Assembly (NCBI RefSeq): GCF_900186535.1
Contig: NZ_FYDE01000004.1
Span: forward strand, 496,001-560,000
Direction: 5' to 3'
Length of the DNA: 64,000 nt
Source of the DNA: Marasmitruncus massiliensis
Lineage (GTDB): Bacteria; Bacillota; Clostridia; Oscillospirales; Ruminococcaceae
A program made the position numbers and the translations under genes. The notes beneath the pieces were generated by a model. That model searched no databases. It saw only the letters and a program-made list of their open reading frames with translations, and was not told the DNA's origin. Shown in pieces: positions 1 to 64,000 of the stretch. Position 1 is the first letter of the stretch; each line of letters begins with the position of its first letter.

Positions 1-474
1 AAAATTCACTTTTGAATTATAAGTATTGAGAAATTCTTTGTCATCAACTTCTCGCTCAGATTCAGGCTTTCTTTGAATCATGCCTTTCATCATGGCCATC
101 ATGACTTTATGGACAGGACTAAGCTTTTTGTAGTCTATCCCTCCGCGCAGATGGAAGAATTTTGTTCTTTCGAGAAGCTCTGGTGTAAAGTTCTTATTAA
201 TGATTGCACTATAGTCTGTTGAGTGGGGATTGGCCAACCCAACGGTAAACATAATAAGGTTTTTGCAGGGATTTTGAGTAACCAGTTTTACACCTGCAAT
301 ACCGCCTGCATACAGACCACCACCATATATAATGATGTCGTATTGACTTAGAACTTTTGGTTCAACCGTTTGGGCTGCAAATAGATCTGCATTCAGTGCC
401 GAAGCAATCCATTCAGCGTACTTGCGAGTTGAGCCGTACTTCGATGTGTATGCGACTAAAATCTTTTTAGACAT
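1..474 (-). CDS. Flavodoxin-domain protein, 3' end beyond window
   Basis: Reading leftward from an ATG at 474 the frame stays open to the window edge (158 codons visible). The N-terminus has the flavodoxin FMN phosphate-loop pattern (YTSKYGSTRKYAEWIA, residues 9-24), followed by IIIYGGGLYAGG and a second sheet IMFTVGLANP. This resembles HemG/protoporphyrinogen-oxidase-type flavodoxin domains. The start codon overlaps the stop of the upstream MarR gene by 8 bases, so the two are very likely translationally coupled. Such MarR-flavodoxin pairs usually handle redox stress; the actual electron partner is not visible. The 3' end is missing only because of the window boundary. Confidence 0.8.
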   Translation of the reverse strand, partial: MSKKILVAYTSKYGSTRKYAEWIASALNADLFAAQTVEPKVLSQYDIIIYGGGLYAGGIAGVKLVTQNPCKNLIMFTVGLANPHSTDYSAIINKNFTPELLERTKFFHLRGGIDYKKLSPVHKVMMAMMKGMIQRKPESEREVDDKEFLNTYNSKVNF

Positions 475-928
475 TAGCTGTCCCCCCGTTTATGTTATCT
501 AAATTTTCAAATATCCTCATTAACGAACCGCTTAAATCAGCAATTTCATCCATACTCATGCCAGAGAACATGTTGTCAATAAACTGCGTTGCAATTTCTT
601 CATTATCTTTGTCCCACTGCTCACATTGATCGCTTGCTGCTATCCGCATGGCTCTGCCGTCTTTCTCGTCGTTATAGACTGTCACAAAGCCCTTTTCGGC
701 CAGCTTCATTACAAGTTGCTTTGTATTTTGGTGAGAAGTATCGCAAGCTGCCGCAAGTTGCTTTAGCGTCGGTGGCTGTTCAAATAATTCCAATGCCAGA
801 ATTACAAACCATTGCTTGGCAGTTAGGTCTTTCATCTGCGAATCCATTTTGCTTTGAAGACGATTAGCAACGCGAAACAAATAGCCAAATACTGTCAATC
901 TTTTATCCATCGTATCGAAATCGTACAC
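467..928 (-). CDS. MarR-family transcriptional regulator
   Basis: Winged-helix regulator of about 153 residues, the normal MarR length. The HTH region (LKQLAAACDTSHQNTKQLVMKLAEKGFV) is followed by the wing (YNDEKDGRAMRI). A longer reading from ATG at 934 is possible, but GGAGG (935-939) directly abuts that ATG; the GTG at 928 lies 6 bases from the same SD, so I prefer it. The gene precedes and overlaps the flavodoxin gene by 8 bases. It probably represses its own promoter through the palindrome at 949-976. The ligand cannot be predicted from sequence. Confidence 0.85.
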   Translation of the reverse strand: MYDFDTMDKRLTVFGYLFRVANRLQSKMDSQMKDLTAKQWFVILALELFEQPPTLKQLAAACDTSHQNTKQLVMKLAEKGFVTVYNDEKDGRAMRIAASDQCEQWDKDNEEIATQFIDNMFSGMSMDEIADLSGSLMRIFENLDNINGGTANV

Positions 929-948
929 TGACATCCTCCATAATAAGT

Positions 949-976
949 AATATACTCCCTATATAGGTATTATATT
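949..976 (-). promoter_or_regulatory. Palindromic operator upstream of marR-type gene
   Basis: An inverted repeat centred at 962/963 has a perfect core CCTATATAGG (958-967) and further matched positions out to 949 and 976 (12 of 14 pairs match). It lies about 20-50 bases upstream of the MarR start, the usual place for an autoregulatory MarR operator. Binding by the neighbouring MarR protein is inferred. Confidence 0.5.
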
Positions 977-1027
977 ATCTATCTACATCCTTTGTCAATA
1001 AACATATAGGAAAAGACGATAGACCTG

Positions 1028-1048
1028 ACGCTTCCTGCAAGGAAGCGT
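1028..1048. terminator. Short hairpin, possible terminator remnant
   Basis: Perfect 8-bp stem (ACGCTTCC / GGAAGCGT) with a 5-base loop. No convincing T-run follows on either strand, so termination is uncertain. It separates the leftward MarR unit from the rightward gene array. Confidence 0.3.
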
Positions 1049-1131
1049 TCGGCTCGCAGGTAAAAGCTACCCCTTGACATGGTATAATAGATTCATCTAA
1101 ACTATAATTTAACGGGTAGTCTGAATTACTC

Positions 1132-1223
1132 GTTATGAGCAAACCGGGTAGCCCGGAAGCAGATTTGAGCTGCGCATAATGTTTAAAATGTTTATACCGA
1201 TTGGCTATTTATATTACGCACAG
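1132..1223 (+). repeat. Recurring intergenic element, copy A
   Basis: Begins GTTATGAGCAAAC, has an imperfect arm TGCGCATAAT about 40 bases on, continues GTTTAAAATG and ends with a TATTTATATTACGCACAG box. The outer arms TTATGaGCA / TGCgCATAA pair with one mismatch, and an inner CCGGG/CCCGG hairpin sits between them. The same parts in the same order occur at 12934-13037, 12339-12436, 18403-18446 (right part) and 32963-33039. It sits just upstream of the methyltransferase gene. Confidence 0.6.
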
Positions 1224-1285
1224 CCCAGAGGTCTCTTTAAACTCCGCATAAGGCAAGTAATCCATCTATAAGGGAGAGATATAAT

Positions 1286-2152
1286 ATGGCAAAGGCTGCA
1301 GCTCAAACAGGATCAAGTCCAACCATGATAGTCGCAATTGAGCAATACTTTCCGGAGGAGAAACGTATCATTAAAGATGATTTAGCCTATCGGATCCTGC
1401 CGTCCAGCATGAAAGGTATTGTTGGGCAGATGCAGCTGGACTCTGTCAGAAACTGGATGATTCAAACAAGCGAAAAAGAGTCCCCGGGTATTTGGGGAGG
1501 TATCATGTGCAGGAAGCGGTATATAGATGAAAAACTAATTGATTCAATTAGTCAGATTGACGCGGTAGTTAATCTGGGTGCAGGATTCGATACCAGATCA
1601 TATCGTTTGGAAGGTCTTTCCTCCATTCCGATTTGGGAGGTAGACCAACCCGAAACCATTAAAACCAAACAAAAACAACTGCTAAAGATTTTTGAAGACA
1701 TTCCTGCCCATGTTAACTTTGCTTCGATAGACTTTGACCACGATAATCTGAGCACTATACTGAGCTCTCTTGGTTATTCTTATGAGAAACGTACTTTTTT
1801 CATATGGGAGGGTGTTACTCAGTATTTGACGAATACGGGGATTCAATCAATCTTTGATTTTTTAGCTAAAGCGGTTTGTGGCAGCCGTATCGCTTTTACA
1901 TATGTTTGCAAAGATTTTCTTGATGGACGGAACGCAGATGTCTGGGAAAAAGGATACGATGATTATGTAAGAAGAAAGATTTGGATTTTTGGAATGGAAC
2001 CGGAAATATGGCCAAGCTATTTGAAAAAGTACGGTTGGCAGATAATTGAGGACTTAGGTTACGATGAAATGGCAGAGAAATATATAAAGCCTACCGGCCG
2101 AAAACTTTTTACATCGCCGATTGAGCGAATGGTCTATGCGGAAAAGTTATAA
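1286..2152 (+). CDS. Class I SAM-dependent methyltransferase (LCMT/PPM-like)
   Basis: 288 residues. Motif I VVNLGAGFDTRSYRL (94-108), the acidic loop WEVDQP (117-122) and FIWEGVTQYL (172-181) are the signature of the leucine-carboxyl-methyltransferase-like SAM methyltransferases (TIGR00027 type). The substrate is unknown. A GGGAGAG SD (1271-1277) precedes the ATG. The gene has no obvious promoter of its own and follows repeat copy A. A decayed second copy, with the same upstream DNA, lies at 18510-18812. Confidence 0.85.
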   Translation: MAKAAAQTGSSPTMIVAIEQYFPEEKRIIKDDLAYRILPSSMKGIVGQMQLDSVRNWMIQTSEKESPGIWGGIMCRKRYIDEKLIDSISQIDAVVNLGAGFDTRSYRLEGLSSIPIWEVDQPETIKTKQKQLLKIFEDIPAHVNFASIDFDHDNLSTILSSLGYSYEKRTFFIWEGVTQYLTNTGIQSIFDFLAKAVCGSRIAFTYVCKDFLDGRNADVWEKGYDDYVRRKIWIFGMEPEIWPSYLKKYGWQIIEDLGYDEMAEKYIKPTGRKLFTSPIERMVYAEKL

Positions 2153-2231
2153 AAGCTAAGAAAGAACTAGTCGTGCGTGGACATCTCAGTCTCAAATCGG
2201 GCCGACAATTCACCGTGCTGCCATTTCTCTG

Positions 2232-2254
2232 TCCAATTATTTATAAAACACGCG
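2232..2254 (+). repeat. Partial intergenic element (AATTATTTATA box)
   Basis: A CCAATTATTTATAAAACACGCGG stretch close to the SD of the next gene (bases 2232-2254) matches the right-hand end of the element copies at 1206-1223 and 13016-13037. The left-hand TTATGAGCA part is not recognisable here. Confidence 0.4.
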
Positions 2255-2273
2255 GGAAGGAGGCAATTTTACA

Positions 2274-3011
2274 GTGGTAATATACTATAGCGCAACTGGT
2301 AATTCCAAACATGTTGCTATCAAATTACATGAAGCATTTCAAGGGAAACTGGTAGATGTCTGTAACTTTGAGGAGCCTGCCACATTTTACTTGGAAGATG
2401 GGGAAACTCTATTTCTGGTAACCTTTAATTGTTTTTGGGGAATTTCAAACCACATGGAATCATTCCTCCAAAAAAGTGGATTTAATAATGTCAGTAAAAT
2501 AGTTGTTATTATCACATGCGGTGGATATTTAGGCGGAGGAGACGCCTCAATAGAAAAGCTATTTTTAGAAAAAGAACTTCCTAAGCCAACCGTCTACGCA
2601 CTAGCCATGGTCACAAACTATTCAATATTGCATGACATACCATCGTTGGAGATACAGAAAAGGAAATTGATCCATGCAGAAAAAGCTCTTAGTAAGATTA
2701 TTCAGGGAACGCAAAAACCTTATCGCAGTAGCTGGCTCATCCGACGATTAACGCCGAACATTCACGCTCGATATGAGAAAGCCCGGATCACTTCGCTCTT
2801 TACCGTGGACCGTTCCTGCATTCGTTGTGGACTGTGCGTGAAGAATTGTCCGGTTCATGCGATTGAAACGAAAGAAAACAAACCGTTTTGGGTGTCCCCG
2901 AAATGTGATAATTGCTTACGTTGCCTTCATCATTGTCCGGTTGCCGCTATCAACTATGGAGATTCCACCCGGAATTGTTTGAGATATACTTATGAGTCTT
3001 GTGAGAGGTAG
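2274..3011 (+). CDS. EFR1-family flavodoxin/ferredoxin fusion protein
   Basis: 245 residues starting with GTG, 10 bases after AAGGAGG. The N-terminus (IYYSATGNSKHVA) is a flavodoxin-like FMN loop. The C-terminus carries two 4Fe-4S motifs, CIRCGLCVKNCP and CDNCLRCLHHCP (about residues 183-224). Such proteins move electrons between a flavin and ferredoxin-type clusters; the partner is not known. It lies 2 bases before the LUD-domain gene, so the two are one transcription unit and probably one redox function. Confidence 0.85.
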   Translation: MVIYYSATGNSKHVAIKLHEAFQGKLVDVCNFEEPATFYLEDGETLFLVTFNCFWGISNHMESFLQKSGFNNVSKIVVIITCGGYLGGGDASIEKLFLEKELPKPTVYALAMVTNYSILHDIPSLEIQKRKLIHAEKALSKIIQGTQKPYRSSWLIRRLTPNIHARYEKARITSLFTVDRSCIRCGLCVKNCPVHAIETKENKPFWVSPKCDNCLRCLHHCPVAAINYGDSTRNCLRYTYESCER

Positions 3012-3013
3012 AT

Positions 3014-3631
3014 ATGGACGAAAGAATAAAGAAAGTAATTTTTAATTTGCAGCGGAACAATATTGCTGGATACTTTGTAAAGAACAAGGAAGAATTGCTT
3101 CAATTAATGGATACGTTGATGAAAAATGGTGAAAAGGTTGGATGCGGAGATTCCGTCACATTAGAGGAAACAGGTGTATTTGATTTTGTTCGAAGCAATG
3201 ACTTTGATTTTTATGATAAGCATCGATCCGGGCTGACATCGGATGAAAAGCGTGCAATCTACTTAAAAAATTTCGAGGTCGATACATTTTTAACCGGTAC
3301 GAATGCCATTACACTTGATGGGGAGCTATTCAACATTGATGGCAATGGGAGCCGCGTTGCCCCTATGCTATACGGGCCAAAGCAGGTAATCGTTGTAGTC
3401 GGTATCAATAAGTTGGTAGAGACCGTGGATGATGCAGTCTGCCGTGCAAGGCAAATCGCTGCACCTTTAGATGCGAAACGGCTAAAAAAGGGTACGCCTT
3501 GTACGAAGCTGGATAAATGCATCGATTGCAGACACGAACAGAGGATTTGTAATGACTTTGTTCTTATTACGGGACAGTTTGTCAAGAATAGAATAAAAGT
3601 AATCATTGTAAATCAAGCATATGGGTTTTAG
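3014..3631 (+). CDS. LUD-domain (LutC/DUF1121-like) protein
   Basis: 205 residues with the lactate-utilisation fold: GEKVGCGDSVTLEETGVFDFV near the N-terminus, then DTFLTGTNAITLDGELFNIDGNGSRVAPMLYGPKQVIVVVGINKLV. The C-terminus has four cysteines in C-x4-C-x2-C and C-x4 patterns (CTKLDKCIDC, C179) that could hold a cluster or metal. LUD proteins often accompany iron-sulfur oxidoreductases, which fits the flavodoxin/ferredoxin gene 2 bases upstream. Substrate unknown. Confidence 0.85.
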   Translation: MDERIKKVIFNLQRNNIAGYFVKNKEELLQLMDTLMKNGEKVGCGDSVTLEETGVFDFVRSNDFDFYDKHRSGLTSDEKRAIYLKNFEVDTFLTGTNAITLDGELFNIDGNGSRVAPMLYGPKQVIVVVGINKLVETVDDAVCRARQIAAPLDAKRLKKGTPCTKLDKCIDCRHEQRICNDFVLITGQFVKNRIKVIIVNQAYGF

Positions 3632-3654
3632 TCGGTAAAGATGACCTTATGCTG

Positions 3655-3703
3655 ATTATGAGCATAATCGGCAATCAAATGAGAGCCATATTATTTATAT
3701 AAC
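3655..3703 (+). repeat. Recurring intergenic element, copy C (short)
   Basis: GATTATGAGCATAATC starts the element and TTATTTATATAAC ends it, with only about 20 bases between. It separates the LUD gene from the next membrane-protein gene. Confidence 0.45.
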
Positions 3704-3721
3704 AAGAAGGAAGATTCCTTA

Positions 3722-4132
3722 ATGAAAAAATATGCTTTTCCAGTTTTAATGTGGGTGTTGTTTGAAACCTTAGCCGCCACATTATGGCTGACACTTGACA
3801 ATATATTCTATCTTTTCAATTTTTCATACATAGGTACCTTTCTTGCTTTGGGCATAGCTTTTTATTTGGAAAAGATAAAATATACCCGCAGCATCGTACA
3901 ATTCGCTGTCGGTCTTTATATGCTTGTTTATTTTGGTATACTCTCCAATGAAAATATGCAGATCGAGGGTTTCTGTTATTATTTATTCTTAGGGGTATTG
4001 TTTGTATTGTACCCTTCTAGAGCCATTCAAGCCTCCGGCTTAGCCGGAGGTTTTGACTCTTTGTACAAGCAGTTTCAGCGGTTTCAACTAGAGCTTTGCC
4101 AAAATCTTCCAGCTTCAGTTCGTGGTAAATGA
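3722..4132 (+). pseudogene. Truncated membrane 4Fe-4S (NapH/YccM-like) protein gene
   Basis: The first ~95 codons encode three hydrophobic helices (VLMWVLFETLAATLWL, YIGTFLALGIAF, FAVGLYMLVYFGI) that I recognise as the N-terminus of polytopic 4Fe-4S-binding membrane proteins of about 250-300 residues. The cluster-binding half is missing. After about position 4017 the frame runs into unrelated sequence (an antisense hairpin and a foreign fragment), giving a meaningless tail to the stop at 4132. It follows the flavodoxin/ferredoxin and LUD genes and may once have been part of the same electron-transfer set. Family assignment is from memory of the N-terminus, so moderate. Confidence 0.55.
4032..4050. 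terminator. GC-rich terminator-type hairpin at a rearrangement junction
   Basis: CCTCCGGC / GCCGGAGG stem with a 3-base loop, followed by TTTTGACTCTTT on the + strand and preceded by AGAGCC. It sits exactly where the membrane-protein gene loses homology. On the - strand the flanking 4051-4140 reads as an open stretch (ELKLEDFGKALVETAETA), the 3' end of an unrecognised gene. Confidence 0.4.
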
Positions 4133-4141
4133 TTCCGCCGA

Positions 4142-4456
4142 TGACAACTGCATACGATTTCTGTCAGCCGTGCGGATTACAGCGGTTCCACAGCGCCTAC
4201 TCCCACGCTCGTCAGCAAAACGGACACACAGGTAGTATTGAATGCCGTCACCGTTTCCGGCCAGAACGTGGAATACGGCAAAAGCCTCTCAAACACCACG
4301 CCGACCGGGTGGCAGGATGGCACAACCTTCACCGGCCTGACAGCGGGCACGACCTTTTATTTCTTTGCCCGGGTCAAGCAGACCGCAGCGGTTGAAGCGG
4401 GTGGCGTCAGCAGTGCGCTTTTCTTTACCCTAAAGCCTTTATCTCCAAGACGTTAG
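4142..4456 (+). pseudogene. Fragment of a repetitive Ig/FN3-like surface protein
   Basis: Open frame without a convincing start, from after a TGA at 4139-4141 to a TAG at 4454-4456. It reads APTPTLVSKTDTQVVLNA then NVEYGKS then GLTAGTTFYFFARVKQT, typical of repeated Ig-like/fibronectin-III-like modules of large secreted clostridial proteins. GC content is higher than in the neighbouring genes. No signal peptide, anchor or full domain set is present, so it is a leftover of a larger gene. Confidence 0.55.
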
Positions 4457-4467
4457 CACTTTGTTAA

Positions 4468-4506
4468 CAGTATTGGGAGCAATACTAAAAGTTGCTCCCA
4501 ATACTG
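4468..4506. repeat. Perfect 15-bp inverted repeat
   Basis: CAGTATTGGGAGCAA (4468-4482) and its exact complement TTGCTCCCAATACTG (4492-4506) flank a 9-base loop. No T-run follows, so this is not a standard terminator. It lies between the surface-protein fragment and the redoxin gene. Confidence 0.5.
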
Positions 4507-4578
4507 CATCAATTGAAATGGTCTGTCACGCTGATTTCTGCTCCGGAATTTCTTTGTTGAGTTCGTGCCAACGCTTAA

Positions 4579-5124
4579 CTACTTTAACAGTTGGGCTAAC
4601 GCCTGCGGCGTGGGAATATCTCCGGCGGACACGCCGTAATGGACATAATCCAACATCAATTTAGGGGATACCACAAACGTGGCAGGAAGTTGCAGTTCAT
4701 TGCCTTCATATGCCCCATGAGTAAAGCCGGCTGCGGTGGCCTCTTCAATTTTTTCCATTGTATATGCATCGCCCATTTTCTCCATAGATTGTGCAGGTCC
4801 AATCTCAAAGCGCTTATAGAGTGTCTGGTCCGGGTCGCAAATGATATCAAAGGGCAATTCCTCCCGCTTGAGCTGCCCTGCCAGCCGCAGTGGATCGGAT
4901 TGCAGAACGACCAGCATCTGTCCGCCGGAACGTGCGATAGCAGAATGAGCTCGAGCGAACTGGTGGATATCGAATTGGCACAAGGTACAGCCATAATAGC
5001 GCAGAAACAGCAGAGCGGTCTTCCCGGTCACCCGGCTCGCGGTCTGGGACAGAGTACGTCCGCTCTCAAAGGGTGTGAAAAAAGTAAAATCCGGCATCTG
5101 AACGCCTACCATGAGTTTTGACAT
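4579..5124 (-). CDS. AhpC/TSA-type redoxin (peroxiredoxin-like)
   Basis: 181 residues with a thioredoxin fold: GVQMPDFTFFTPF start, strand ALLFLRYYGCTLCQ with the redox C-x-x-C (GCTLCQ), then MLVVLQSDP and FDIICDPDQTLYKRFEIG, typical of AhpC/TSA and Prx-like-2 proteins. The cis-proline strand (QLPATFVVSP) is present. AAAGGATG lies just before the ATG. It follows the GntR gene (5201-5986) in the same direction with a 76-base gap, so it may be read through from that unit. Function in peroxide or thiol metabolism is inferred. Confidence 0.8.
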   Translation of the reverse strand: MSKLMVGVQMPDFTFFTPFESGRTLSQTASRVTGKTALLFLRYYGCTLCQFDIHQFARAHSAIARSGGQMLVVLQSDPLRLAGQLKREELPFDIICDPDQTLYKRFEIGPAQSMEKMGDAYTMEKIEEATAAGFTHGAYEGNELQLPATFVVSPKLMLDYVHYGVSAGDIPTPQALAQLLK

Positions 5125-5200
5125 AGAAACATCCTTTCAGCATGCGCATCGGCAGGCCGCCTGGCTTCGGCGTATTAGAACATGTCTTTATGCCGGCCCA

Positions 5201-5986
5201 TCAGTCGAAAATATCCATACCTTTGACGGGCGTAATGCCGAGCATCTCCTCTGTGGCCTGCCGCAGCGCGGCGATATCAGAGTTAATGATACAATTGTAT
5301 ATTTTATTGTGGGTATCGTTTTCTCCCAACGGCGGAAGACCAGCCTCAGCCCGGCGGTGGGCGCGGGTGCTTAGCAGCTGGGTAATATGACTGCGGATTA
5401 GCTGCTGAACCATGAAGTAAACGTCCTTATACAGCTTGTTGTGGCTCATTTTTACCACTTTATAGTGGAAATTAAAATCGGCGTCCACCACACGTTCGAG
5501 CGCTGCCTCATTGTCCAAATTGAAATTATAGTCCAACGCAAGGCTGTTATAGTATGTCAGCGCGACACGCAGCTCCTCCTTCTCCGCATCAGTGGCGGAA
5601 AGGGTCGCTAAACGCATACACTCATATTCCAGTAGGTTACGCAGCTGCTGAACGTCGTGGTAGCGATCATCGCCACTATAAAAGACAGAAATCTCACTGA
5701 GCACAGGCTTAAGAGAAAAGTTACAGACGAAGGAACCCTCACCCACACGGGTTTCGATAATGCCAAGGGTGCTGAGCTTCTGCAAAGCCATGCGCACACT
5801 CAGGCGGTTGACGCCGAAGATGTCGGCAAACTCAGATTCCGAGGGAATCTTGTCTCCCGCTTTCCAGGTACCATCCGCGATATCCTGTTTAATGGATGCG
5901 CAGACCTGATCCACCACGGAGATCCGGCTGATTTTCATTTTTCGGTTGGAAGCCCGGCTGCTAAACTCTTTTTCCACACGGTTCAC
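5201..5986 (-). CDS. FadR-subfamily GntR regulator
   Basis: 261 residues. The GntR winged helix (VVDQVCASIKQDIADGTWKAGDKIPSESEFADIFGVNRLSVRMALQKL) spans about residues 24-72, followed by an all-helical FCD ligand domain containing the metal-site pattern DADFNFHYKVV and a late histidine. The GTG start at 5986 has a poor SD; an internal ATG at residue 17 is no better. It lies downstream of the two enolase-family genes and the permease and is the obvious candidate regulator of that operon, with a sugar acid or related inducer. Confidence 0.85.
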   Translation of the reverse strand: MNRVEKEFSSRASNRKMKISRISVVDQVCASIKQDIADGTWKAGDKIPSESEFADIFGVNRLSVRMALQKLSTLGIIETRVGEGSFVCNFSLKPVLSEISVFYSGDDRYHDVQQLRNLLEYECMRLATLSATDAEKEELRVALTYYNSLALDYNFNLDNEAALERVVDADFNFHYKVVKMSHNKLYKDVYFMVQQLIRSHITQLLSTRAHRRAEAGLPPLGENDTHNKIYNCIINSDIAALRQATEEMLGITPVKGMDIFD

Positions 5987-6012
5987 CTAAAATCACTTAT
6001 ATTTATATATTA

Positions 6013-6041
6013 ATTATAACGCTTATTATATAAAATGTCAC
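6013..6041 (-). promoter_or_regulatory. Promoter of the GntR gene
   Basis: On the - strand, GTGACA (6036-6041) and TATAAT (6013-6018) are separated by exactly 17 bases, about 27 bases before the GTG start codon. Two more TATAAT-like boxes overlap. So the regulator can be transcribed independently of the upstream catabolic genes. Confidence 0.55.
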
Positions 6042-6244
6042 TCCTTTTAAGAAAGTGAACCTACGGAAAAAGAGCAGCTTTAAAATTCCGGCAGTAAAAG
6101 CAGTCCATAATAGGCCAACGTCATCCCGTAAAAGATATCAGCCCGAGGCAGAATTTTGTGGATCAAGGATACTTAAAAATATTATAATCCTCGGCACACA
6201 CCGCCAGCTATATGTGGATGCTCAGATTAGGTGAGAACAGAAGG

Positions 6245-6281
6245 ACAGCCACCTTCTTGCCGGGAGGCGGAAGATGGCTGT
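6245..6281 (-). terminator. Hairpin after the enolase/permease operon
   Basis: 12-bp stem with one G-T-type mismatch (ACAGCCATCTTC / GAAGGTGGCTGT read leftward), 41 bases beyond the stop of the 6322-7527 gene. The following CCTTCTGTTCT is only moderately T-rich, so termination may be partial. Confidence 0.5.
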
Positions 6282-6321
6282 TTACTGTGGAAAGGGGAAT
6301 AGCGCAAAAGAGCGCGCGGGA

Positions 6322-7527
6322 TTACTTGATAACGACCTTCTTGGCCTGGGCCATGTACACCTCGCTCATCTCCTGACCGATGCCGGGGAGATCGGGAACT
6401 TCATAAAAGCCGTTCTTGGGCGCATAGTAGTATTTGCCTGCTGTTTTAAACTTGGTGAGCAGGTTAGCGTTGTGCTCTTCATGGATAACGAAGTTAGGGA
6501 TGATAGCCTCTACATGGAGCGCTGCGGCAGTAGCAATGGGGCCGCCGCAGACGTGTATCTGAACGCCTACATCGTAAACCTGAGCCATATCGCAGATCTT
6601 TTTAGTCTCCGTGATTCCGCCGGTGTTGGCCAGGTCGGGCTGGATGATGTCCAAGGTCCGATCCTCGAAGAACTGACGGAAGCCCCAGCGGGTATAGCTG
6701 CGCTCGCCGGTGGCCAGGGGCAGGGAGCAGCGCTCCTTAATATGCTTGAACACCGAGGGGTTGCAGGGCATGGTGGGCTCTTCGTAATACATGATCCGGT
6801 AGGGCTCCAGCGCCTTGCCCAGCTCAGCGGCTGTGTTGGCATCCAGCAGGGAGTGGATTTCCACAATAATATCCATATCGGGTCCGCCCGCCTCGCGGGC
6901 TGCGGCGATTCGTTCTACGGAGCGGGCCAAATCGTGCTGACGGTAGCAGCCGCGGATCTGAGTCCCCTGAGTGGCGAACACCTCGGTAAAGGGCTTTTCT
7001 ATGGTTGGGGCAAAGACCGGATCGATCTTAACAGCGTCATAGCCCTCGGCCATGGCGTCCTTAACAACGTCGTAATAGTCCTGCGGATCATACAGCAGGG
7101 TTAAAGCATCATTCTTTTCAATGAGTTTCCGCCAGCCAAACTGGAGCTGGGAGGCGTAAGCGCGCAGCTTGTCATTGGTCTTGCCGCCAAGCAGCTTATA
7201 GACGGGCTGATTCAGGGCCTTACCCTTGATATCCCAGCAGGCGATGTCGATGGCCGCCATGGCGGAGGTGACGACTACGCCGCCGCCCATGCCCCAAAAG
7301 GTGTGGCGGTGCAAGTGCTCCCAGATTTTTTCGGTATCGAAGGGATCAAAACCGATAACCAGCTTGGCAAAGTCCTGGCATTGGCCAAAGGCCGCTTCAG
7401 AGCAGTTACCGTAGGCCAAGCCGGCCTCGCCAAAGCCGCTGATGCCCTCGTCCGTATTGACTTTGAGGGTAACGAAGCCCCCGAGCGCGCCGTTGCCTAA
7501 GTAGCATTCAATGCTTGTGATTTTCAT
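6322..7527 (-). CDS. Mandelate racemase/muconate lactonizing-type dehydratase (enolase superfamily), 1
   Basis: 401 residues with full enolase-superfamily architecture: capping domain to about 120, then a modified TIM barrel. Visible catalytic positions are K167 and D169 (VKID), metal ligands near E223 (VEIHS), E249 (EEP) and E275 (GER), with D298 (PDLANTGG) and H325 (QIHVCGG). This layout matches the D-galactonate/D-mannonate dehydratase group, so dehydration of a sugar acid to a 2-keto-3-deoxy acid is likely. Substrate cannot be fixed. It is the third gene of a leftward operon (9161-10351, 7596-9017, then this) and is paralogous to the first. Confidence 0.85.
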   Translation of the reverse strand: MKITSIECYLGNGALGGFVTLKVNTDEGISGFGEAGLAYGNCSEAAFGQCQDFAKLVIGFDPFDTEKIWEHLHRHTFWGMGGGVVVTSAMAAIDIACWDIKGKALNQPVYKLLGGKTNDKLRAYASQLQFGWRKLIEKNDALTLLYDPQDYYDVVKDAMAEGYDAVKIDPVFAPTIEKPFTEVFATQGTQIRGCYRQHDLARSVERIAAAREAGGPDMDIIVEIHSLLDANTAAELGKALEPYRIMYYEEPTMPCNPSVFKHIKERCSLPLATGERSYTRWGFRQFFEDRTLDIIQPDLANTGGITETKKICDMAQVYDVGVQIHVCGGPIATAAALHVEAIIPNFVIHEEHNANLLTKFKTAGKYYYAPKNGFYEVPDLPGIGQEMSEVYMAQAKKVVIK

Positions 7528-7561
7528 GAGTATTTGCTCCTTTCTTTCACTATGAGTCCCT

Positions 7562-7586
7562 CACGGCTAAATACAATTTAGCCGTG
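7562..7586 (-). other. Intercistronic hairpin between permease and dehydratase
   Basis: Perfect 10-bp stem CACGGCTAAA / TTTAGCCGTG with a 5-base loop, lying in the 68-base gap between two genes of one operon. There is no T-run, so an mRNA processing or stability role is more likely than termination. Confidence 0.45.
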
Positions 7587-7595
7587 GGAAGGCCA

Positions 7596-9017
7596 TTAAT
7601 TTTGTGGTGTGGGTTGCTTCTGGTCGTCAGCCCACACGGAGGTATGTATCTCAATATTGCCGCGCTTGGCACGCCAGACGCCTATGGCTGCCATAGCCAG
7701 CAGAGCCGCCACGTTGGTGATAGCTAAGGCGGGTGTCATGGATAGGCACGACTTCCAGAATACCACGATAAATCCGGATAGAGACAACACACAGACCGCG
7801 AAGTACAGCCCGTCGGGTATATGGAATCGGGATTTTTTCCATGCCTCGGGATACTTTCCAGGCAGCCTGATGAGTGCCACAAAGTTTAAAAAGGCAAAGA
7901 AGGAAGTAAAGAGCTGTACCATGTTGGTGATGACAGTAATGGAAAGACCAAAAATGATGGGGATAATGCCTAAGACGTACATGAAGGTCAGAATGAGAAC
8001 GCGGGAACCCTGGGCGTTCTTTTTTCCGAAGCTGGCGGGGAGCCAGCCGTCGTCGCAGGATTGCCCGATGGTGATGGCATTATAAGCAAAGCTGGAGTTC
8101 AGCGTGGACAGCAGCGCCATAATGGGGCCGCCGATGATGAAGAAATAAAACAGCCATGCGGGGAAGATACGCTGGGCGGCAAAGACCAGCGTCGTGGAGG
8201 CACCGTATTCGCTCACGCTCATAACGCCGACGCCGGCCATGGCCACGCCCACATACAGAACAGTCAGCGTGGGGGCGGACAGCAGCAGGACTACAGGAAT
8301 ATCCCGTTTGGCGTTCTTGGCGTCACGGCCATAGGCGGTGGTCATGTAATAACCCTGGCAGGAGTATACGAACAGCAGGACGGCACCGGTAAAGCCGCCG
8401 GAGATTTGTCCCCCGGTAAAGGTGATGCCCCAGCCGTTGATAAGAAAGTTGGGATCTGCAAAATCAAAGATTGGCAGCTTCATCTTGAAGATGCCCACAA
8501 TAGCGAAGAGGAGCAGGGCGGCAATGAGCAGCCATGTCATCAGCTTTTGCGCCTTTGCCATGACGTCTACGCCCAGCAGATTGACGACGAAGAAGAAGGT
8601 CAGCAGGGACACGCCTACGATAATGCGGGGTATGGTACCGCCCAGGGCAGGGATAATGTCACCAAAATAGGCGGATGCAGAGGCGCCGAACAAGGATAAA
8701 GACAGGCACTGGGTCAAATAGGCGAATGCAAAGATGCCGGAAGCGGTGGGACCGGCCAAATCGCACAGCATGGAGTAGTTTCCGCCGCCAAGGCGGAGGG
8801 TGGATGAGACAAAAACAAAGGGAAGGATCATAACGAACCCCATAATGATAGCCATGAAATAGGCAAGCCAGGCTGAATAGCCGGTCATTTTGATGGCGGG
8901 AACAATGAGTGTAATGACGCCGGCACCGATAACCTGCCCAATGGCCAGCGCGTAGAGTTCAATTCTTCCAAGTGTTCCGGACTTTGGTGCGGGTTCCTTG
9001 ATAATATTGACTGCCAT
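7596..9017 (-). CDS. APC-superfamily permease
   Basis: 473 residues with about 12 hydrophobic segments. The first helix has the APC substrate-site glycines (AIGQVIGAGVITLIVPAI, residues 26-43), and SSFAYNAITIGQSCDDGWLP lies before helix 9. The family imports amino acids, polyamines or related organic cations/anions with H+ or Na+. It lies between two sugar-acid-dehydratase-like genes, so its substrate is probably what they consume, which is unusual because sugar acids are normally imported by MFS, TRAP or gluconate-type carriers. The C-terminus is a short hydrophilic tail. Confidence 0.85.
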   Translation of the reverse strand: MAVNIIKEPAPKSGTLGRIELYALAIGQVIGAGVITLIVPAIKMTGYSAWLAYFMAIIMGFVMILPFVFVSSTLRLGGGNYSMLCDLAGPTASGIFAFAYLTQCLSLSLFGASASAYFGDIIPALGGTIPRIIVGVSLLTFFFVVNLLGVDVMAKAQKLMTWLLIAALLLFAIVGIFKMKLPIFDFADPNFLINGWGITFTGGQISGGFTGAVLLFVYSCQGYYMTTAYGRDAKNAKRDIPVVLLLSAPTLTVLYVGVAMAGVGVMSVSEYGASTTLVFAAQRIFPAWLFYFFIIGGPIMALLSTLNSSFAYNAITIGQSCDDGWLPASFGKKNAQGSRVLILTFMYVLGIIPIIFGLSITVITNMVQLFTSFFAFLNFVALIRLPGKYPEAWKKSRFHIPDGLYFAVCVLSLSGFIVVFWKSCLSMTPALAITNVAALLAMAAIGVWRAKRGNIEIHTSVWADDQKQPTPQN

Positions 9018-9160
9018 AACAAAAACCTCCTCATTTTTTCGCCCTATTTTGTGGTAATGCGGTAATATTGCGTTAGCAGAGGCTTATAGCGAAGGCTATC
9101 CTTGCCCCTTTTATTTTTACACCTTCTTCTAAACTCATAGCGACCTTCTCACGAGGGAGA

Positions 9161-10351
9161 TCATTCCACCACTTTGTAGAGACGCGCCTTGTCAATGGCC
9201 TCCTGCAGGAACTCGTTGCCGATGCCTGGCAAGTCGGGGATGGTGAAGTACCCGTTTTCGGGCTGGAGGTTGTGCTTGGTGAGGCCCAGACATGTGTCCA
9301 TCCGATTGCAGGTGTGATGCTCGTGAATGATGAAATTGGGGATAACGCACTCCAGATGCAGCGCCGCGTTGGTGGACAGTGGACTGCCTGCCACATGGAT
9401 TTGGATGCCTGCATCAAAAGCATGAGCCATGTCACAGATCTTCTTCACCTCGCTGATACCTCCGCAGTTGCCGATGTCGGGCTGGGCCAACTGCAGGAGA
9501 TTGCGCTTGAAGTACTCGGCATATTGCCAGCGGGAGAAGATGCGTTCGCCGTTGGCAATGGGCACGCTAGTGTATTTGGTGATATATTCCACCGTCTGGA
9601 CGGTAGGAGTGTTGGGCTCCTCGAAAGCCAGAATATGATACTTCTCGGCCAGCTTGCTCAATTGAACCGCGCCCAGAGCGTCGGGATAAGAGTGATTTTC
9701 CATGATGATGTCCACCTCGTCGCCAGCGGCCTCCCGGGCGGCTTTCATCCGGGCTTCCACCATCTTGAGCTTGGTAGGGGTAAGAAAGCCGGTGGTGTCC
9801 AGAAAATTCAGAGGTTTGCCCGCCTCATCCCGGTCGAAAAAGTCAATCTTGACAGCGTCAAAGCCCTCGGCCACGGCTAGCTTTACATTATAGGCGTAAT
9901 CTTCCGGCTTCACGGCCCAGAGGTGTTCGCTTACACCAACCTGACCCCAACCAAACTGCAGCTGGCTGGCATAGGCGCGGAGCTTGTCGCGAATTTTACC
10001 ACCCAGCAGCTGATAAACCGGAACATTAAAATACTTACCCTTGATATCCCAAAGTGCCACATCGATGGCGGCAATGCCAGAGAATACTACCGGGCCGCCA
10101 TTTTGGCCCCAGAAGGTCTTTTTATGCATGGTCTCCCAGATGAACTCGGTCCGCAGAGGATCCATACCGATAATCAGTTCCGCTAAGTCGCACACCATAC
10201 CGAATGCCGCAGAACCACCCACGCCATAGGCCATGCCGGCCTCGCCGTCACCGCATATGCCCGCATCGGTATGGATCCGGCAGCCGATAGGGCTGTTCAT
10301 TTTGCTATTTGCAGTGGGCAAGCGGAAGACCTCTACCTTGGCAATTTTCAT
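9161..10351 (-). CDS. Mandelate racemase/muconate lactonizing-type dehydratase (enolase superfamily), 2
   Basis: 396 residues from the ATG at 10351, which has AAGGAG 8 bases upstream (a longer frame to 10432 has no SD). Key residues: K168/D170 (VKID), E218 and H220 (MENHS), E244/E245 (FEEP), E269 (GER), D292 (PDIGNCGG) and H319 (QIHVAGS). These are the enolase-superfamily metal and acid-base positions, dehydratase-like. It is the first gene of the leftward operon, followed by the APC permease and the paralogue at 6322-7527. The two paralogues differ clearly, so they may act on two epimers or on consecutive substrates. Confidence 0.85.
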   Translation of the reverse strand: MKIAKVEVFRLPTANSKMNSPIGCRIHTDAGICGDGEAGMAYGVGGSAAFGMVCDLAELIIGMDPLRTEFIWETMHKKTFWGQNGGPVVFSGIAAIDVALWDIKGKYFNVPVYQLLGGKIRDKLRAYASQLQFGWGQVGVSEHLWAVKPEDYAYNVKLAVAEGFDAVKIDFFDRDEAGKPLNFLDTTGFLTPTKLKMVEARMKAAREAAGDEVDIIMENHSYPDALGAVQLSKLAEKYHILAFEEPNTPTVQTVEYITKYTSVPIANGERIFSRWQYAEYFKRNLLQLAQPDIGNCGGISEVKKICDMAHAFDAGIQIHVAGSPLSTNAALHLECVIPNFIIHEHHTCNRMDTCLGLTKHNLQPENGYFTIPDLPGIGNEFLQEAIDKARLYKVVE

Positions 10352-10403
10352 GCTCGTCACTCCTTGTTTGCTAATCGCTTGTTCAGTTGTTCGCCATGTA
10401 GTC

Positions 10404-10432
10404 AGCATATATATTTCCGTATGTAAAGTCAA
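10404..10432 (-). promoter_or_regulatory. Promoter of the enolase/permease operon
   Basis: On the - strand TTGACT (10427-10432) and TATGCT (10404-10409) have a 17-base spacer and lie about 55 bases before the ATG at 10351. Confidence 0.6.
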
Positions 10433-10502
10433 GTGAGATTTGTTATTTTTGTATGATATTAAGATTGTAGCTTTTAAATTTTGTTTATTTTCACTTTTGA
10501 AT

Positions 10503-10541
10503 GAGCCTCACTTTTCAAGTTTTTTTAGAAAAGTGAGGCTC
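10503..10541. repeat. Perfect 14-bp inverted repeat upstream of the operon
   Basis: GAGCCTCACTTTTC (10503-10516) is repeated inverted at 10528-10541, with an 11-base T-rich loop. It lies about 70 bases upstream of the operon promoter. It could be a terminator for rightward or leftward traffic or a regulator site. Confidence 0.5.
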
Positions 10542-10725
10542 CCAAACCTTATTGCTGGATTTACGATTTTGTGGTATGAATCTTCGGAAGAATTTGGTAT
10601 AATATCCCTAAATTCGACTGAGGTATATAAATCCTATATGATGCCGGGATCCCGTGTGTATACGACGTTCATCCAACGGTAGGCCATAGCAATTATCCTG
10701 CCAAGACTTGTCAAGCAATTTTTAA

Positions 10726-10986
10726 TATTTTGCTTCTTTCAGAGAAGAGCATAACAAACAAGGCCTGTTTCCAGACCTAAAAAAGTTTATTTGTTTATAC
10801 GTTGCTTATCGATTATTATGCCTTTACATTGAAGCAAGACGCAATCCGTCTTGTTTGGATGAAAGACTCAGGGAGCTATTATCAACCATAGGGATATATC
10901 AACAATATCAGCAAATTACAGATTTTATCTCGTGGTGTAATTCACCAGATGATGAAAGCACTGACACTACTGCCGTAGGCGTTTAG
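10726..10986 (+). pseudogene. Open frame without start codon, unrecognised remnant
   Basis: 87 codons open between TAA (10723) and TAG (10984-10986), with no ATG/GTG at a sensible place and no SD. The peptide (for example LKKFICLYVAYRLLCLYIEARRN) has coding-like composition, but I do not recognise it. It is most likely the 3' part of a lost gene. The rest of 10433-11119 shows only the promoter, the inverted repeat and AT-rich DNA; CATTATGTTTAATTTATTG at about 11082-11100 resembles the recurring intergenic element. Confidence 0.3.
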
Positions 10987-11119
10987 CGCTATATTCATAT
11001 ACCGAGGACAAGTCCAAATGCCTTGACTCCCCATGCAGGACTTTTATGACAATCAATAATGGTCATATATTTGAGATTCACATTATGTTTAATTTATTGA
11101 TCAAGGAGATGAAAATTAA

Positions 11120-11365
11120 ATGGAAAGCGAGATAAAACCAGGCCGATATCGCCATTTTAAGGGTAATGAGTATAACGTTTTATACATTGCCAAGCACTCC
11201 GAAACTCTGGAATCGATGGTTGTGTACCAGGCTTTATACGGGGATGGCGGAATCTGGGTGAGGCCCGCTTCCATGTGGAATGAAGAAGTTGAAATGGATG
11301 GCGCTATTTATAAAAGGTTTGAATACATAGATGAAAAAAATAATTTGTCCAATAATTGGTCTTGA
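11120..11365 (+). CDS. DUF1653-domain protein
   Basis: 81 residues with the DUF1653 core: GRYRHFKGNEYNVLYIAKHSETLE, then VVYQALYGDGGIWVRPASMWNE. AAGGAG lies about 12 bases before the ATG. The family is a small beta-rich protein common in cassette and phage contexts, without known activity. It has no promoter of its own that I can see and belongs to the rightward array. Confidence 0.85.
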   Translation: MESEIKPGRYRHFKGNEYNVLYIAKHSETLESMVVYQALYGDGGIWVRPASMWNEEVEMDGAIYKRFEYIDEKNNLSNNWS

Positions 11366-11415
11366 AAATAAAGATACTAATAGTTTTACAGAGTTAGGAT
11401 TGAGAAGAAAACAAG

Positions 11416-11440
11416 GCTCAATTATTTATATTTTGTGTGG
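11416..11440 (+). repeat. Partial intergenic element (AATTATTTATAT box)
   Basis: CTCAATTATTTATATTTTGTGTGG after the DUF1653 gene matches the right end of the recurring element (compare 13016-13037). The left hairpin half is not clear here. Confidence 0.35.
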
Positions 11441-11543
11441 AGCGCAACTTTGAATTGGCAGAAAGCAAACATTAGGTGATAAAATTCAAAGCGTCCATCC
11501 GTTAAAATTTAATGTATACTTCAAAATGTGAGGTGGAGAAATT

Positions 11544-12344
11544 GTGACAGACAAAAAAATCATAGTACAATTTACGATGCTGACATTTTGCATAGCCTAT
11601 CTTGTATCAGGTGCTTTAATTGCTCTTGGGCAATTCGGATATTCGGTTCATAATTGGGTTCACTCGTTACAGCAATTCGGGATGAATATTCCTTTTGCAA
11701 TCTACATTCTGTCGCCTGCTATTGCTTCCTATATCGTTCTAAAGAAAAATAACAAAATAGCAGATTTTAAGGAATGGTTGAAAACTGTTTTTTACGCCAA
11801 AAATAATATATCTCTCTATTTGTTCGTTGTTGCAGGGCTTGCACTGTATTTTTTGATACATATTGCAGTTTCAGGCCGCACGGAAATGGTGCTTCCATTT
11901 TATACGTTCTTCCTTTCCCTACCGGGTAATCTTTTTATCGGAGGTTTGGAGGAAGCTGGATGGACGTATATCATGCAGCCAGGGCTTGACAAAAAATTTG
12001 GTTATGTTTTATCTTGTGTCCTTGCCGGGATTATTTGGATCTTATGGCATATCCCGCTTTTCTTCATACCGGGGACAAATCACGGAGAAGGACTTATTAA
12101 CTTCTGGATGTTTGCCGTTCAATGTATGGCTTTTAGATTTTTCTTTGGAGCAATCTACAAAGTATCAGGAAAAGGCCATGTGTTTATGTGCGTATTATAC
12201 CACACCATGTTCAATGCGGCATCCCCCATCTTTGGCACCATGACTATGACTTGGGCGGGAACAATTGCCGCAAATGCTGTGATTGTTCTTGTTTCAATTG
12301 TAACCGTTGTGATATACGACAAAAAGAACAGGCGAATAGTATGA
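11544..12344 (+). CDS. CPBP-family intramembrane glutamic protease
   Basis: 266 residues with about eight membrane segments. The conserved CPBP (Abi/Rce1-like) motifs are present: EEAGW (residues 136-140), WHIPLFF (about 169-175) and HTMFN (about 220-224). These place the catalytic glutamates and histidines within the membrane. Bacterial CPBP proteins often give self-immunity to bacteriocins or process prenylated peptides. The GTG start follows AGGTGGAG. The stop codon overlaps the first bases of repeat copy E. Confidence 0.85.
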   Translation: MTDKKIIVQFTMLTFCIAYLVSGALIALGQFGYSVHNWVHSLQQFGMNIPFAIYILSPAIASYIVLKKNNKIADFKEWLKTVFYAKNNISLYLFVVAGLALYFLIHIAVSGRTEMVLPFYTFFLSLPGNLFIGGLEEAGWTYIMQPGLDKKFGYVLSCVLAGIIWILWHIPLFFIPGTNHGEGLINFWMFAVQCMAFRFFFGAIYKVSGKGHVFMCVLYHTMFNAASPIFGTMTMTWAGTIAANAVIVLVSIVTVVIYDKKNRRIV

Positions 12345-12436
12345 GCATATTCGATATTTGAAAGATCAAACTTAGTTGCGTATTATGTTTATGATGGCCG
12401 TTACGGGTAAGATCTAATTATTCATATTTGACGAAA
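12339..12436 (+). repeat. Recurring intergenic element, copy E
   Basis: GTATGAGCATATTC begins inside the CPBP stop codon region, GTTGCGTATTATGTTTATGATG follows at 12376-12397, and CTAATTATTCATATTTGACG ends it. Order and spacing match copies A and F. Confidence 0.5.
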
Positions 12437-12453
12437 GAAAATAGGTGAATACT

Positions 12454-12927
12454 ATGGTTGAAACAATATATTTTGCAGGTGGCTGTCTATGGGGTGTACA
12501 AGCATTTATCAAAACACTAAAAGGTGTTATTAATACTCAAGCAGGACGAGCAAATGGTTATTCAAATACTCTTGAAGGCGAGTATGATGGTTATGCTGAA
12601 TGCGTAAAAACAGTATTTGACCCTGAAATTGTAACTGTTTCTCAACTAATGGATTATTTTTTTGAGATTATAGATCCTTACAGTATGAATAGACAAGGTA
12701 ATGATGTGGGAAAAAAATACCGCACAGGCGTATATAGTAAAGTGCCTCGACATTTGGAAGATGCCAAGAATTATATAACAGAAAGAGCAGATAGGGACAA
12801 AATTGTAGTGGAAGTCCTTCCACTTATGAATTACGTTAAAAGTGCAGATGAACATCAAGATAGATTAGATAGATGCCCTAATGACTATTGTCATATTCCT
12901 AAAGAGTTATTACACAAATATTCATAA
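12454..12927 (+). CDS. msrA: Peptide-methionine (S)-S-oxide reductase
   Basis: 157 residues from the ATG at 12454 (AGGTGA just upstream; an in-frame GTG at 12445 is the alternative). The catalytic motif GGCLWG, equivalent to the usual GCFWG, lies at the N-terminus. YDGYAECVKTVFDP, YFFEIIDPYSMNRQGNDVGKKYRTGVY and RLDRCPNDYCHIP follow in family order. It repairs oxidised methionine with thioredoxin. It sits as a single gene between repeat copies E and F. The C-terminus is slightly shorter than in many MsrA proteins, but all motifs are there. Confidence 0.92.
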   Translation: MVETIYFAGGCLWGVQAFIKTLKGVINTQAGRANGYSNTLEGEYDGYAECVKTVFDPEIVTVSQLMDYFFEIIDPYSMNRQGNDVGKKYRTGVYSKVPRHLEDAKNYITERADRDKIVVEVLPLMNYVKSADEHQDRLDRCPNDYCHIPKELLHKYS

Positions 12928-12933
12928 CCCACT

Positions 12934-13037
12934 GTTATGAGCAAACTGGGCATTTCAAAAGAAAATGCGAGTTGCCCATAACGTTTAAAGTGTACTTTTT
13001 GTCGAGATAAAAATCCAATTATTTATATGACACACAG
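12934..13037 (+). repeat. Recurring intergenic element, copy F (best hairpin)
   Basis: Left arm GTTATGAGCAAACTGGGCA and right arm TGCGAGTTGCCCATAAC form a long imperfect hairpin. It is followed by GTTTAAAGTGTA and, about 35 bases on, CCAATTATTTATATGACACACAG. The first 17 bases differ from copy A at one position. The element starts 7 bases after the msrA stop. Confidence 0.6.
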
Positions 13038-13066
13038 TAAAAAAATTTATAAGGTAATAAATTATT

Positions 13067-13246
13067 ATGGCTTCTAATACAAATCTCACGCGAGAGATAG
13101 CGGTTCGGCTTATAAAAGGACAAGAAATAATATGCCCCAATTGCGGCAAAGAAAAGTTGCGTTCTCGCTATACTTATAAAAATCAGAATGTGGAGTATAT
13201 GTGTCCATCCTGTAAAGAGGTTTATCACCCAGCCAAGTTAATATAA
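13067..13246 (+). CDS. Small zinc-ribbon protein (59 aa)
   Basis: 59-residue frame, ATG at 13067, TAA at 13244-13246. It carries two cysteine pairs, CPNCGK and CPSCKE, 23 residues apart, the standard layout of a zinc ribbon. The N-terminus is hydrophilic (TREIAVRLIKGQEII). AAGG precedes the ATG at a rather long spacing. It lies directly after repeat copy F and 13 bases before the DUF1835 gene, so they are probably co-transcribed. It may bind nucleic acid or be a partner protein; no specific function can be given. Confidence 0.65.
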   Translation: MASNTNLTREIAVRLIKGQEIICPNCGKEKLRSRYTYKNQNVEYMCPSCKEVYHPAKLI

Positions 13247-13259
13247 CGAGGTGAATTCA

Positions 13260-14225
13260 ATGGTTAAAATTGTGTTCAGTGACAGCGCGGGCGGATGTTT
13301 AAAGCTGGCACAGCATTATGGTGAGGGAAAATACCGTGGCGGAGCAGTCGGAGTTATCATAAGTCATTCAGACGGCAGCAAACCGACAAAAACCGAGATT
13401 GAGAACGCACAGCGCCAACTTGGGGAAAAGGAACGCCGTGCTTGGGAAAAAGCTGTCCCCCTGGGCGGCGACTCTGCGGATGTGTTCAGTTTCAATCTTG
13501 TATGGAGCATTGGAAGTATCGGAGACAGCGGCGTTGGCATAGAACGCCTTGCCGCACTGGAGCGGCTTTTCAGCACCTATCCTGAGGATGTTGGAAAACC
13601 GGCTGCAGAAGAACTATATCTATCGGCCACAAAAAGTCTGGATGCTATCCGTAATCGGGCAGAGAATGGCGAGACTCTGCGTGTGTGGTATAGTAATCAA
13701 CCGGACGAAATATGTGGGTTATATTGGCTTATGAATCTGTTGAAAAGTTGGAAACAGTCCTCTATCAAGGTCGTCCTTGTCAAACTCCCGGAATGGGAAA
13801 TGGAAGAAGCAACGATTATCCGGCATAGCGGCTGGGGTGAGGTTGAACCGGGAAAGTGGCATAACTGTCTTGGTTTGCAAAAGGCTGTACCGGAAGCCTT
13901 GATCAATGCTATCGCTTCACGCTGGTCGGAACTTCAAAAAGAAAATGCGCCATTGCGTGCCGTCATAAACGGAAGACTGCAAAGTGTTCCCGAGAACTTT
14001 TATGATGATTTTATCCTACGTGAGATTGTTTTAGAAAAAAATGAATTCCGCGAAGCAAATTTGATTGGCAGAATTCTTGGGAAATATCAACTTGGCATTG
14101 GTGATGGCTGGTTGGCACTGCGTATCGAAGAAATGATTCGTGCAGAAAAGTTGGCAGTCGTCTCGTCTGCGCCGGAGGATGGACCAAGCTATCACCGGAT
14201 ACTGAAAAAAACGACTTGGAGATAA
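13260..14225 (+). CDS. DUF1835/DUF3658-domain protein
   Basis: 321 residues from the ATG at 13260 (an in-frame GTG at 13251 overlaps the SD GAGGTGA). The N-terminus VKIVFSDSAGGCLKLA is the DUF1835 signature. NLVWSIGSIGD and LRVWYSNQPDEICGLYWLMNLL are internal conserved blocks, and the C-terminal FILREIVLEKNEFREANLIGRILGKYQLGIGDGWLALRIEEMI is DUF3658-like. Function is unknown. It is part of the rightward array. Confidence 0.8.
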   Translation: MVKIVFSDSAGGCLKLAQHYGEGKYRGGAVGVIISHSDGSKPTKTEIENAQRQLGEKERRAWEKAVPLGGDSADVFSFNLVWSIGSIGDSGVGIERLAALERLFSTYPEDVGKPAAEELYLSATKSLDAIRNRAENGETLRVWYSNQPDEICGLYWLMNLLKSWKQSSIKVVLVKLPEWEMEEATIIRHSGWGEVEPGKWHNCLGLQKAVPEALINAIASRWSELQKENAPLRAVINGRLQSVPENFYDDFILREIVLEKNEFREANLIGRILGKYQLGIGDGWLALRIEEMIRAEKLAVVSSAPEDGPSYHRILKKTTWR

Positions 14226-14280
14226 TGAGCATTATATGAAACTTAGATTAAAGATGGACAATGTATCGGAGGAATAAGCC

Positions 14281-14694
14281 ATGCTTGAGAAAGCACCAAC
14301 TAATGAAGAAATGATTTCTTTAATTGGAGAATCCTTATTTGATGTATGGGTAAAGCTCACCAATTTAATTGAATCCAGATACGATATGGAGCGCCTTTGG
14401 AACAGCGGCGGGAAAAGATGGACATATGAGTATAAGTATCGCAGAGGCGGTAAAACTCTGTGTGCTTTATATGCGAAAGAAAATGTTCTTGGCTTTATGC
14501 TTATCTTCGGCAAAGATGAAAGAGCAAAATTTGAAGCAGACAGGAATAACTATTCATTGGAAGTGCAAAGGATTTATGATGAATCTACAACCTATCATGA
14601 CGGGAAATGGATGATGTTTGAGTTAACTGATGCATTGCTATTCTCAGACATGGAAAAATTATTAATGATTAAACGAAAACCCAACAAGAAATAG
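14281..14694 (+). CDS. DUF3788-family protein
   Basis: 137 residues: PTNEEMISLIGE start, then WNSGGKRWTYEYKYRRGGKTLCALYAKENVLGFMLIFGKDE, the core block of DUF3788. GGAGG is 9 bases before the ATG. A TAATGAGCATTAT motif (14222-14235), resembling the left end of the recurring element, lies between the previous stop and this gene. The family is small, soluble and of unknown function. Confidence 0.8.
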   Translation: MLEKAPTNEEMISLIGESLFDVWVKLTNLIESRYDMERLWNSGGKRWTYEYKYRRGGKTLCALYAKENVLGFMLIFGKDERAKFEADRNNYSLEVQRIYDESTTYHDGKWMMFELTDALLFSDMEKLLMIKRKPNKK

Positions 14695-14762
14695 CGTTTC
14701 GGCGGTATTGTAACAGGAACAGGCAGTTTAATCATCTATATGCCGATAAGGAGAGAATATCA

Positions 14763-15230
14763 ATGGTTCATTTAGTGTATTGCGATAATACCGGAAAACG
14801 TGGAGAACGTATGTTGGATAAAATTTTAATCGGAACAACCACAATGGTGATATGAGGTGCGGCAGGCCGAAAAATTCCTCATAGCAGAGTATTTGAAGGT
14901 GAAATTCTCTATTTTATGGAGAAGGGCACGGCTGAAATTTCTGCTTATGCAGCTGTAAAGTTCGTACGAAATTATGTAAAACTTACGGATGCCGAAATTG
15001 TAAAGACTCTTGCAGATAATCAATCAAAACTTAATTTAACAGATAAACAAAAAGTCCGCTGGCATAAAAAGTGCCTGTGCCTTGTAGAATTTGAAAAAGT
15101 TCAGCAGATTGATCCGCCATTTGCGTTTGATCACCAAGGCAACATGGACGATTGGCTGATCATTGAAAAAATTGAAGATGTGGTTGTTGGAACCAGCATT
15201 CCATACAACTATGAAAAGTCAAGGTTTTAA
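14763..15230 (+). pseudogene. ASCH-like domain gene interrupted by an in-frame TGA
   Basis: 156-codon frame from ATG (AAGGAG upstream) to TAA, broken only by TGA at 14853-14855 (codon 31). The protein reads MVHLVYCDNTGKRGERMLDK, then TTMVI-stop-GAAGRKIPHSRVFEGEILYFME, and continues with good coding character to IPYNYEKSRF. The stop lies where relatives have arginine, so a single CGA to TGA change explains it. An internal ATG at 14916 would give only the last 104 residues. ASCH/EVE-type folds bind nucleic acids, so RNA-related function is inferred for the intact gene. Readthrough or reassignment is not supported by anything else here. Confidence 0.65.
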
Positions 15231-15334
15231 ATGATGGGTATGTGGAATCCATGGCGAGGGTGTCATAAATATAGCGAACTGTACATAGCTATATTCTAAA
15301 TCAGCTCGCAGGGTTTTTGATAAGGCTAATAAAT

Positions 15335-15377
15335 AATAAAACCTTCAAAAGGATGTTAATCTCTTGAAGGTTTTATT
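15335..15377. terminator. Bidirectional intrinsic terminator
   Basis: Perfect 14-bp inverted repeat AATAAAACCTTCAA / TTGAAGGTTTTATT with a T-rich end on both strands. It closes the rightward gene array and the leftward DUF1648 gene. Confidence 0.75.
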
Positions 15378-15483
15378 CAATACAATTGTCATCTTGCAGC
15401 TAATCATTGCTAGATTTAGAACTTTTAAGCTGTGATGAAATTTTTGGGCAATGAATCTAGTAAAGAAATGAACTAAAGTGGTT

Positions 15484-16668
15484 TTATCTCAAGAATTGCT
15501 CTGGTGCTGTGGCCCATAACACTGTAATGGTTGCATAGGTGACAACCAGTATCGCCGTCATCAGTGCCACAAACAGCTTGGCGGACAAGCGGGCGTAGTT
15601 CAGCCCTCCGTTTAGGCCAAACCGGTCTTCCACAAATACGCTGGGGTCCTCTTTATTGTAGTAGAACAGACCTAGCTTCCAAAATCGGTCGTCATCCCGG
15701 CCTGAAAAAACCTCCTTAAGCACGGGAGCATATTTCCCGTCTGCGTCTTTGGGGAGTATGGCGGGTTTCAACTTAAAGCCGGATTGCCCTGCTTTCAACG
15801 AAATAATGACAATGGGAATAATGGTCAGCAGTAGATAAACGGTCAGGCCGGTGAGAAACGGCACCGTCTCCAAATTGGCCAGCCCCATGGAAGATGGTGC
15901 CATCAGGGCTATTCCAACGGCAGTCGCCAGTGTGATCAGGCCCAAGTAATGGCTTAGAATCCGCCGGTATAAACGGTGCTGGGCGAAGGACAGTGCGGGA
16001 TTTTCGGTGCTGACCTGCAATTTCATTTTGAAGATGGCCACATTGCTCAGTATAAATACTATGATCATGGCGAACCCGATCAGCGGCATGGTCAGAACCG
16101 TCAGCACGCTTTTATCGGAATATTTGTCGGGCTGCATATCAGGTCCCCAGTGGGTGGGAAACCGGTTGGGAATATGGGGGTATTGATAAGCCGCATAGGC
16201 GCAGATGCCCAACAAAACGATCAGCGAGGCAATGTACCAGCTCCAGGGCAGCCCCTTCAGCGTTTGCTTGATGAGGGCACTGGATGTGTCCGCTTTGATA
16301 CGCGGGTCGGGTTGCCAGTTGTTTTTTTGCTTCATCGCTATCGCCTCTTGATGACAGGGGTAATAAATCACCAACGACAGCGCCGCATAGATAAGCGGCA
16401 GATACATCACGGTCAACATGGTGGCACCGGGCAGCAGGACAAACTGTAATATAGCTGCAGCGGCCATGACTCCCAGCAGCACAAGTCCGCGCACGGCGTA
16501 TTGCTTTTTGAGTGCCTTCACCTCTGGCTGCTCATGGACCGCTTCGGGCACACGCGTGCCGAAAAGTAATGAGCGACGCAGGATGTATGGGGTGACAATG
16601 GTCATGCCCCCCATTAATAAAACTATCAATATATTGATGCCAAACATCACAGAATTAAACAGGCTCAT
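15484..16668 (-). CDS. DUF1648/DUF5808 membrane protein
   Basis: 394 residues with about eight hydrophobic helices. The DUF1648 motif (YPHIPNRFPTHWGPDMQPDKYSDKSV) sits in an extracytoplasmic loop after helix 4, and the C-terminal DDRFWKLGLFYYNKEDPSVFVEDRFGLNGGLN is the DUF5808 signature. Related proteins (SdpI, YhdP-like) act in immunity or signalling. The start overlaps the stop of the GntR gene by 4 bases (ATGA), with GGAGGAG upstream, so the pair is a translationally coupled regulator/membrane-protein unit. Confidence 0.82.
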   Translation of the reverse strand: MSLFNSVMFGINILIVLLMGGMTIVTPYILRRSLLFGTRVPEAVHEQPEVKALKKQYAVRGLVLLGVMAAAAILQFVLLPGATMLTVMYLPLIYAALSLVIYYPCHQEAIAMKQKNNWQPDPRIKADTSSALIKQTLKGLPWSWYIASLIVLLGICAYAAYQYPHIPNRFPTHWGPDMQPDKYSDKSVLTVLTMPLIGFAMIIVFILSNVAIFKMKLQVSTENPALSFAQHRLYRRILSHYLGLITLATAVGIALMAPSSMGLANLETVPFLTGLTVYLLLTIIPIVIISLKAGQSGFKLKPAILPKDADGKYAPVLKEVFSGRDDDRFWKLGLFYYNKEDPSVFVEDRFGLNGGLNYARLSAKLFVALMTAILVVTYATITVLWATAPEQFLR

Positions 16669-17045
16669 ATTCCGTTCTCCTCCTTAAACTCCTCGAAAAT
16701 TGATCTGCATATATCCAAAAACGCCTGCTCGGAGACCCCTTTGCAGATAGCCTCGGCCGCCATGGGCCGCAACCGGTCGGCCAGCTTATTGGTCAAATCC
16801 TCCGCCGGGGGATTGGTCACCACCGCACCGATTCGGCGATCCATTTTGATATACCCCTCATCCCGCAGCATTGCGTAGGCCTTGTTAACGGTGTGTAAAT
16901 TCACCCCAATTTCGGCTGACAGCGCCCGCACCGAGGGCAACGATTCCCCAAACGTCAGCTGACCGGACACCATGCCGATGATGATTTGTTCGTATATCTG
17001 GGTATAGATGGGAATATCGCTGTAAAATGAGATAGAAAGCAACAC
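16665..17045 (-). CDS. YtrA-subfamily GntR regulator
   Basis: 126 residues: N-terminal winged helix (IPIYTQIYEQIIIGMVSGQLTFGESLPSVRALSAEIGVNLHTVNKAYAMLRDEGYI) and a short C-terminal helical tail, as expected for the YtrA group. GTG start with GGAGGGG upstream. YtrA regulators usually control a neighbouring transporter or membrane-protein operon and bind an inverted repeat in their own promoter, which is present at 17075-17097. Confidence 0.88.
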   Translation of the reverse strand: MLLSISFYSDIPIYTQIYEQIIIGMVSGQLTFGESLPSVRALSAEIGVNLHTVNKAYAMLRDEGYIKMDRRIGAVVTNPPAEDLTNKLADRLRPMAAEAICKGVSEQAFLDICRSIFEEFKEENGI

Positions 17046-17074
17046 AGTTTCTTCCCCTCCCTTTTTTGTTATAA

Positions 17075-17097
17075 CTGTTATACATATAATATAACAG
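17075..17097 (-). promoter_or_regulatory. Operator for the YtrA-type regulator
   Basis: Perfect inverted repeat CTGTTATA-N7-TATAACAG, 30 bases upstream of the GTG start. It matches the layout of GntR/YtrA operators and overlaps the region where the leftward promoter must lie. Confidence 0.6.
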
Positions 17098-17272
17098 ATG
17101 ATTAAAAAATGTCAATAGGGCGAAAATATTTTGCGGTAAAGCAATTTTGTATAATTGTAAAAGCAATATTCTGGATGTTTCTATCCATCTTGATTCTTCG
17201 GTAACATCCCAAGTATCTGCCAGTCAATATTTACATATGGACGCTGGGAAACAAAGATTCTTTTATTAAGAC

Positions 17273-17303
17273 TTGACTACTCCCTTGGGGGATGGTTTAT
17301 AGT
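17273..17303 (+). promoter_or_regulatory. MerR-type promoter with 19-bp spacer
   Basis: TTGACT (17273-17278) and TATAGT (17298-17303) are separated by exactly 19 bases, the stretched spacing that MerR activators need. The spacer holds the dyad TCCC-N4-GGGA. It lies directly before the MerR gene, so autoregulation is likely. Confidence 0.7.
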
Positions 17304-17325
17304 GTTTTCAGAAGGAGTGTTGCAT

Positions 17326-18216
17326 ATGTTGATAAAGGAAGTATGCCGTGTATGTGACTTAACCAAAAAGGCCGTTGAATATTATGAGCAGCAAGGATTT
17401 ATCAAGCCTCAGGTGTTGGATAATAGTTACCGAGATTATACAGATGCGGAAATCGCTACGCTAAAAGAAATATCGGTGCTGCGTAAGTGTGGCATTGGTA
17501 TCCAAGACATCCATATAATTTTAAGCAGCAATGATAAATCGGTAGCGCTTGCACGTTATAAGCACTTAAATGAACTTAAAATGCAAAAGCTCAAGGCGGC
17601 ACAGAACTGCATTGATGTCTTGATTAAAAACTACGATATTGAGAACAGCTTTCACCGTTTGCAACAGCTTGATGAGGAATGCCTGACCGTTCAGGAAAAA
17701 TTGGTTCTGGCTTTTCCAGGTAACTATGGCTTATACCTTTCGTTGCATTTCGGACGATTTCTGAGAGAGCCAATCAAAACGGAAGAACAGCGTGCGGCCT
17801 ACAACAAGATAGTCGATTATTTGGATAACGCGGCGTCTCTCATCCCGGATGAACTGAGCGCCTTTATGGAAGAGGCCATACAGCTTAATGAAAATGTGAA
17901 TATGGAAAAGTACGAGGATGCAATGAACCTTTTATTGGAGGAAGCCATACGTGACCCGGATGCTTATTTCCGGAATCTGAAGGTGGAGGAATATATCGCT
18001 TACCGCACTTCTGCGGAATTCAGGCAGTCTCCGCAAGGAAAAATGACGGATTTAATGCTGGAATTCCAGAAAAATAGCGGCTATCATGACGTGTTTCTTC
18101 CCAATTTAATGATATTGAGCCCGGCATATAAAACGTATTGCGAGAGACTTGAGTCGGCAAACTCGGCATTTGTAGAAAAATACCCACAGGCTGGAGCTAT
18201 TTACGGAATTGAGTAA
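17326..18216 (+). CDS. MerR-family transcriptional regulator
   Basis: 296 residues from the ATG at 17326, with GAAGGAG 8 bases upstream; an earlier in-frame start at 17302 lies inside the promoter and is rejected. The N-terminal HTH (LIKEVCRVCDLTKKAVEYYEQQGFIKP), YRDYTDAEIATLKEISVLRKCGIGIQDI and a coiled-coil dimer helix are typical. The large C-terminal domain (about 110-296) is mostly helical, TipAS-like in length, and probably binds a ligand. The gene is monocistronic between its promoter and the terminator at 18224. Confidence 0.85.
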   Translation: MLIKEVCRVCDLTKKAVEYYEQQGFIKPQVLDNSYRDYTDAEIATLKEISVLRKCGIGIQDIHIILSSNDKSVALARYKHLNELKMQKLKAAQNCIDVLIKNYDIENSFHRLQQLDEECLTVQEKLVLAFPGNYGLYLSLHFGRFLREPIKTEEQRAAYNKIVDYLDNAASLIPDELSAFMEEAIQLNENVNMEKYEDAMNLLLEEAIRDPDAYFRNLKVEEYIAYRTSAEFRQSPQGKMTDLMLEFQKNSGYHDVFLPNLMILSPAYKTYCERLESANSAFVEKYPQAGAIYGIE

Positions 18217-18223
18217 CGCATGG

Positions 18224-18257
18224 GCATGCTGGCTTCACAACCAAGAAGCCAGCATGC
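18224..18257 (+). terminator. Terminator after merR-type gene
   Basis: Perfect 13-bp stem GCATGCTGGCTTC / GAAGCCAGCATGC, 8-base loop, followed by TTACTTAC; 7 bases after the stop. Confidence 0.65.
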
Positions 18258-18402
18258 TTACTTACATATATCCCTACAACGCTCCAGTCAAAACTTGCAT
18301 AAAGACGGTGTACAACTGCAGCTATGGATGGTATGATGATTATAGGAAAAAGCTTAAATTACTCATTATTGATATGACATACCAATAGGAGCCTAATTTA
18401 GG

Positions 18403-18446
18403 CTGCGCATAATGTTTATACCGATTGGTTATTTATATTACGCACA
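18403..18446 (+). repeat. Recurring intergenic element, second copy A' (partial)
   Basis: CTGCGCATAATGTTTATACC and TATTTATATTACGCACAGCCC match 1171-1226 except for a 9-base deletion. The similarity continues without a break through the pseudogene that follows, so element and gene were duplicated together. Confidence 0.6.
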
Positions 18447-18509
18447 GCCCAGAGGTCTCTCTAAACTCCGCATAAGCCAAGTAATCCATCTATAAAGTAG
18501 AAATTTATT

Positions 18510-18812
18510 ATAGCAAAGGCTGCAGTTCAAACAGGATCAAGTCCAACCATGCTAGTCGCAGTTGAGCAATACTTTCCGGAGGAGAAGCGTATCATTAAAG
18601 ATGATTTAGCCTATCAGTTCCTGCCGTCCAGTATGAAAAGTATTGTTGGGCAGATGCAGCTGGACTTTGTCAGAAACTGGATGATTCAACGCAGCTGTCT
18701 GGGAAAAAGAATACGACGATTATGTAAGAAAAAAGATTAGGATTTTCGGAATGAGACCGGAAATATGGCCAAGCTATTTAAAAAAGTATGGTTGGCGGAT
18801 ATTGGCGGATAA
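18510..18812 (+). pseudogene. Decayed second copy of the SAM methyltransferase
   Basis: Near-identical to the gene at 1286-2152. The start codon is ATA instead of ATG (18510-18512). Codons 2-60 are intact (VAVEQYFPEEKRIIKDDLAY and so on). A deletion of about 155 codons then joins residue 60 to about residue 216 in the wrong frame at about 18690. After that the sequence again follows the original (RPEIWPSYLKKYGW) until it fades near 18812. The SAM-binding motif is inside the deletion, so the copy cannot be active. Confidence 0.85.
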
Positions 18813-18825
18813 TAGAACAGATAAA

Positions 18826-19953
18826 TTATATATCCGTTTCGAATGAATGCCTATGTACATCTGCAAGAGCAAGAAACGCCGGATAGTCCTTTTTATACAG
18901 CTGCATAAGTTCATCATTATAGCCGCTCAGCACATGCAGAGAGCCTGCTATTTTATCAAGAAGTTCCGGTGTGATTTCCCTATGATAGGAAGTAATGATA
19001 GCAGGTGTTCTCAGGCCCCGAAAATACAAAACAAGTTGCTGACTCTTCGCAATGGTTATAAAATATTGCTTATGACGAATTGTTTTCAAATGAGCCCATA
19101 TCAACTGCTTCGTTGGAAAGACACGCCATTTCCCGCCCTGCAAAGCGACAATATAATCCAGCGTAATCAGTCCTGCATTCAAAACTGAACTGGATTGGCT
19201 AATATACAGGGGACAACCCATTTCAATATTTAAATTAATAGTGTACTCAATATTTTCAGGATTTCCCATCCTTGCCAGCTGGCGAAACAGCGAACCTTTC
19301 CGGTAATCTGCTAAATGCCATGCTTTTACAGAGATCATCACGGTAGAGATTATCGCCATCAAGAGGATCACTGCCGACAGCAGCTGATCTTCCAATCGTC
19401 CATAGCGGTTTATTGTCAACATCATGGGCGGCACAAATTGCATCATTTCTTCAAAGGATAAACCGTAAATTTCCGCCAGTATGGAAATAGTTCCTTTGTA
19501 TTTTTCGTAGCTGTCACTACTTGAATACAGCGGACTAAACTTGACGTCTGCGAAATAATCCAGAATTACGGCATCATTTTGATCCTTAAGCGACGCAGGA
19601 ACCAGTGCAAACAGATAGCCATCGTTATATTCTATTACAGAATATATCTGATCTAATTCATCCTCATTTCGAAAGATTTTTCGAAAAATATCGGGAAAGC
19701 TGTTGACGGAGCTGACTCCATAATCAGTAAAATAGAGCCTTGCATTATTTACATGGGCATATATGCTTTGATTTTCAAACAGCTTTTTGGCATCAGCCAT
19801 ACTGTTAATCTGGCAAAACGGTGAAAATACAGCCAGCATTTCGGTCCACCCTGTAAAGATATACAGCACGGATAAGAGGAAAAAGCATAGGCTGAAAAGG
19901 AGCGTTCTCTTACTTAATTGGTTTTGCAGGCGTTTGATGTAATTTTCTGTCAT
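18826..19953 (-). CDS. Unrecognised two-helix membrane protein
   Basis: 375 residues. One membrane helix lies near the N-terminus (LLFSLCFFLLSVLYIFTGWTEML, about 18-40) and one in the middle (LLSAVILLMAIISTVMISV, about 190-208). Between them is a predicted extracytoplasmic domain (about 45-185) and after them a cytoplasmic domain with beta-rich character (VFPTKQLIWAHLKTIRHKQYFITIAKSQQLVLYF). I cannot place it in a family with confidence; the layout resembles uncharacterised Firmicutes DUF membrane proteins. No enzymatic motif seen. Confidence 0.6.
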   Translation of the reverse strand: MTENYIKRLQNQLSKRTLLFSLCFFLLSVLYIFTGWTEMLAVFSPFCQINSMADAKKLFENQSIYAHVNNARLYFTDYGVSSVNSFPDIFRKIFRNEDELDQIYSVIEYNDGYLFALVPASLKDQNDAVILDYFADVKFSPLYSSSDSYEKYKGTISILAEIYGLSFEEMMQFVPPMMLTINRYGRLEDQLLSAVILLMAIISTVMISVKAWHLADYRKGSLFRQLARMGNPENIEYTINLNIEMGCPLYISQSSSVLNAGLITLDYIVALQGGKWRVFPTKQLIWAHLKTIRHKQYFITIAKSQQLVLYFRGLRTPAIITSYHREITPELLDKIAGSLHVLSGYNDELMQLYKKDYPAFLALADVHRHSFETDI

Positions 19954-20266
19954 ATAAATCTATCCTTATCGTCGTATGTTTTTAATAACAAGTATTTTAA
20001 GAACCTGATCCTTTGCCAAAGTCTGGATTTAAACTCCTTCAGCGGGTCTCTTAATATTAGATCGGTCAAAAGTTATGAAAATTAAACATAGAACATCATG
20101 CTGCTCACCACGCGGAACATCATGGCTTCAGCCGGAGTCGGTCCAATATCGAACAGCTTGTTGCCCACGCTGCTAATTCTTTGAATCTTATTTGTCTCAA
20201 GGAAAATTTTATGATACACTGATGACGTCCGCCGGTTTATATAACTTTTTATAGGAGAAAATTAAG
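19954..20266. other. Intergenic stretch without recognisable gene
   Basis: 313 bases. A short leftward frame at about 20083-20217 (ending MMFRVVSSMMFYV) has coding-like composition but no SD and no recognisable family. The last 35 bases (GGTTTATATAAC, then TTATAGGAG) resemble the right end of the recurring intergenic element plus an SD for the next gene. Confidence 0.4.
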
Positions 20267-21307
20267 ATGTTCGATGTGATAATTATTGGTGCAGGCCCGA
20301 CAGGCTGTACCGCCGCACGCGAATTAGCCTGCAATGGATATAAAGTATTACTGATTGAAAAATTCAAAATGCCAAGAAATAAATCTTGCTCTGGTATCCT
20401 TATAAAAAAGTCAATGAATTTGGTCCGGCAATACTTTGGCGAAGATGCACCGGACTTTACTATGTGTGCACCGACTGATAACCGAGGCATGATTTTTACC
20501 AGCGATAAAGGTCATGAGTACCGTTTTGAACAGGAAGGATTAAATATATGGCGCAGTTCCTTCGATTACTGGCTGGCAACAAAAGCTGCCGAAACTGGTG
20601 CCGAACTGCGCGACGGAACCACAGCCCTGTCATGTGAGGAACAGGAAAACTATGTCCTTGTAAATCTTAAGGGCACTTCTTTCTATTCTGAAAAAGCAAA
20701 AATAGTTATTCTATGTGACGGTGTTGTAGGCTCTGTTAAGCGAAAACTTGTACACGCGCCGCAACGCTATATAACCACTTACCAAACCTTCAATAAAGGG
20801 TCCATCGATTTGGATCACCATTATTTTTATGCTTATTTACAGCCGCATCTATCGGAATATGATGCGTGGTTTAACGTAAAAGATGGCTACCTCATTTTTG
20901 GCGTGTCTGTTAAGGACACAAGTAAACTTGAAAATTATTACTCCGAATTTATTGCCTATATGGGAAAACACCATAACGCAAAAATTGAAAAGCAGGAGAA
21001 AACCGAAAAATGGCTTATGCCACACATTATGTCCGGATGTCCTATAGAATACGGAAACGGAAAAGTGTTGTTTGCAGGTGAAACAGCGGGATTTCTAAAC
21101 CCTATGGGCGAGGGCATTTCGGCAGGAATGGAAAGCGGGTATGCGGCTGCAAAGGCGATTGAGGAAATAGATTTGAACAGCGATATAGATATGGTAGAGT
21201 TATACACTTTTTATCAAAACAACACTTTTGCATTGAAAAACTATATGGAACGACAATGGAATTTTGTTGCGAATATGTCGGAAACTTTCAACTACATGAA
21301 ATTATGA
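20267..21307 (+). CDS. Geranylgeranyl-reductase-family FAD-dependent oxidoreductase
   Basis: 346 residues. N-terminal Rossmann motif VIIIGAGPTGCTAARELACNGYKVLLIEK (about 4-32), a second FAD contact VILCDGVVGSVKRKL, and the third motif VLFAGETAGFLNPMGEGISAGMESGYAAA (about 265-293), which is the GD-type FAD site with GE replacing GD. These mark the GGR/halogenase-like flavoproteins. Substrate unknown; prenyl or lipid-like substrates are typical of the family. ATAGGAG precedes the ATG. The TGA stop lies inside an ATTATGAGCATA motif like the start of the recurring element. Confidence 0.82.
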   Translation: MFDVIIIGAGPTGCTAARELACNGYKVLLIEKFKMPRNKSCSGILIKKSMNLVRQYFGEDAPDFTMCAPTDNRGMIFTSDKGHEYRFEQEGLNIWRSSFDYWLATKAAETGAELRDGTTALSCEEQENYVLVNLKGTSFYSEKAKIVILCDGVVGSVKRKLVHAPQRYITTYQTFNKGSIDLDHHYFYAYLQPHLSEYDAWFNVKDGYLIFGVSVKDTSKLENYYSEFIAYMGKHHNAKIEKQEKTEKWLMPHIMSGCPIEYGNGKVLFAGETAGFLNPMGEGISAGMESGYAAAKAIEEIDLNSDIDMVELYTFYQNNTFALKNYMERQWNFVANMSETFNYMKL

Positions 21308-21342
21308 GCATAGTGTATGAGAGAAAAGGAGAAAATTCAATC

Positions 21343-21708
21343 ATGAATATAAAAAAGATCAAGGTCAGCGATACGGAAATAGCGCTTGTCAATAGTGATG
21401 AGGTTTGTATTTCGGATGGGCAAACTGCACTGGACTTTATGATGTCTGTAAATTATGAAACAGGATGCCATTCCATTGTAATAAACAAAGCTGCTGTTGT
21501 TGAAGAGTTCTTTGTTTTAAGCACAGGGGTTGCCGGTGAAATTTTACAGAAGTTTATCAATTATCATTTCAGGCTTGCGATTATCGGCGACTTTTCAGGC
21601 TATATAAGCAAACCGCTGAAAGACTTTATTTATGAAAGCAATAAAGGAAAAGATATCTTTTTCGTATCTTCCGAACAGGATGCTATAGAGAAGTTGGGCA
21701 GAGTATGA
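21343..21708 (+). CDS. DUF4180-family protein
   Basis: 121 residues from the ATG at 21343 (AAAGGAG upstream); a longer in-frame reading overlaps the previous gene and lacks an SD. The core blocks TALDFMMSVNYETGCHSIVINK, FFVLSTGVAGEILQKFINYHFRLAIIGDFSGY and KDIFFVSSEQDAIEKL define DUF4180, a small STAS-like alpha/beta protein of unknown role, often encoded next to regulators or redox enzymes. It is probably co-transcribed with the flavoprotein upstream. Confidence 0.82.
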   Translation: MNIKKIKVSDTEIALVNSDEVCISDGQTALDFMMSVNYETGCHSIVINKAAVVEEFFVLSTGVAGEILQKFINYHFRLAIIGDFSGYISKPLKDFIYESNKGKDIFFVSSEQDAIEKLGRV

Positions 21709-21837
21709 ACTTAGTACTATAATGTACACCCGATGTTGTCATATCCGACCAAAAGGATGTTATTACCATTGAAGTCTAAAGAATTATAAATTCAAATTGT
21801 ACTTTTTAATTAGCTAACATAATGAAAATAATAAAAG

Positions 21838-21874
21838 AAAAAGTGGCTTAAACGTAATGTTTAAGCCACTTTTT
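21838..21874. terminator. Strong bidirectional terminator
   Basis: Perfect 16-bp arms AAAAAGTGGCTTAAAC / GTTTAAGCCACTTTTT with a 5-base loop; T-runs on both strands. Confidence 0.8.
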
Positions 21875-21914
21875 GGTAGTTGCGGAGATGGGATTTGAAC
21901 CTACGATCTCTGCA
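21874..21914 (-). other. 3' tRNA-gene remnant (possible attachment site)
   Basis: On the - strand the sequence reads like the 3' end of a tRNA: GATCGTAGG-TTCAAAT-CCC as T arm and loop, then CTCCGCAACTACCA as acceptor end with CCA, followed immediately by the terminator at 21838-21874. The T stem has a mismatch, and no matching 5' half, D arm or anticodon arm is found further upstream. So it is a decayed or duplicated 3' end, as left by integrative elements. The remainder of 21915-22192 shows no gene. Confidence 0.45.
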
Positions 21915-22192
21915 ATATAAGAACATCTCATTATTTCCACTAGGCTTTGTTGCAAATAAACCAACAAGAAATTTGTCTTTTGCTTTAAATTTTGGGTTGT
22001 CGGTGGAGCTTGCAAAAATTTCACCTTTCCTTCGTTTAGCAAACGATATGTAGCATTTTTCCGATCATGTTCTTCGGTTTATTAACGCTATGTCTGCTAT
22101 GAGCTACTCATTGAACGGATATTCCTTATTCTCATCTTTTGATTAGATATATTCACTAAATAATATCAACTAATGTTTGGAATTACTGTGCA

Positions 22193-22248
22193 TTGACATT
22201 GCGGAATGATATTATATAATATTAACATAGTCAACCTGTGATACAGGT
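22193..22248 (+). promoter_or_regulatory. Promoter and operator of the GntR-Liv island
   Basis: TTGACA (22193-22198) and TATAAT (22215-22220) with a 16-base spacer are followed by the perfect palindrome ACCTGT-GAT-ACAGGT (22234-22248), just before the ATG at 22258. The TGT-N3-ACA core matches the FadR-subfamily operator pattern, so autoregulation by the next gene is likely. Confidence 0.65.
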
Positions 22249-22257
22249 AGTCATCTT

Positions 22258-22989
22258 ATGAGTAGTGTAGTAGGGCATAAACCATCAGGAAATGCGGTGA
22301 TTGCGGTGATTGAGCGAATTGAGCATGTCAGCCTGAGCGGTCAGGTGCTGGAACAGATGAAAAAAATGATACGTTCACACGAATGGCCGCCGGCGTCAAA
22401 ACTGCCGTCGGAGAGCGATTTGAGTGCGATGTTCGGGGTTTCGCGGGTGACGATACGTAACGCGCTGCACAGGCTTGTCGGGCTAGGGCTTATTGAAACG
22501 CGATTCGGTGACGGATCGTATGTTGCGCGGATTGACGAAAGCAGCGGGCTGAACAGCTTAATCCCGGTCGTGTACTTAGAGGAAAACATCGAAAGCATAC
22601 TTGAATTCAGACGCGAGTTTGAGTCCGGTGCGTGCGCGATAGCGGCGGGACGTGCCGAGACGGAGGATATAGAGGATTTGCGGCGGATGCTCGCGAAAAT
22701 GCTTACTTTGCAAAACGACCGCTCCGCACTCGCGGATGCTGATTTGAAGTTCCACTACCGCATTGCCGCGATATCGCGCAACAGCCTGATTATCAAGACA
22801 TACGAAATTATCAGCGAGGTTTACGCAGCGCATATGAAACGGGTAGTGCGGGCTATCGGCGGAGAAGCGGGTTGCTATTACCACGCCATAATCGTGGACG
22901 CGCTCGAAGCCGGGGACGCGGAAAAAGCGCGTAGATTTATGTATGAACATATTGCGTCGAATGAGAAAATTCTGCAAAGAGGAAAATAA
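22258..22989 (+). CDS. FadR-subfamily GntR regulator of the Liv/transketolase island
   Basis: 243 residues: winged helix LSGQVLEQMKKMIRSHEWPPASKLPSESDLSAMFGVSRVTIRNALHRLVGLGLIETRFGDGSYV (about 26-89) and an FCD ligand domain with DADLKFHYRIAAISRN and HAIIVDALEAGDAEKARRFMYEHI, whose Asp and His residues form the usual metal site. It stands first in a rightward run of transport and carbon-metabolism genes and is preceded by a fitting operator. The inducer is probably a carboxylate from the imported substrate. Confidence 0.88.
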   Translation: MSSVVGHKPSGNAVIAVIERIEHVSLSGQVLEQMKKMIRSHEWPPASKLPSESDLSAMFGVSRVTIRNALHRLVGLGLIETRFGDGSYVARIDESSGLNSLIPVVYLEENIESILEFRREFESGACAIAAGRAETEDIEDLRRMLAKMLTLQNDRSALADADLKFHYRIAAISRNSLIIKTYEIISEVYAAHMKRVVRAIGGEAGCYYHAIIVDALEAGDAEKARRFMYEHIASNEKILQRGK

Positions 22990-23080
22990 TAAGGTCTTAA
23001 CTGCCAATTCTCTATTTTAGGGTTTATGCGCCGTCCTGGCGCTGAACGATAATATCGTGAAATCGAAAAGGAGATGCATT

Positions 23081-24409
23081 ATGAAAAAGAAACTGGCACT
23101 TATCCTTGCTGCGATTACGGCACTTTCCGTCACGGCGGGATGTTCCGGTGACAAAGCGTCATCGTCGGCAAGCGAGGCGGCTCCCGCAGCGTCAAGTAAA
23201 GCAGCTTCCGCTGATACGGCGGCATCAGGCGATCCTGTCAAGTTCCTTGTTTATGCCTGCGTATCGGGCGGCACGTCCGAATCGGGCCGTCAGTGCACAC
23301 TCGCGGCTGAAACGGCGCAATGGTACATTAATGAAAAACTCGGCGGTTTCCCATCTTTGGGCGGACGCCCCATCCAAATTGAAGTCCTCGACTCCACATC
23401 CGATGCGGCTACGGCGACTCTGCCGCTTGAACGTGCTCTTTCCGCAGGCGGCTATACGAGCGTTATTGGCAACTCCAACTCGTCCATCGCGCTGACAATG
23501 CTCCCGATACTTGAAAAATACAAGGTGCCCACAGTCACGGGCGCGGCGGCAAACAAGGCTGTTTCTGAACAGGGATGCTCTTTTGTGTTCCAGCCGGCGG
23601 CTACGTCAAGTTCGTTCATTCCCACACAGCTTGATTTCCTCGCCGAATACGCGGATCTCATCGGTAAGGACGTCAAAGACCTGAAACTCGGTCTGCTCTA
23701 TTCCAATGATGCGTGGGGCACAGACCAGTCCAACAATACCCGCACACAGGTCGCGGAGCGCGGACTCAACCTCGTTTCCGACGAAGGCTATGAGGGCAGT
23801 TCGTTTACAGACGCGACACCGCTTATCACCAAGATCCAGAACGCGGGCGTTGATGTTATCCTTCCGAGCGCGTACCCGAACGACCTCAAACTGATCTTTA
23901 CGGCGATGAATACGCTGAACTACCACCCGCTCGTAGTCGGCGGCGGCGCGGCTATGACCTGGCCGTCACTCTATAAAGACCTTGGCGACAACGTAAACGG
24001 GCTCACTTCTGTTGATTCCTGGTGCTGGGACCAGAAGGGCGCAACCGAAAACACCGGCTGGATGGAAATGAACGCCTACTATGAAGAGAAAAATAACGAA
24101 TTCCTTGCAGGTCAGGGCGGACCGACTCTCTTCTCGATTATGCTTGCTTATGAAGCGGTTGAAAACGCGAAATCCGACGATCCCGTCGCGGTTCGCGACG
24201 AGCTTCGCAAGCTCAACAAAGACAACAGCAAATGGTTTGGCGTTATCAACGGCGACGGCGACTTTGATGACACAACAGGTCTTAACACTGGTTCCCGCGC
24301 TATCATCCTGCAATGGCAGAACGGCAAACCCACAAGCATCTATCCGCCGGAATACGCGACAGGCGTAGTGCTTAACCCGGACACAATGAAGCCTTTCACA
24401 TTAAGCTAA
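23081..24409 (+). CDS. Liv-type ABC importer substrate-binding lipoprotein
   Basis: 442 residues from the ATG at 23081, with AAAGGAG upstream. Lipoprotein signal peptide KKKLALILAAITALSVTAGC, then a Ser/Ala-rich linker and a periplasmic-binding-protein type I fold (Peripla_BP_6): SGGTSESGRQCTLAAETAQWYINEKLGG and VIGNSNSSIALTMLPILEKYKVPTVTGAAANKA. Homologues bind branched-chain amino acids, amides, urea or aromatic acids; the neighbours here suggest a carbohydrate-derived ligand. Two permeases and two ATPases follow. Confidence 0.88.
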   Translation: MKKKLALILAAITALSVTAGCSGDKASSSASEAAPAASSKAASADTAASGDPVKFLVYACVSGGTSESGRQCTLAAETAQWYINEKLGGFPSLGGRPIQIEVLDSTSDAATATLPLERALSAGGYTSVIGNSNSSIALTMLPILEKYKVPTVTGAAANKAVSEQGCSFVFQPAATSSSFIPTQLDFLAEYADLIGKDVKDLKLGLLYSNDAWGTDQSNNTRTQVAERGLNLVSDEGYEGSSFTDATPLITKIQNAGVDVILPSAYPNDLKLIFTAMNTLNYHPLVVGGGAAMTWPSLYKDLGDNVNGLTSVDSWCWDQKGATENTGWMEMNAYYEEKNNEFLAGQGGPTLFSIMLAYEAVENAKSDDPVAVRDELRKLNKDNSKWFGVINGDGDFDDTTGLNTGSRAIILQWQNGKPTSIYPPEYATGVVLNPDTMKPFTLS

Positions 24410-24423
24410 AAGTTTAAGCGTTT

Positions 24424-24452
24424 ACGGGCGCGCGCCGCGCGTGCGCGCCCGT
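24424..24452 (+). other. GC-rich hairpin between binding protein and permeases
   Basis: 10-bp perfect stem ACGGGCGCGC / GCGCGCCCGT with a 9-base loop, 15 bases after the stop of the binding protein. Without a T-run it probably stabilises the upstream mRNA or attenuates transcription, which gives binding proteins higher expression in ABC operons. Confidence 0.5.
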
Positions 24453-24520
24453 CCTTAACCCTTCGTCTACGCATCGCGTACTTGGGAAATCACCCCCCGT
24501 AAAGAGGAGAATGATAAAAA

Positions 24521-25396
24521 ATGCTTCAGGTTATAATTAACGGGCTGTTAATCGGCGGGGTTTATTCGCTGGTCGCCGTGGGAATAACGATGATTCACGG
24601 TGTTATGAAAATAGTCAACTTCGCTCAGGGCGATTTTCTGGCTATGGGACTTTATTTTACTTACGCGATGTATTCGCTTATGCCGCAGGGGAGCCTGCCT
24701 TACTGGCTGCTTGTTCCGGTGGGCGCGGCGATGTACCTCGCGGGCTGCATCTTCTTTTCCACCACCATCAGGAAGGTTATCGGCAAGGGCGACAGCAACT
24801 ATATTTTGCTGACGATAGGGCTGTCTTATATTATACAGAACCTTATTCAGCTCATCTTCGGGCCCGACTTCAAGAGTGTGGCGGTATCAGACCAGCTCCG
24901 TAATGGGGCGGTCGCGATCGGGGGCGTGTCGCTTTCCACCGCGAGAATTATCGCGTTTGTCGCGGCGGCGGCGTTTGCCGTGTTCGTCAACTGGTTCCTC
25001 GGCTCAACCGACATCGGCAGGGCAATGAGAGCGACGAGCGAAAACCGCGTCATAGCCGAGTCCCTTGGAATAAAGACGAGCGTCGTCTTTATCACGGCGT
25101 TCGCTATGGGTACTGTATTCGCGGGGATCTCGGGGCTGCTCATCTCACCGATCTTCCTGCTTTCCCCGAAAGTGGGCTCGCAGTTTTCCATCATAGCGAT
25201 GTCCGCGATGGTTCTCGGCGGATTGGGCAACATCAAGGGAGCGCTTGTCGGCGGGCTGATTATCGGGCTGGTTGAATCGCTGACAAGTTCATATGCCGGC
25301 GTGCTTCTGGCTCAGGCGGCAATTAACGCCGTACTGATGCTGGTGCTGATCTTCAGACCGTACGGACTTTTCGGGAAGAAAGGACGTGCGTCGTAA
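24521..25396 (+). CDS. livH: Liv-type ABC permease, LivH-like
   Basis: 291 residues, about eight membrane helices. The N-terminus LQVIINGLLIGGVYSLVAVGITMIHGVMKIVNFAQGDFLAMG is the LivH signature; TDIGRAMRATSENRVIAESLGI is the cytoplasmic EAA-like loop and VLGGLGNIKGALVGGLIIGLVESL is the conserved late block. AGAGGAG precedes the ATG. The stop TAA shares one base with the start of the next gene. Named for family; the substrate is not proven to be an amino acid. Confidence 0.88.
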   Translation: MLQVIINGLLIGGVYSLVAVGITMIHGVMKIVNFAQGDFLAMGLYFTYAMYSLMPQGSLPYWLLVPVGAAMYLAGCIFFSTTIRKVIGKGDSNYILLTIGLSYIIQNLIQLIFGPDFKSVAVSDQLRNGAVAIGGVSLSTARIIAFVAAAAFAVFVNWFLGSTDIGRAMRATSENRVIAESLGIKTSVVFITAFAMGTVFAGISGLLISPIFLLSPKVGSQFSIIAMSAMVLGGLGNIKGALVGGLIIGLVESLTSSYAGVLLAQAAINAVLMLVLIFRPYGLFGKKGRAS

Positions 25397-26448
25397 TGAT
25401 TAAGGATATTTTTAGCCCGGCAAGTATCAAAAAACATCCCATTGCGCTGATATTTATCGTAGCATGCCTGATTTTCCCGTTTGTGATAAGCAGGACTTAT
25501 TTTACGCGCGTGCTTATGGAGGTCTTCTTCTTTGCCGCACTCGGCAACGCCTGGAATATCATCGGCGGATACGGCAAGCAGACATCATGGGCTTCGTCGA
25601 CTTTCTTCTCAATCGGCGCGTATACCACCATCATACTGTTTGCCGGTTCGGGGCAGGCGGGCGGGAAGATTATCCCCGCGCTTGGCGTTTCCCCCTGGAT
25701 AAGCGTATGGCTCGGAATCGCGATTGCCGTTTTGTTCGCCGTAATCATCGGCTGGCCGTGCTTCAGGCTTCGCGGAGTGTTCTTCTCCATAGCGACCATC
25801 GCCTGCACGACAATCTGGCGGCAGCTGTTGATTTACTATGAGCGTTTCACAGGCGGGTCGCTCGGACTTACTTTCAAAATTCGCAGCGGCAATACGCTTT
25901 GGGGGCTGCATTTCGACACGGATTTGCCTTACTATTTCGTGGCGTTCGTGTGGATGATTATCACCACGCTCATTATCGTGTATATTGACAGCCACAAACT
26001 CGGGTATTATCTGAGGGCTATTTGTGAAGATCAGGACGCGGCGGAATCACTGGGAATGAAATCGCAGAACGTCAAACTGCAGGCGTTCATTATAAGTTCT
26101 GCGATGATGGCGTTTACAGGAATGCTCTACGTTTTCAAGACAGGCTTTGCCGATCCGAATACGCTGGCGTCGCAGGATATGTCCGTGCGTATCGGCATCG
26201 TGGCAATTCTCGGCGGTATGGGCACAATCTGGGGGCCGACGGTCGGCGCGCTTATCACGATACCCCTGCTGGAACTCTCCAATGCCTATTTGCAGGACTT
26301 CGGTGGCGGCGGCGCGGGCTGGGCGCTTTACGGTTTGCTCATCGTGATTATGGTTCTGTTCAAGCCGAACGGTATCGTTTCGCTTGTTGACGACATCAAG
26401 GCGAAGTTCCTCGCCAAAAAGGCGGTCGGGGGTGACAATGTTGCCTGA
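25396..26448 (+). CDS. livM: Liv-type ABC permease, LivM-like
   Basis: 350 residues, about ten membrane helices. [60 protein letters not shown] and [18 protein letters not shown] are the LivM blocks. It partners LivH in the membrane channel. It overlaps livH by one base and the ATPase gene by 11 bases, so all are translationally coupled. Confidence 0.88.
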
Positions 26449-27190
26449 TAACTGTAAAAAGATCATCGAACTGAAAAACGTGGATAAGTCTTTTGGGGGC
26501 GTACACGCCATCAACAATTTGAGTTTCTCCGTATACGAGGGCGAAATTCTCGGGCTTATCGGACCGAACGGCTGTGGCAAAAGTACGTCCGTCAACCTTA
26601 TGACAGGCGTTTATATTCACGATAAAGGCGAAATCATCTATTACAACGCCGACGGCGGGGCTGTCGCGCTCAAAGAGCAGTCCGTGCCGGACAGGGCGAA
26701 ACTGGGTATGGGGAGAACTTTCCAGACCCCCAAACCTTTCGCGGATTTGACCGTGTTTGAAAACATTTATACGATCGCTATGCTGTATAACCGTACGCTC
26801 AAAGAGGCGTATAAGGCAGCGGAAGAGATTGTGAAGTTTGTGCAGCTCGACGACATCGCGGAGCAGAAATGTACCAAGCTGCCCATCGAAAAGCGCAAGT
26901 GGCTTGATATGGCGCGCGTGCTTGCGACACGCCCGCGAATCCTGATGCTGGACGAGTGCCTCGCGGGGCTTACCCCGAGCGAGATGGAAACAAGCCTTGA
27001 TATGGTCCGCAAAATCAACAAGCAGGGCATAACGGTTCTATTTATCGAGCACGTTATGTCCGCCGTGACCAAACTGTGTAACCGCGTGGTCGTTATGGAG
27101 GAAGGTCACTTTATGACAGAGGGCGATCCCCTTGAAGTGATGAAAAAGCCTGAAGTGATCAGAGCGTACTTAGGGGAGGATTACAAATGA
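26438..27190 (+). CDS. livG: Liv-type ABC ATPase, LivG-like, with altered signature motif
   Basis: 250 residues from the ATG at 26438, inside the end of livM. Walker [10 protein letters not shown] (42-50), Q-loop near FQTPKP (95-100), Walker B ILMLDE (168-173) and switch histidine H205 are all present. The ABC signature LSxGQ is replaced by [14 protein letters not shown] (147-160). The downstream partner (27272-27982) has a perfect signature, so the dimer would have one normal and one altered ATP site. Start codon choice is supported by GGGGGTGAC just upstream. Confidence 0.88.
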
Positions 27191-27271
27191 GGATACGGGA
27201 TTTGATGTTTCGGGGACTGGGGACAGTGAGGGATCATGTGAGAATTCCGGGGAAGATGGGGTGGACTGTAT

Positions 27272-27982
27272 ATGGAGATGCTTAAACTCGAAAAGGTCTG
27301 CGCTGGTTACGGCGACCTGAAAATTCTCTTTGACATCAGCCTTTCGGTAAACGAGGGTGAAGTTGTGGCGCTTGTCGGCTCAAACGGCGCGGGCAAAACA
27401 ACAATCCTCCGCACAATATCGGGCGAAGTAAAAATTCAGTCGGGCTCAATTTCCTGGTTCGGCGGCGACCTCGCGTCAAGGCCCGCCCATTCCCGCGCCG
27501 AGATGGGCATCGCCCACATCCCGCAGGGGCGCGGAATCCTCAGCAGCCTTTCCATAATGGATAACCTGATTCTTGGCTCTTACACAAAGCGCACAAAGTC
27601 AAAACGGCAGGAACTGCTGAAAACGGTTTTCGACACATTCCCGATTCTCAAAGAGAGGGAAAGCTACCCTGCCGGTACGCTGTCGGGCGGCCAGCAGCAG
27701 ATGCTTGCCATCGGGCGTGCGATGATGATGGAACCGCAGCTTCTCATCCTCGACGAGCCGTCGCTCGGGCTCGCGCCTATCGTCGTGGACGAGGTGTTCC
27801 ATATCCTGAAAAAAATGAAAGAAAACGGTTCGTCAATGCTTATCATCGAGCAGAATCTCGTCAAGGCGCTGCAAATTGCCGACAGAGGTTATGTCCTTGA
27901 AACAGGCAAAGTCGTAATGGCCGACAAGAGCGCGGAACTGCTCGCCAACCCCGATATACGCAAAGCGTATTTGGGAATTTGA
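27272..27982 (+). CDS. livF: Liv-type ABC ATPase, LivF-like
   Basis: 236 residues. Walker A GSNGAGKTT, Q-loop HIPQGRG, signature LSGGQQQM, Walker B LLILDEPSLGLAP and H-loop EQN are all present in family order. LivF normally ends with AYLGI-like residues, as here (RKAYLGI). An 81-base non-coding gap separates it from livG. Gene-dense context implies it is in the same operon. Confidence 0.9.
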   Translation: MEMLKLEKVCAGYGDLKILFDISLSVNEGEVVALVGSNGAGKTTILRTISGEVKIQSGSISWFGGDLASRPAHSRAEMGIAHIPQGRGILSSLSIMDNLILGSYTKRTKSKRQELLKTVFDTFPILKERESYPAGTLSGGQQQMLAIGRAMMMEPQLLILDEPSLGLAPIVVDEVFHILKKMKENGSSMLIIEQNLVKALQIADRGYVLETGKVVMADKSAELLANPDIRKAYLGI

Positions 27983-28048
27983 TCATTGATAGTTGTCAGT
28001 ATATGAGCCGCTTTGCGGCGGATTGTATTGGCGAAACGGAGGCAGATT

Positions 28049-28357
28049 CTGAAAGCGTTAGTATACAAGGTCCCCAATCGCCGCGCTGAAACCCGGAGGA
28101 ACCTGCGTATGGATAGGCAACAGCGCGAAAAACGTCGAGGTCAATATGCAGAGCGTGGTTACGCGCGCGCTTAACGTCAAGGGAACGTACATTTACTCGC
28201 ACTCGGAATTCGGAGAGGCAATCGAGTTTATACGCGACACAAGCCCGATCTTTCCGCGCTTATTTCCCGCGAGGTTTCCCTTGACGAAGCCCCCGGAATG
28301 TTCAGGGAACTTGCGGAGCACACGGAAAGATATCTCAAATGTGTGGTTAAATTTTAA
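28049..28357 (+). pseudogene. Zinc-type (MDR) alcohol dehydrogenase remnant
   Basis: GGAGG (28038-28042) is followed after 6 bases by CTG and codons reading KALVYKVPN, the usual N-terminus of MDR dehydrogenases (normally MKALVY). The sequence then jumps directly, in another frame, to the C-terminal part ALKPGGTCVWIGNSAKNVEVNMQ and TYIYSHSEFGEAIEFI, and after about 28250 shifts frame again to ISREVSLDEAPGMFRELAEHTERYLK, stop at 28355. Roughly 200 or more codons with the zinc and NAD sites are gone. It lies between the importer and the transketolase genes and was probably once a step of the same pathway. The rest of 27983-28470 shows no other gene. Confidence 0.75.
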
Positions 28358-28470
28358 TTGGTCTCGCGGCGGTGTTCGATCACCCGCATGAAATAACTGC
28401 GAAATTTATATTACGGGTCTGCGGCAAAATTACGCCGCGGGCGTGAAATCTGAAACGGAGGTCGATTTTT

Positions 28471-29298
28471 ATGGCCTATCCAAAGGAATTATTGGATAGC
28501 ATCAAAGCAAAGGCGCAGACTTTACGCCGCGACGTGGTAATCAGTATGGGAGTGGGTCACGCGGGGCATCTCGGCGGCTCGGGCTCTTCTGCAGACATTG
28601 TCGCGGCTTTGTATTTTCACAAGATGAACCATGACCCCAAAAACCCGAAGAAACCCGACCGCGACCGTTTTCTGCTCAGCAAAGGGCACGCGGCGATCCT
28701 GCAATATTCGGCGCTTGCCGAGGCGGGATATTTCCCTGTTAATGAGCTGAAGCACACCAAGGAAATCGGCGCAATGCTGCAAGGGCACCCCGATGTCCGC
28801 AAAACTCCCGGAATTGAGGCCGGCACAGGCTCTCTCGGGCAGGGGCTTTCCATCGGGCTTGGTATGGCAATCGGACTGAAAGAGGACAAAATTCCCGCGA
28901 AAGTCTATGTAATCTGCGGCGACGGCGAAATTGCCGAGGGCCAGATATGGGAAGCGGCTATGGCGGCGAAGGTTTTCAAAGCGGATAACCTTGTGGCGAT
29001 AGTAGACCAGAACACATTGCAGGCGCAGGGCAAGGTCTGCGACCGCTTTGACACAAACCCCCTGCCTGAAAAATGGAAAGCTTTCGGCTGGAATGTCATC
29101 GAGATAGACGGGCACAACATCGCGGAAATCCTTACCGCGCTCGACGCCGCCGACGAAGTCAAAGGCCAGCCGACGGTGATTATCGCACACACAATCAAAG
29201 GCAAAGGTATCAGCTTTGCCGAGGGTGTCGTAGGATTTCATAACGGCATTCTGACGGATGAAACATACCAAAAGGCTCTTGACGAGCTTGAAGCGTAA
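28471..29298 (+). CDS. Transketolase, N-terminal (TPP-binding) subunit
   Basis: 275 residues. GHAGHLGGSGSSADIVAALYF, then RDRFLLSKGHAAILQYSALAE, and the thiamine-diphosphate motif GDGEIAEGQIWEAAMAA ending in VDQN (about 150-183) define the N-terminal transketolase half. GGAGG is upstream of the ATG. It pairs with the C-terminal subunit that starts 13 bases later. Split transketolases in catabolic clusters often act on unusual ketoses rather than the pentose-phosphate pathway. Confidence 0.9.
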   Translation: MAYPKELLDSIKAKAQTLRRDVVISMGVGHAGHLGGSGSSADIVAALYFHKMNHDPKNPKKPDRDRFLLSKGHAAILQYSALAEAGYFPVNELKHTKEIGAMLQGHPDVRKTPGIEAGTGSLGQGLSIGLGMAIGLKEDKIPAKVYVICGDGEIAEGQIWEAAMAAKVFKADNLVAIVDQNTLQAQGKVCDRFDTNPLPEKWKAFGWNVIEIDGHNIAEILTALDAADEVKGQPTVIIAHTIKGKGISFAEGVVGFHNGILTDETYQKALDELEA

Positions 29299-29311
29299 GG
29301 GGGGCTTGACA

Positions 29312-30235
29312 ATGGGCTATGTAAACCAAAGAATGGCATACGGCGAAACGCTTGTGGCGCTCGGTGAAAAAAATAGAAATATTTTCGTGCTTGACGCTGA
29401 TCTGGGCGGCTCTACGATGGGCAAACTTTTTGAGCTTAAATATCCGAAACGCCACCTTGAAATGGGGATCGCGGAAGCAAATATGACCTCTGTCGCAGCG
29501 GGGCTTGCCCAGACGGGCAAGATTCCTTTCATCAATACCTTCGCCGTATTCGCGGCGGGACGCGCCTATGACCAGATTCGCCAGACAATCGCGATAGGCA
29601 AGCTCAATGTAAAAATCGTCGGCTCGTCCGCGGGGCTTTCCGATTTCGGCGACGGCGCGACACACCAGAGCGTCGAGGATATGGCGATTATGCGGGCCAT
29701 TCCGAATATGGTTGTAATCAACCCCGCCGACGCCAACGAAACGGTAGAGGCGACAAAGGCGATAGCGGATTACGACGGCCCCGTCTATCTGCGTGTTAAC
29801 CGCAACGATTACGATAATGTCACCCCCGAGGGCAAACCGTTCAAAATTGGCGAGCCGTCTGTGCTCAAAGAGGGCGGAGATGTTGTTGTGTTTGCGACGG
29901 GTTATGCGGTGAGCCTTGCCCTCGCGGCGGCGGAAGCGCTTGAAGGCAAAGTTTCCGTTAAAGTTGTCAACGTCAGCACAATTAAACCGCTTAACAACGA
30001 GAAAATCATCGCGCTTGCCGCCGATTGCGAAGCCGTTGTCACAGCGGAGGAGCACAGTGTCGTCGGCGGACTGGGCGGCGCGGTCGCGGAAGCGCTGCGT
30101 AAATCACGCAAGCCGATTGAGTTTGTCGGCGTTGAGGATACATTTGGTTGCAGCGCGCACAATTACAATGAGCTGCTCGAACATTTCGGCATTACGAAAG
30201 ACCACATTGTCAAGGCGGTTTTGTCGGTGAAATAG
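29312..30235 (+). CDS. Transketolase, C-terminal (pyrimidine-binding) subunit
   Basis: 307 residues from the ATG at 29312 (AAGGGGGGC upstream); an earlier in-frame ATG lies inside the previous gene and is rejected. It has the pyrimidine domain with the catalytic glutamate (RHLEMGIAEANM) and SSAGLSDFGDGATHQSVEDMAIMRAIPNM, then the C-terminal domain (VVTAEEHSVVGGLGGAVAEAL). It forms a heterotetramer with the preceding subunit. The glutamate and phosphate-region motifs are intact. Confidence 0.9.
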   Translation: MGYVNQRMAYGETLVALGEKNRNIFVLDADLGGSTMGKLFELKYPKRHLEMGIAEANMTSVAAGLAQTGKIPFINTFAVFAAGRAYDQIRQTIAIGKLNVKIVGSSAGLSDFGDGATHQSVEDMAIMRAIPNMVVINPADANETVEATKAIADYDGPVYLRVNRNDYDNVTPEGKPFKIGEPSVLKEGGDVVVFATGYAVSLALAAAEALEGKVSVKVVNVSTIKPLNNEKIIALAADCEAVVTAEEHSVVGGLGGAVAEALRKSRKPIEFVGVEDTFGCSAHNYNELLEHFGITKDHIVKAVLSVK

Positions 30236-30305
30236 ATGACCGGCAACGGCGTCAACTGAAAGGGATTCAAAAGGGACAATGCCCTTTTACGGAGGTTTAT
30301 GTTAT

Positions 30306-31190
30306 ATGAAAATTGGATTTATCGGGCTTGGAATCATGGGCAAGCCTATGGCAAAAAACCTGCTCAAAGCGGGATATGACTTGACCGTGTTCGACGTTGT
30401 GAAAGCAAATGTTGACGATGTTGTCGCCGCCGGGGCCAAAGCTGGCGCATCCGCGAAAGACGTGGCCGCTGTTTGTGATGTCGTGATCACGATGCTGCCA
30501 AACTCCCCGCACGTCAAAACGGTAGTCTGCGGCGCTGGCGGCGTTCTCGAAGGTGCGAAATCCGGGCTTATTCTGATCGATATGTCCTCTATCGCCCCGC
30601 TTGCTTCAATTGAGGTTGAAAAAGCCTGTGCCGAAAAAGGCGTCAAAATGATTGACGCGCCTGTTTCCGGCGGCGAACCCAAGGCAATCGACGGAACGCT
30701 CGCCATTATGGCGGGGGGGGACAGGGCAGTACTTGAAAGCGTCAAACCCATACTTTCCCAAATGGGATCAAGCGTTGTATATTGTGGAGAAATCGGCGCG
30801 GGCAATACGACAAAGCTCGCCAACCAGATTATAGTCGCTGTGAATATCGCGGCTGTCGCGGAAGCGTATACCCTTGCCCAAAAAGCGGGCGTAGACCCTG
30901 CTCTCGTCTTTGACGCGATTAAAGGCGGGCTTGCCGGTTCAACCGTTATGAACGCCAAATCCCCGATGATGCTTGATGGCAACTTCAAACCGGGTTTCAA
31001 AATCGATCTGCATATCAAAGACCTCGGCAACGCGCTTGATACGGGTCACGGCGTAGGTTCGCCGCTGCCGCTCACCGCGTCCGTTATGGAAATGATGCAG
31101 ACTCTGCGTGCCGACGGCTGCGGTCAGGATGACCACAGCGCGCTCGCGAAATATTACGCGAAAGTGTCTGGAACAAAAATTGGCAAATAA
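30306..31190 (+). CDS. Beta-hydroxyacid dehydrogenase, tartronate-semialdehyde-reductase-like
   Basis: 294 residues from the ATG at 30306 (GGAGG upstream). NAD(P) motif GLGIMGKPMAKNL, substrate loop DAPVSGGEPKAIDGTLAIMAGG and catalytic lysine in GAGNTTKLANQ, then LHIKDLGNALDTG, all follow the 3-hydroxyisobutyrate/2-hydroxy-3-oxopropionate reductase family. It probably interconverts a 3-hydroxy acid and a semialdehyde, for example tartronate semialdehyde to glycerate. Position behind transketolase genes supports a sugar-acid pathway. Confidence 0.85.
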   Translation: MKIGFIGLGIMGKPMAKNLLKAGYDLTVFDVVKANVDDVVAAGAKAGASAKDVAAVCDVVITMLPNSPHVKTVVCGAGGVLEGAKSGLILIDMSSIAPLASIEVEKACAEKGVKMIDAPVSGGEPKAIDGTLAIMAGGDRAVLESVKPILSQMGSSVVYCGEIGAGNTTKLANQIIVAVNIAAVAEAYTLAQKAGVDPALVFDAIKGGLAGSTVMNAKSPMMLDGNFKPGFKIDLHIKDLGNALDTGHGVGSPLPLTASVMEMMQTLRADGCGQDDHSALAKYYAKVSGTKIGK

Positions 31191-31260
31191 AAAACAACAA
31201 GAGGCTATTACACACGGAGACGGCTTTGGCGGCTGTCCCCGTTCAGGGGAGGAATATATC

Positions 31261-32070
31261 ATGGGTATAGCTGAAAATTTGCTCAAACTGTTTTCACTTG
31301 AAGGGAAAACAGTCCTGTTCACGGGAGCGGGCGGCGGTATCGGCGGGGAACTTGCCTCGACGCTGGCGGGGGCGGGCGCGTCCGTCGCGCTGTGCGATAT
31401 AAACGCCGACGCTTTGGGCAAGCGCAAAAAACTCATTGAAGACGCGGGCGGCAAAGCGTCGGCCGTTATTCTTGACGTTACAAAGCGCGAGAGCATTGAC
31501 ATAGCGGTAAAGGCTGTCGTAGCTGAATACGGGAAAATAGATATTCTCGTAAACTGTGCGGGAATCAACAAACGCGAAGGACTTGCCGACGTTGACGAAG
31601 CCACCTACGACAAAATTATGGCGATCAACCTTAAAGGTGCGTTTTTTGTTTCGCAGGCTGTCGCGCCTTATATGAAAGAGAAAAAGTACGGAAGCATCAT
31701 CAACATCGGTTCGCATAATACGGGACCTATCCTAGGCGGGTGTTCCGTTTACGGCGCGACAAAATGCGGGCTTCTTTCGCTGACGCGTTCTATGGCGGTA
31801 GAATGGGCGAAATACAATATCCGCGCCAACTGCATCAGCCCCGGGCATATCAAAACGGACCTTACAACCGTGACCTGGGCGCACCCGACGCGCAGCAAGT
31901 ACCTTCTCGACCGCATTGCGCTTAATCGCCCCGGCTATCCTGAGGACATTTCGGGCGTGTGTCTGCTCCTTGCCTCGGACGCTTCATCCTATATCACCGG
32001 CTGTGAATACCGCGTTGACGGCGGTTGCGTCTGCGGCGGTCAGCCGTGGGATTATGACACAAACTTTTAA
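31261..32070 (+). CDS. SDR-family oxidoreductase (gluconate-5-dehydrogenase-like)
   Basis: 269 residues from the ATG at 31261 (GGGGAGG upstream). Rossmann motif TGAGGGIGG, NCAG loop (LVNCAGINKRE), catalytic set S...YGATK (GSHNTGPILGGCSVYGATKCG), and ISPGHIKTDLT. The C-terminus (CEYRVDGGCVCGG) is that of KduD/gluconate-5-dehydrogenase-type SDRs. It most likely oxidises or reduces a keto-sugar acid or polyol. It is the last gene of the island. Confidence 0.87.
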   Translation: MGIAENLLKLFSLEGKTVLFTGAGGGIGGELASTLAGAGASVALCDINADALGKRKKLIEDAGGKASAVILDVTKRESIDIAVKAVVAEYGKIDILVNCAGINKREGLADVDEATYDKIMAINLKGAFFVSQAVAPYMKEKKYGSIINIGSHNTGPILGGCSVYGATKCGLLSLTRSMAVEWAKYNIRANCISPGHIKTDLTTVTWAHPTRSKYLLDRIALNRPGYPEDISGVCLLLASDASSYITGCEYRVDGGCVCGGQPWDYDTNF

Positions 32071-32197
32071 CCGTTCGGGATTAAGAGCGGTTACGAGCAT
32101 TCAGATCAGGGAATCTGTTGTTCTTTCGTAGGGGCAGGTTTTATCGCCTTCGGTAAAACTGTTGGTTGCGATCATGTTTTATGTGATAACAAAATGG

Positions 32198-32237
32198 CAG
32201 CAAGAAGCGGTGGTAATGTTACCACCGCTTCTTGCTG
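32198..32237. terminator. Long perfect hairpin after the island
   Basis: 19-bp perfect stem (arms 32198-32216 and 32219-32237) with a 2-base loop, followed by TAAAAATAA on the + strand and by CCATTTTGTT on the - strand. It is the probable end of the transketolase operon; the T-run is better on the - strand. Confidence 0.55.
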
Positions 32238-32301
32238 TAAAAATAACTACCGGGAAAAATCTATTATGGGGAGAAACGAGCAGAGAGAGGAAACCTATTG
32301 A

Positions 32302-32330
32302 TTGCACAGTTCTTATCAATCGGTTATACT
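32302..32330 (+). promoter_or_regulatory. Promoter of the antitoxin gene
   Basis: TTGCAC (32302-32307) and TATACT (32325-32330), 17-base spacer. A 6-bp inverted repeat ATTGAT/ATCAAT brackets the -35 region and could be an autoregulatory site. Confidence 0.55.
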
Positions 32331-32353
32331 AGAAACCAAGGAGGTGTTTTCAA

Positions 32354-32536
32354 GTGACTGAACGTACAAGAAGAAATCTTGAATATACCCTGTCGACTTT
32401 CGCAGTGGAGGGATTAAAGCCGAGCAAAGAAGCGGTTCGTCTTTATGAGCGCATGGATGAGGGGAAATTGTCCCTGAAAGATGCCATAGCGGCCATTGAA
32501 CGCAAGCATGGCGTAGCGGGTGAAAAGCGTGCCTAA
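32354..32536 (+). CDS. VbhA-like antitoxin of a Fic toxin
   Basis: 60 residues; GTG start, AAGGAGG 9 bases upstream. The Fic-inhibitory motif (S/T)xxxE(G/N) appears as TFAVEG near residue 15, and the rest (SKEAVRLYERMDEGKLSLKDAIAAIERKHG) matches antitoxin_VbhA proteins. These small proteins block the ATP site of a Fic-domain AMP-transferase toxin. The stop overlaps the start of the Fic remnant, as in functional pairs. The toxin partner is broken, so the antitoxin is now an orphan. Confidence 0.82.
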   Translation: MTERTRRNLEYTLSTFAVEGLKPSKEAVRLYERMDEGKLSLKDAIAAIERKHGVAGEKRA

Positions 32537-32735
32537 CAGTTTCGGAAAATATGATGTCTATACCGAAACGGGGTCTTTATACTGTTATAAGGATACTCAT
32601 GTCCTGTGTCCTGAAAAATCGGTATGGTATTCGTGACACGGATAAACTGAAACAGGTCGAACAGGACATTGTCGGTGCAAAGCAGCAGTATCTTTTGTTA
32701 AATCCTGTGCAGGGGCGGTATACAGCCAGCCATCT
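32533..32735 (+). pseudogene. Fic toxin gene, N-terminal remnant with 7-bp duplication
   Basis: GTG at 32533 opens the frame NSFGKYDVYTETGSLYCYKDTHVL. A direct tandem repeat of TGTCCTG (about 32597-32611) then shifts the frame and leads to a TGA at about 32636. Removing one repeat unit restores VLKNRYGIRDTDKLKQVEQDIV, the normal start of Fic proteins. The sequence leaves Fic homology after about 32732 and runs into an unrelated gene fragment, so the catalytic HPFxxGNGR region is missing as well. Not functional. Confidence 0.75.
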
Positions 32736-32942
32736 ATCCTTGTTACACATAATCCTAATATTGCAATTGCATGTGATGCTAAACAAATTGTATACTGTCA
32801 CATGGATAAAGAATCGCATACCCTTAGTTATATTTCTGGAGCTATCGAGGATCCCATTACAAAAAAGCATGTTGTAGATGTTCTTGAGGGCACTATGCTA
32901 GCTTTTAATCTTAGGCAAAAAAAGTATGATAAAGTTAAATAA
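32721..32942 (+). pseudogene. C-terminal fragment of an AAA/RecF-type ATPase
   Basis: In the frame ending at TAA 32940-32942 the sequence reads SILVTHNPNIAIACDAKQIVYC, then SYISGAIEDPITKKHVVDVLEGTMLAFNLRQKKYDKVK. ILVTHNPNIA is the D-loop/switch-histidine block of the SMC/RecF-like ATPases, and the tail fits ATPases found in phage-defence loci. No Walker A or B part is present. Fused end to end with the Fic remnant by a deletion. Family assignment is from the motif and memory. Confidence 0.5.
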
Positions 32943-32962
32943 TGCTGTATTATATTATCAAT

Positions 32963-33039
32963 AGGTATGAAGTGCTAATTTTCCATTATGTTTATGACAT
33001 GCCTCGATTGTATGCTATTTATAAAATAATAACTCACAG
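32963..33039 (+). repeat. Recurring intergenic element, copy K
   Basis: GGTATGAAGTGC, then CATTATGTTTATGACATG, then GCTATTTATAAAATAATAACTCACAG. Component order is as in copies A, E and F, 19 kb or more from the others. It lies between the ATPase fragment and the VOC gene. Confidence 0.5.
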
Positions 33040-33058
33040 AGAATTGGGGGACAAACAA

Positions 33059-33481
33059 ATGATACAAGCAGTGGTACATATTGCTTTGGTAGTAAAAGAT
33101 TATGATGAAGCCATAGATTTTTACACAAAGAAACTCCATTTTGAATTAGTGGAAGATACATATCAACCAGAACAGAACAAGCGTTGGGTCGTTGTGTCCC
33201 CGTCGGGTTCAAATGGGACTACTATTTTACTTGCAAAGGCTTCAAAACCAGAGCAGGAACCATTCATTGGAAATCAGGCTGGCGGAAGAGTATTTTTGTT
33301 TTTAGGGACGGATGACTTCAACAGAGATTTTGAAGATATGAAACGTCGTGGAATCGAATTTGTCAGAGAACCTGCTGCACAAGAGTATGGAGTAGTCGCT
33401 GTATTCAAGGATTTGTACGGAAACTTATGGGACTTAATTCAATTTAGCCAAAGCCACCCTATGTTACATAGAGTTAAATAA
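33059..33481 (+). CDS. VOC-family (glyoxalase/bleomycin-resistance-like) protein
   Basis: 140 residues from the ATG at 33059 (GGGGG at 8 bases); a longer in-frame reading from 32942 covers the repeat and lacks an SD. HIALVVKDYDEAIDFYTKKLHFELVED and RGIEFVREPAAQEYGVVAVFKDLYGNLWDLIQ are the paired beta-alpha-beta-beta-beta modules with metal-ligand positions (H8, E or Q near the end). Function could be drug or aldehyde detoxification; no substrate can be assigned. It is followed by another AATTATTTATAA box (33500-33521). Confidence 0.85.
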   Translation: MIQAVVHIALVVKDYDEAIDFYTKKLHFELVEDTYQPEQNKRWVVVSPSGSNGTTILLAKASKPEQEPFIGNQAGGRVFLFLGTDDFNRDFEDMKRRGIEFVREPAAQEYGVVAVFKDLYGNLWDLIQFSQSHPMLHRVK

Positions 33482-33499
33482 ATTTTTATTTTACGAATA

Positions 33500-33521
33500 G
33501 GCCGAATTATTTATAAAATAG
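33500..33521 (+). repeat. Partial intergenic element after the VOC gene
   Basis: GGCCGAATTATTTATAAAATAG matches the right-hand box of the recurring element. What followed this copy has been lost or moved by the composite transposon that begins 85 bases on. Confidence 0.35.
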
Positions 33522-33606
33522 TTACTTGACTAATGGAAACTGCAGAGAAGTTGAAGTTATAGTACGGGCTCAATCTGTACTTCGAATAATGGTACTAACT
33601 GTATAA

Positions 33607-34206
33607 CTAAGAGTCATGTCTAACAGATGAAGCGAATTCCAACACGGTATCAAAAGGGCGTTTCCCACGGTTTCTGTAACCCCTGTGAGGTCGTTGGGTG
33701 TTATAGTGGACGAGCCACTGGTCTAAGTCCTCCTGCAGCGCCTCCACATTTTCATAAAAGTTCTCACGGAAAGCAATACGAAAAAACTCGTCCAGCACAG
33801 TCTTATTGAAGCGTTCAATAAAGCCGTTGGTTTTGGGGGATTTGACCTTTGTCCGCCGGTGCTCGATGTCGTTTAGGGCAAGGTAAAGCTCGAATGGATG
33901 GTTCTCGGTTCCACAGAACTCCCTGCCATTATCGGTCAAAATGGCACCGACAGATAGTCCGTGTTTCTGATAAAACGGGAGCACATCATTATGGACCAGC
34001 GCAGCGGCACACTCCGGCTTTTTGCCGGTATGAAGGAATCCAAAGGCATAGGAGCCGTATGTATCAACGCAGGCATGCAGATATACTTTTCCGACCCCTT
34101 TCAGGTTACCGACAAACATGGTGTCCTGGCACAAAAGTTCACCTGGGTGCGACGATTCCACATGCCGTTCCTTGAAACAGGGGTTGTATTTTTCTATCTT
34201 AGCCAC
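33607..34206 (-). CDS. Transposase, catalytic DDE frame, left IS copy
   Basis: 199 residues starting with GTG. rve-type integrase core: LCQDTMFVGNLKGVGKVYLHACVDTYG (first D), AILTDNGREFCGTENHPF (second D) and KTNGFIERFNKTVLDEFF (E), ending WLVHYNTQRPHRGYRN. All three acidic residues are present. It lacks its own DNA-binding domain, which lies in the preceding frame. Confidence 0.85.
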   Translation of the reverse strand: MAKIEKYNPCFKERHVESSHPGELLCQDTMFVGNLKGVGKVYLHACVDTYGSYAFGFLHTGKKPECAAALVHNDVLPFYQKHGLSVGAILTDNGREFCGTENHPFELYLALNDIEHRRTKVKSPKTNGFIERFNKTVLDEFFRIAFRENFYENVEALQEDLDQWLVHYNTQRPHRGYRNRGKRPFDTVLEFASSVRHDS

Positions 34207-34714
34207 CCTGCTCGGCAGTCAACTCTATGCCTGTCTCCAGATGGCGTTCTTCCACCTTGAGCCAGCGATCGTAGACACTCGCCATGTCATTGCGGGTGAG
34301 GATCTTTTGTACGGTAGGAGAACTGACCGAAATCCCTTGCAATTTCAAAAAATCAGACAGTTTCACGCAGCCCCAGGACGCATGAGCGAGGCTGCATTCC
34401 AGAATAGCAGCTTCTGTTTCGGGGGTTGTCTGATTGGGCTGCGACTTGGGAATAGGCGGCATGTCCTTGAGCCCCTCCAGCCCATGCGTCTGAAATCGCC
34501 GCTTCCATTCATAGAAGCTCGTCCTGTCCATACCCCCGCGACGGCATGCTTCAGAGATATTCCCGAGCATCTCGGCCATTTCCAATACGCTCAGCCGCTG
34601 CTTTGCTATTTTGATTGTCGGATCTTTTTCTACAATCTTTCCTGCCATCTTTCCTGCCATCTTTATCTCCTCCAACATCAATATATCATCTGTTTTGATG
34701 TTAGACAAGACCAT
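34199..34714 (-). CDS. Transposase, N-terminal frame (HTH), left IS copy
   Basis: 171 residues: IAKQRLSVLEMAEMLGNISEACRRGGMDRTSFYEWKRRF is a helix-turn-helix of the IS481/IS3 type. It ends ELTAEQGG-stop, overlapping the second frame by 8 bases. One extra G in the GGG run at the end would, if removed, fuse both frames into the usual single ORF (about 370 residues). Confidence 0.8.
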   Translation of the reverse strand: MVLSNIKTDDILMLEEIKMAGKMAGKIVEKDPTIKIAKQRLSVLEMAEMLGNISEACRRGGMDRTSFYEWKRRFQTHGLEGLKDMPPIPKSQPNQTTPETEAAILECSLAHASWGCVKLSDFLKLQGISVSSPTVQKILTRNDMASVYDRWLKVEERHLETGIELTAEQGG

Positions 34715-34718
34715 TAGT

Positions 34719-34766
34719 CATACATCCATGCCGCTCAAAGTTTTGCCTTATCTGCGAATATTCCAT
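34719..34766 (-). pseudogene. Gene start cut off by the left IS copy
   Basis: A GGAG and then ATG at 34766 open MEYSQIRQNFERHG, which runs straight into the IS end at 34718. The SD and coding-like codons suggest a real gene whose remainder was lost on IS insertion. The product cannot be recognised. Confidence 0.35.
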
Positions 34767-34950
34767 AAATTCGTCTCCGACCTCACTAGTATTACTTTTA
34801 TGCGAATTCCTGTTTAGTTGCGCACTATATAAAAAATCTGAATTTATACTGAATACTATTTTGCTTACATGTGCTGAATTGGAATAAGTAAACATTATGC
34901 GAAGTTCGGAGAGTTTACTGAGTTTCTCAATTTTCTCATACTGTGCCCTA

Positions 34951-35495
34951 CTATTTATAGGTATTTTTAATCGGTTTGCTAAATGTAAATTCTATTATTT
35001 TTATTCCAAAATAATCTTTTAATTGTTTTTCTGTAAGTGGAGTATTTTCTATGCGCGTTACGTTTGAGGATTCACTATATTCTTCGAGATATGCAATTCG
35101 AGGTTTGTCTCGTGTGCGCCCAGATATATCCTCTCCCATATAATAATCTCCTGTGCCATAGTCAAGCCAAACCTCACTTCTATTATTAACCCTTGCAGGG
35201 TTTAGAACAGATGGAACGTTTTCAATACTTATAATTGAAATTCTTTTTGTTCCGCTTTTTAAATGCTCATCCCAAGTTCGAGGTTTAGTAAACCAAGTAG
35301 AATGATCAAATCCACTAAACTTGCACACAACAGTATCTTCTATGTCGGACGTTTCCCATTAAATTCATATATAAAGTGAAATGGAAACTCACCATCTTCT
35401 ATAGTGGGAACTGTCTGTGTTTCTTCATAACCGCAATGCGTCATTGCCAATAAAATAACTATAATAGTAGTTATTATATAGAAGAATTTTCGAAT
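34951..35495 (-). pseudogene. Frameshifted exported/lipoprotein-type protein gene
   Basis: The upstream frame (35495 to about 35350) reads IRKFFYIITTIIVILLAMTHCGYEE, a basic, hydrophobic signal peptide ending at a cysteine, then FPFHFIYEFNGKRPT and a TAG. The adjacent frame continues at DIEDTVVCKFSGFDHSTWFTKPRTWDEHLKSGTKR to the stop at 34951. One base lost near 35355 explains both halves. The first codon is ATT, with AGGTGG upstream, so the start is also damaged or non-standard. A GTG at 35328 would give only the last 125 residues. Product not recognised. Confidence 0.55.
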
Positions 35496-35577
35496 ACTAA
35501 CACCACCTAGTATAAATAATGCGTTTTAAGAGCTTAAGCAGGTCATAAACATAATAAGCAACTTAGATTAATTAATC

Positions 35578-35940
35578 CTAATATAAAAGCATTACAACTA
35601 AAACAATGAACAGAACCATGATCTCTATAATCCAAATAATATAAGTATATTTGTAGTTCAAATTGCAAATATAAACTTTATTAGGGTATTTCTCCCAATA
35701 TTTTATTTTCATTATTTCATTTTTATTCCCAGGTAATGTATAAAGAGGAATTTTTGACGATATTTTTATTGATTCTTGATATAAATAAAATTGAACTGTA
35801 TAAAAATAATGATATGGTATGCGGTAACTCTTTTCTGCTTCAATTAATTTTGCTTCTCCCTCAATCCCATATTTAAGTATTTCATTATTTGCCTTTATAT
35901 AATAATAAGAAACTATAGGTTTAATTATTACGTAAACCAT
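35578..35940 (-). CDS. Small membrane protein, DUF3592-like layout
   Basis: 120 residues. N-terminal helix (CMVYVIIKPIVSYYYIK), a middle stretch with beta-rich IEGEAKLIEAEKSYRIPYHYFYTVQFYLYQE, and a C-terminal helix (YTYIIWIIEIMVLFIVLVVMLLY). This two-helix layout with a small soluble domain resembles DUF3592 proteins. The frame is open upstream of the ATG as far as a TGA 21 codons back near the IS end, so the true N-terminus may have been trimmed by the right IS copy. AT-rich codon use differs from both flanks. Confidence 0.55.
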   Translation of the reverse strand: MVYVIIKPIVSYYYIKANNEILKYGIEGEAKLIEAEKSYRIPYHYFYTVQFYLYQESIKISSKIPLYTLPGNKNEIMKIKYWEKYPNKVYICNLNYKYTYIIWIIEIMVLFIVLVVMLLY

Positions 35941-35997
35941 GCAAAATAATATTGCTATTAGCTCTTTTACATCTATAATTGCTCATATGTATGACTA

Positions 35998-36513
35998 ATG
36001 GTCTTGTCTAACATCAAAACAGATGATATATTGATGTTGGAGGAGATAAAGATGGCAGGAAAGATGGCAGGAAAGATTGTAGAAAAAGATCCGACAATCA
36101 AAATAGCAAAGCAGCGGCTGAGCGTATTGGAAATGGCCGAGATGCTCGGGAATATCTCTGAAGCATGCCGTCGCGGGGGTATGGACAGGACGAGCTTCTA
36201 TGAATGGAAGCGGCGATTTCAGACGCATGGGCTGGAGGGGCTCAAGGACATGCCGCCTATTCCCAAGTCGCAGCCCAATCAGACAACCCCCGAAACAGAA
36301 GCTGCTATTCTGGAATGCAGCCTCGCTCATGCGTCCTGGGGCTGCGTGAAACTGTCTGATTTTTTGAAATTGCAAGGGATTTCGGTCAGTTCTCCTACCG
36401 TACAAAAGATCCTCACCCGCAATGACATGGCGAGTGTCTACGATCGCTGGCTCAAGGTGGAAGAACGCCATCTGGAGACAGGCATAGAGTTGACTGCCGA
36501 GCAGGGTGGCTAA
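35998..36513 (+). CDS. Transposase, N-terminal frame (HTH), right IS copy
   Basis: 171 residues identical to the left copy. HTH region at about residues 38-78, WGCVKLSDFLKLQGISVSSPTVQKIL as the second DNA-contact domain. It carries the same extra G before the stop as the left copy. Confidence 0.8.
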   Translation: MVLSNIKTDDILMLEEIKMAGKMAGKIVEKDPTIKIAKQRLSVLEMAEMLGNISEACRRGGMDRTSFYEWKRRFQTHGLEGLKDMPPIPKSQPNQTTPETEAAILECSLAHASWGCVKLSDFLKLQGISVSSPTVQKILTRNDMASVYDRWLKVEERHLETGIELTAEQGG

Positions 36514-37105
36514 GATAGAAAAATACAACCCCTGTTTCAAGGAACGGCATGTGGAATCGTCGCACCCAGGTGAACTTTTGTGCCAGGACACCATGTTTGT
36601 CGGTAACCTGAAAGGGGTCGGAAAAGTATATCTGCATGCCTGCGTTGATACATACGGCTCCTATGCCTTTGGATTCCTTCATACCGGCAAAAAGCCGGAG
36701 TGTGCCGCTGCGCTGGTCCATAATGATGTGCTCCCGTTTTATCAGAAACACGGACTATCTGTCGGTGCCATTTTGACCGATAATGGCAGGGAGTTCTGTG
36801 GAACCGAGAACCATCCATTCGAGCTTTACCTTGCCCTAAACGACATCGAGCACCGGCGGACAAAGGTCAAATCCCCCAAAACCAACGGCTTTATTGAACG
36901 CTTCAATAAGACTGTGCTGGACGAGTTTTTTCGTATTGCTTTCCGTGAGAACTTTTATGAAAATGTGGAGGCGCTGCAGGAGGACTTAGACCAGTGGCTC
37001 GTCCACTATAACACCCAACGACCTCACAGGGGTTACAGAAACCGTGGGAAACGCCCTTTTGATACCGTGTTGGAATTCGCTTCATCTGTTAGACATGACT
37101 CTTAG
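36506..37105 (+). CDS. Transposase, catalytic DDE frame, right IS copy
   Basis: 199 residues identical to the left copy, GTG start overlapping the first frame by 8 bases (GTGGCTAA). DDE residues lie in CQDTMF, LTDNGREF and GFIERFNK. The identical frameshift in both copies is discussed under findings. Confidence 0.85.
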   Translation: MAKIEKYNPCFKERHVESSHPGELLCQDTMFVGNLKGVGKVYLHACVDTYGSYAFGFLHTGKKPECAAALVHNDVLPFYQKHGLSVGAILTDNGREFCGTENHPFELYLALNDIEHRRTKVKSPKTNGFIERFNKTVLDEFFRIAFRENFYENVEALQEDLDQWLVHYNTQRPHRGYRNRGKRPFDTVLEFASSVRHDS

Positions 37106-37106
37106 T

Positions 37107-37284
37107 TATATATGTTAAGTGCTTTGCTGTTTTCGCTATAAATTCCGTTCATCGTGAGCGGCGGCGTATTTCCGGCATTGTAATGTTGCAGGAAATCGCC
37201 ATCTCCACCAATCAGGTTCGACCGTTTAGGTTGAATCAAGACAGCGCTGGCTTTGTTGTCAGCGTTGTTTTCTTTTATGGAATT
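37107..37284 (-). pseudogene. Gene remnant cut by the right IS copy
   Basis: A leftward frame without a start codon reads SAVLIQPKRSNLIGGDGDFLQ, then YNAGNTPPLTMNGIYSENSKALNIY, and ends at the IS boundary. Composition is coding-like, and both ends are missing. I do not recognise the family. Confidence 0.4.
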
Positions 37285-37299
37285 ATTTTAAAATAATCA

Positions 37300-37334
37300 A
37301 AGGTACCGTTCGGCGGTAAGCCGAACGGTACCTT
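37300..37334. terminator. Strong bidirectional terminator
   Basis: 15-bp perfect stem AAGGTACCGTTCGGC / GCCGAACGGTACCTT, 5-base loop, followed by ACTTGTTTTTTG on + and TGATTATTTT on -. Ends the leftward MATE gene. Confidence 0.8.
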
Positions 37335-37371
37335 ACTTGTTTTTTGTATTTATTAATAAAATAATATAGAA

Positions 37372-38715
37372 TCAATCTCCGATGGCAGACTTGCTTTTCC
37401 ACGAGCCGCTCAGAAAACGGCCCCCTGCAATCGAAAGGCCAACCAGCCATCCGAGCGGAATGGACCACCAGATAGCGGCTTCCCCAATCAAGGCAGAAAG
37501 GGAGTATGCACCGACAACACGGCAGAAGAAATTGGCGAGCGTGCAGAACATAAACATCCGCAGATCCCCTGAACCGCGCAAAACGCCATTAAAGGAAGCC
37601 ATAGACCCCATGAGCACGTAGAAAGTACCCACAACGCGCAGATATTCTATGCCTACAGCAATGACCTCGCGGTTGGTTTCGGTATCCACAAACAGGCCTA
37701 CAAAGCTGCCGCCAAAGAGATAAAGCGAAGCTGTCAGCAGGCCGCCGATGATGAACACCATTAAAAATGCGGCGCGCAGGCCCTTTTTGACACGTTCCGG
37801 CTTCTTGGCACCGATATTCTGGGCTGTAAAGGCGGAAACTGCATTCCCGATGTTTATCATGGGCATAATGGCGATGCTGTCGATTTTGGTCGCTGCGGTG
37901 TAACCGGCTACAACATTTGTTCCATACCGGTTGACCAGAGCCTGCACAAATACGACACCAAAAGAGATAATCGACTGCTGAATAATAGAAGGAATTGCCA
38001 CTTTCCCGATATGAGAGAGCATTGCCCCGTCAAATAAACGCGATTTTTCGTCCGTATTGATTTTATGAAGCCGGAGAAACAGAACCAACAGCGCCAGCAG
38101 GGAAGCAATCCCCTGTGAAATCAGGGTCGCCCATGCCACACCCGCCACGCCCGCATGAAACCGGATAACAAACAGCAAATCCAAAACAATGTTGGTCATG
38201 GAAGAAAAAATCAGAAAATAGAGCGGCGTGCGGCTATCACCGAGCGCATTAAAGGCGGCAGTACAGATATTATAGAGAAACATAAAACCGAGTCCCATCA
38301 GATAGACACGCAGATAAATATCCGCGTCCCCCATGATCTCGGCAGGCGTGCTCATCCAGCGCAGGATGGAACCGCTCATCAGCAAGCCGATTGCCGTCAT
38401 GAGCAAACTCAGAAGAATAATGGAAGTCAGGGCGGTGAAAACTGCCGTTTTCATCTGCGCCAGCCGTTTGGCACCGAAAAACTGGGAGATCACTACCGAG
38501 CATCCGATGGACGACCCCGTGGCAATCGCGATGAACAGAAACGTGATGGAAGAGGATGCACCGACGGCGGCCAGCGCATCCGGGCCGACAAAGTTGCCGA
38601 CAACCACCGAATCTACAATGTTATAAAGCTGCTGAAACAAATTCCCGAGAATAATGGGAATCGTAAAGAAAATCATAATTTTGGACGGGCTGCCTTGTGT
38701 CATATCCCGGATCAT
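37372..38715 (-). CDS. MATE-family multidrug/cation efflux transporter
   Basis: 447 residues, about 12 membrane helices in two homologous halves. MIRDMTQGSPSKIMIFFTIPIILGNLFQQLYNIVDSVVVGNFVGPDALAAVGAS is the classical MATE N-terminus. SIIQQSIISFGVVFVQALVNRYGTNVVAGYTAATKID begins the second half. GAGGAT lies before the ATG. It exports organic cations or drugs by Na+ or H+ exchange. It lies downstream of an ABC exporter gene but behind its own terminator, so separate expression is likely. Confidence 0.9.
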   Translation of the reverse strand: MIRDMTQGSPSKIMIFFTIPIILGNLFQQLYNIVDSVVVGNFVGPDALAAVGASSSITFLFIAIATGSSIGCSVVISQFFGAKRLAQMKTAVFTALTSIILLSLLMTAIGLLMSGSILRWMSTPAEIMGDADIYLRVYLMGLGFMFLYNICTAAFNALGDSRTPLYFLIFSSMTNIVLDLLFVIRFHAGVAGVAWATLISQGIASLLALLVLFLRLHKINTDEKSRLFDGAMLSHIGKVAIPSIIQQSIISFGVVFVQALVNRYGTNVVAGYTAATKIDSIAIMPMINIGNAVSAFTAQNIGAKKPERVKKGLRAAFLMVFIIGGLLTASLYLFGGSFVGLFVDTETNREVIAVGIEYLRVVGTFYVLMGSMASFNGVLRGSGDLRMFMFCTLANFFCRVVGAYSLSALIGEAAIWWSIPLGWLVGLSIAGGRFLSGSWKSKSAIGD

Positions 38716-38761
38716 GCATTATCCTCTTTCAATCATTTTCTCTATTTATTGTAAAACAAAC

Positions 38762-38788
38762 AAGTTGCTGTTTTTCTTACAGCAACTT
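38762..38788 (-). terminator. Terminator after the ABC exporter gene
   Basis: 10-bp perfect stem AAGTTGCTGT / ACAGCAACTT, followed leftward by GTTTGTTTT. Confidence 0.65.
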
Positions 38789-38803
38789 TATTTTGCCCTT
38801 AGT

Positions 38804-40561
38804 TTATTCGTTTTCGTTATACATGCTGTACATCCGATAATAAAATCCTTTTCGCGCCATCAACTCCTCGTGAGTGCCCTGCTCGGCGATACCGTCTTCC
38901 GTCAGCACAAGAATCAAAGACGCGCCCCGGATAGTTGTCAGACGGTGTGCAATGGTAAAAGTAGTGCGCCCGGCCGCCAGTTTTTCCAGCGACTGCTGCA
39001 CAAGCCGCTCGCTTTCATTGTCAAGCGCAGAGGTCGCCTCATCCAAAATCAGGATCGGTGGATTTTTCAAGAAGACGCGCGCAATGCTGATGCGCTGTTT
39101 TTGCCCGCCGGACAGCCGGACACCGCGTTCTCCCACATAGGTGTCATAGCCGTCCTCAAACTCCGAGATGAAATCATGTGCGCCAGCGAGCTTGGCGGCT
39201 TCTATGATTTCTTCCTCAGCTGCTCCGGGACGCCCGTAGGCAATATTTTCGCGGATACTGCCGGCAAACAGATAAACGTCCTGCTGCACAACGCCGATCC
39301 GGCCGCGCAGGGAATGCAGCGTAAACGACCGGATATCATTGCCGTCGATCAGGATGCTGCCGCTTGTGACATCATAAAAGCGGGGGATTAAATTGCAGAG
39401 GGTGGTTTTTCCGCTGCCGGACGGGCCCACCAGCGCCACATTCCCTCCGGGCGCTACATGCAGGTTGATATTCGCAAGCACGGCGTGTTCGTCTCCCGCA
39501 TAGTGAAAGCCGACATTCCGGAATTCAATCTCGCCGCGGACATCCCTGAGTTCCTGTGCGTCCGGCAGATCGATGATATCCGCAGGAGCATCCATCACCT
39601 CGAGAAACCGTTCAATGCCGGTCATGCCGCGCTGAAACTGCTCGGTAAATTCCACGATTCTGCGGATGGAAGTCAGCAGGGTGGTGACATAGAGCAGATA
39701 GGCAATCAAATCCGCTGGGGTGATTTTCCCGTCAATCATAAACAGCGCACCCGCGACGACCACGGTGATGTACATCACCCCGTCGTACAGGCGGGTTGTG
39801 CTCTGAAAGCCCGCCATATAGCGGTACTGTTCCTTTTTGATGTCCAAAAACAGCTCGTTGCCTTCCTCGAATTTCCGCTCTTCAATCTCCTCGTTCGCGA
39901 AGGACTTTACAACCCGCACGCCTAAAAGGCTGTCCTCCACCTGCGCGTTCAGTTCGCCTGTCTGGTTGCGTGACTTTTTGAACGCATGTCTCATCCTTGT
40001 TCTGAAAAACATCGAGCTGAAGATCATAAGCGGGATAATGGCAAAAATAATCAGCGTCAGCCAGAAATTGACTCTTGCAAGGATGATAAAGGATACCGTG
40101 ATTTTCAGCGCCGCAATAAAAAACTCTTCCGGACAATGGTGGGCAAATTCCGTGATTTCAAAAAGGTCGCTGGTGATGCGCGCCATAATCTGCCCCACTT
40201 TGGTGCTGTCAAAGTAAGCGAACGAAAGCTTTTGCAGATGCGCGAATAAATCCTTGCGCATATCCGTTTCAATCCGCGCGCCCATTACGTGCCCGATATT
40301 CGCCATGTAATAGTTGGCGCAGGTATCAATGATGCGCAGAATCACATAAAGCCCGCCGATACGCAAAATTATGCCGACCGTCAGGCTTGCCATATCGTTC
40401 ATTCCCTGGTTGGTGATATAACGCACCATCAGCGGAAGAACGAGTTCGCACAGCGTTGTCAGGGCGGCGCAGAACAAATCCAGAAGCACCACCCATATAT
40501 ACTTTTTAAAATAGGGAGAAAACCGGCGTATCAGGGTCCCGGTCTTCATATGTTGGTTCAT
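38804..40561 (-). CDS. ABC exporter, fused permease and ATPase (MsbA/BmrA-like)
   Basis: 585 residues. Six-helix transmembrane domain (about 15-310) with cytoplasmic coupling helices, then the nucleotide-binding domain: Walker A GPSGSGKTT (379-387), Q-loop VVQQDVYLFAGSIRENIAYG, signature LSGGQKQR, Walker B ILILDEATSALD, D-loop and H-loop IAHRLTTI. It acts as a homodimer or with a partner half-transporter; no second one is adjacent. Substrate (lipid, drug or peptide) unknown. Likely monocistronic. Confidence 0.9.
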   Translation of the reverse strand: MNQHMKTGTLIRRFSPYFKKYIWVVLLDLFCAALTTLCELVLPLMVRYITNQGMNDMASLTVGIILRIGGLYVILRIIDTCANYYMANIGHVMGARIETDMRKDLFAHLQKLSFAYFDSTKVGQIMARITSDLFEITEFAHHCPEEFFIAALKITVSFIILARVNFWLTLIIFAIIPLMIFSSMFFRTRMRHAFKKSRNQTGELNAQVEDSLLGVRVVKSFANEEIEERKFEEGNELFLDIKKEQYRYMAGFQSTTRLYDGVMYITVVVAGALFMIDGKITPADLIAYLLYVTTLLTSIRRIVEFTEQFQRGMTGIERFLEVMDAPADIIDLPDAQELRDVRGEIEFRNVGFHYAGDEHAVLANINLHVAPGGNVALVGPSGSGKTTLCNLIPRFYDVTSGSILIDGNDIRSFTLHSLRGRIGVVQQDVYLFAGSIRENIAYGRPGAAEEEIIEAAKLAGAHDFISEFEDGYDTYVGERGVRLSGGQKQRISIARVFLKNPPILILDEATSALDNESERLVQQSLEKLAAGRTTFTIAHRLTTIRGASLILVLTEDGIAEQGTHEELMARKGFYYRMYSMYNENE

Positions 40562-40776
40562 TTTGTTTTCCTCATTCCAATGTTAGTTATTGTTCATCAT
40601 AGCATAAACCGTGTGGAAAATCATGGTTGATAATTCACAAAAATTAATTACCGGCCAAGCAGAATTTTAACCAGTCGCATTTTGGGACAACTTCTCATCA
40701 TTTTATGCCCGGCACTGTCAAAAAATAAAGAACTGTGGTAAAATATAGATAAATTATGAACTGGGAGATGTGTATT

Positions 40777-42045
40777 TTGATCAAAACAGAGCAGCCTTAT
40801 CAAACGATCTGCTGCATCTGCGAAAACCTGCGGGTTTTCCTGAAATGGCTTTTTGTGGCATTGATTACCGGCGGTTTGATCGGAGGGGTGGGGAGCCTTT
40901 TCCACATTGCTTTAAACTATGCGACAGAGCTTCGTATCACACATGGCTGGATGATCTGGCTGCTGCCGTTGGCAGGTGTGCTGATTGTGTTCCTCTACCG
41001 GCTTTGCAACATCAGGGAACCGCGCGGAACGGATTTGGTCATCGAAGCGGTCCGGACTTCCGAGGAACTTCCGGCAATTATGGCACCTCTGATTTTTGTT
41101 TCGACGATTCTGACCCATCTGTGCGGCGGCTCTGCCGGACGTGAAGGGGCAGTGCTCCAGATTGGAGGCAGCATCGGCAATAAACTGGGAAAATGTATGC
41201 GGCTGGATGACGAAAAATCAAAAAACATTATGATTATGTGCGGAATGAGCGCTGCTTTTTCTGCATTATTCGGCACACCGGTAACCGCGACGGTCTTCTC
41301 GATGGAACTGATCAGCGTAGGGGTAATGTATTATGCCGCGCTGGTGCCCTGCGCCGTTTCCGCGGTGATTGCGCTGGAGGTCGCGCGTGCGTGCGGCGTT
41401 GCGCCGGAAGCGTTTCAAGTATACGGCATTCCCGACACGAATATCGGCAGCATTTCCAGAGTCCTGGTGCTGTCGCTTCTTTGCGCGGGTCTGAGCATTG
41501 TCTTTTGTTTCTGCCTGCACCAGGCGGGACGGCTCTACAAAAAATATCTGTCTAACCAGTATCTGCGGGCGGCGGCGGGCGGCGCGCTTGTTTTGCTGCT
41601 TGTGCTGGTGTTCCAAACAAGGGAGTATCTCGGCGCAGGCATGGATGTGATTGAACGCAGCATACAGGGAGAAGCGCTTCCGTGGGCGTTTGCGCTGAAA
41701 CTGCTGTTCACCGCAGTGACACTGGGCGCCGGCTATAAAGGCGGCGAAATTGTGCCAGGCTTTTTTGTGGGCGCTACGTTCGGATGCGTTGTGGGCGGTT
41801 TCCTTGGGCTGCACCCGTCCTTCGGCGCGGCGCTTGGCTTGGTGGCGCTGTTCTGCGGCGTGACCAACTGCCCGATTACCGCGCTGATGCTGGCGTTCGA
41901 GCTGTTCCATTTTACAGGGGTTCTCTTTTTCCTGCTTGCGGTTGCCGTCAGTTATATGCTGTCGGGCTATTTCAGTCTTTACAGTGCCCAAAAGTTTGTT
42001 TACGCCAAAACAAGACCGGAATTTATTAATCGATGCGCGCATTAA
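40777..42045 (+). CDS. ClC-family chloride channel or H+/anion antiporter
   Basis: About 422 residues. The selectivity motif GREGAVLQIGGSIG (G-R-E-G-x-x-x-Q-x-G-G) and the late GGEIVPGFFVGATFG (GxFxP-like, with VPG) are ClC hallmarks; the first motif GSGIP is replaced by RGTDLVIEAV. The external gating glutamate of GREG is present, which suggests an antiporter or a gated channel. GGGAG (40761-40765) fits a TTG start at 40777; an ATG at 40756 has no SD, so the first seven residues are uncertain. Confidence 0.85.
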   Translation: MIKTEQPYQTICCICENLRVFLKWLFVALITGGLIGGVGSLFHIALNYATELRITHGWMIWLLPLAGVLIVFLYRLCNIREPRGTDLVIEAVRTSEELPAIMAPLIFVSTILTHLCGGSAGREGAVLQIGGSIGNKLGKCMRLDDEKSKNIMIMCGMSAAFSALFGTPVTATVFSMELISVGVMYYAALVPCAVSAVIALEVARACGVAPEAFQVYGIPDTNIGSISRVLVLSLLCAGLSIVFCFCLHQAGRLYKKYLSNQYLRAAAGGALVLLLVLVFQTREYLGAGMDVIERSIQGEALPWAFALKLLFTAVTLGAGYKGGEIVPGFFVGATFGCVVGGFLGLHPSFGAALGLVALFCGVTNCPITALMLAFELFHFTGVLFFLLAVAVSYMLSGYFSLYSAQKFVYAKTRPEFINRCAH

Positions 42046-42080
42046 CTCGATTTATATTTTACATAGAAATTTGAAATATC

Positions 42081-42108
42081 TTGCAAAATTGATCGAAAAT
42101 GGTATAAT
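42081..42108 (+). promoter_or_regulatory. Promoter of the KDG-type kinase gene
   Basis: TTGCAA (42081-42086) and TATAAT (42103-42108), 16-base spacer, about 50 bases before the ATG. Confidence 0.55.
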
Positions 42109-42158
42109 TAGTTTTATCATGGGGGAATGTTTCGAATTTTTATTTAGGAAGTGTCACA

Positions 42159-43193
42159 ATGACTTTTGGCAATACGAACAAAGATTTTGATGTAATCAGT
42201 TTGGGAGAAATTATGCTGAGGCTTTCGCCGACGGGCCTGGACAGGCTTTCCCAGTGTGAAACGCTTGAAAAGAGGCCGGGCGGAAGCGAACTGAACGTGG
42301 TTTCCGGTATTTCGCTGCTGGGCCTGCGTACAGGTATTGTAACGAAAATTCCGGATAATGACATGGGGCGTTTCATCAAAAATAAGATCCGTTTTTACGG
42401 CGTCAGCGACGATTATCTGATTTATGACAGTTCGGAGAATCGCCGCATCGGCATCTATTACTACGAGAGCGGCGCTTACCCCAGAAAACCCGCTGTGATG
42501 TATGACCGCGCGTTTTCTTCGATCAACAGCATCGGTATTGATGAAATTGACCCCAAGATTTACAGCGATTCGCGGGTGTTCCACACCAGCGGCATTACCC
42601 TGGCACTGAGCGAAAACTGCCGCAAGACAGCGGTTGAAATGATCAAACGCTTTAAAGAAAAGGGCGCGCTGATTTCTTTTGATGTCAATTACCGCGCAAA
42701 CCTTTGGAACGAGGAAACAGCGCGCAAAACCATCTACGAAATCCTGCCTTATATTGACATTCTGTTTGTTTCTGAGGAAACGTCCCGCCGCATGATGCAG
42801 CGGCAGGGCACGATGGAAGAAATTATGCGCGGCTATTGCGCGGAATTCGGATGCAAAGTGGTGGCCTGCACCCATCGGAAAGTGAAGAGCCCCAAATGCC
42901 ATTCGTTCAATTCGACGATTTATCTGCATGAAAACGATATGGTTTATACCGGCATTCCATTTGAAGACATTGATGTGATTGACCGTATCGGCAGCGGAGA
43001 TGCCTATGTGGCGGGCGCGCTGTTCGGCCTGCTGAAATATAACGATGTAAAAAAAGCGGTGGAATTCGGAAACGCGATGTCTGCGGTGAAGAACACCATT
43101 GTGGGCGATATGCCGGCTTCTGATTTTGAAGAAATCAGCCGTGTGATTGCGCTGCATAACTCCGGAACTGCCGGAGACGAGTTGAATCGATAG
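42159..43193 (+). CDS. kdgK: PfkB-family sugar kinase, 2-keto-3-deoxygluconate-kinase-like
   Basis: 344 residues. N-terminal DVISLGEIMLRLSP, substrate loop RPGGSELNVVSG (39-50), SFDVNYR (173-179) and the anion-hole/catalytic motif GSGDAYVAG (278-286) with base D281. This pattern is typical of KDG kinases, which phosphorylate the 2-keto-3-deoxy acids made by sugar-acid dehydratases such as those at 6-10 kb. A physical link to that operon is absent. The gene lies alone between its promoter and a terminator. Specific substrate is inferred only from similarity. Confidence 0.78.
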   Translation: MTFGNTNKDFDVISLGEIMLRLSPTGLDRLSQCETLEKRPGGSELNVVSGISLLGLRTGIVTKIPDNDMGRFIKNKIRFYGVSDDYLIYDSSENRRIGIYYYESGAYPRKPAVMYDRAFSSINSIGIDEIDPKIYSDSRVFHTSGITLALSENCRKTAVEMIKRFKEKGALISFDVNYRANLWNEETARKTIYEILPYIDILFVSEETSRRMMQRQGTMEEIMRGYCAEFGCKVVACTHRKVKSPKCHSFNSTIYLHENDMVYTGIPFEDIDVIDRIGSGDAYVAGALFGLLKYNDVKKAVEFGNAMSAVKNTIVGDMPASDFEEISRVIALHNSGTAGDELNR

Positions 43194-43201
43194 CATTTGT
43201 G

Positions 43202-43233
43202 CCGGATATCTGCTGTTCGCGGCAGATATCCGG
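43202..43233 (+). terminator. Terminator after the sugar-kinase gene
   Basis: 12-bp perfect stem CCGGATATCTGC / GCAGATATCCGG, 8-base loop, then TATGATTTTTA. Confidence 0.75.
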
Positions 43234-43264
43234 TATGATTTTTATGTAAGTTTTTGCAAATGGG

Positions 43265-43292
43265 TTGACAGATGACTGTTGTTTGTTATAAT
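43265..43292 (+). promoter_or_regulatory. Promoter of the phenylalanine operon
   Basis: TTGACA (43265-43270) and TATAAT (43287-43292) with a 16-base spacer; both boxes are consensus. Confidence 0.75.
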
Positions 43293-43324
43293 GAAAGAAA
43301 CTATTCAGGGTTATGGAGGCCGCT

Positions 43325-43432
43325 ATGGACCACCTGTCCGCAAAACAGAATCGATTTTACGGCTTTTTTAGCTGGGGCTTTTTCTTTAGCACCGGCTTTA
43401 TTTGCTGTGAAAAAGATTGTGTTTGTGAGTAG
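43325..43432 (+). CDS. pheL: Phenylalanine-rich leader peptide (attenuator)
   Basis: 35-codon frame with GGAGG 5 bases before the ATG and TAG at 43430-43432. After a 10-residue start the middle reads RFYGFFSWGFFFSTGF: seven phenylalanines plus Tyr and Trp within 15 residues. It lies between a consensus promoter and an intrinsic terminator, ahead of DAHP synthase and prephenate dehydratase. This is the arrangement of ribosome-mediated attenuation (E. coli pheL/trpL type): scarce charged tRNA-Phe stalls the ribosome on the Phe run and favours an antiterminator. Alternative pairing was not proven here. Confidence 0.85.
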   Translation: MDHLSAKQNRFYGFFSWGFFFSTGFICCEKDCVCE

Positions 43433-43470
43433 AGGCGTTCCTGGGCCATATCAGCGATAGGAATGATACA

Positions 43471-43503
43471 AGAGAACTCATTGACGCAATGGGTTCTCTT
43501 TTT
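43471..43503 (+). terminator. Attenuator terminator of the phenylalanine operon
   Basis: 12-bp stem AGAGAACTCATT / AATGGGTTCTCT with one T-G pair, then TTTTT. It lies 38 bases after the leader-peptide stop and 53 bases before the aroF-type start, so it can switch off the whole operon. Confidence 0.8.
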
Positions 43504-43555
43504 GTATGCTCAAAAAATGAACCCATGCAACTAACACATTTTTGGAGGGTATGCA

Positions 43556-44569
43556 ATGATCGTAATCATCAAACGCGGAACACCGCAAAAGGAAATTGAC
43601 GACTTAACAAACCAGCTCACCGCAAAAGGGGTGGAAGTCAATCCGGTTGTGGGCAAGGACCTGATCATCCTCGGGCTTGTGGGGGACACCAGCAAGATCG
43701 ACGATTCCTGGATTGAAGCAAACCGGAATGTGGAACGGGTGATGCATGTCGCGGAGCCGTTTAAAAAAGCGAACCGTATGTTCCATCCGGCGCCGACTGT
43801 CGTAGAAGTCGGGGAAAACCGGATAGGCGGAAAGAAACTGGCTATGATCGCGGGCCCGTGCTCGGTGGAAAGCGAACAGCAGATCTGCGGAGTTGCCGAA
43901 GAGGTCAAGCGTATCGGCGCCAATTTTCTGCGCGGGGGCGCGTTCAAGCCCCGCACAAGCCCTTACGCCTTTCAGGGGCTGAAATATGATGGGCTGGAAC
44001 TGCTCAAAGAAGCGAGGGCGGCAACCGGACTGCCGATTGTCACCGAAATTATGTCGCCTTATGATATCGAAATTTTTGAGCGGGATGTGGACATTATTCA
44101 GGTGGGGGCCCGCAACATGCAGAACTTTGAGCTGCTGAAAGAACTGGGACGCACCAGAAAGCCCATTCTGCTCAAGCGTGGGCTTTCCGCCACAATTGAG
44201 GAGTGGCTGATGTCCGCCGAATATATCATGTCCGGCGGCAACGAAAGCATTATCCTCTGCGAACGCGGTATCAGAACGTTTGAAACCTACACCCGCAATA
44301 CGCTGGATCTTTCCGCGATACCCGCAATTAAAAAACTCAGCCATCTGCCAATTGTTGTGGACCCCAGCCATGCCACGGGAAAATGGTGGATGGTAGATCC
44401 TCTGGCAAAGGCGGCAGTCGCGGTGGGCGCTGACGGGCTGATTATTGAAGTGCACAACGACCCGGCCAATGCCCTCTGCGATGGGCAGCAGTCGATCAAG
44501 CCCAGCGTATACGGCGAACTTGTGGAGGAACTGCGCCCGATTGCCGCCGCTGTCGGACGCGAATTATAA
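43556..44569 (+). CDS. aroF: 3-deoxy-7-phosphoheptulonate (DAHP) synthase
   Basis: 337 residues, type I-beta (KDO8P-like) DAHP synthase with an N-terminal ferredoxin-like regulatory extension (MIVIIKRGTPQKEIDDLTNQLTAKGVEV, about 1-70). Catalytic-barrel motifs IAGPCSVES, LRGGAFKPRTSPYAFQG, QVGARNMQNFELL and VVDPSHATGKW are intact. It makes the first intermediate of aromatic amino-acid synthesis from PEP and erythrose-4-phosphate. GGAGG is 8 bases upstream of the ATG. It is the first structural gene behind the Phe attenuator and shares the operon with pheA. Confidence 0.95.
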   Translation: MIVIIKRGTPQKEIDDLTNQLTAKGVEVNPVVGKDLIILGLVGDTSKIDDSWIEANRNVERVMHVAEPFKKANRMFHPAPTVVEVGENRIGGKKLAMIAGPCSVESEQQICGVAEEVKRIGANFLRGGAFKPRTSPYAFQGLKYDGLELLKEARAATGLPIVTEIMSPYDIEIFERDVDIIQVGARNMQNFELLKELGRTRKPILLKRGLSATIEEWLMSAEYIMSGGNESIILCERGIRTFETYTRNTLDLSAIPAIKKLSHLPIVVDPSHATGKWWMVDPLAKAAVAVGADGLIIEVHNDPANALCDGQQSIKPSVYGELVEELRPIAAAVGREL

Positions 44570-44587
44570 TGATCAGGGAGACGGAAA

Positions 44588-45706
44588 ATGGCAGATTTGA
44601 ACGATTACCGCAGAGAGATAGATGAAATCGACGGCCAGTTGATTCCGCTGTTCGAGCGCCGGATGGAAATTGTGCGCGAGGTTGGCTGCTATAAAAAGGA
44701 GCATGGGCTTCCTGTCCTCCAGGCAGGCAGGGAAGAAGAAATTTTGCAGAAAGCTGCCGATTTTTTAAAAGACAAGGGCTATGCGCCGGATGCAAGGCGT
44801 TTTATGCGTGCGGTTATGGAAATCAGCCGAGGGGCGCAGTCCCGCAGCTTGCAGGCCGGCGGACAGCAAACGCAAGATACCATAAAACATGGAACGGTCG
44901 GCTATTACGGCATCCCTGGTTCCTTTTCGGAACAGGCCCTGATCGATCTGTTTTCCGATCAGCAGGACCGCATGGCCTACGCGGAATTCCGCGACGTGTT
45001 TGAAGCGCTGAAGGATGCAAGAATTGACTATGGGGTACTGCCAATCGAAAACTCCTCCTCCGGCGCGATTTCTGCGGTCTATGATCTGCTGGGCAGCTAC
45101 GGGTTTTATATCGTGGGGGAGCGGCGTGTCAGAATCAGTCAGAATCTGGCTGCTGCTCCCGGGGCGTCACTGGATAGCGTCACACAGGTCTATTCCCATG
45201 AGCAGGGGCTGATCCAGTGCAGTGAATTTTTGTCCCGCCATGGGCATTGGGCGCAGGTTTCCCATCAAAGCACGGCGACCAGCGCGAAGCTGGTGGCAGA
45301 AGCGCAGGACCCGGCAAAAGCCGCAATTTGCAGCCTGCGCGCCGCAAGCCTGTACGGGTTGCAGATATTGGCCTCCGATATTCAGAACCACCAGGAAAAC
45401 ACGACCCGTTTTATCTTAATCGGCCGTGAACTGGAATCGCGCAGCGCCGACAAGGTCAGCCTCGTATTTACGCTTGACCATGAGTCCGGCACGCTGTATC
45501 AGACGCTGCGCTATTTTGCGGAGCGCGGCATCAGCCTTGTTAAAATTGAATCCCGCCCGATTCCAGATGTTCTATGGAACTACCGGTTTTATCTGGATTT
45601 TGAGGGGGATATCGACAATCAGCAGGTGAAAACCGCTTTGGATGCCATCGCGGAGCATGCAAAGGATTTTCGCGTATTGGGAGCGTACCGGTCGGACAAA
45701 TCCTGA
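44588..45706 (+). CDS. pheA: Bifunctional chorismate mutase/prephenate dehydratase (P-protein)
   Basis: 372 residues in three modules: AroQ chorismate mutase (YRREIDEIDGQLIPLFERRMEIVREVG, about 1-90), prephenate dehydratase (VGYYGIPGSFSEQA, YGVLPIENSSSGAI, and the catalytic TTRF at 272-275), and a C-terminal ACT domain with the Phe-binding ES(R)P motif (321-324). It converts chorismate to phenylpyruvate and should be feedback-inhibited by phenylalanine through the ACT domain. 18 bases after aroF; the pair is transcribed together behind the attenuator. Confidence 0.95.
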   Translation: MADLNDYRREIDEIDGQLIPLFERRMEIVREVGCYKKEHGLPVLQAGREEEILQKAADFLKDKGYAPDARRFMRAVMEISRGAQSRSLQAGGQQTQDTIKHGTVGYYGIPGSFSEQALIDLFSDQQDRMAYAEFRDVFEALKDARIDYGVLPIENSSSGAISAVYDLLGSYGFYIVGERRVRISQNLAAAPGASLDSVTQVYSHEQGLIQCSEFLSRHGHWAQVSHQSTATSAKLVAEAQDPAKAAICSLRAASLYGLQILASDIQNHQENTTRFILIGRELESRSADKVSLVFTLDHESGTLYQTLRYFAERGISLVKIESRPIPDVLWNYRFYLDFEGDIDNQQVKTALDAIAEHAKDFRVLGAYRSDKS

Positions 45707-45718
45707 GTAAAGTGTATA

Positions 45719-45750
45719 AAAAGAGCCGTCTCAATGCGAGACGGCTCTTT
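45719..45750. terminator. Strong terminator between convergent genes
   Basis: 13-bp perfect stem AAAGAGCCGTCTC / GAGACGGCTCTTT with 5-base loop, T-rich on both sides. Confidence 0.85.
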
Positions 45751-46437
45751 TTAGTCCAGCACAAGCGGAAGAAATTCCATCAGATTTTGAATGGTATAAT
45801 CGCAGGTTTCATTTCCGCCGCCGCCCTGCGGAGCATACAGGCAGGTGGTCATTCCGGCGTCGCGGCCGCCCTTCATGTCGGAAGAAAGTGAGTCTCCGAG
45901 CAAAATCATCTGCCCGCGTTCGTCAGACGGAATATCCAGCTCCCGGAACATATGGTCGAAAAACGCGGGATGGGGCTTCTGCCAGCCGATTTCACCCGAA
46001 ATAAAAATGTGATCGATATAGGGGGCCAGCGCAGACTTTTTAAGACGGGGCGCCTGAATGTCCGGTATGCCGTTGGTCACAATGATCAGCGGGCATTTGC
46101 CATGCAGCGCGCGACAGATGTCCAGCGCGCCGTCAATCAGAAACGTGCATTCGGAGAGACGGCGGGAATAACAGCGGTTCATGGAGGCGGCATCGCCGGA
46201 AATTCCCGTTTCGGAAAACAGCTTTTCAAACCGAAGCCGCCGCAGCGCGGACTGGTCGATTTCCCCGCGTTCAAGCTGCCGCCAGAGCTCCGCGTTGATC
46301 GCGCGGTATTGCTCGTAGAGGCCGGGAGAGGCGGGAATGCCCTGATCCGCGCAGGCGGCGGCAAAGGAATGCCGCTCGGAGCGGTCAAAATCAAACAGCG
46401 TCCCGTCAGCGTCAAAGAAAATCATTTGATACTTCAT
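45751..46437 (-). CDS. HAD hydrolase, YjjG-type noncanonical pyrimidine nucleotidase
   Basis: 228 residues. HAD motif I FFDADGTLFDFD (7-18), motif II IVTNG (about 119-123), motif III K in WQKPHPAFF and motif IV LLGDSLSSDMKGGRDAG. The length and YRAINAELWRQLERGEI cap are those of the YjjG/YfnB group, which dephosphorylates damaged pyrimidine nucleotides. GGAGG lies before the ATG. 16 bases downstream of the symporter gene, so likely co-transcribed. Confidence 0.88.
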   Translation of the reverse strand: MKYQMIFFDADGTLFDFDRSERHSFAAACADQGIPASPGLYEQYRAINAELWRQLERGEIDQSALRRLRFEKLFSETGISGDAASMNRCYSRRLSECTFLIDGALDICRALHGKCPLIIVTNGIPDIQAPRLKKSALAPYIDHIFISGEIGWQKPHPAFFDHMFRELDIPSDERGQMILLGDSLSSDMKGGRDAGMTTCLYAPQGGGGNETCDYTIQNLMEFLPLVLD

Positions 46438-46453
46438 TTTTAACCTCCAGATT

Positions 46454-47833
46454 TTATCGGCGCATTCCCTGCCTGCGCGCGAGATATTCTTTCGTCAGAG
46501 AAAAAACTTTGCCGGACAGCAGCAGAATTGCAATCAGATTGGGAACTGCCATCAGGCCGTTAAAGGTATCGGAGATGCTCCAGACCAGCTTCAGGTCCGC
46601 GACACATCCGACGCAGGTCATACAGATATAGACCAGCTTATACAGGAAAACGGATTTCCGGCCGAACAGATATTCAACCGCCCGCTCGCCGTAATACGCC
46701 CACCCGAGGATAGTGGCAAAAGCAAAACAGGTGATGGCCAGCGACACAAAGAGGCTGCCGAATTCCCCCAGCCCTTCGGAAAAAGCGGCAATTGAAAGCG
46801 CCGCCCCGTCTTTTCCGTCGGAAAGCGCCCCCGAGGAAAGAATCACAAGCGCGGTAATCGTGCACATCACAATCGTGTCCGCAAACACCTCAAAAATTCC
46901 CCACATGCCCTGCCGGACAGGTTCCTTTACGTTGGAAGCGGAGTTGACGATGACAGAACTGCCAAGCCCGGCCTCGTTGGAAAAAATTCCCCTTGCCACA
47001 CCGAACCGGACTGCGTGCATCATTGCGTACCCCCCGGCGCCGCCGCCCGCCGCGCGCAGGCTGAATGCCCCGGTAAAGATGGAGGAAAGCGCCTCCGGAA
47101 TCCGCTGCCGGTTTATGACTAGGATTGCAAGGCCGCCTGCGATATAGAACAGTGCGGCAAACGGAACGAATTTTTCTGTTACAGAGGCGATCCGCCTGAC
47201 CCCGCCCAAAATTACCAGCCCGGCCAGCAGAGCAACCAGGATGCCGATGGACAGGGGAGAAACGGAAAAGGAGGAAGTGAGCGCGCCCGCAATGGAATTT
47301 GCCTGTGTCATGTTGCCGATGCCAAAGGAAGCAACTGTACAGAACAACGCAAACAGAACCGCCAGCCATCTGCAGTGCAGCCCCCGCTCGATATAGACCA
47401 TCGGACCGCCGACCCATGCCCCTTTTTTGTCCTTATAGCGGTAATAGTTTCCCAGAACATTTTCGGCGAATTTGGTCATCATTCCGACGAACGCTGATAC
47501 CCACATCCAAAAGATCGCGCCCGTCCCCCCGGCGACAATCGCGGTGGCAACCCCCACAATGTTGCCGGTCCCGATGGTTCCGGCGAGGGCGGTTGAAAGA
47601 GCCTGAAACTGCGAAATTGTGTGCGGGTCGCGCTTATCACGCACGGTCTTGTCGCGGAAGATTGCAAACAGGGTTTCGCTGATCCAGAGGCGAAACCGGC
47701 TGAACTGGAAAAAGCCGGTTCCCACTGTAAAATACAGACCCGCAAGCATCATGAATGCAATCATAGCGGGTCCCCAGACGAGCCCGTTCAGCCGACTGTT
47801 TAAGCCGATAATTGCAGCGACCAACTCCCGCAT
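46454..47833 (-). CDS. Sodium:alanine symporter family (AGCS) transporter
   Basis: About 459 residues from the ATG at 47833 (GGAG 11 bases upstream; a GTG four codons earlier overlaps it). The AGCS signature ALAGTIGTGNIVGVATAIVAGGTGAIFWMWVSAFVGMMTKFAE is near the N-terminus, and RGIFSNEAGLGSSVIVNSAS in the middle. Ten to eleven helices. It takes up alanine or glycine with Na+. First gene of a two-gene leftward unit with the HAD nucleotidase. Confidence 0.9.
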   Translation of the reverse strand: MRELVAAIIGLNSRLNGLVWGPAMIAFMMLAGLYFTVGTGFFQFSRFRLWISETLFAIFRDKTVRDKRDPHTISQFQALSTALAGTIGTGNIVGVATAIVAGGTGAIFWMWVSAFVGMMTKFAENVLGNYYRYKDKKGAWVGGPMVYIERGLHCRWLAVLFALFCTVASFGIGNMTQANSIAGALTSSFSVSPLSIGILVALLAGLVILGGVRRIASVTEKFVPFAALFYIAGGLAILVINRQRIPEALSSIFTGAFSLRAAGGGAGGYAMMHAVRFGVARGIFSNEAGLGSSVIVNSASNVKEPVRQGMWGIFEVFADTIVMCTITALVILSSGALSDGKDGAALSIAAFSEGLGEFGSLFVSLAITCFAFATILGWAYYGERAVEYLFGRKSVFLYKLVYICMTCVGCVADLKLVWSISDTFNGLMAVPNLIAILLLSGKVFSLTKEYLARRQGMRR

Positions 47834-48045
47834 ACCTGTACACACTCCAAGCGTTGAATTCTATTATACCATAAGGGTCAAATACCTGCCATCCGACTTT
47901 ACACCATATGAGAAACCTGCGGTCTTCATGCCAGCCGGTTCATTTGACGATGCATAGGGATCGGTAATAAGGATGGAAAGTGGAAGGAAGCATAAAAATT
48001 CACAAATTGTACATGATTTTTTTGGGGAGCTGGTTTACAATAAAT

Positions 48046-48072
48046 TTAGCAGTCAAATACATAGAGTGCTAA
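48046..48072 (+). promoter_or_regulatory. CIRCE operator (HrcA) before clpB
   Basis: TTAGCAGTC-N9-GAGTGCTAA. This matches the CIRCE consensus at all but one base (C to G in the left arm), with the exact 9-base spacer. It lies 46 bases upstream of the clpB start, so HrcA heat-shock repression is expected. Confidence 0.85.
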
Positions 48073-48118
48073 TAGACTTTACTGAACGAAATCAATTGTG
48101 ATGAAGGAGGAGTGTTCC

Positions 48119-50731
48119 TTGAATGCTCAGAAATTTACCCAGAAATCTTTGGAGGCGCTCCAGTCCGCTCAGAATCTGGCAATAGAATATCAGAATATTC
48201 AGATTGAGCAGCAGCATCTGGTTTATGCGCTGCTGATGCAGGAAAACGGGCTGATCGGGCAGCTGCTGAAAAAGATGGAAATTGACCTCGCCGTGGTGCA
48301 GTCCGCGGTGCGCGTGGAGCTTGAAAAGCTCTCACGCATGAGCGGGCCCGGGCGGGAAGAAGGAAAAATCTATGTTTCGCAGGAAGTGGACAGGGCGCTG
48401 GTCGACGCTGAAAAAACTGCCGAGCGCATGAAGGACGACTATGTTTCGGTGGAGCATGTCATGCTTGCCCTGCTTGATTCGCCGAACAGCGCGATGAAAC
48501 AGGTTTACCGCCAGTTCGAGATTACAAAGGACCGGTTCCTTGCTTCCCTTGCCGGCGTGCGCGGCAACGCCCGTGTGACTTCCGACAGCCCGGAAAGCAC
48601 CTATGACGCCCTGAAAAAATACGGTTCCGATCTTGTGGAGCTGGCGAGGAACCAGAAGCTGGACCCGGTGATCGGGCGTGATAATGAAATCCGCAATGTC
48701 ATCCGCATCCTGTCCCGCAAAACCAAAAACAACCCGGTGCTGATCGGCGAGCCGGGCGTTGGTAAAACCGCGATTGCGGAGGGATTGGCGCTGCGTATTG
48801 TGCGCGGGGATGTTCCGGAAAACCTGAAAGACCGCACCATTTTTTCGCTGGATATGGGCGCGCTGATCGCGGGCGCGAAATTCCGCGGGGAGTTTGAGGA
48901 ACGTTTGAAAGCTGTCCTGCAGGACATCAAAAAAAGCGAAGGCAGGATTATCCTGTTCATCGACGAACTGCATACGATTGTGGGCGCGGGCAAAACGGAA
49001 GGCTCCATGGACGCCGGGAACCTGCTCAAGCCGATGCTGGCACGCGGGGAGCTGCACTGCATCGGTGCCACCACCCTCAACGAATATCGCCAGTACATTG
49101 AAAAGGACGCTGCGCTGGAGCGCCGGTTCCAGCCTGTGCTCGTGCCGGAACCGACGGTGGAGGATACGATTTCGATTCTGCGAGGCCTCAAGGAGCGGTA
49201 TGAGGTGTTCCATGGCGTAAAAATCCACGATCAGGCTTTAATTGCCGCCGCGACCCTTTCCAACCGCTACATCTCCGACCGGTTCCTGCCGGATAAGGCA
49301 ATTGACCTGGTGGATGAGGCGTGCGCAATGATCCGTACCGAAATGGATTCCATGCCGACCGAAATGGATGAAATTTCCCGCAGGATCATGCAGCATGAAA
49401 TTGAGGAGGCGGCGCTGAAAAAGGAAACCGACCAGCTTTCCCGCGAGCATCTGAAAGAAATCCAAAAAGAACTGGCCGAGATGCGCGAACAGTTTAAGAG
49501 CATGAAAGCGCGCTGGGAAAATGAAAAGAGCGCGATCTCAAAGGTGCAGAAGCTGCGCGAGGAGCTGGAGCAGGTGAACGCCGATATTGAAAAGGCGGAG
49601 CGTAGCTACGACCTGAACAAAGCGGCGGAGCTGAAATACGGTAAACTGCCTGCGCTGCAAAAGCAGCTGGAAGCGGAAGAAAAACTGGCCGCTGAGGCGG
49701 AAAAAGGGACGACGTTGTTACGCGACAAGGTGACCGAGGAAGAAATTGCGCGTATTATCTGCCGCTGGACAGGAATCCCGGTTGCGCGGCTGATGGAGGG
49801 TGAGCGTGAAAAGCTGCTGAATATGGAGTCCATCCTGCATCAGCGGGTGATCGGCCAGGATGAAGCGGTGACAAGCGTCGCGGAAGCTATCCTGCGTTCG
49901 CGGGCGGGTATTCAGGACCGTAACCGCCCGATCGGCTCCTTCCTGTTCCTCGGGCCGACGGGCGTCGGCAAGACCGAACTCGCCAAAGCGCTGGCGCAGG
50001 CCCTGTTCGATGATGAAAAAAATATTGTACGTATCGATATGAGCGAGTACATGGAGAAATACTCGGTCAGCCGCCTGATCGGAGCGCCTCCGGGATATGT
50101 GGGCTATGAGGAAGGCGGCCAGCTGACGGAAGCGGTCCGGCGCAAGCCTTACGCGGTTGTACTGTTCGATGAAATCGAAAAAGCGCATCCCGACGTATTC
50201 AATGTGCTGCTGCAGGTGCTGGACGACGGACGGATTACCGATTCGCAGGGAAGGACTGTGGACTTTAAAAATACCATTATCATCCTGACTTCCAATCTCG
50301 GTTCGCCGTATATACTCGACGGCATCAATGAACGCGGCGAAATTACGCAGGAAGCGCGGGACAGCGTGGACAGTCTGCTCAAACAGCAGTTCCGTCCGGA
50401 GTTTCTCAACCGTCTGGACGAGATTGTGTTCTATAAGCCGCTGTCCAAAACGGAGATCAGCCGCATCGTCGACCTGCTGATGGCGGACCTGCAGAAACGT
50501 CTGAACGAAAAGCAGCTGTCGCTCACCCTGTCGCCGGAGGCAAAGGCCTATATCGTGGAGCAGGGATATGACCCCGTGTATGGCGCCCGTCCGCTGAAAC
50601 GGTTCTTACAGCATAAAGTGGAAACGCTGCTGGCGAGAATGATGATTGCTAACGATCTGGCGCCCAATACCCGGCTGGAGGTTGTCCTGCAAAACGGCGA
50701 ACTCGCTGTTCGGCAGAGCGCTGCTTCTTAA
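48119..50731 (+). CDS. clpB: ATP-dependent disaggregase ClpB
   Basis: 870 residues from TTG at 48119, which has GGAGG 8 bases upstream; an ATG 21 bases earlier contains this SD and is rejected. Domain order: Clp N repeats ([16 protein letters not shown]), AAA-1 with GEPGVGKT and [10 protein letters not shown], a long coiled-coil middle domain with the ClpB-specific helices (about 400-530), AAA-2 with GPTGVGKTE and [11 protein letters not shown], and the C-terminal small domain ([13 protein letters not shown]). The long M-domain separates it from ClpC/ClpA. It rescues aggregated proteins with DnaK. CIRCE control upstream. Confidence 0.95.
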
Positions 50732-50741
50732 AAACAATTAC

Positions 50742-50780
50742 GGCGGGCATCTTTCCGGATTCTTTGGAAAGATGCCCGCC
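50742..50780 (+). terminator. Terminator after clpB
   Basis: 15-bp perfect stem GGCGGGCATCTTTCC / GGAAAGATGCCCGCC, 9-base loop, then GATTTTAA. Confidence 0.8.
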
Positions 50781-50816
50781 GATTTTAATATTCAGAGATA
50801 GATGCTGTTCCCCGGA

Positions 50817-50987
50817 TTATGCCCCCTGGGTAAGAGCAAGCGTAATCAAAAACGCCGCGGCCAGGATACCGAAAAAAAGAACGGGGTTGTTAGCGTAATG
50901 GCTGACCATTTTTTGAAAAAAAGAACGGTTATCCGGTGCGTTGCCGGACATCCGCGTCGGCTGTGAACGTCTTTTCTTTTTGGACAA
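50817..50987 (-). CDS. Small basic single-pass membrane protein (56 aa)
   Basis: 56-residue frame from TTG (50987), with GGGGTGA 6 bases upstream, to TAA (50817-50819). The N-terminal third is very basic (SKKKRRSQPTR), and NPVLFFGILAAAFLITLALTQ forms one membrane helix near the C-terminus. No family is recognised. The codon pattern, SD and position in an otherwise empty 330-base gap argue for a real gene. It lies just after the clpB terminator and before the flippase gene, read leftward. Confidence 0.55.
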   Translation of the reverse strand: MSKKKRRSQPTRMSGNAPDNRSFFQKMVSHYANNPVLFFGILAAAFLITLALTQGA

Positions 50988-51065
50988 AATATCACCCCTC
51001 GCTTATTATAACAAAAAAGCTGTGCGTTGCAAAGCGCAAAATCCGGATGCTGCAAAGAAAGTTCA

Positions 51066-52595
51066 CTATTTAAAGATGTTCCGGAACCACCTGAAGTCCT
51101 CCCGGGTGATACAGGCAGAGAGCGTCAGGAACAGCCCGTAAATCAGCAGTGTCAAAACGATCTGCGCGGACAATGAAAAAAAATTCAGCCGGGAGGGGAA
51201 TTCCGACAGCCGGAAGAGTACTCTGGAGGCGCAGACAGCGCCGACAATGCCAAAAACAGGCTTGATCAGAAGTTTCATCAAATCGACACGCAGCTGTGTA
51301 ACCACAACCAGCCGCCCCGCGCTGAGGGCAAAATTCAATAGTTCCGTGACAAAAATGGTTACAATGTAACCTTTGATGGCGTACTTCGGCAGCAAAAACC
51401 AAATCATGACCACGCCTACGAAAGAGTCGATGATATTGTAGCGCATGGAACTTACCTGCTCACCCAGGCCTTTCAGCATACCGTCCACCGTTTCGTCTAT
51501 GTAAATAAAAGGCACAAGCGGCGCCAGCAGCCGGATACATTCGGCAGTTTCGCTGCTGTGGTAGATCAGCAGCGAGAACTCCTCCGCAAAACTGTAAAGC
51601 AGCCCGGACATTCCGATCGCGAACAGCGCGGTAATTTGAAGCGCCCTGTTGACCGTATAATGAATGCTTCTGCGCTTCCCCTGCGCATAGAATTCCGACA
51701 ATTCCGGAATCAGCAGGTCGGAGGCCGCGTGAAGAAACGAGGCGGGGAAAAGCAGAATCGGCATGACCATCCCGCGAATGATTCCGTATGCGGACAGGGC
51801 TGATTCGGTGGAAATCCCGGATTTTTTCAGCCCGTATGGGGTCAGCAAAGATTCCGCCATGGACAGAGCGGCGCGCACATATGCGCTGAACGCAATCGGC
51901 AGCGCGATTCCGAGCATTTTGCGCGGCATGCCCGCCGGAGGGGCCTTGCTCGTTCTGTATTTGCGGCGGTCCAGCAGATAAAGCAGGCAGGAGATCCCGC
52001 AGGAAATTGCTTCTGCCGCCACCGAACCGGCGACCATCGCAAGGCAGGCATATTTCAACCCCTTCGGCATCAGCAGCGTGAAAATGGTCACGACGAACGT
52101 AATTTTAGACATCTGCTCAAAAATTTGAATCAGCACATTTTTCACAATGCCGCGCACGGCGATAAAATAGCCGCTGATCACGCAGGAGATAGATACGGTG
52201 GGAAGTCCGATGGCAAGCAGCCGAAGCGAAGGCAGCGCATCGGCGCTGAGCCAGCGGCAGCTAATGAATTCTGCGCTGTTATAAAGCAAAAATGCGGCGC
52301 CGGTCCCAAAAATCAGGGCGTACAGAATGCAGCACCGCATGGCTTTTTTGACTCCCGCCCGGTTGTCCACGGCAAGCTCCAGGGCCACCAGCCTTGTCAC
52401 GGCAAATTTAATCCCTGAAACAGCCAAAGTGACCGCCAGAAAATAGACGGACATCATCAGCTGATACAGTCCAATACCTGCCGAGCCGATTTTTCCGACG
52501 AGATAGACCTGAAATGCAACCCCGATAAAGTGCATCAGAACCGTACCCGCCGCAAGGAGAAGAGCATTCATAAAAAATAATTTAACCCGCTTCAT
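51066..52595 (-). CDS. SpoVB/MurJ-like polysaccharide flippase (MOP superfamily)
   Basis: 509 residues with about 14 membrane helices. FFMNALLLAAGTVLMHFIGVAFQVYLVGKIGSAGIGLYQLMMSVYFLAVTLAVSGIKFAVTRLVA is the stage V sporulation protein B/RfbX N-terminus; IPYGLKKSG-like SLLTPYGLKKSG and VDGMLKGLGEQVSSMRYNIIDS are further family blocks. It probably flips a lipid-linked cell-wall or spore-cortex precursor. SD GAGGGG upstream of the ATG. Monocistronic by context. Confidence 0.85.
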   Translation of the reverse strand: MKRVKLFFMNALLLAAGTVLMHFIGVAFQVYLVGKIGSAGIGLYQLMMSVYFLAVTLAVSGIKFAVTRLVALELAVDNRAGVKKAMRCCILYALIFGTGAAFLLYNSAEFISCRWLSADALPSLRLLAIGLPTVSISCVISGYFIAVRGIVKNVLIQIFEQMSKITFVVTIFTLLMPKGLKYACLAMVAGSVAAEAISCGISCLLYLLDRRKYRTSKAPPAGMPRKMLGIALPIAFSAYVRAALSMAESLLTPYGLKKSGISTESALSAYGIIRGMVMPILLFPASFLHAASDLLIPELSEFYAQGKRRSIHYTVNRALQITALFAIGMSGLLYSFAEEFSLLIYHSSETAECIRLLAPLVPFIYIDETVDGMLKGLGEQVSSMRYNIIDSFVGVVMIWFLLPKYAIKGYIVTIFVTELLNFALSAGRLVVVTQLRVDLMKLLIKPVFGIVGAVCASRVLFRLSEFPSRLNFFSLSAQIVLTLLIYGLFLTLSACITREDFRWFRNIFK

Positions 52596-52684
52596 CGCAA
52601 CCCCTCATTCTGCATATACAAAGTAGTATATGCGGGCAGTACACCGCATTATGGCGGCATAACAGTTTCAAGGGAGGAATTTCG

Positions 52685-53017
52685 ATGAATTATCAGGATT
52701 TTATCCGGCCGGAGCTGGTTATTTTGATCCCTGTCCTGTATTTCATGGGGAAACTATTAAAGGCGTCGAGAATACCCAATTACAGAATTCCTGCTATCTT
52801 GGGAGTCACGGGAATTTTGCTTGCAACGCTCCATGTGGTGGCGACAACTCCGCTTCATAACCTTCCGGAAATTGCAATGGGGCTGTTCGTTTCGATTACA
52901 CAGGGGATTCTGGTTGCGGGAACCAGCGTCTATTATGACCAGCTGAAAAAGCAGTGGCACAACAGCAGGGAAGACGTTCCGGCAGTTTATGGACAGGAAA
53001 ATAAAAGTTTGCATTAA
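52685..53017 (+). CDS. Holin-like small membrane protein
   Basis: 110 residues with three hydrophobic segments (ELVILIPVLYFMGKLL; RIPAILGVTGILLATLHVV; IAMGLFVSITQGILVAGTSVY) and a charged C-terminal tail. Size and layout match phage holin family 5-type proteins, which are also found as single chromosomal genes. AGGGAGG precedes the ATG. There is no endolysin or other phage gene nearby, so a prophage is not implied. Confidence 0.65.
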   Translation: MNYQDFIRPELVILIPVLYFMGKLLKASRIPNYRIPAILGVTGILLATLHVVATTPLHNLPEIAMGLFVSITQGILVAGTSVYYDQLKKQWHNSREDVPAVYGQENKSLH

Positions 53018-53056
53018 AAAATCGCGCCCATGCAGAAAGCATGGGCGCGATTTTTT
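53016..53056. terminator. Strong bidirectional terminator
   Basis: 18-bp perfect arms (53016-53033 and 53039-53056) around a 5-base loop, with A-runs and T-runs at both ends. Serves the holin-like and nifU genes. Confidence 0.85.
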
Positions 53057-53062
53057 ATGTCT

Positions 53063-53491
53063 TTAATGAACGTGGCAAGCGTCGCATTCACCAATCTCGC
53101 CTACAATCGGAGTCGGGTCTACCCCGTTCTTGCGGTAGTAATCAGCTAAGGCGGACTTGACAGCCTGTTCGGCCAGAACCGAGCAGTGAATCTTGGAAGC
53201 GGGCAACCCGTCCAGCGCTTCCACCACCGCCTTGTTGGAGATTTTCAGAGCATCCTCAATCGAGGCCCCTTTAATCATATCGGTCGCCATGGAACTTGTC
53301 GCGATTGCGGCCCCGCAGCCAAACGTTTTGAATTTTGCGTCCATGATGACGCCGTCCTGAATTTTCAGGTACATTTTCATGATGTCTCCGCATTTGGCGT
53401 TGCCGACTTCGCCGACACCGTCCGCGTTTTCGATTTCACCAACGTTGTGAGGATTGGCGAAATGTTCCAATACTTTATCAGAATACAGCAT
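53063..53491 (-). CDS. nifU: Iron-sulfur cluster scaffold protein NifU/IscU-type
   Basis: 142 residues with the three cluster-ligand cysteines C34 (NAKCGDIM), C59 (FGCGAA) and C103 (IHCSVLAEQA), plus D36. The C-terminus adds ECDACHVH, an extra Cys-x2-Cys-His stretch common in clostridial versions. It assembles [2Fe-2S]/[4Fe-4S] clusters from sulfur delivered by the NifS-type enzyme 56 bases upstream. GAAAGGGTG upstream of the ATG. Confidence 0.92.
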   Translation of the reverse strand: MLYSDKVLEHFANPHNVGEIENADGVGEVGNAKCGDIMKMYLKIQDGVIMDAKFKTFGCGAAIATSSMATDMIKGASIEDALKISNKAVVEALDGLPASKIHCSVLAEQAVKSALADYYRKNGVDPTPIVGEIGECDACHVH

Positions 53492-53547
53492 ATAGAATAC
53501 ACCCTTTCTATCTCAATACAGATTGCAGTCAGTTAAAACCCGGCTGA

Positions 53548-54738
53548 TTATGCCAGTACCAGTTCACCCTTCATGATGTGCTCCCACATGGGGGACATGC
53601 TCCGGAGCTTTTCAATGATCGGCGGGACAGACGCGATGATGTGATCTGTGTCCTCGTCGGTTGTCCAGTCGTTGATGCTGATTCGGAGGGATCCGTGGGC
53701 AACCTCATGGCTCAGCCCGATGGCAAGCAGAACATGGCTCGGATCGAGGGAACCGGAGGTGCAGGCGGAGCCGGAAGAGGCACAGATTCCCTGCAGGTCC
53801 AGCGACAGCAGCAGTGCTTCGCCTTCCACGCCCGGGAAAGAAATATTGATGTTTCCGGCGAGACGGTGCTCACGGTCGCCGTTAAGCCGCGCCATGGGAA
53901 TTTCCAGCAGCGCATCGATAATACGGTCGCGCATAGCGCGCACACGCTCGTTTTTCTCCGGTAAATTGGAGCATGCAATTTCAATTGCACGTCCAAGCCC
54001 GACGATAGAAGCGACATTTTCGGTCCCCGCGCGGCGTCCGCGCTCCTGTCCGCCGCCGTCGATCAAATTGGGAAGAACGATCCCTTTTTTGATATAAAGC
54101 ACGCCGACCCCTTTGGGCGCGTGAATCTTATGCCCGGACATGGAAAGCATATCGATCTTCTGTTCCACAACATTGATTGGCACATTCCCGACCGCCTGAA
54201 CCGCGTCGGTATGGAACCAGACGCCCTTTTCGCGGCAGATCTTGCCGATTTCCGGAATGGGCTGGATGGTCCCGATTTCATTATTCGCATACATGATGGT
54301 AACGAGGGCGGTGTCGGGACGGATCGCGTCCGCTACCTGCTGCGCGGTAATCAGACCCTTTTCATCCACAGGCAGATAGGTGATTTCGAAGCCTTCCTTT
54401 TCCAGCGCGGCGCAGGTGTGCAAGACGGCATGATGCTCGAAAGTCGTCGTAATAATGTGCTTTTTACCTTTGGCTGCCAGCTTGTGCGCCGTACCTTTGA
54501 TCGCCCAATTGTCGGCTTCCGAGCCGCAGCCGACGAAAAAGATTTCAGCAGGCTGCGCGCCCAGCGCGGCGGCAACCGATTTACGCGCGTCTTCGATTGC
54601 ATGTCCCGCGTCACGGCCTTTTGCATAAATGCTGGAGGGGTTGCCATAGCCCTCCTTCAGCCAATACTCCATAGCCGAAAAAACCTCATCCGAAATCTGC
54701 GTGGTTGCGGCGTTATCGGCATATACAAATCTTTTCAT
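53548..54738 (-). CDS. nifS: Cysteine desulfurase NifS-type
   Basis: 396 residues. PLP-lysine K204 in [20 protein letters not shown] (101-108), and the catalytic Cys C326 in the flexible loop [10 protein letters not shown]. This is the NifS/IscS class with ATTQIS start. It supplies sulfur to the NifU scaffold downstream. Start ATG with GGTTAGGA upstream. The two genes form a leftward operon from the promoter at 54800-54828. Confidence 0.93.
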
Positions 54739-54799
54739 ATCCTAACCACCATTCTGTTATGAAATTCACCAATACAATATTAGGTTTCCTGATGCTCTT

Positions 54800-54828
54800 A
54801 TTGTATACCTTAATGGTATGAATTTCAA
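54800..54828 (-). promoter_or_regulatory. nifS-nifU promoter with internal palindrome
   Basis: On the - strand TTGAAA (54823-54828) and TACAAT (54800-54805), 17-base spacer. The spacer and -10 contain a perfect ATACC-N5-GGTAT palindrome (54805-54819), well placed for a repressor such as an Rrf2/IscR-type protein. No such regulator gene is in the window. Confidence 0.6.
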
Positions 54829-54854
54829 TAGCTTTTTAAAATTTATTAAAAAAT

Positions 54855-55304
54855 TCACAAATTTTCTTTTATTTTCACAATTGCATGAACAGCCAAAGCG
54901 TCACAGCGTTCATTTTCGGGATGTCCGGCATGCCCCTTCACCCAATGAAATTTCACATGATGTGCTTGCAGGAGAGGGAGAAGCTGTTTCCATAAATCCA
55001 CATTTTTTGCCGGTTCTCCCGGCGCGCGCATCCAGCCCTTTTTCTGCCAGCCGTATACCCAGCCCTTCTCCACGGAATCCACAACATATTTGGAGTCGGT
55101 CGTCAACAAGACCTCACAGGGCTCCTTTAAGGCGGAAAGCGCCATAATAACGGCCATTAATTCCATACGGTTATTGGTCGTCATCGGTTCGCCGCCCGAC
55201 AGTTCTTTCTCATGTCCGCCGAAACGCAGAATTGCGCCCCAGCCTCCCGCGCCCGGGTTCCCGGAACAGGCGCCGTCTGTAAACGCTTCAATTTGCTTAG
55301 GCAT
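54855..55304 (-). CDS. rnhA: Ribonuclease HI
   Basis: 149 residues. Catalytic set D10 ([11 protein letters not shown]), E48 (NRMEL), D70 ([10 protein letters not shown]) and D135 (NERCDALA), with H125 in the KGHAGHPEN loop. It removes RNA from RNA-DNA hybrids. AGGAGG precedes the ATG. It is monocistronic and ends 27 bases upstream of the nifS -35 box, in the same direction. Confidence 0.95.
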
Positions 55305-55489
55305 AAGGCTCCTCCTGCTTAACTTCCCGAATTAACTATCTATTGTATACGATATTGCTCTTTTTTACAAGCCTTTCCTGAAATTTTTTGAGGGTGCAAA
55401 ACGGCATAAAATGGTTTTGGAAGAGCAATACTACGATCAATAGAATCGGTGCGGAAGTTTCATGGGAACGGTGTGCGGAGGAATAGGAT

Positions 55490-57580
55490 ATGAAGGCGAT
55501 TATAATCGCGGGCGACATTGGGGAACAACTGCAATCGCTGGCCGGCGGAGCACCAGCCTGTATGGTCCGGCTGTGCGGCCGGCCGCTGGCAGAATATGTT
55601 CTGGAGCAGCTTGCCGATTGCGGTTTCAACGAATGTACATTTGTGCTGGACGATCCAAAGGCGGCGGCAAAGCGATATCCGGAACAACGCTTTGCAGGCA
55701 TTTCCCTGTGCTTTTGTACAAGCATAGGATGTCCAGAGGAAAAAGTCGGTATTCAGGACACAAAAGAACAGCCGGTACTTGTGATGGATGGAAGGCTGTT
55801 GTGTGATTTTTCGCTGGACGAATTGGTTAGAGCACATCGAAAGAGCAACGCGGATATTACTGCTGCAGTTCTTGGAAAGAGCGGAACGGGCGTTTCAGAA
55901 ACAAGCGGCATCGAATCGGACAGGAACGTTTGGAATTCCGGTATCTATATGATATCCCCGCGCGCGGCAGATATCATGCAAAGCGAAGAAAAACCCCTGC
56001 TGGGAGACTTTATCAAAACGTTCGTTAACAAAGGGATGAAGGCCGCGCTTTGGAGCGGCAACGGCTACTGGAGACGTATCGACAGCCTCAGTTCCTACCA
56101 GCAGGCGCAGAAGGACCTGCTGGATGGGAGAATCAGATGCAGGCTCAGAGGAATACGGGACGAGCAGGGGAATCTGATTGCCGGGCGCTGCCCTCCCGGG
56201 CATTACAGATTGACAGCGCCGGTTTTTATCGGCAATGGCGTATATCTGGGCGAGGGAGCCGTAATTGGTGCCGGCAGTGTCCTTGATGACGGATGTACTG
56301 TGGCCTCCGGCGCAGCGGTGGAAGCGGGGACGCTGCTTCCGCACAGCTTTGTGGGGGAACGCGCCTGCATACAGTCCAGCGTCGTCTGTGCCGGCGCTCC
56401 CGTCAGGTCGGGAGCCGTATTGATGAAAGGAGCGGTGGCAAAATCCGTCGTACAAACGGCGTTTTCTGATGAGGCATCCGCCGATACGGACCATAACAAT
56501 ACGGTCGGCGGGGAGATCGGAATGGAATTGACTCCGGAGTTCGCGGTACAAGCGGGATGCGCGTTGGGGACGATACTGCGCGGCCGGACAATCGGTGTGG
56601 CGGTAGATGAGTTTTGCAGTTCCCGTGTGCTGGCCGACGCCTTGATTGCCGGTGTTCGTGCGACAGGGACGAATGTGCTGGATTTTGGCTGCGCGTTTCA
56701 GGCGCTGTTCCAATTTGCCGTCCGCTATAACGCAGTTCCCGGTGTGCGTATCAGCAGCGGAAAAGCCGGATGGATTCAAATGGTGGAAAGCGACGGCCAA
56801 CCTTTTGACGGTTTACTGATGAAAAACTTTCGTTCTGTTTTATCCCATAAAGAGTTTTCATACGCCCCCTGGAACGGGTTCGGCGGGCATGTCGAACTGT
56901 CCGGAATCAACATGATCTATCGGGGGGAACTGCTGCGCCTCGCTTTGGAGGGGCTTCCAGGAATGTCTGCACAGACTGTTTCCCCCAATAAAGCGGTTGA
57001 AAAACTGATGAACGAAACCCTGCAAAAGCTGGGCTGTAATTTATCCGGAGGGGTGCTGCTCCGTATTTCCGCTGACGGTACGGATTTGGAGATCTGCGAA
57101 GGATATTGCAAAATGGAAGGCGAGCGGGTGCGGGCAGTCGACAGATTCCTGCAGTTAAAAACAGCCGGCGGCATGGATAGCTGTCCACCGGGGATGCATA
57201 GATGCGCGCTGTCGGCACAAACTGAAAATACTGGGCAAAAAGCCTGGACAGCTGTTGAGCGCCAGCCGATGCGGGACGGCATGATGACTGCAATCCGGAT
57301 TTTAGATTACCTGCACCGGCAACGGCTTACCTTGCCGGAATTAAACGGTATCGTGCCTAAAAGCGACGCAAAGAGCAAAAGTCTGCAAAGCGAGCGGCAA
57401 GGCGGGAACGATTCCGGCGTGAGAAATCCGAAAAAGAGTGTACTGCTGCTATGCCCGGCTCAGCGCGCGCCGCTTCACGCGTTGGCGGAGGTGTCCGGCT
57501 GGGAACTTGCGCAGGAGCTTTACACGGATTCCGGACGGTGCCTGGACAGTTTGCTTGACAATGAGCGGCGGAACGGTTAA
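55490..57580 (+). CDS. Nucleotidyltransferase/left-handed beta-helix/phosphomannomutase-like fusion, degenerate
   Basis: 696 residues in the layout of bacterial mannose-1-phosphate guanylyltransferase/PMM fusions: nucleotidyltransferase-like domain (1-240, WNSGIYMISPRAADIM), hexapeptide repeats (about 245-330), phosphohexomutase-like region (about 365-640). The nucleotidyltransferase signature GGxGTRLxPLT is replaced by AGDIGEQLQSLAGG, and the mutase phosphoserine motif TASHNP is replaced near RISSGKAGW. So both active sites look lost and a regulatory or scaffold role is more likely. GGAGG upstream of the ATG. The GC-rich 3' end (about 57360-57580) is low-complexity and charged. Confidence 0.72.
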   Translation: MKAIIIAGDIGEQLQSLAGGAPACMVRLCGRPLAEYVLEQLADCGFNECTFVLDDPKAAAKRYPEQRFAGISLCFCTSIGCPEEKVGIQDTKEQPVLVMDGRLLCDFSLDELVRAHRKSNADITAAVLGKSGTGVSETSGIESDRNVWNSGIYMISPRAADIMQSEEKPLLGDFIKTFVNKGMKAALWSGNGYWRRIDSLSSYQQAQKDLLDGRIRCRLRGIRDEQGNLIAGRCPPGHYRLTAPVFIGNGVYLGEGAVIGAGSVLDDGCTVASGAAVEAGTLLPHSFVGERACIQSSVVCAGAPVRSGAVLMKGAVAKSVVQTAFSDEASADTDHNNTVGGEIGMELTPEFAVQAGCALGTILRGRTIGVAVDEFCSSRVLADALIAGVRATGTNVLDFGCAFQALFQFAVRYNAVPGVRISSGKAGWIQMVESDGQPFDGLLMKNFRSVLSHKEFSYAPWNGFGGHVELSGINMIYRGELLRLALEGLPGMSAQTVSPNKAVEKLMNETLQKLGCNLSGGVLLRISADGTDLEICEGYCKMEGERVRAVDRFLQLKTAGGMDSCPPGMHRCALSAQTENTGQKAWTAVERQPMRDGMMTAIRILDYLHRQRLTLPELNGIVPKSDAKSKSLQSERQGGNDSGVRNPKKSVLLLCPAQRAPLHALAEVSGWELAQELYTDSGRCLDSLLDNERRNG

Positions 57581-57860
57581 TATAAATAATGATGATGTGT
57601 TCGGTTTTTGGTTTTGTGAGCTTTGCGCCACGAAACATGCGGCTGCTTTTTTTAAAGCGCGCGATCAAAATTACGGCTGTACTGCTTGCGTCGGTACGAG
57701 GCCTTGTTTTCTGATTGATTAACTGAATAGCACACGCCTATCCCGTTTTGTTCTTGATCGGCAAAAAGTACAAAGGGATGGGTAATTATTTAAGTTTGCC
57801 TAAAATGAAATTTTTAGTAAAAGAACATAATGAATTGCACAATATATGGAGGTATAATTT

Positions 57861-59990
57861 GTGACAGATGAAAAAAAAGTCGGCGGGAAGCTGACAGATG
57901 AACAACTCGGGCTGGGGCTTGACCTGCTGGAAAAGCGTGCCTCTGTGGAACGCGCTGCACCGCAGAAAAAAAAGCAGCGGCAGTCCGGGGCACCTTCTGC
58001 TGCGAAAAACCAGCAGGAAACACTGGTTAAGCACGAGAAGAAAAAGGAACAGACACAGACACAAACACGGAAAGCGCAGCCGGCAGCGGTTTCTGCCGAG
58101 CAGGAAAAACCGGCGCAGGAACAGGCGAGGCAGGAAGGCGCCAAGCCGCAGCAGCGACGGGGCCGCCGTCCCGGAAACAACGGCCAGAAGCAGGCGGTTT
58201 CTAAAACTGCCGCAGCGAAGACGAGCGTACCGGCCGCCGTCGTAAAACCGGCACCGGTAAACGCCGTACAGCCGGCTTCTAAAACCAACACGCGTCCTAA
58301 AAAAGGGCGTTCCAGGGAGAAAGAACAAAGCAAAATTCCGGTCAGGATTACCCCCTTGGGAGGACTCAACGAAGTCGGCAAAAACGTAACCCTGTATGAA
58401 TGCCAGAATGACATGTTTATGGTGGACTGCGGCATGACATTTCCGGATGAACAGATGCTGGGTGTCGACCTGGTGCTGCCCGACCTCACGTATGTGGTCA
58501 AAAACCGTGAAAAACTCCGCGGCATTGTGATCACGCACGGACACGAAGATCATATCGGCGCGCTGCCTTATTTTCTGAAGCAGGTAAATGCTCCGGTTTA
58601 CGCGACCAAACTGACGATAGGCCTGATTGCAAACAAACTGAAAGAGCATGGCCTTTTCGGAAAAGTCAAGCTGATGCAGATAGCCGCGGGGGAAACCTTT
58701 AAAATGGGCTGTATGGAAGTGGAATTCATCCGGGTCAATCATTCCATTCCCGATGCCGTATCGCTTGCGATCCACACACCTGCCGGTGTGATCATCCAGA
58801 CTGGCGACTTTAAAATCGACTATACCCCGATTATCGGTGGAATCATAGATTTGGCTCGATTCGGCGAACTGGGCAGCCATGGTGTTCTGGCGCTGCTTTC
58901 CGACTCCACAAATGCCGAACGTCCGGGATTTACCCCGACTGAGCGGACCGTCGGAGAGAGCTTTGATAAGCTTTTTAAGCAGGCACACGACAAACGTATC
59001 CTTGTTGCGACCTTTTCGTCGAATGTCAACCGGATTCAGCTGATCTGCGAAGCGGCGGCAAAGTGCGGCCGAAAAGTGGCAGTTTCAGGACGAAGCATGG
59101 TAAACGTGGTCGAGGTGTCGATTGAACTTGGATATCTGAAACCGCCGAAAGACGTGATTATCGATATTGACGATATCAACCGTTTTCCGCCGGAACAGAT
59201 TGTGCTGATCACGACCGGCAGTCAGGGAGAGCCTATGAGCGCGCTTTCCCGCATGGCCAGCAATGACCACCGCAAGGTCATGATCACATCCGGAGACTTC
59301 ATTATCATCAGCGCGACCCCGATTCCAGGCAATGAAAAGACAGTAAGCCGTGTGGTAAATGAGCTGATGCGCCTTGGAGCCGAAGTGATCTATGAACGGA
59401 TGTATGAGGTGCATGTATCGGGCCATGCCTGCCAGGAAGAACAGAAAATTATGCTTGCCCTGACACGTCCGAAATTCTTCTTCCCGGTGCACGGCGAATA
59501 CAAACAGCTCAAACGCCATGCCAGCCTTGCTTTCGGCATGGGGATGGACTCAGACCATGTGATTATCGGTGAAAACGGAAAGGTTTTCGAACTCGACGGC
59601 GTTTCTGTCAAATGTGAGGAAACCGTGCCGTCCGGACGGGTTCTGGTGGATGGTCTGGGGGTTGGCGACGTCGGCAGCATCGTACTTCGCGACCGCAAGC
59701 ATTTGGGGCAGGACGGTCTGATCGTGGTTGTGACCACAATCGAACAGGCAACCGGACAGATTGCTGCGGGGCCGGATATTATTTCCCGCGGATTTGTTTA
59801 TGTGCGTGAAGCCGAAGACATGCTTTCGGAGGCCCGTGAGATTGTCCGCCAGACAATCGAAACCTGTATGCAGAACAATGTGCGTGAGTGGGGCAACATC
59901 AAAACGCAGGTGCGTGATGCGCTGTCCTCCTATTTCTACAACAGAACAAAAAGAAGCCCGATGATTCTTCCGGTGATTCAGGAAGTATAA
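57861..59990 (+). CDS. rnj: Ribonuclease J
   Basis: 709 residues, GTG start with GGAGG upstream. Residues 1-158 are a Lys/Gln/Ala/Pro-rich, probably unstructured tail. The enzyme core begins at IPVRITPLGGLNEVGKN. The metallo-beta-lactamase motif HGHEDH is at 226-231, with further ligands in VNHSIPD and TGDFKID. The beta-CASP part includes SDSTNAERPG and HVSGHACQEE, and the C-terminal domain ends QEV. It is the 5'-3' exo/endonuclease of RNA decay in Firmicutes. Typical length is about 555, so the tail is the unusual part. Confidence 0.93.
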   Translation: MTDEKKVGGKLTDEQLGLGLDLLEKRASVERAAPQKKKQRQSGAPSAAKNQQETLVKHEKKKEQTQTQTRKAQPAAVSAEQEKPAQEQARQEGAKPQQRRGRRPGNNGQKQAVSKTAAAKTSVPAAVVKPAPVNAVQPASKTNTRPKKGRSREKEQSKIPVRITPLGGLNEVGKNVTLYECQNDMFMVDCGMTFPDEQMLGVDLVLPDLTYVVKNREKLRGIVITHGHEDHIGALPYFLKQVNAPVYATKLTIGLIANKLKEHGLFGKVKLMQIAAGETFKMGCMEVEFIRVNHSIPDAVSLAIHTPAGVIIQTGDFKIDYTPIIGGIIDLARFGELGSHGVLALLSDSTNAERPGFTPTERTVGESFDKLFKQAHDKRILVATFSSNVNRIQLICEAAAKCGRKVAVSGRSMVNVVEVSIELGYLKPPKDVIIDIDDINRFPPEQIVLITTGSQGEPMSALSRMASNDHRKVMITSGDFIIISATPIPGNEKTVSRVVNELMRLGAEVIYERMYEVHVSGHACQEEQKIMLALTRPKFFFPVHGEYKQLKRHASLAFGMGMDSDHVIIGENGKVFELDGVSVKCEETVPSGRVLVDGLGVGDVGSIVLRDRKHLGQDGLIVVVTTIEQATGQIAAGPDIISRGFVYVREAEDMLSEAREIVRQTIETCMQNNVREWGNIKTQVRDALSSYFYNRTKRSPMILPVIQEV

Positions 59991-60005
59991 TCAGTCAGTA
60001 AATAA

Positions 60006-60034
60006 AAAACACCCGCCGAGCGCGGGTGTTTTTT
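60006..60034. terminator. Terminator between rnj and the GIY-YIG gene
   Basis: 11-bp perfect stem AAAACACCCGC / GCGGGTGTTTT, 5-base loop, T-run at the + end. Confidence 0.85.
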
Positions 60035-60038
60035 CTGT

Positions 60039-60380
60039 TTAATAGGAGAGGGAAGGATCAAGCTTTTCCAGCCATAATTCACCCAGGGCTTCGATGTCCG
60101 CTTTGAATTCTTCCGGTGTCTGCGTTTCTTTTTGTTCAATTTCGTCAAGAATCTCAAAGGTAAACGCATCCTTGCCGTAGGCGTCCCAGTCTTTTTGCAG
60201 TTTATAGTGGATGCAGGAGCCTGTGGAACAGGAAAAGGCAAAGCGATTCTGATTGCCTTTGGGGTTGGGCCCGATTTCCAGCAGGTATTTCCCATTGACG
60301 GTGTTCCGGATGATACAGACCCCTCCCTGCAAGGGTCTCTGCTTATATTCCCGGATCAGTTCTTTTTTGCGTTCATCCAT
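60039..60380 (-). CDS. GIY-YIG-nuclease-family small protein
   Basis: 113 residues. GGVCIIRNTVNGKYLLEIGPNPKGNQNRFAF follows the GIY-YIG pattern in the divergent form found in small clostridial proteins, then YKLQKDWDAYGKDAFTFEILDEIEQKE. The second motif is not a clear YIG, so catalysis is uncertain. Start ATG overlaps the stop of the upstream DUF6530 gene by 1 base (TGATG), so translation is coupled. Function unknown. Confidence 0.72.
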   Translation of the reverse strand: MDERKKELIREYKQRPLQGGVCIIRNTVNGKYLLEIGPNPKGNQNRFAFSCSTGSCIHYKLQKDWDAYGKDAFTFEILDEIEQKETQTPEEFKADIEALGELWLEKLDPSLSY

Positions 60381-60862
60381 CAGTAGCCCATCTCCTTTAA
60401 AATACGAGCCAGCACCGACAGCCGTTCCCCAAGCAACTCATCATCATTGGAAAGTGCCTGGCTGAACAGTTTGATGTCCTCGTCGATCATCGGATTTTCG
60501 GTACATACCCCTACTGTCATGGCGTCGCCCTGCAAACCGATGCGGTCAATGACCGGCTGGTCGGGGTCATACATTTTTTGGTACCGGTATCCTTCTTCGC
60601 GGAAATATAGTTTGGTGCGGCAGATTAAGATTGCAAGATCGATGATACGGTGAAGAGGGAGTTCTTCCGATTGCCTGGACCACTTTTCTCCCGTATATCT
60701 CCAGACTTTTGCGGAAATATCCAGACGGCCGCGATCGTTCCACTGGGCTAAGCCGAGGGAAATCCCTTTCGCATCGCTGTTATAGGCATAACGCCCGTCG
60801 ATATGCTCATAATCTTCCGAAGCGATCACAGGCTTGTGCTTAAGTGTGACCGGTATTTTCAT
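60380..60862 (-). CDS. DUF6530-family protein
   Basis: 160 residues: MKIPVTLKHKPVIASEDYEHIDGRYAYNSDAKGISLGLAQWND at the N-terminus, EELPLHRIIDLAILICRTKLYFREEGYRYQKMYDP in the middle. I place it in the DUF6530 family from memory. No catalytic motif. GGAGG upstream of the ATG, in a two-gene operon with the GIY-YIG gene, from the promoter and operator at 60884-60941. Confidence 0.7.
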   Translation of the reverse strand: MKIPVTLKHKPVIASEDYEHIDGRYAYNSDAKGISLGLAQWNDRGRLDISAKVWRYTGEKWSRQSEELPLHRIIDLAILICRTKLYFREEGYRYQKMYDPDQPVIDRIGLQGDAMTVGVCTENPMIDEDIKLFSQALSNDDELLGERLSVLARILKEMGY

Positions 60863-60883
60863 GGTTAATGCCTCCGATTACTA

Positions 60884-60941
60884 ATTTACTAAATTACTGA
60901 TTTAGTAAATTCATTATAAACCGCTTCTGCGCCGAAGTCAA
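60884..60941 (-). promoter_or_regulatory. Promoter and palindromic operator of the DUF6530 operon
   Basis: On the - strand TTGACT (60936-60941) and TATAAT (60913-60918), 17-base spacer. Immediately downstream, over the expected transcription start, is the perfect palindrome ATTTACTAAA-N7-TTTAGTAAAT (60884-60910). The layout implies tight repression by an unlinked regulator. Confidence 0.7.
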
Positions 60942-61084
60942 GTACGAAATGCGATTGCAACCCCAATCAGAACGTGTTATAATAAAGACCGATTGGCAAT
61001 ATGGAGCGTGCCTTGCTTTTTCGTCCGTTTCAAGTTGTCTGCCATATTCAAAGTCCATTCGATCTGTGAAAATGAGGTTTCAAA

Positions 61085-63055
61085 GTGAAGAAGAACTTGA
61101 ACTTGTTCCGGCCTGTTTTCTATATTTCAGCCGGTTGCTGCATTTCAATGACGGTCGCGTCTCTGTTTTTCAGTCTGCGGCTGTTCTATATTTGCGCCTC
61201 AGTAACCGTTGTCTGCATTGCGTTGATCGTGTGGCAGATGCTGTCCATTCGGAACTCGGTTACCAAATTTCTGATTCAGATGGGCCATCTGCTGACCACC
61301 GTCCAGCAGGATGCCCTGATTAATTTTCCCATCCCTGTCATGGTCTGTGACAGCGACGGAGAAATCCTGTGGGCAAACCAGCAGGCGCAGCGCGGCGTCC
61401 TGGATGGGGAAAACATCTATTCCAAAAGCATTTATACGATCCTGACCGGTCTGGATATTACCCGCCGCTGCCCGGACAACGGATACGAGGTGGATTATAA
61501 GGGGCGGCACTTTGTAGCATATGTTACCCGTGCGGTCAACAATCATCAGGACCTGTATATGGTCTATTTCTTTGATAACACCGAGTTGAAGCAGTTTGCC
61601 CATGAATATTTTGAAACACGCCCTTCCATCATGCTTCTGGTTGTGGATAACTATGAAGAGCTCCAGCAAACCATGAAGGACAACGAGCGTTCCCGCCTGA
61701 TGGGGCAGATCGAATATACAGTAAGCAAATACGTTTCGGAAAACGGCGGGCTGATGGTAAAAACCGAGCGGGACCGTTTTATCGTTATTATTGAGGAACG
61801 CAATCTCAGGGGAATTATCTCTTCCAGATTTCAGATTTTGGAAGAGGTGCGCGCCATTGAAAACGAGGCCAATCAGGTTCCCACGCTTTCCATTGGCGTG
61901 GGGCGGGATGCTTCAACCCTCAGCGAAAGCGAGCAGTTTGCGCGGCAGGCTGTGGATATGGCCTTGGGGCGCGGCGGGGATCAGGCCGCCGTACGCAGCG
62001 TTTCCGGCTACGAATTTTTCGGCGGGGTTTCCAATGGGGTTGAAAAGCGCACCAAAGTAAAAACCCGTATTGTAGCGACGGCTTTGGCGGAATTGATGAA
62101 CGGCAGCGACAATGTGCTGGTCATGGGGCACCAGAACTCCGATTTGGACTGCTTCGGCGCTTCTATCGGGATTTTAAAGGCCGCCCGCCTGATGGGTAAG
62201 GATGCATGGCTGGTCATCCGTCGCGACAAAAACCTGGTGGGTCCTTTATATGACAAACTGCTGGAAAATGGCTATAACGGGCTGTTCATCGAGCCGGAGG
62301 AAGCACTGTCCCATATCAGCAGAAAAACGCTGCTGGTAATCTGCGATACGCATGTGAAGACGTTTCTGGAATCGGCGGAAGTATTTGAGGCCTGCAAATC
62401 CGTTGTGGTGATTGACCATCACCGCAAGATGGTGGGGCATATTGAAAACGCCGTGATCTTCTATCATGAGCCCTATGCGTCCAGCGCGTCGGAAATGGTG
62501 ACGGAGCTGGTGCAGTATTTCGGCGAACGTTACCGCATCGGCCGCTACGAGGCGGAAGCTCTGCTGGCCGGCATTATGCTGGATACCAAAAACTTTGTGA
62601 TCAAGACGGGCGTCCGTACCTTTGAAGCGGCTGCTTATCTGCGCAAAATCGGTGCGGATACGGTGGAGGTGCGCAAGCTTTTTGCCATCCAGATGGGAGC
62701 GTACCAGCTGAAGGCACAGCTGGTTGCCAACGCTGAAATTTATAAAGGCTGCGCGATTGCCGTTTCTCCCAACCGGGAAATTTCGGATATTCAGGTGACT
62801 GCCGCGCAGGCGGCGGATGAACTGCTGAATATCAGCGGGGTGCAGGCGTCGTTTTTGATCTTCCGCATTGGCGATGGGATCTCTTATTCGGCGCGGAGCA
62901 TGGGGCAGCTGAATGTCCAGCTGATTATGGAAAAGCTGGGCGGAGGCGGGCATCACACGATGGCCGGAGCCCAGATTGCAAATATCAGTCTGGAAGAGGC
63001 AAAATCCAGGCTGACTGCGGCAATCGACGAATTTTTTGAAGAAAACAGCCGGTAG
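61085..63055 (+). CDS. gdpP: Cyclic-di-AMP phosphodiesterase GdpP
   Basis: 656 residues, GTG start with GAGG upstream. Two N-terminal membrane helices (about 10-55), a PAS-like domain (80-170), a degenerate GGDEF domain (about 175-310) and the DHH/DHHA1 phosphodiesterase: GHQNSDLD (348-355), DTH (421-423), DHH (444-446) and the late GGGGHH. It hydrolyses c-di-AMP to pApA. Followed by rplI and dnaB, the usual Firmicutes order. Confidence 0.94.
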   Translation: MKKNLNLFRPVFYISAGCCISMTVASLFFSLRLFYICASVTVVCIALIVWQMLSIRNSVTKFLIQMGHLLTTVQQDALINFPIPVMVCDSDGEILWANQQAQRGVLDGENIYSKSIYTILTGLDITRRCPDNGYEVDYKGRHFVAYVTRAVNNHQDLYMVYFFDNTELKQFAHEYFETRPSIMLLVVDNYEELQQTMKDNERSRLMGQIEYTVSKYVSENGGLMVKTERDRFIVIIEERNLRGIISSRFQILEEVRAIENEANQVPTLSIGVGRDASTLSESEQFARQAVDMALGRGGDQAAVRSVSGYEFFGGVSNGVEKRTKVKTRIVATALAELMNGSDNVLVMGHQNSDLDCFGASIGILKAARLMGKDAWLVIRRDKNLVGPLYDKLLENGYNGLFIEPEEALSHISRKTLLVICDTHVKTFLESAEVFEACKSVVVIDHHRKMVGHIENAVIFYHEPYASSASEMVTELVQYFGERYRIGRYEAEALLAGIMLDTKNFVIKTGVRTFEAAAYLRKIGADTVEVRKLFAIQMGAYQLKAQLVANAEIYKGCAIAVSPNREISDIQVTAAQAADELLNISGVQASFLIFRIGDGISYSARSMGQLNVQLIMEKLGGGGHHTMAGAQIANISLEEAKSRLTAAIDEFFEENSR

Positions 63056-63118
63056 TCTGTTTTACGGCATTTATTTATTGCCAGACAGTCCGAATTTATA
63101 TAGATAGGGGTTTTAAAT

Positions 63119-63568
63119 ATGAAAGTAATTTTGACAAAAGATGTACAGGGCAGCGGCAAAAAAGGTGACCTTGTGAATGTCTCAGACGGATACGCCCGTA
63201 ATTTTTTGCTGCCAAAAGGGCTTGCGGTCGAGGCAAACGCGCAGGCAATGGGAGAACTGAAGGCAAAAGAGGCTGCCGCGGCTCACAAGGCGGCTGTTGA
63301 AAAACAGGCGGCGCTGGATCTCGCTGCGAAACTGGAAGGCAAAACTGTCAAGCTCACTGCAAAAGCGGGGGCAAACGGCAAGCTCTTCGGTTCTGTTACA
63401 GCCAAAGAAATTTCGGAGGAACTGAAAAAGCAGTTCGGCGCTGAAATCGATAAACGGAAAATTTCGCTGGATTCCGATATCAAGGCGTTTGGAAGCTATA
63501 CGGCTGTGGCGAAGCTCCACCCCGGTATTACCGCAAGCATCTATGTGGTAGTTGGGGAAGCGGAATAA
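63119..63568 (+). CDS. rplI: 50S ribosomal protein L9
   Basis: 149 residues. N-terminal [36 protein letters not shown] is the L9 signature; a long connecting helix (about 40-75) and the C-terminal domain ([16 protein letters not shown]) follow. GATAGGGG upstream of the ATG. Between gdpP and dnaB. Confidence 0.97.
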
Positions 63569-63603
63569 AATTCATGAAGTAATTTGCATAAGGGGGGCAG
63601 AGC

Positions 63604-64000
63604 TTGGCTGATTTTGACATAAGCGGACAGTACGGCCAGCAGATGCCCTATAATCTGGAAGCGGAACAGAGCGTGCTCGGCGCTGTTCTGATCGACCCGG
63701 CATGCTTCCCTGTGGTTATGGAAAACCTGCGTACGGATATGTTCCACCGCCCGCAGCATCAGCAGATCTTTGATGCGTTCCTCGGCATGTTTACCCGCAA
63801 CGAGGTCATGGACTTCATCACCATTTTGGAAGAGGTCAAACGGCAGGAAGTTTTTGAAACCGCGGAAGACGCGAAAATCTACCTGACAAATCTTGCTCAG
63901 GTTGTGCCGTCTTCGGCAAATGTGGAGGCTTATTGCCGGATTGTCCGCGAAAAGTATTACATCCGCAGGCTGATTACCGCCTCGCGGGAGATTATAGAGA
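63604..64000 (+). CDS. dnaB: Replicative DNA helicase DnaB, 5' part
   Basis: 132 codons visible before the window ends. TTG start with AGGGGGG upstream. PYNLEAEQSVLGAVLIDP and the following helices (FHRPQHQQIFDAF) are the DnaB N-terminal domain. The ATPase domain lies outside the window. 36 bases after rplI. Confidence 0.93.
   Translation, partial: MADFDISGQYGQQMPYNLEAEQSVLGAVLIDPACFPVVMENLRTDMFHRPQHQQIFDAFLGMFTRNEVMDFITILEEVKRQEVFETAEDAKIYLTNLAQVVPSSANVEAYCRIVREKYYIRRLITASREIIE

Follow-up and report, generated by a model that had tools for sequence, protein, structure and literature searches.

Paired dehydratase-like enolase-superfamily paralogues around an APC-superfamily carrier in Marasmitruncus massiliensis: a candidate front end of acid-sugar catabolism with interchangeable carriers

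In Marasmitruncus massiliensis, two enolase-superfamily paralogues with dehydratase-like residues (E1 and E3) enclose an APC-superfamily carrier and precede a GntR-family regulator, and we lean, with modest confidence, toward reading this block as the entry part of a pathway for acid-sugar catabolism that covers import and dehydration by isomer-specific paralogues, with the downstream steps encoded elsewhere. Acid-sugar dehydratase clusters are a known kind; what sets the present one apart is that its paralogues are multiplied, its carriers are interchangeable, and an operator-like site is conserved. The sequences directly show the gene order, the catalytic residues, the conservation, the replacement of the carrier, the common DNA site and a galactonate operon elsewhere in the genome, and from these we infer the class of substrate and its transport. 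The window, i.e., the whole stretch of 64,000 nucleotides that was analyzed, holds the following features:

10375..10395, minus strand: conserved, operator-like sequence GGCGAACAACTGAACAAGCGA immediately ahead of the E3 ATG
9161..10351, minus strand: E3, enolase-superfamily dehydratase-like enzyme of the mandelate-racemase subgroup, 396 aa; start corrected from 10432
7596..9017, minus strand: APC-superfamily carrier with AA_permease_2 domain, 473 aa
6322..7527, minus strand: E1, second enolase-superfamily dehydratase-like enzyme, 401 aa
5201..5986, minus strand: GntR-family regulator with FCD ligand domain, GTG start at 5986
4579..5124, minus strand: AhpC/TSA (SelL-related) redox protein after the GntR gene; cassette membership doubtful
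42159..43193, plus strand: PfkB kinase, KDG/KDGal-kinase-like; possible downstream step

On the minus strand the genes thus run E3, APC carrier, E1 and GntR/FCD regulator, separated by 143, 68, and 335 bp, respectively. A sequence-only reading had described one operon with the regulator downstream; the gene order stands, while a promoter-like site (11/12) at 6041-6013, directly ahead of the GntR gene, means that the regulator may have its own promoter and that the four genes need not form one transcript. Pfam confirmed the families of the two complete paralogues and of the carrier that they were said to flank, and since the same arrangement is conserved in relatives, the block is not a chance arrangement. 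The E3 start was moved from the TTG at 10432, as first proposed, to the ATG at 10351, because the latter is preceded by GGAGTG, gives the MKI… N-terminus found in orthologues, and leaves the operator-like site outside the coding sequence, within which it would lie in the longer reading frame. No RNA element was found between positions 4000 and 12000 among Rfam matches up to an E-value of 0.1. The AhpC/TSA gene was rejected as a cassette member: among the gene calls of the 76 surveyed loci, phmmer detected relatives in just two, L067 and L088, and none in the other core cassettes.

Both enzymes exceed the Pfam cut-offs for MR_MLE_N and MR_MLE_C (PF13378: 195.6 bits for E1 and 169.7 bits for E3, cut-off 29.4) and are 46% identical to each other across 399 columns. 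At positions 183, 185, 209, 235, 258, 285, and 310, which we take to be the catalytic positions in DgoD numbering, E1 and E3 have E, H, E, E, D, H, and E, i.e., they keep the third-strand His, three acidic metal ligands, the His-Asp dyad and the last Glu. They share the domains of the mandelate-racemase subgroup and, judged by these DgoD-based positions, its metal ligands, His general acid and His-Asp dyad. Among 26 sequences of the E1 clade and 18 of the E3 clade, nine such positions are conserved in all but one copy, from L037, so that the dehydratase-like residues noticed at first sight extend to a full catalytic set in each enzyme.

Neither enzyme appears to be a galactonate or mannonate dehydratase. 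E1 and E3 stay below the curated cut-offs of both the DgoD model NF010624 (258.8 and 232.4, cut-off 311) and the ManD model NF043051 (209.8 and 175.4 bits, cut-off 550), whereas two paralogues of the same genome exceed the former (L139 with 647.8 and L141 with 324.4), which demonstrates that the DgoD test is able to pass. Escherichia coli DgoD shares with E1 and E3 the superfamily, the catalytic residues and the logic of acid-sugar dehydration, but is only 34% and 32% identical to them, and has Asp where they have Glu as first metal ligand; a further difference is that the cluster in the window lacks aldolase and kinase. Likewise, the mannonate dehydratases of the ManD/RspA type have the superfamily and the third-strand His in common with E1 and E3, but identity to RspA is 29%. 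The grouping with galactonate or mannonate dehydratases that would have spoken against the sequence-only reading was therefore not seen, and its proposal of an acid substrate not yet assigned is supported in that neither of these two curated models was passed.

The closest solved structures are 2o56 for E1 (421.6 bits) and 2gl5 for E3 (401.0 bits), which, together with 4e6m and 2ox4, carry the depositor name “putative”; literature searches found no assigned substrate for the branch of E1 and E3. These structures belong to the same subfamily as the Salmonella locus that presumably is STM2273, in which an enzyme is likewise accompanied by a carrier and a GntR regulator. The corresponding locus among the relatives, L106, lies between gyrA and ubiG and encodes an enzyme 50% and 48% identical to E1 and E3. 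The Salmonella type differs by its single enzyme and its MFS carrier, and for its enzymes, too, no assigned substrate was found in literature searches.

The carrier belongs to the APC superfamily by its AA_permease_2 domain (104.8, cut-off 27) and lies far under the cut-off of every curated model that it touched (best 66.8 vs 556.8), so that likeness to a known exporter, the other outcome adverse to the sequence-only reading, was not found either. With the fructoselysine permease FrlA and with MJ0609, presumably ApcT, it shares the superfamily, but the match to MJ0609 reaches 35 bits and identity to FrlA is 26% over 285 columns, part of the length; for want of close full-length similarity we rejected an FrlA-like import of fructoselysine. 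A comparison of the TM1/TM6 motifs in 39 carrier sequences gave no conclusion on the substrate. The regulator exceeds the Pfam cut-offs for both the GntR and the FCD domain.

Conservation was surveyed with one genome per species: the best 80 of 150 relatives gave 76 distinct loci, which do not include the window's own record. Genes were called with a composition score, and of 123 enolase places the caller missed 2. Twenty of the 76 loci encode a protein at least 75% identical to E1 (E1-core loci; L035, L038, and L052 hold cut copies). In this genome-context survey of the triplet, E3 was present at 75% identity or more in 18 of the 20 (partial in L034 and L041), the exceptions L026 and L035 being draft contigs, the latter cut by the contig end. 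The APC carrier was found at 65% or more in 16 (all except L031, L034, L035, and L041), and 14 have a relative of the regulator with at least 45% identity. The loci carry between one and five enolase paralogues (one in L026, four in L037, five in L023 and L034), and in a FastTree tree the E3 clade is separate from the E1 clade, which has further local duplications, e.g., the three copies in L037. Hosts include Anaerotruncus colihominis (the cultured strain DSM 17241, locus L024), Clostridium sp. AT4, [Clostridium] clostridioforme, and Oribacterium, as well as a Faecalibacterium and metagenome-assembled genomes of an Erysipelotrichaceae and a Spirochaetaceae bacterium. The cassette is nevertheless rare and patchily distributed, with E3 matches in 3 of 391 genomes of the class (threshold 1e-180) and in 5 of 148 genomes of the family (threshold 1e-100), own genome included in both counts, and this patchy occurrence suggests horizontal spread.

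In some relatives, near-orthologous enzymes are accompanied by TRAP or DUF401 carriers instead of a close APC homologue, a new observation that bears directly on the substrate. L034, whose E1 and E3 are 82% and 88% identical to those of the window, holds a DctP-DctP-DctQ-DctM set and a Mem_trans protein, and the best APC match in its genome, an assembly of unstated completeness, is 40%. In L041, E3, E1, and a DUF401 protein stand in a row, the contig ending inside E3, and no APC match at 1e-20 was found in this assembly, again of unstated completeness. L031 keeps E3, E1, and the regulator without an adjoining carrier cluster, and the best APC match in its genome is 48% identical and has an internal stop. 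The swap is also seen from the other side: in L142, an APC carrier 32% identical to that of the window adjoins an enzyme whose counterpart in L042 (84% identity) is accompanied by a TRAP system and DUF401. Both APC and DUF401 occur together in L023, L024, and L025. Over the surveyed loci (L065 gave no enolase gene call), members of the APC cluster lie within four genes of an enolase gene in 24 loci, the regulator cluster in 34, a TRAP receptor in 15, and DUF401 in 7. It counts against reading the substrate off the carriers that the alternative ones may supply the additional paralogues with different acids.

Since relatives keep the enzymes with an unrelated importer, an ordinary organic acid is a more probable substrate than an amino compound. 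What a TRAP receptor reveals is limited by the wide range of acids that such receptors bind. The two receptors of L034 match best 4p47 (149 and 142 bits) and 7bbr (147 and 136 bits), with sialic-acid receptors following at 112–121 bits, and for the receptor of L039, 7bbr ranks only fifth; because the similarity is distant, the likeness to 7bbr is only a hint of a sugar acid. The structure 7bbr is reported to contain bound 2-keto-3-deoxy-D-gluconate, and CxaP to be a sugar-acid receptor (PMC11668362). Sugar-acid TRAP systems of the CxaP type (PMC11668362; PMC5812351) come closest to those replacing or accompanying the APC carrier in relatives. The window's own cassette differs in that it contains no such system.

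APC carriers mostly transport amino compounds, and the sequence-only reading had on this ground proposed an amino-sugar or N-substituted acid. In such a scheme, the carrier would import this acid and the enzymes would remove water, whereupon the enamine/imine product would release ammonia. Several contexts agree with it: carrier homologues at 29–35% identity sit with aminotransferase-family, RidA or AhpC/TSA proteins; in L056, where two enolase genes stand with an APC carrier (38%), an aminotransferase-family gene lies 2.8 kb away from the enolase and a RidA gene 7.4 kb away; and the neighbors of some enolase relatives include a PLP enzyme in L067, an Asp/Glu racemase in L068 and, in L087, an NlpA-type lipoprotein together with an ABC ATPase. 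For these contexts we keep the amino option as an unlikely one that still merits attention. It is disfavored by the replacement of the carrier by TRAP in L034 or DUF401 in L041 while E1 and E3 stay 82–88% identical, by the exchange between L142 and L042, and by L048, whose enzyme is 65% identical to E1 and whose neighbors (an FGGY kinase, two DeoC-family aldolases, a PTE-family and a ketopantoate-reductase-like protein) form a sugar-acid-like set. Moreover, phmmer with one aminotransferase-family and one RidA query found neither among the gene calls of the 20 core loci.

About equally improbable is a non-sugar hydroxy-acid, e.g., a dicarboxylate or a cyclic polyhydroxy acid, whose dehydration would be followed by reduction or CoA transfer. 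Relatives at about 48–69% identity are indeed accompanied by genes for CoA-transferase-like (L045, L046), 2-hydroxyacid dehydrogenase or LarA-like proteins, and others by CitMHS, DUF169 or old-yellow-enzyme genes. More generally, neighbors of distant relatives comprise TRAP, CitMHS and sodium-sulfate-type carriers, 2-hydroxyacid dehydrogenase, lactonase, and LarA-like, UxaA-like, and CoA-transferase-like proteins, and L054 adjoins a GH120-insertion protein. Against this alternative, none of the gene clusters in question lies within four genes of the enolase in the 20 core loci (counting clustered neighbors only), and the context of L048 is sugar-like.

E1 and E3 were also found without each other, which is likewise new: L026 has E1 and the APC carrier with E3 missing from the locus, L133 has E3 with no E1 in 18 kb, and L134 has E3, the APC carrier, and another paralogue with no E1 in 16 kb. 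These loci suggest that E1 and E3 are probably separate enzymes. That they form subunits of one hetero-oligomer or take successive steps of one chain, as their co-conservation in the 18 core loci could be read, with both exceptions on draft contigs, is very improbable given the full catalytic set in each and their separate occurrence, and an obligate complex was set aside on the latter ground.

In the acid-sugar pathway that we prefer, the APC carrier would import a polyhydroxy carboxylic acid, and E1 and E3 would each remove the C2 proton and the C3 hydroxyl of related acids to yield 2-keto-3-deoxy acids. Dehydratases of this kind are established to remove the stereocenters at C2 and C3. Consequently, C2/C3 epimers would converge on one product, so that several paralogues of differing stereospecificity could feed one kinase/aldolase pair encoded elsewhere and the cassette would need neither of its own, passing its 2-keto-3-deoxy acid on to central steps. 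The paralogues probably cover different stereoisomers. The positions at which they diverge speak against taking this division of labor as established: columns separating E1 from E3 make up 10 of 27 variable columns near catalytic residues vs 51 of 231 elsewhere, an enrichment that is not significant (p 0.07).

The gene list of the block includes neither an aldolase nor a KDG kinase, as had been noted before, and the KDG-kinase-like gene reported 32 kb away is indeed a PfkB gene (42159-43193), which scores 241 bits, below the cut-off of 440 of the KDG/KDGal-kinase model. Elsewhere, the same genome encodes four KDPG-type aldolases, one of them in a run with TctC, TctA, DgoD (647.8 vs 311), and DGOK. 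A sink for 2-keto-3-deoxy acids therefore exists, with a putative tie to the cassette.

A conserved operator-like site, first noticed by comparing 16 upstream regions, is common to most core operon starts and, in one genome, to a TRAP operon, which is a further new observation. We compared 24 hand-picked operon starts, from the window, 18 of the 20 E1-core loci (two starts each in L023 and L037), L093, L134, and L157; L035 and L041 were left out for want of upstream sequence. The site TAGCGAACAAnnGAnnAA precedes 19 of the 24, as judged by the 8-mer GCGAACAA within 300 bp upstream. L031 and L036 differ by one base in TAGCGAACAA, the remaining misses being the first operon of L023 and both starts of L037, and in L022 part of the stretch reads N. 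Among 419 other arrangements of the same letters, AGCGAACA, which is the same site one base earlier, scored 20 and all others at most 6. The 8-mer was found in none of 21 hand-picked TRAP or other starts and in three of eight distant APC starts (L050, L056, L058).

Within the genome of M. massiliensis, the extended pattern has one full match, at the cassette (10375-10395), and five matches with two mismatches; since the backward control gave six matches in all as well and the sole full match is at the cassette, a regulon reaching the kinase or aldolases in this genome was rejected, and the PfkB gene (42159-43193) has no such site. A tighter pattern with zero mismatches matched in five of ten genomes. 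In the complete genome of CE91-St43, the site occurs twice, ahead of the E3 operon and ahead of a TRAP operon made up of an enolase, a second GntR, an enolase, two DctP, DctQ, DctM, and Mem_trans. Together with APC and DUF401, these genes form an island of about 21.5 kb, in which the enolase paralogues number seven. The GntR/FCD regulator would sense an acid and probably acts at TAGCGAACAAnnGAnnAA, its candidate operator.

Taken further, and tentatively, the cassette might be a horizontally spread “stereochemical fan-in” module of mostly gut-associated bacteria, with up to seven dehydratase paralogues side by side, a conserved operator and interchangeable carriers. It is equally speculative that, within this module, a branch of APC carriers has switched from amino compounds to sugar acids, different C2/C3 isomers of unusual sugar acids entering one central 2-keto-3-deoxy-acid route.

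The branch of E1 and E3 has several solved structures, for which the cassette offers a handle on the substrate. A. colihominis DSM 17241 provides a compact set joining paired paralogues, alternative carriers and the operator-like site. If the carrier moves sugar acids, there would be an APC branch with a nitrogen-free substrate, and annotators could not safely conclude from APC to amino acid. A split of stereoisomers between the paralogues would, if real, account for the accumulation of copies in such clusters in the absence of aldolases.

Seven paralogues of the enolase superfamily, to which the dehydratase-like E1 and E3 of the window belong, lie within one island of the complete genome CE91-St43 (L157 8495-18500 together with L023, about 857.5-879 kb), along with carriers of the APC, TRAP, DUF401 and Mem_trans types and two copies of the operator-like site. 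Several enolase loci also have nearby relatives of the 4Fe-4S protein that is encoded in the window ahead of a LUD-domain protein (2274-3631, + strand).

The E3 orthologue of locus L037 (4118-2931) carries Lys in place of the Glu metal ligand (E275 of E1); this copy may be inactive, or the Lys may stem from an error in the sequence. On G000 C3, two enolase-superfamily genes (about 707.2-708.4 kb and 1047.2-1048.3 kb) gave nearly equal match scores, and the former is followed by an enolase-like stretch which appears split, with an internal stop codon in one match.

About 150 bp 5' of E3, the window holds a perfect inverted repeat (10503-10541; 14 bp arms, loop of 11 bases), after which no T-run was found on either strand.

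Five APC carriers are arranged in tandem in a single genome (L137 5592-13817). At three further loci (L159 4109-10572, L160 5312-8797 and L144 2467-6783), APC carriers adjoin aminotransferase-family proteins, and some of these loci add RidA, AhpC/TSA (a fusion in L144) or flavodoxin-ferredoxin proteins. These sets look like a separate amino-acid module belonging to the same carrier branch.
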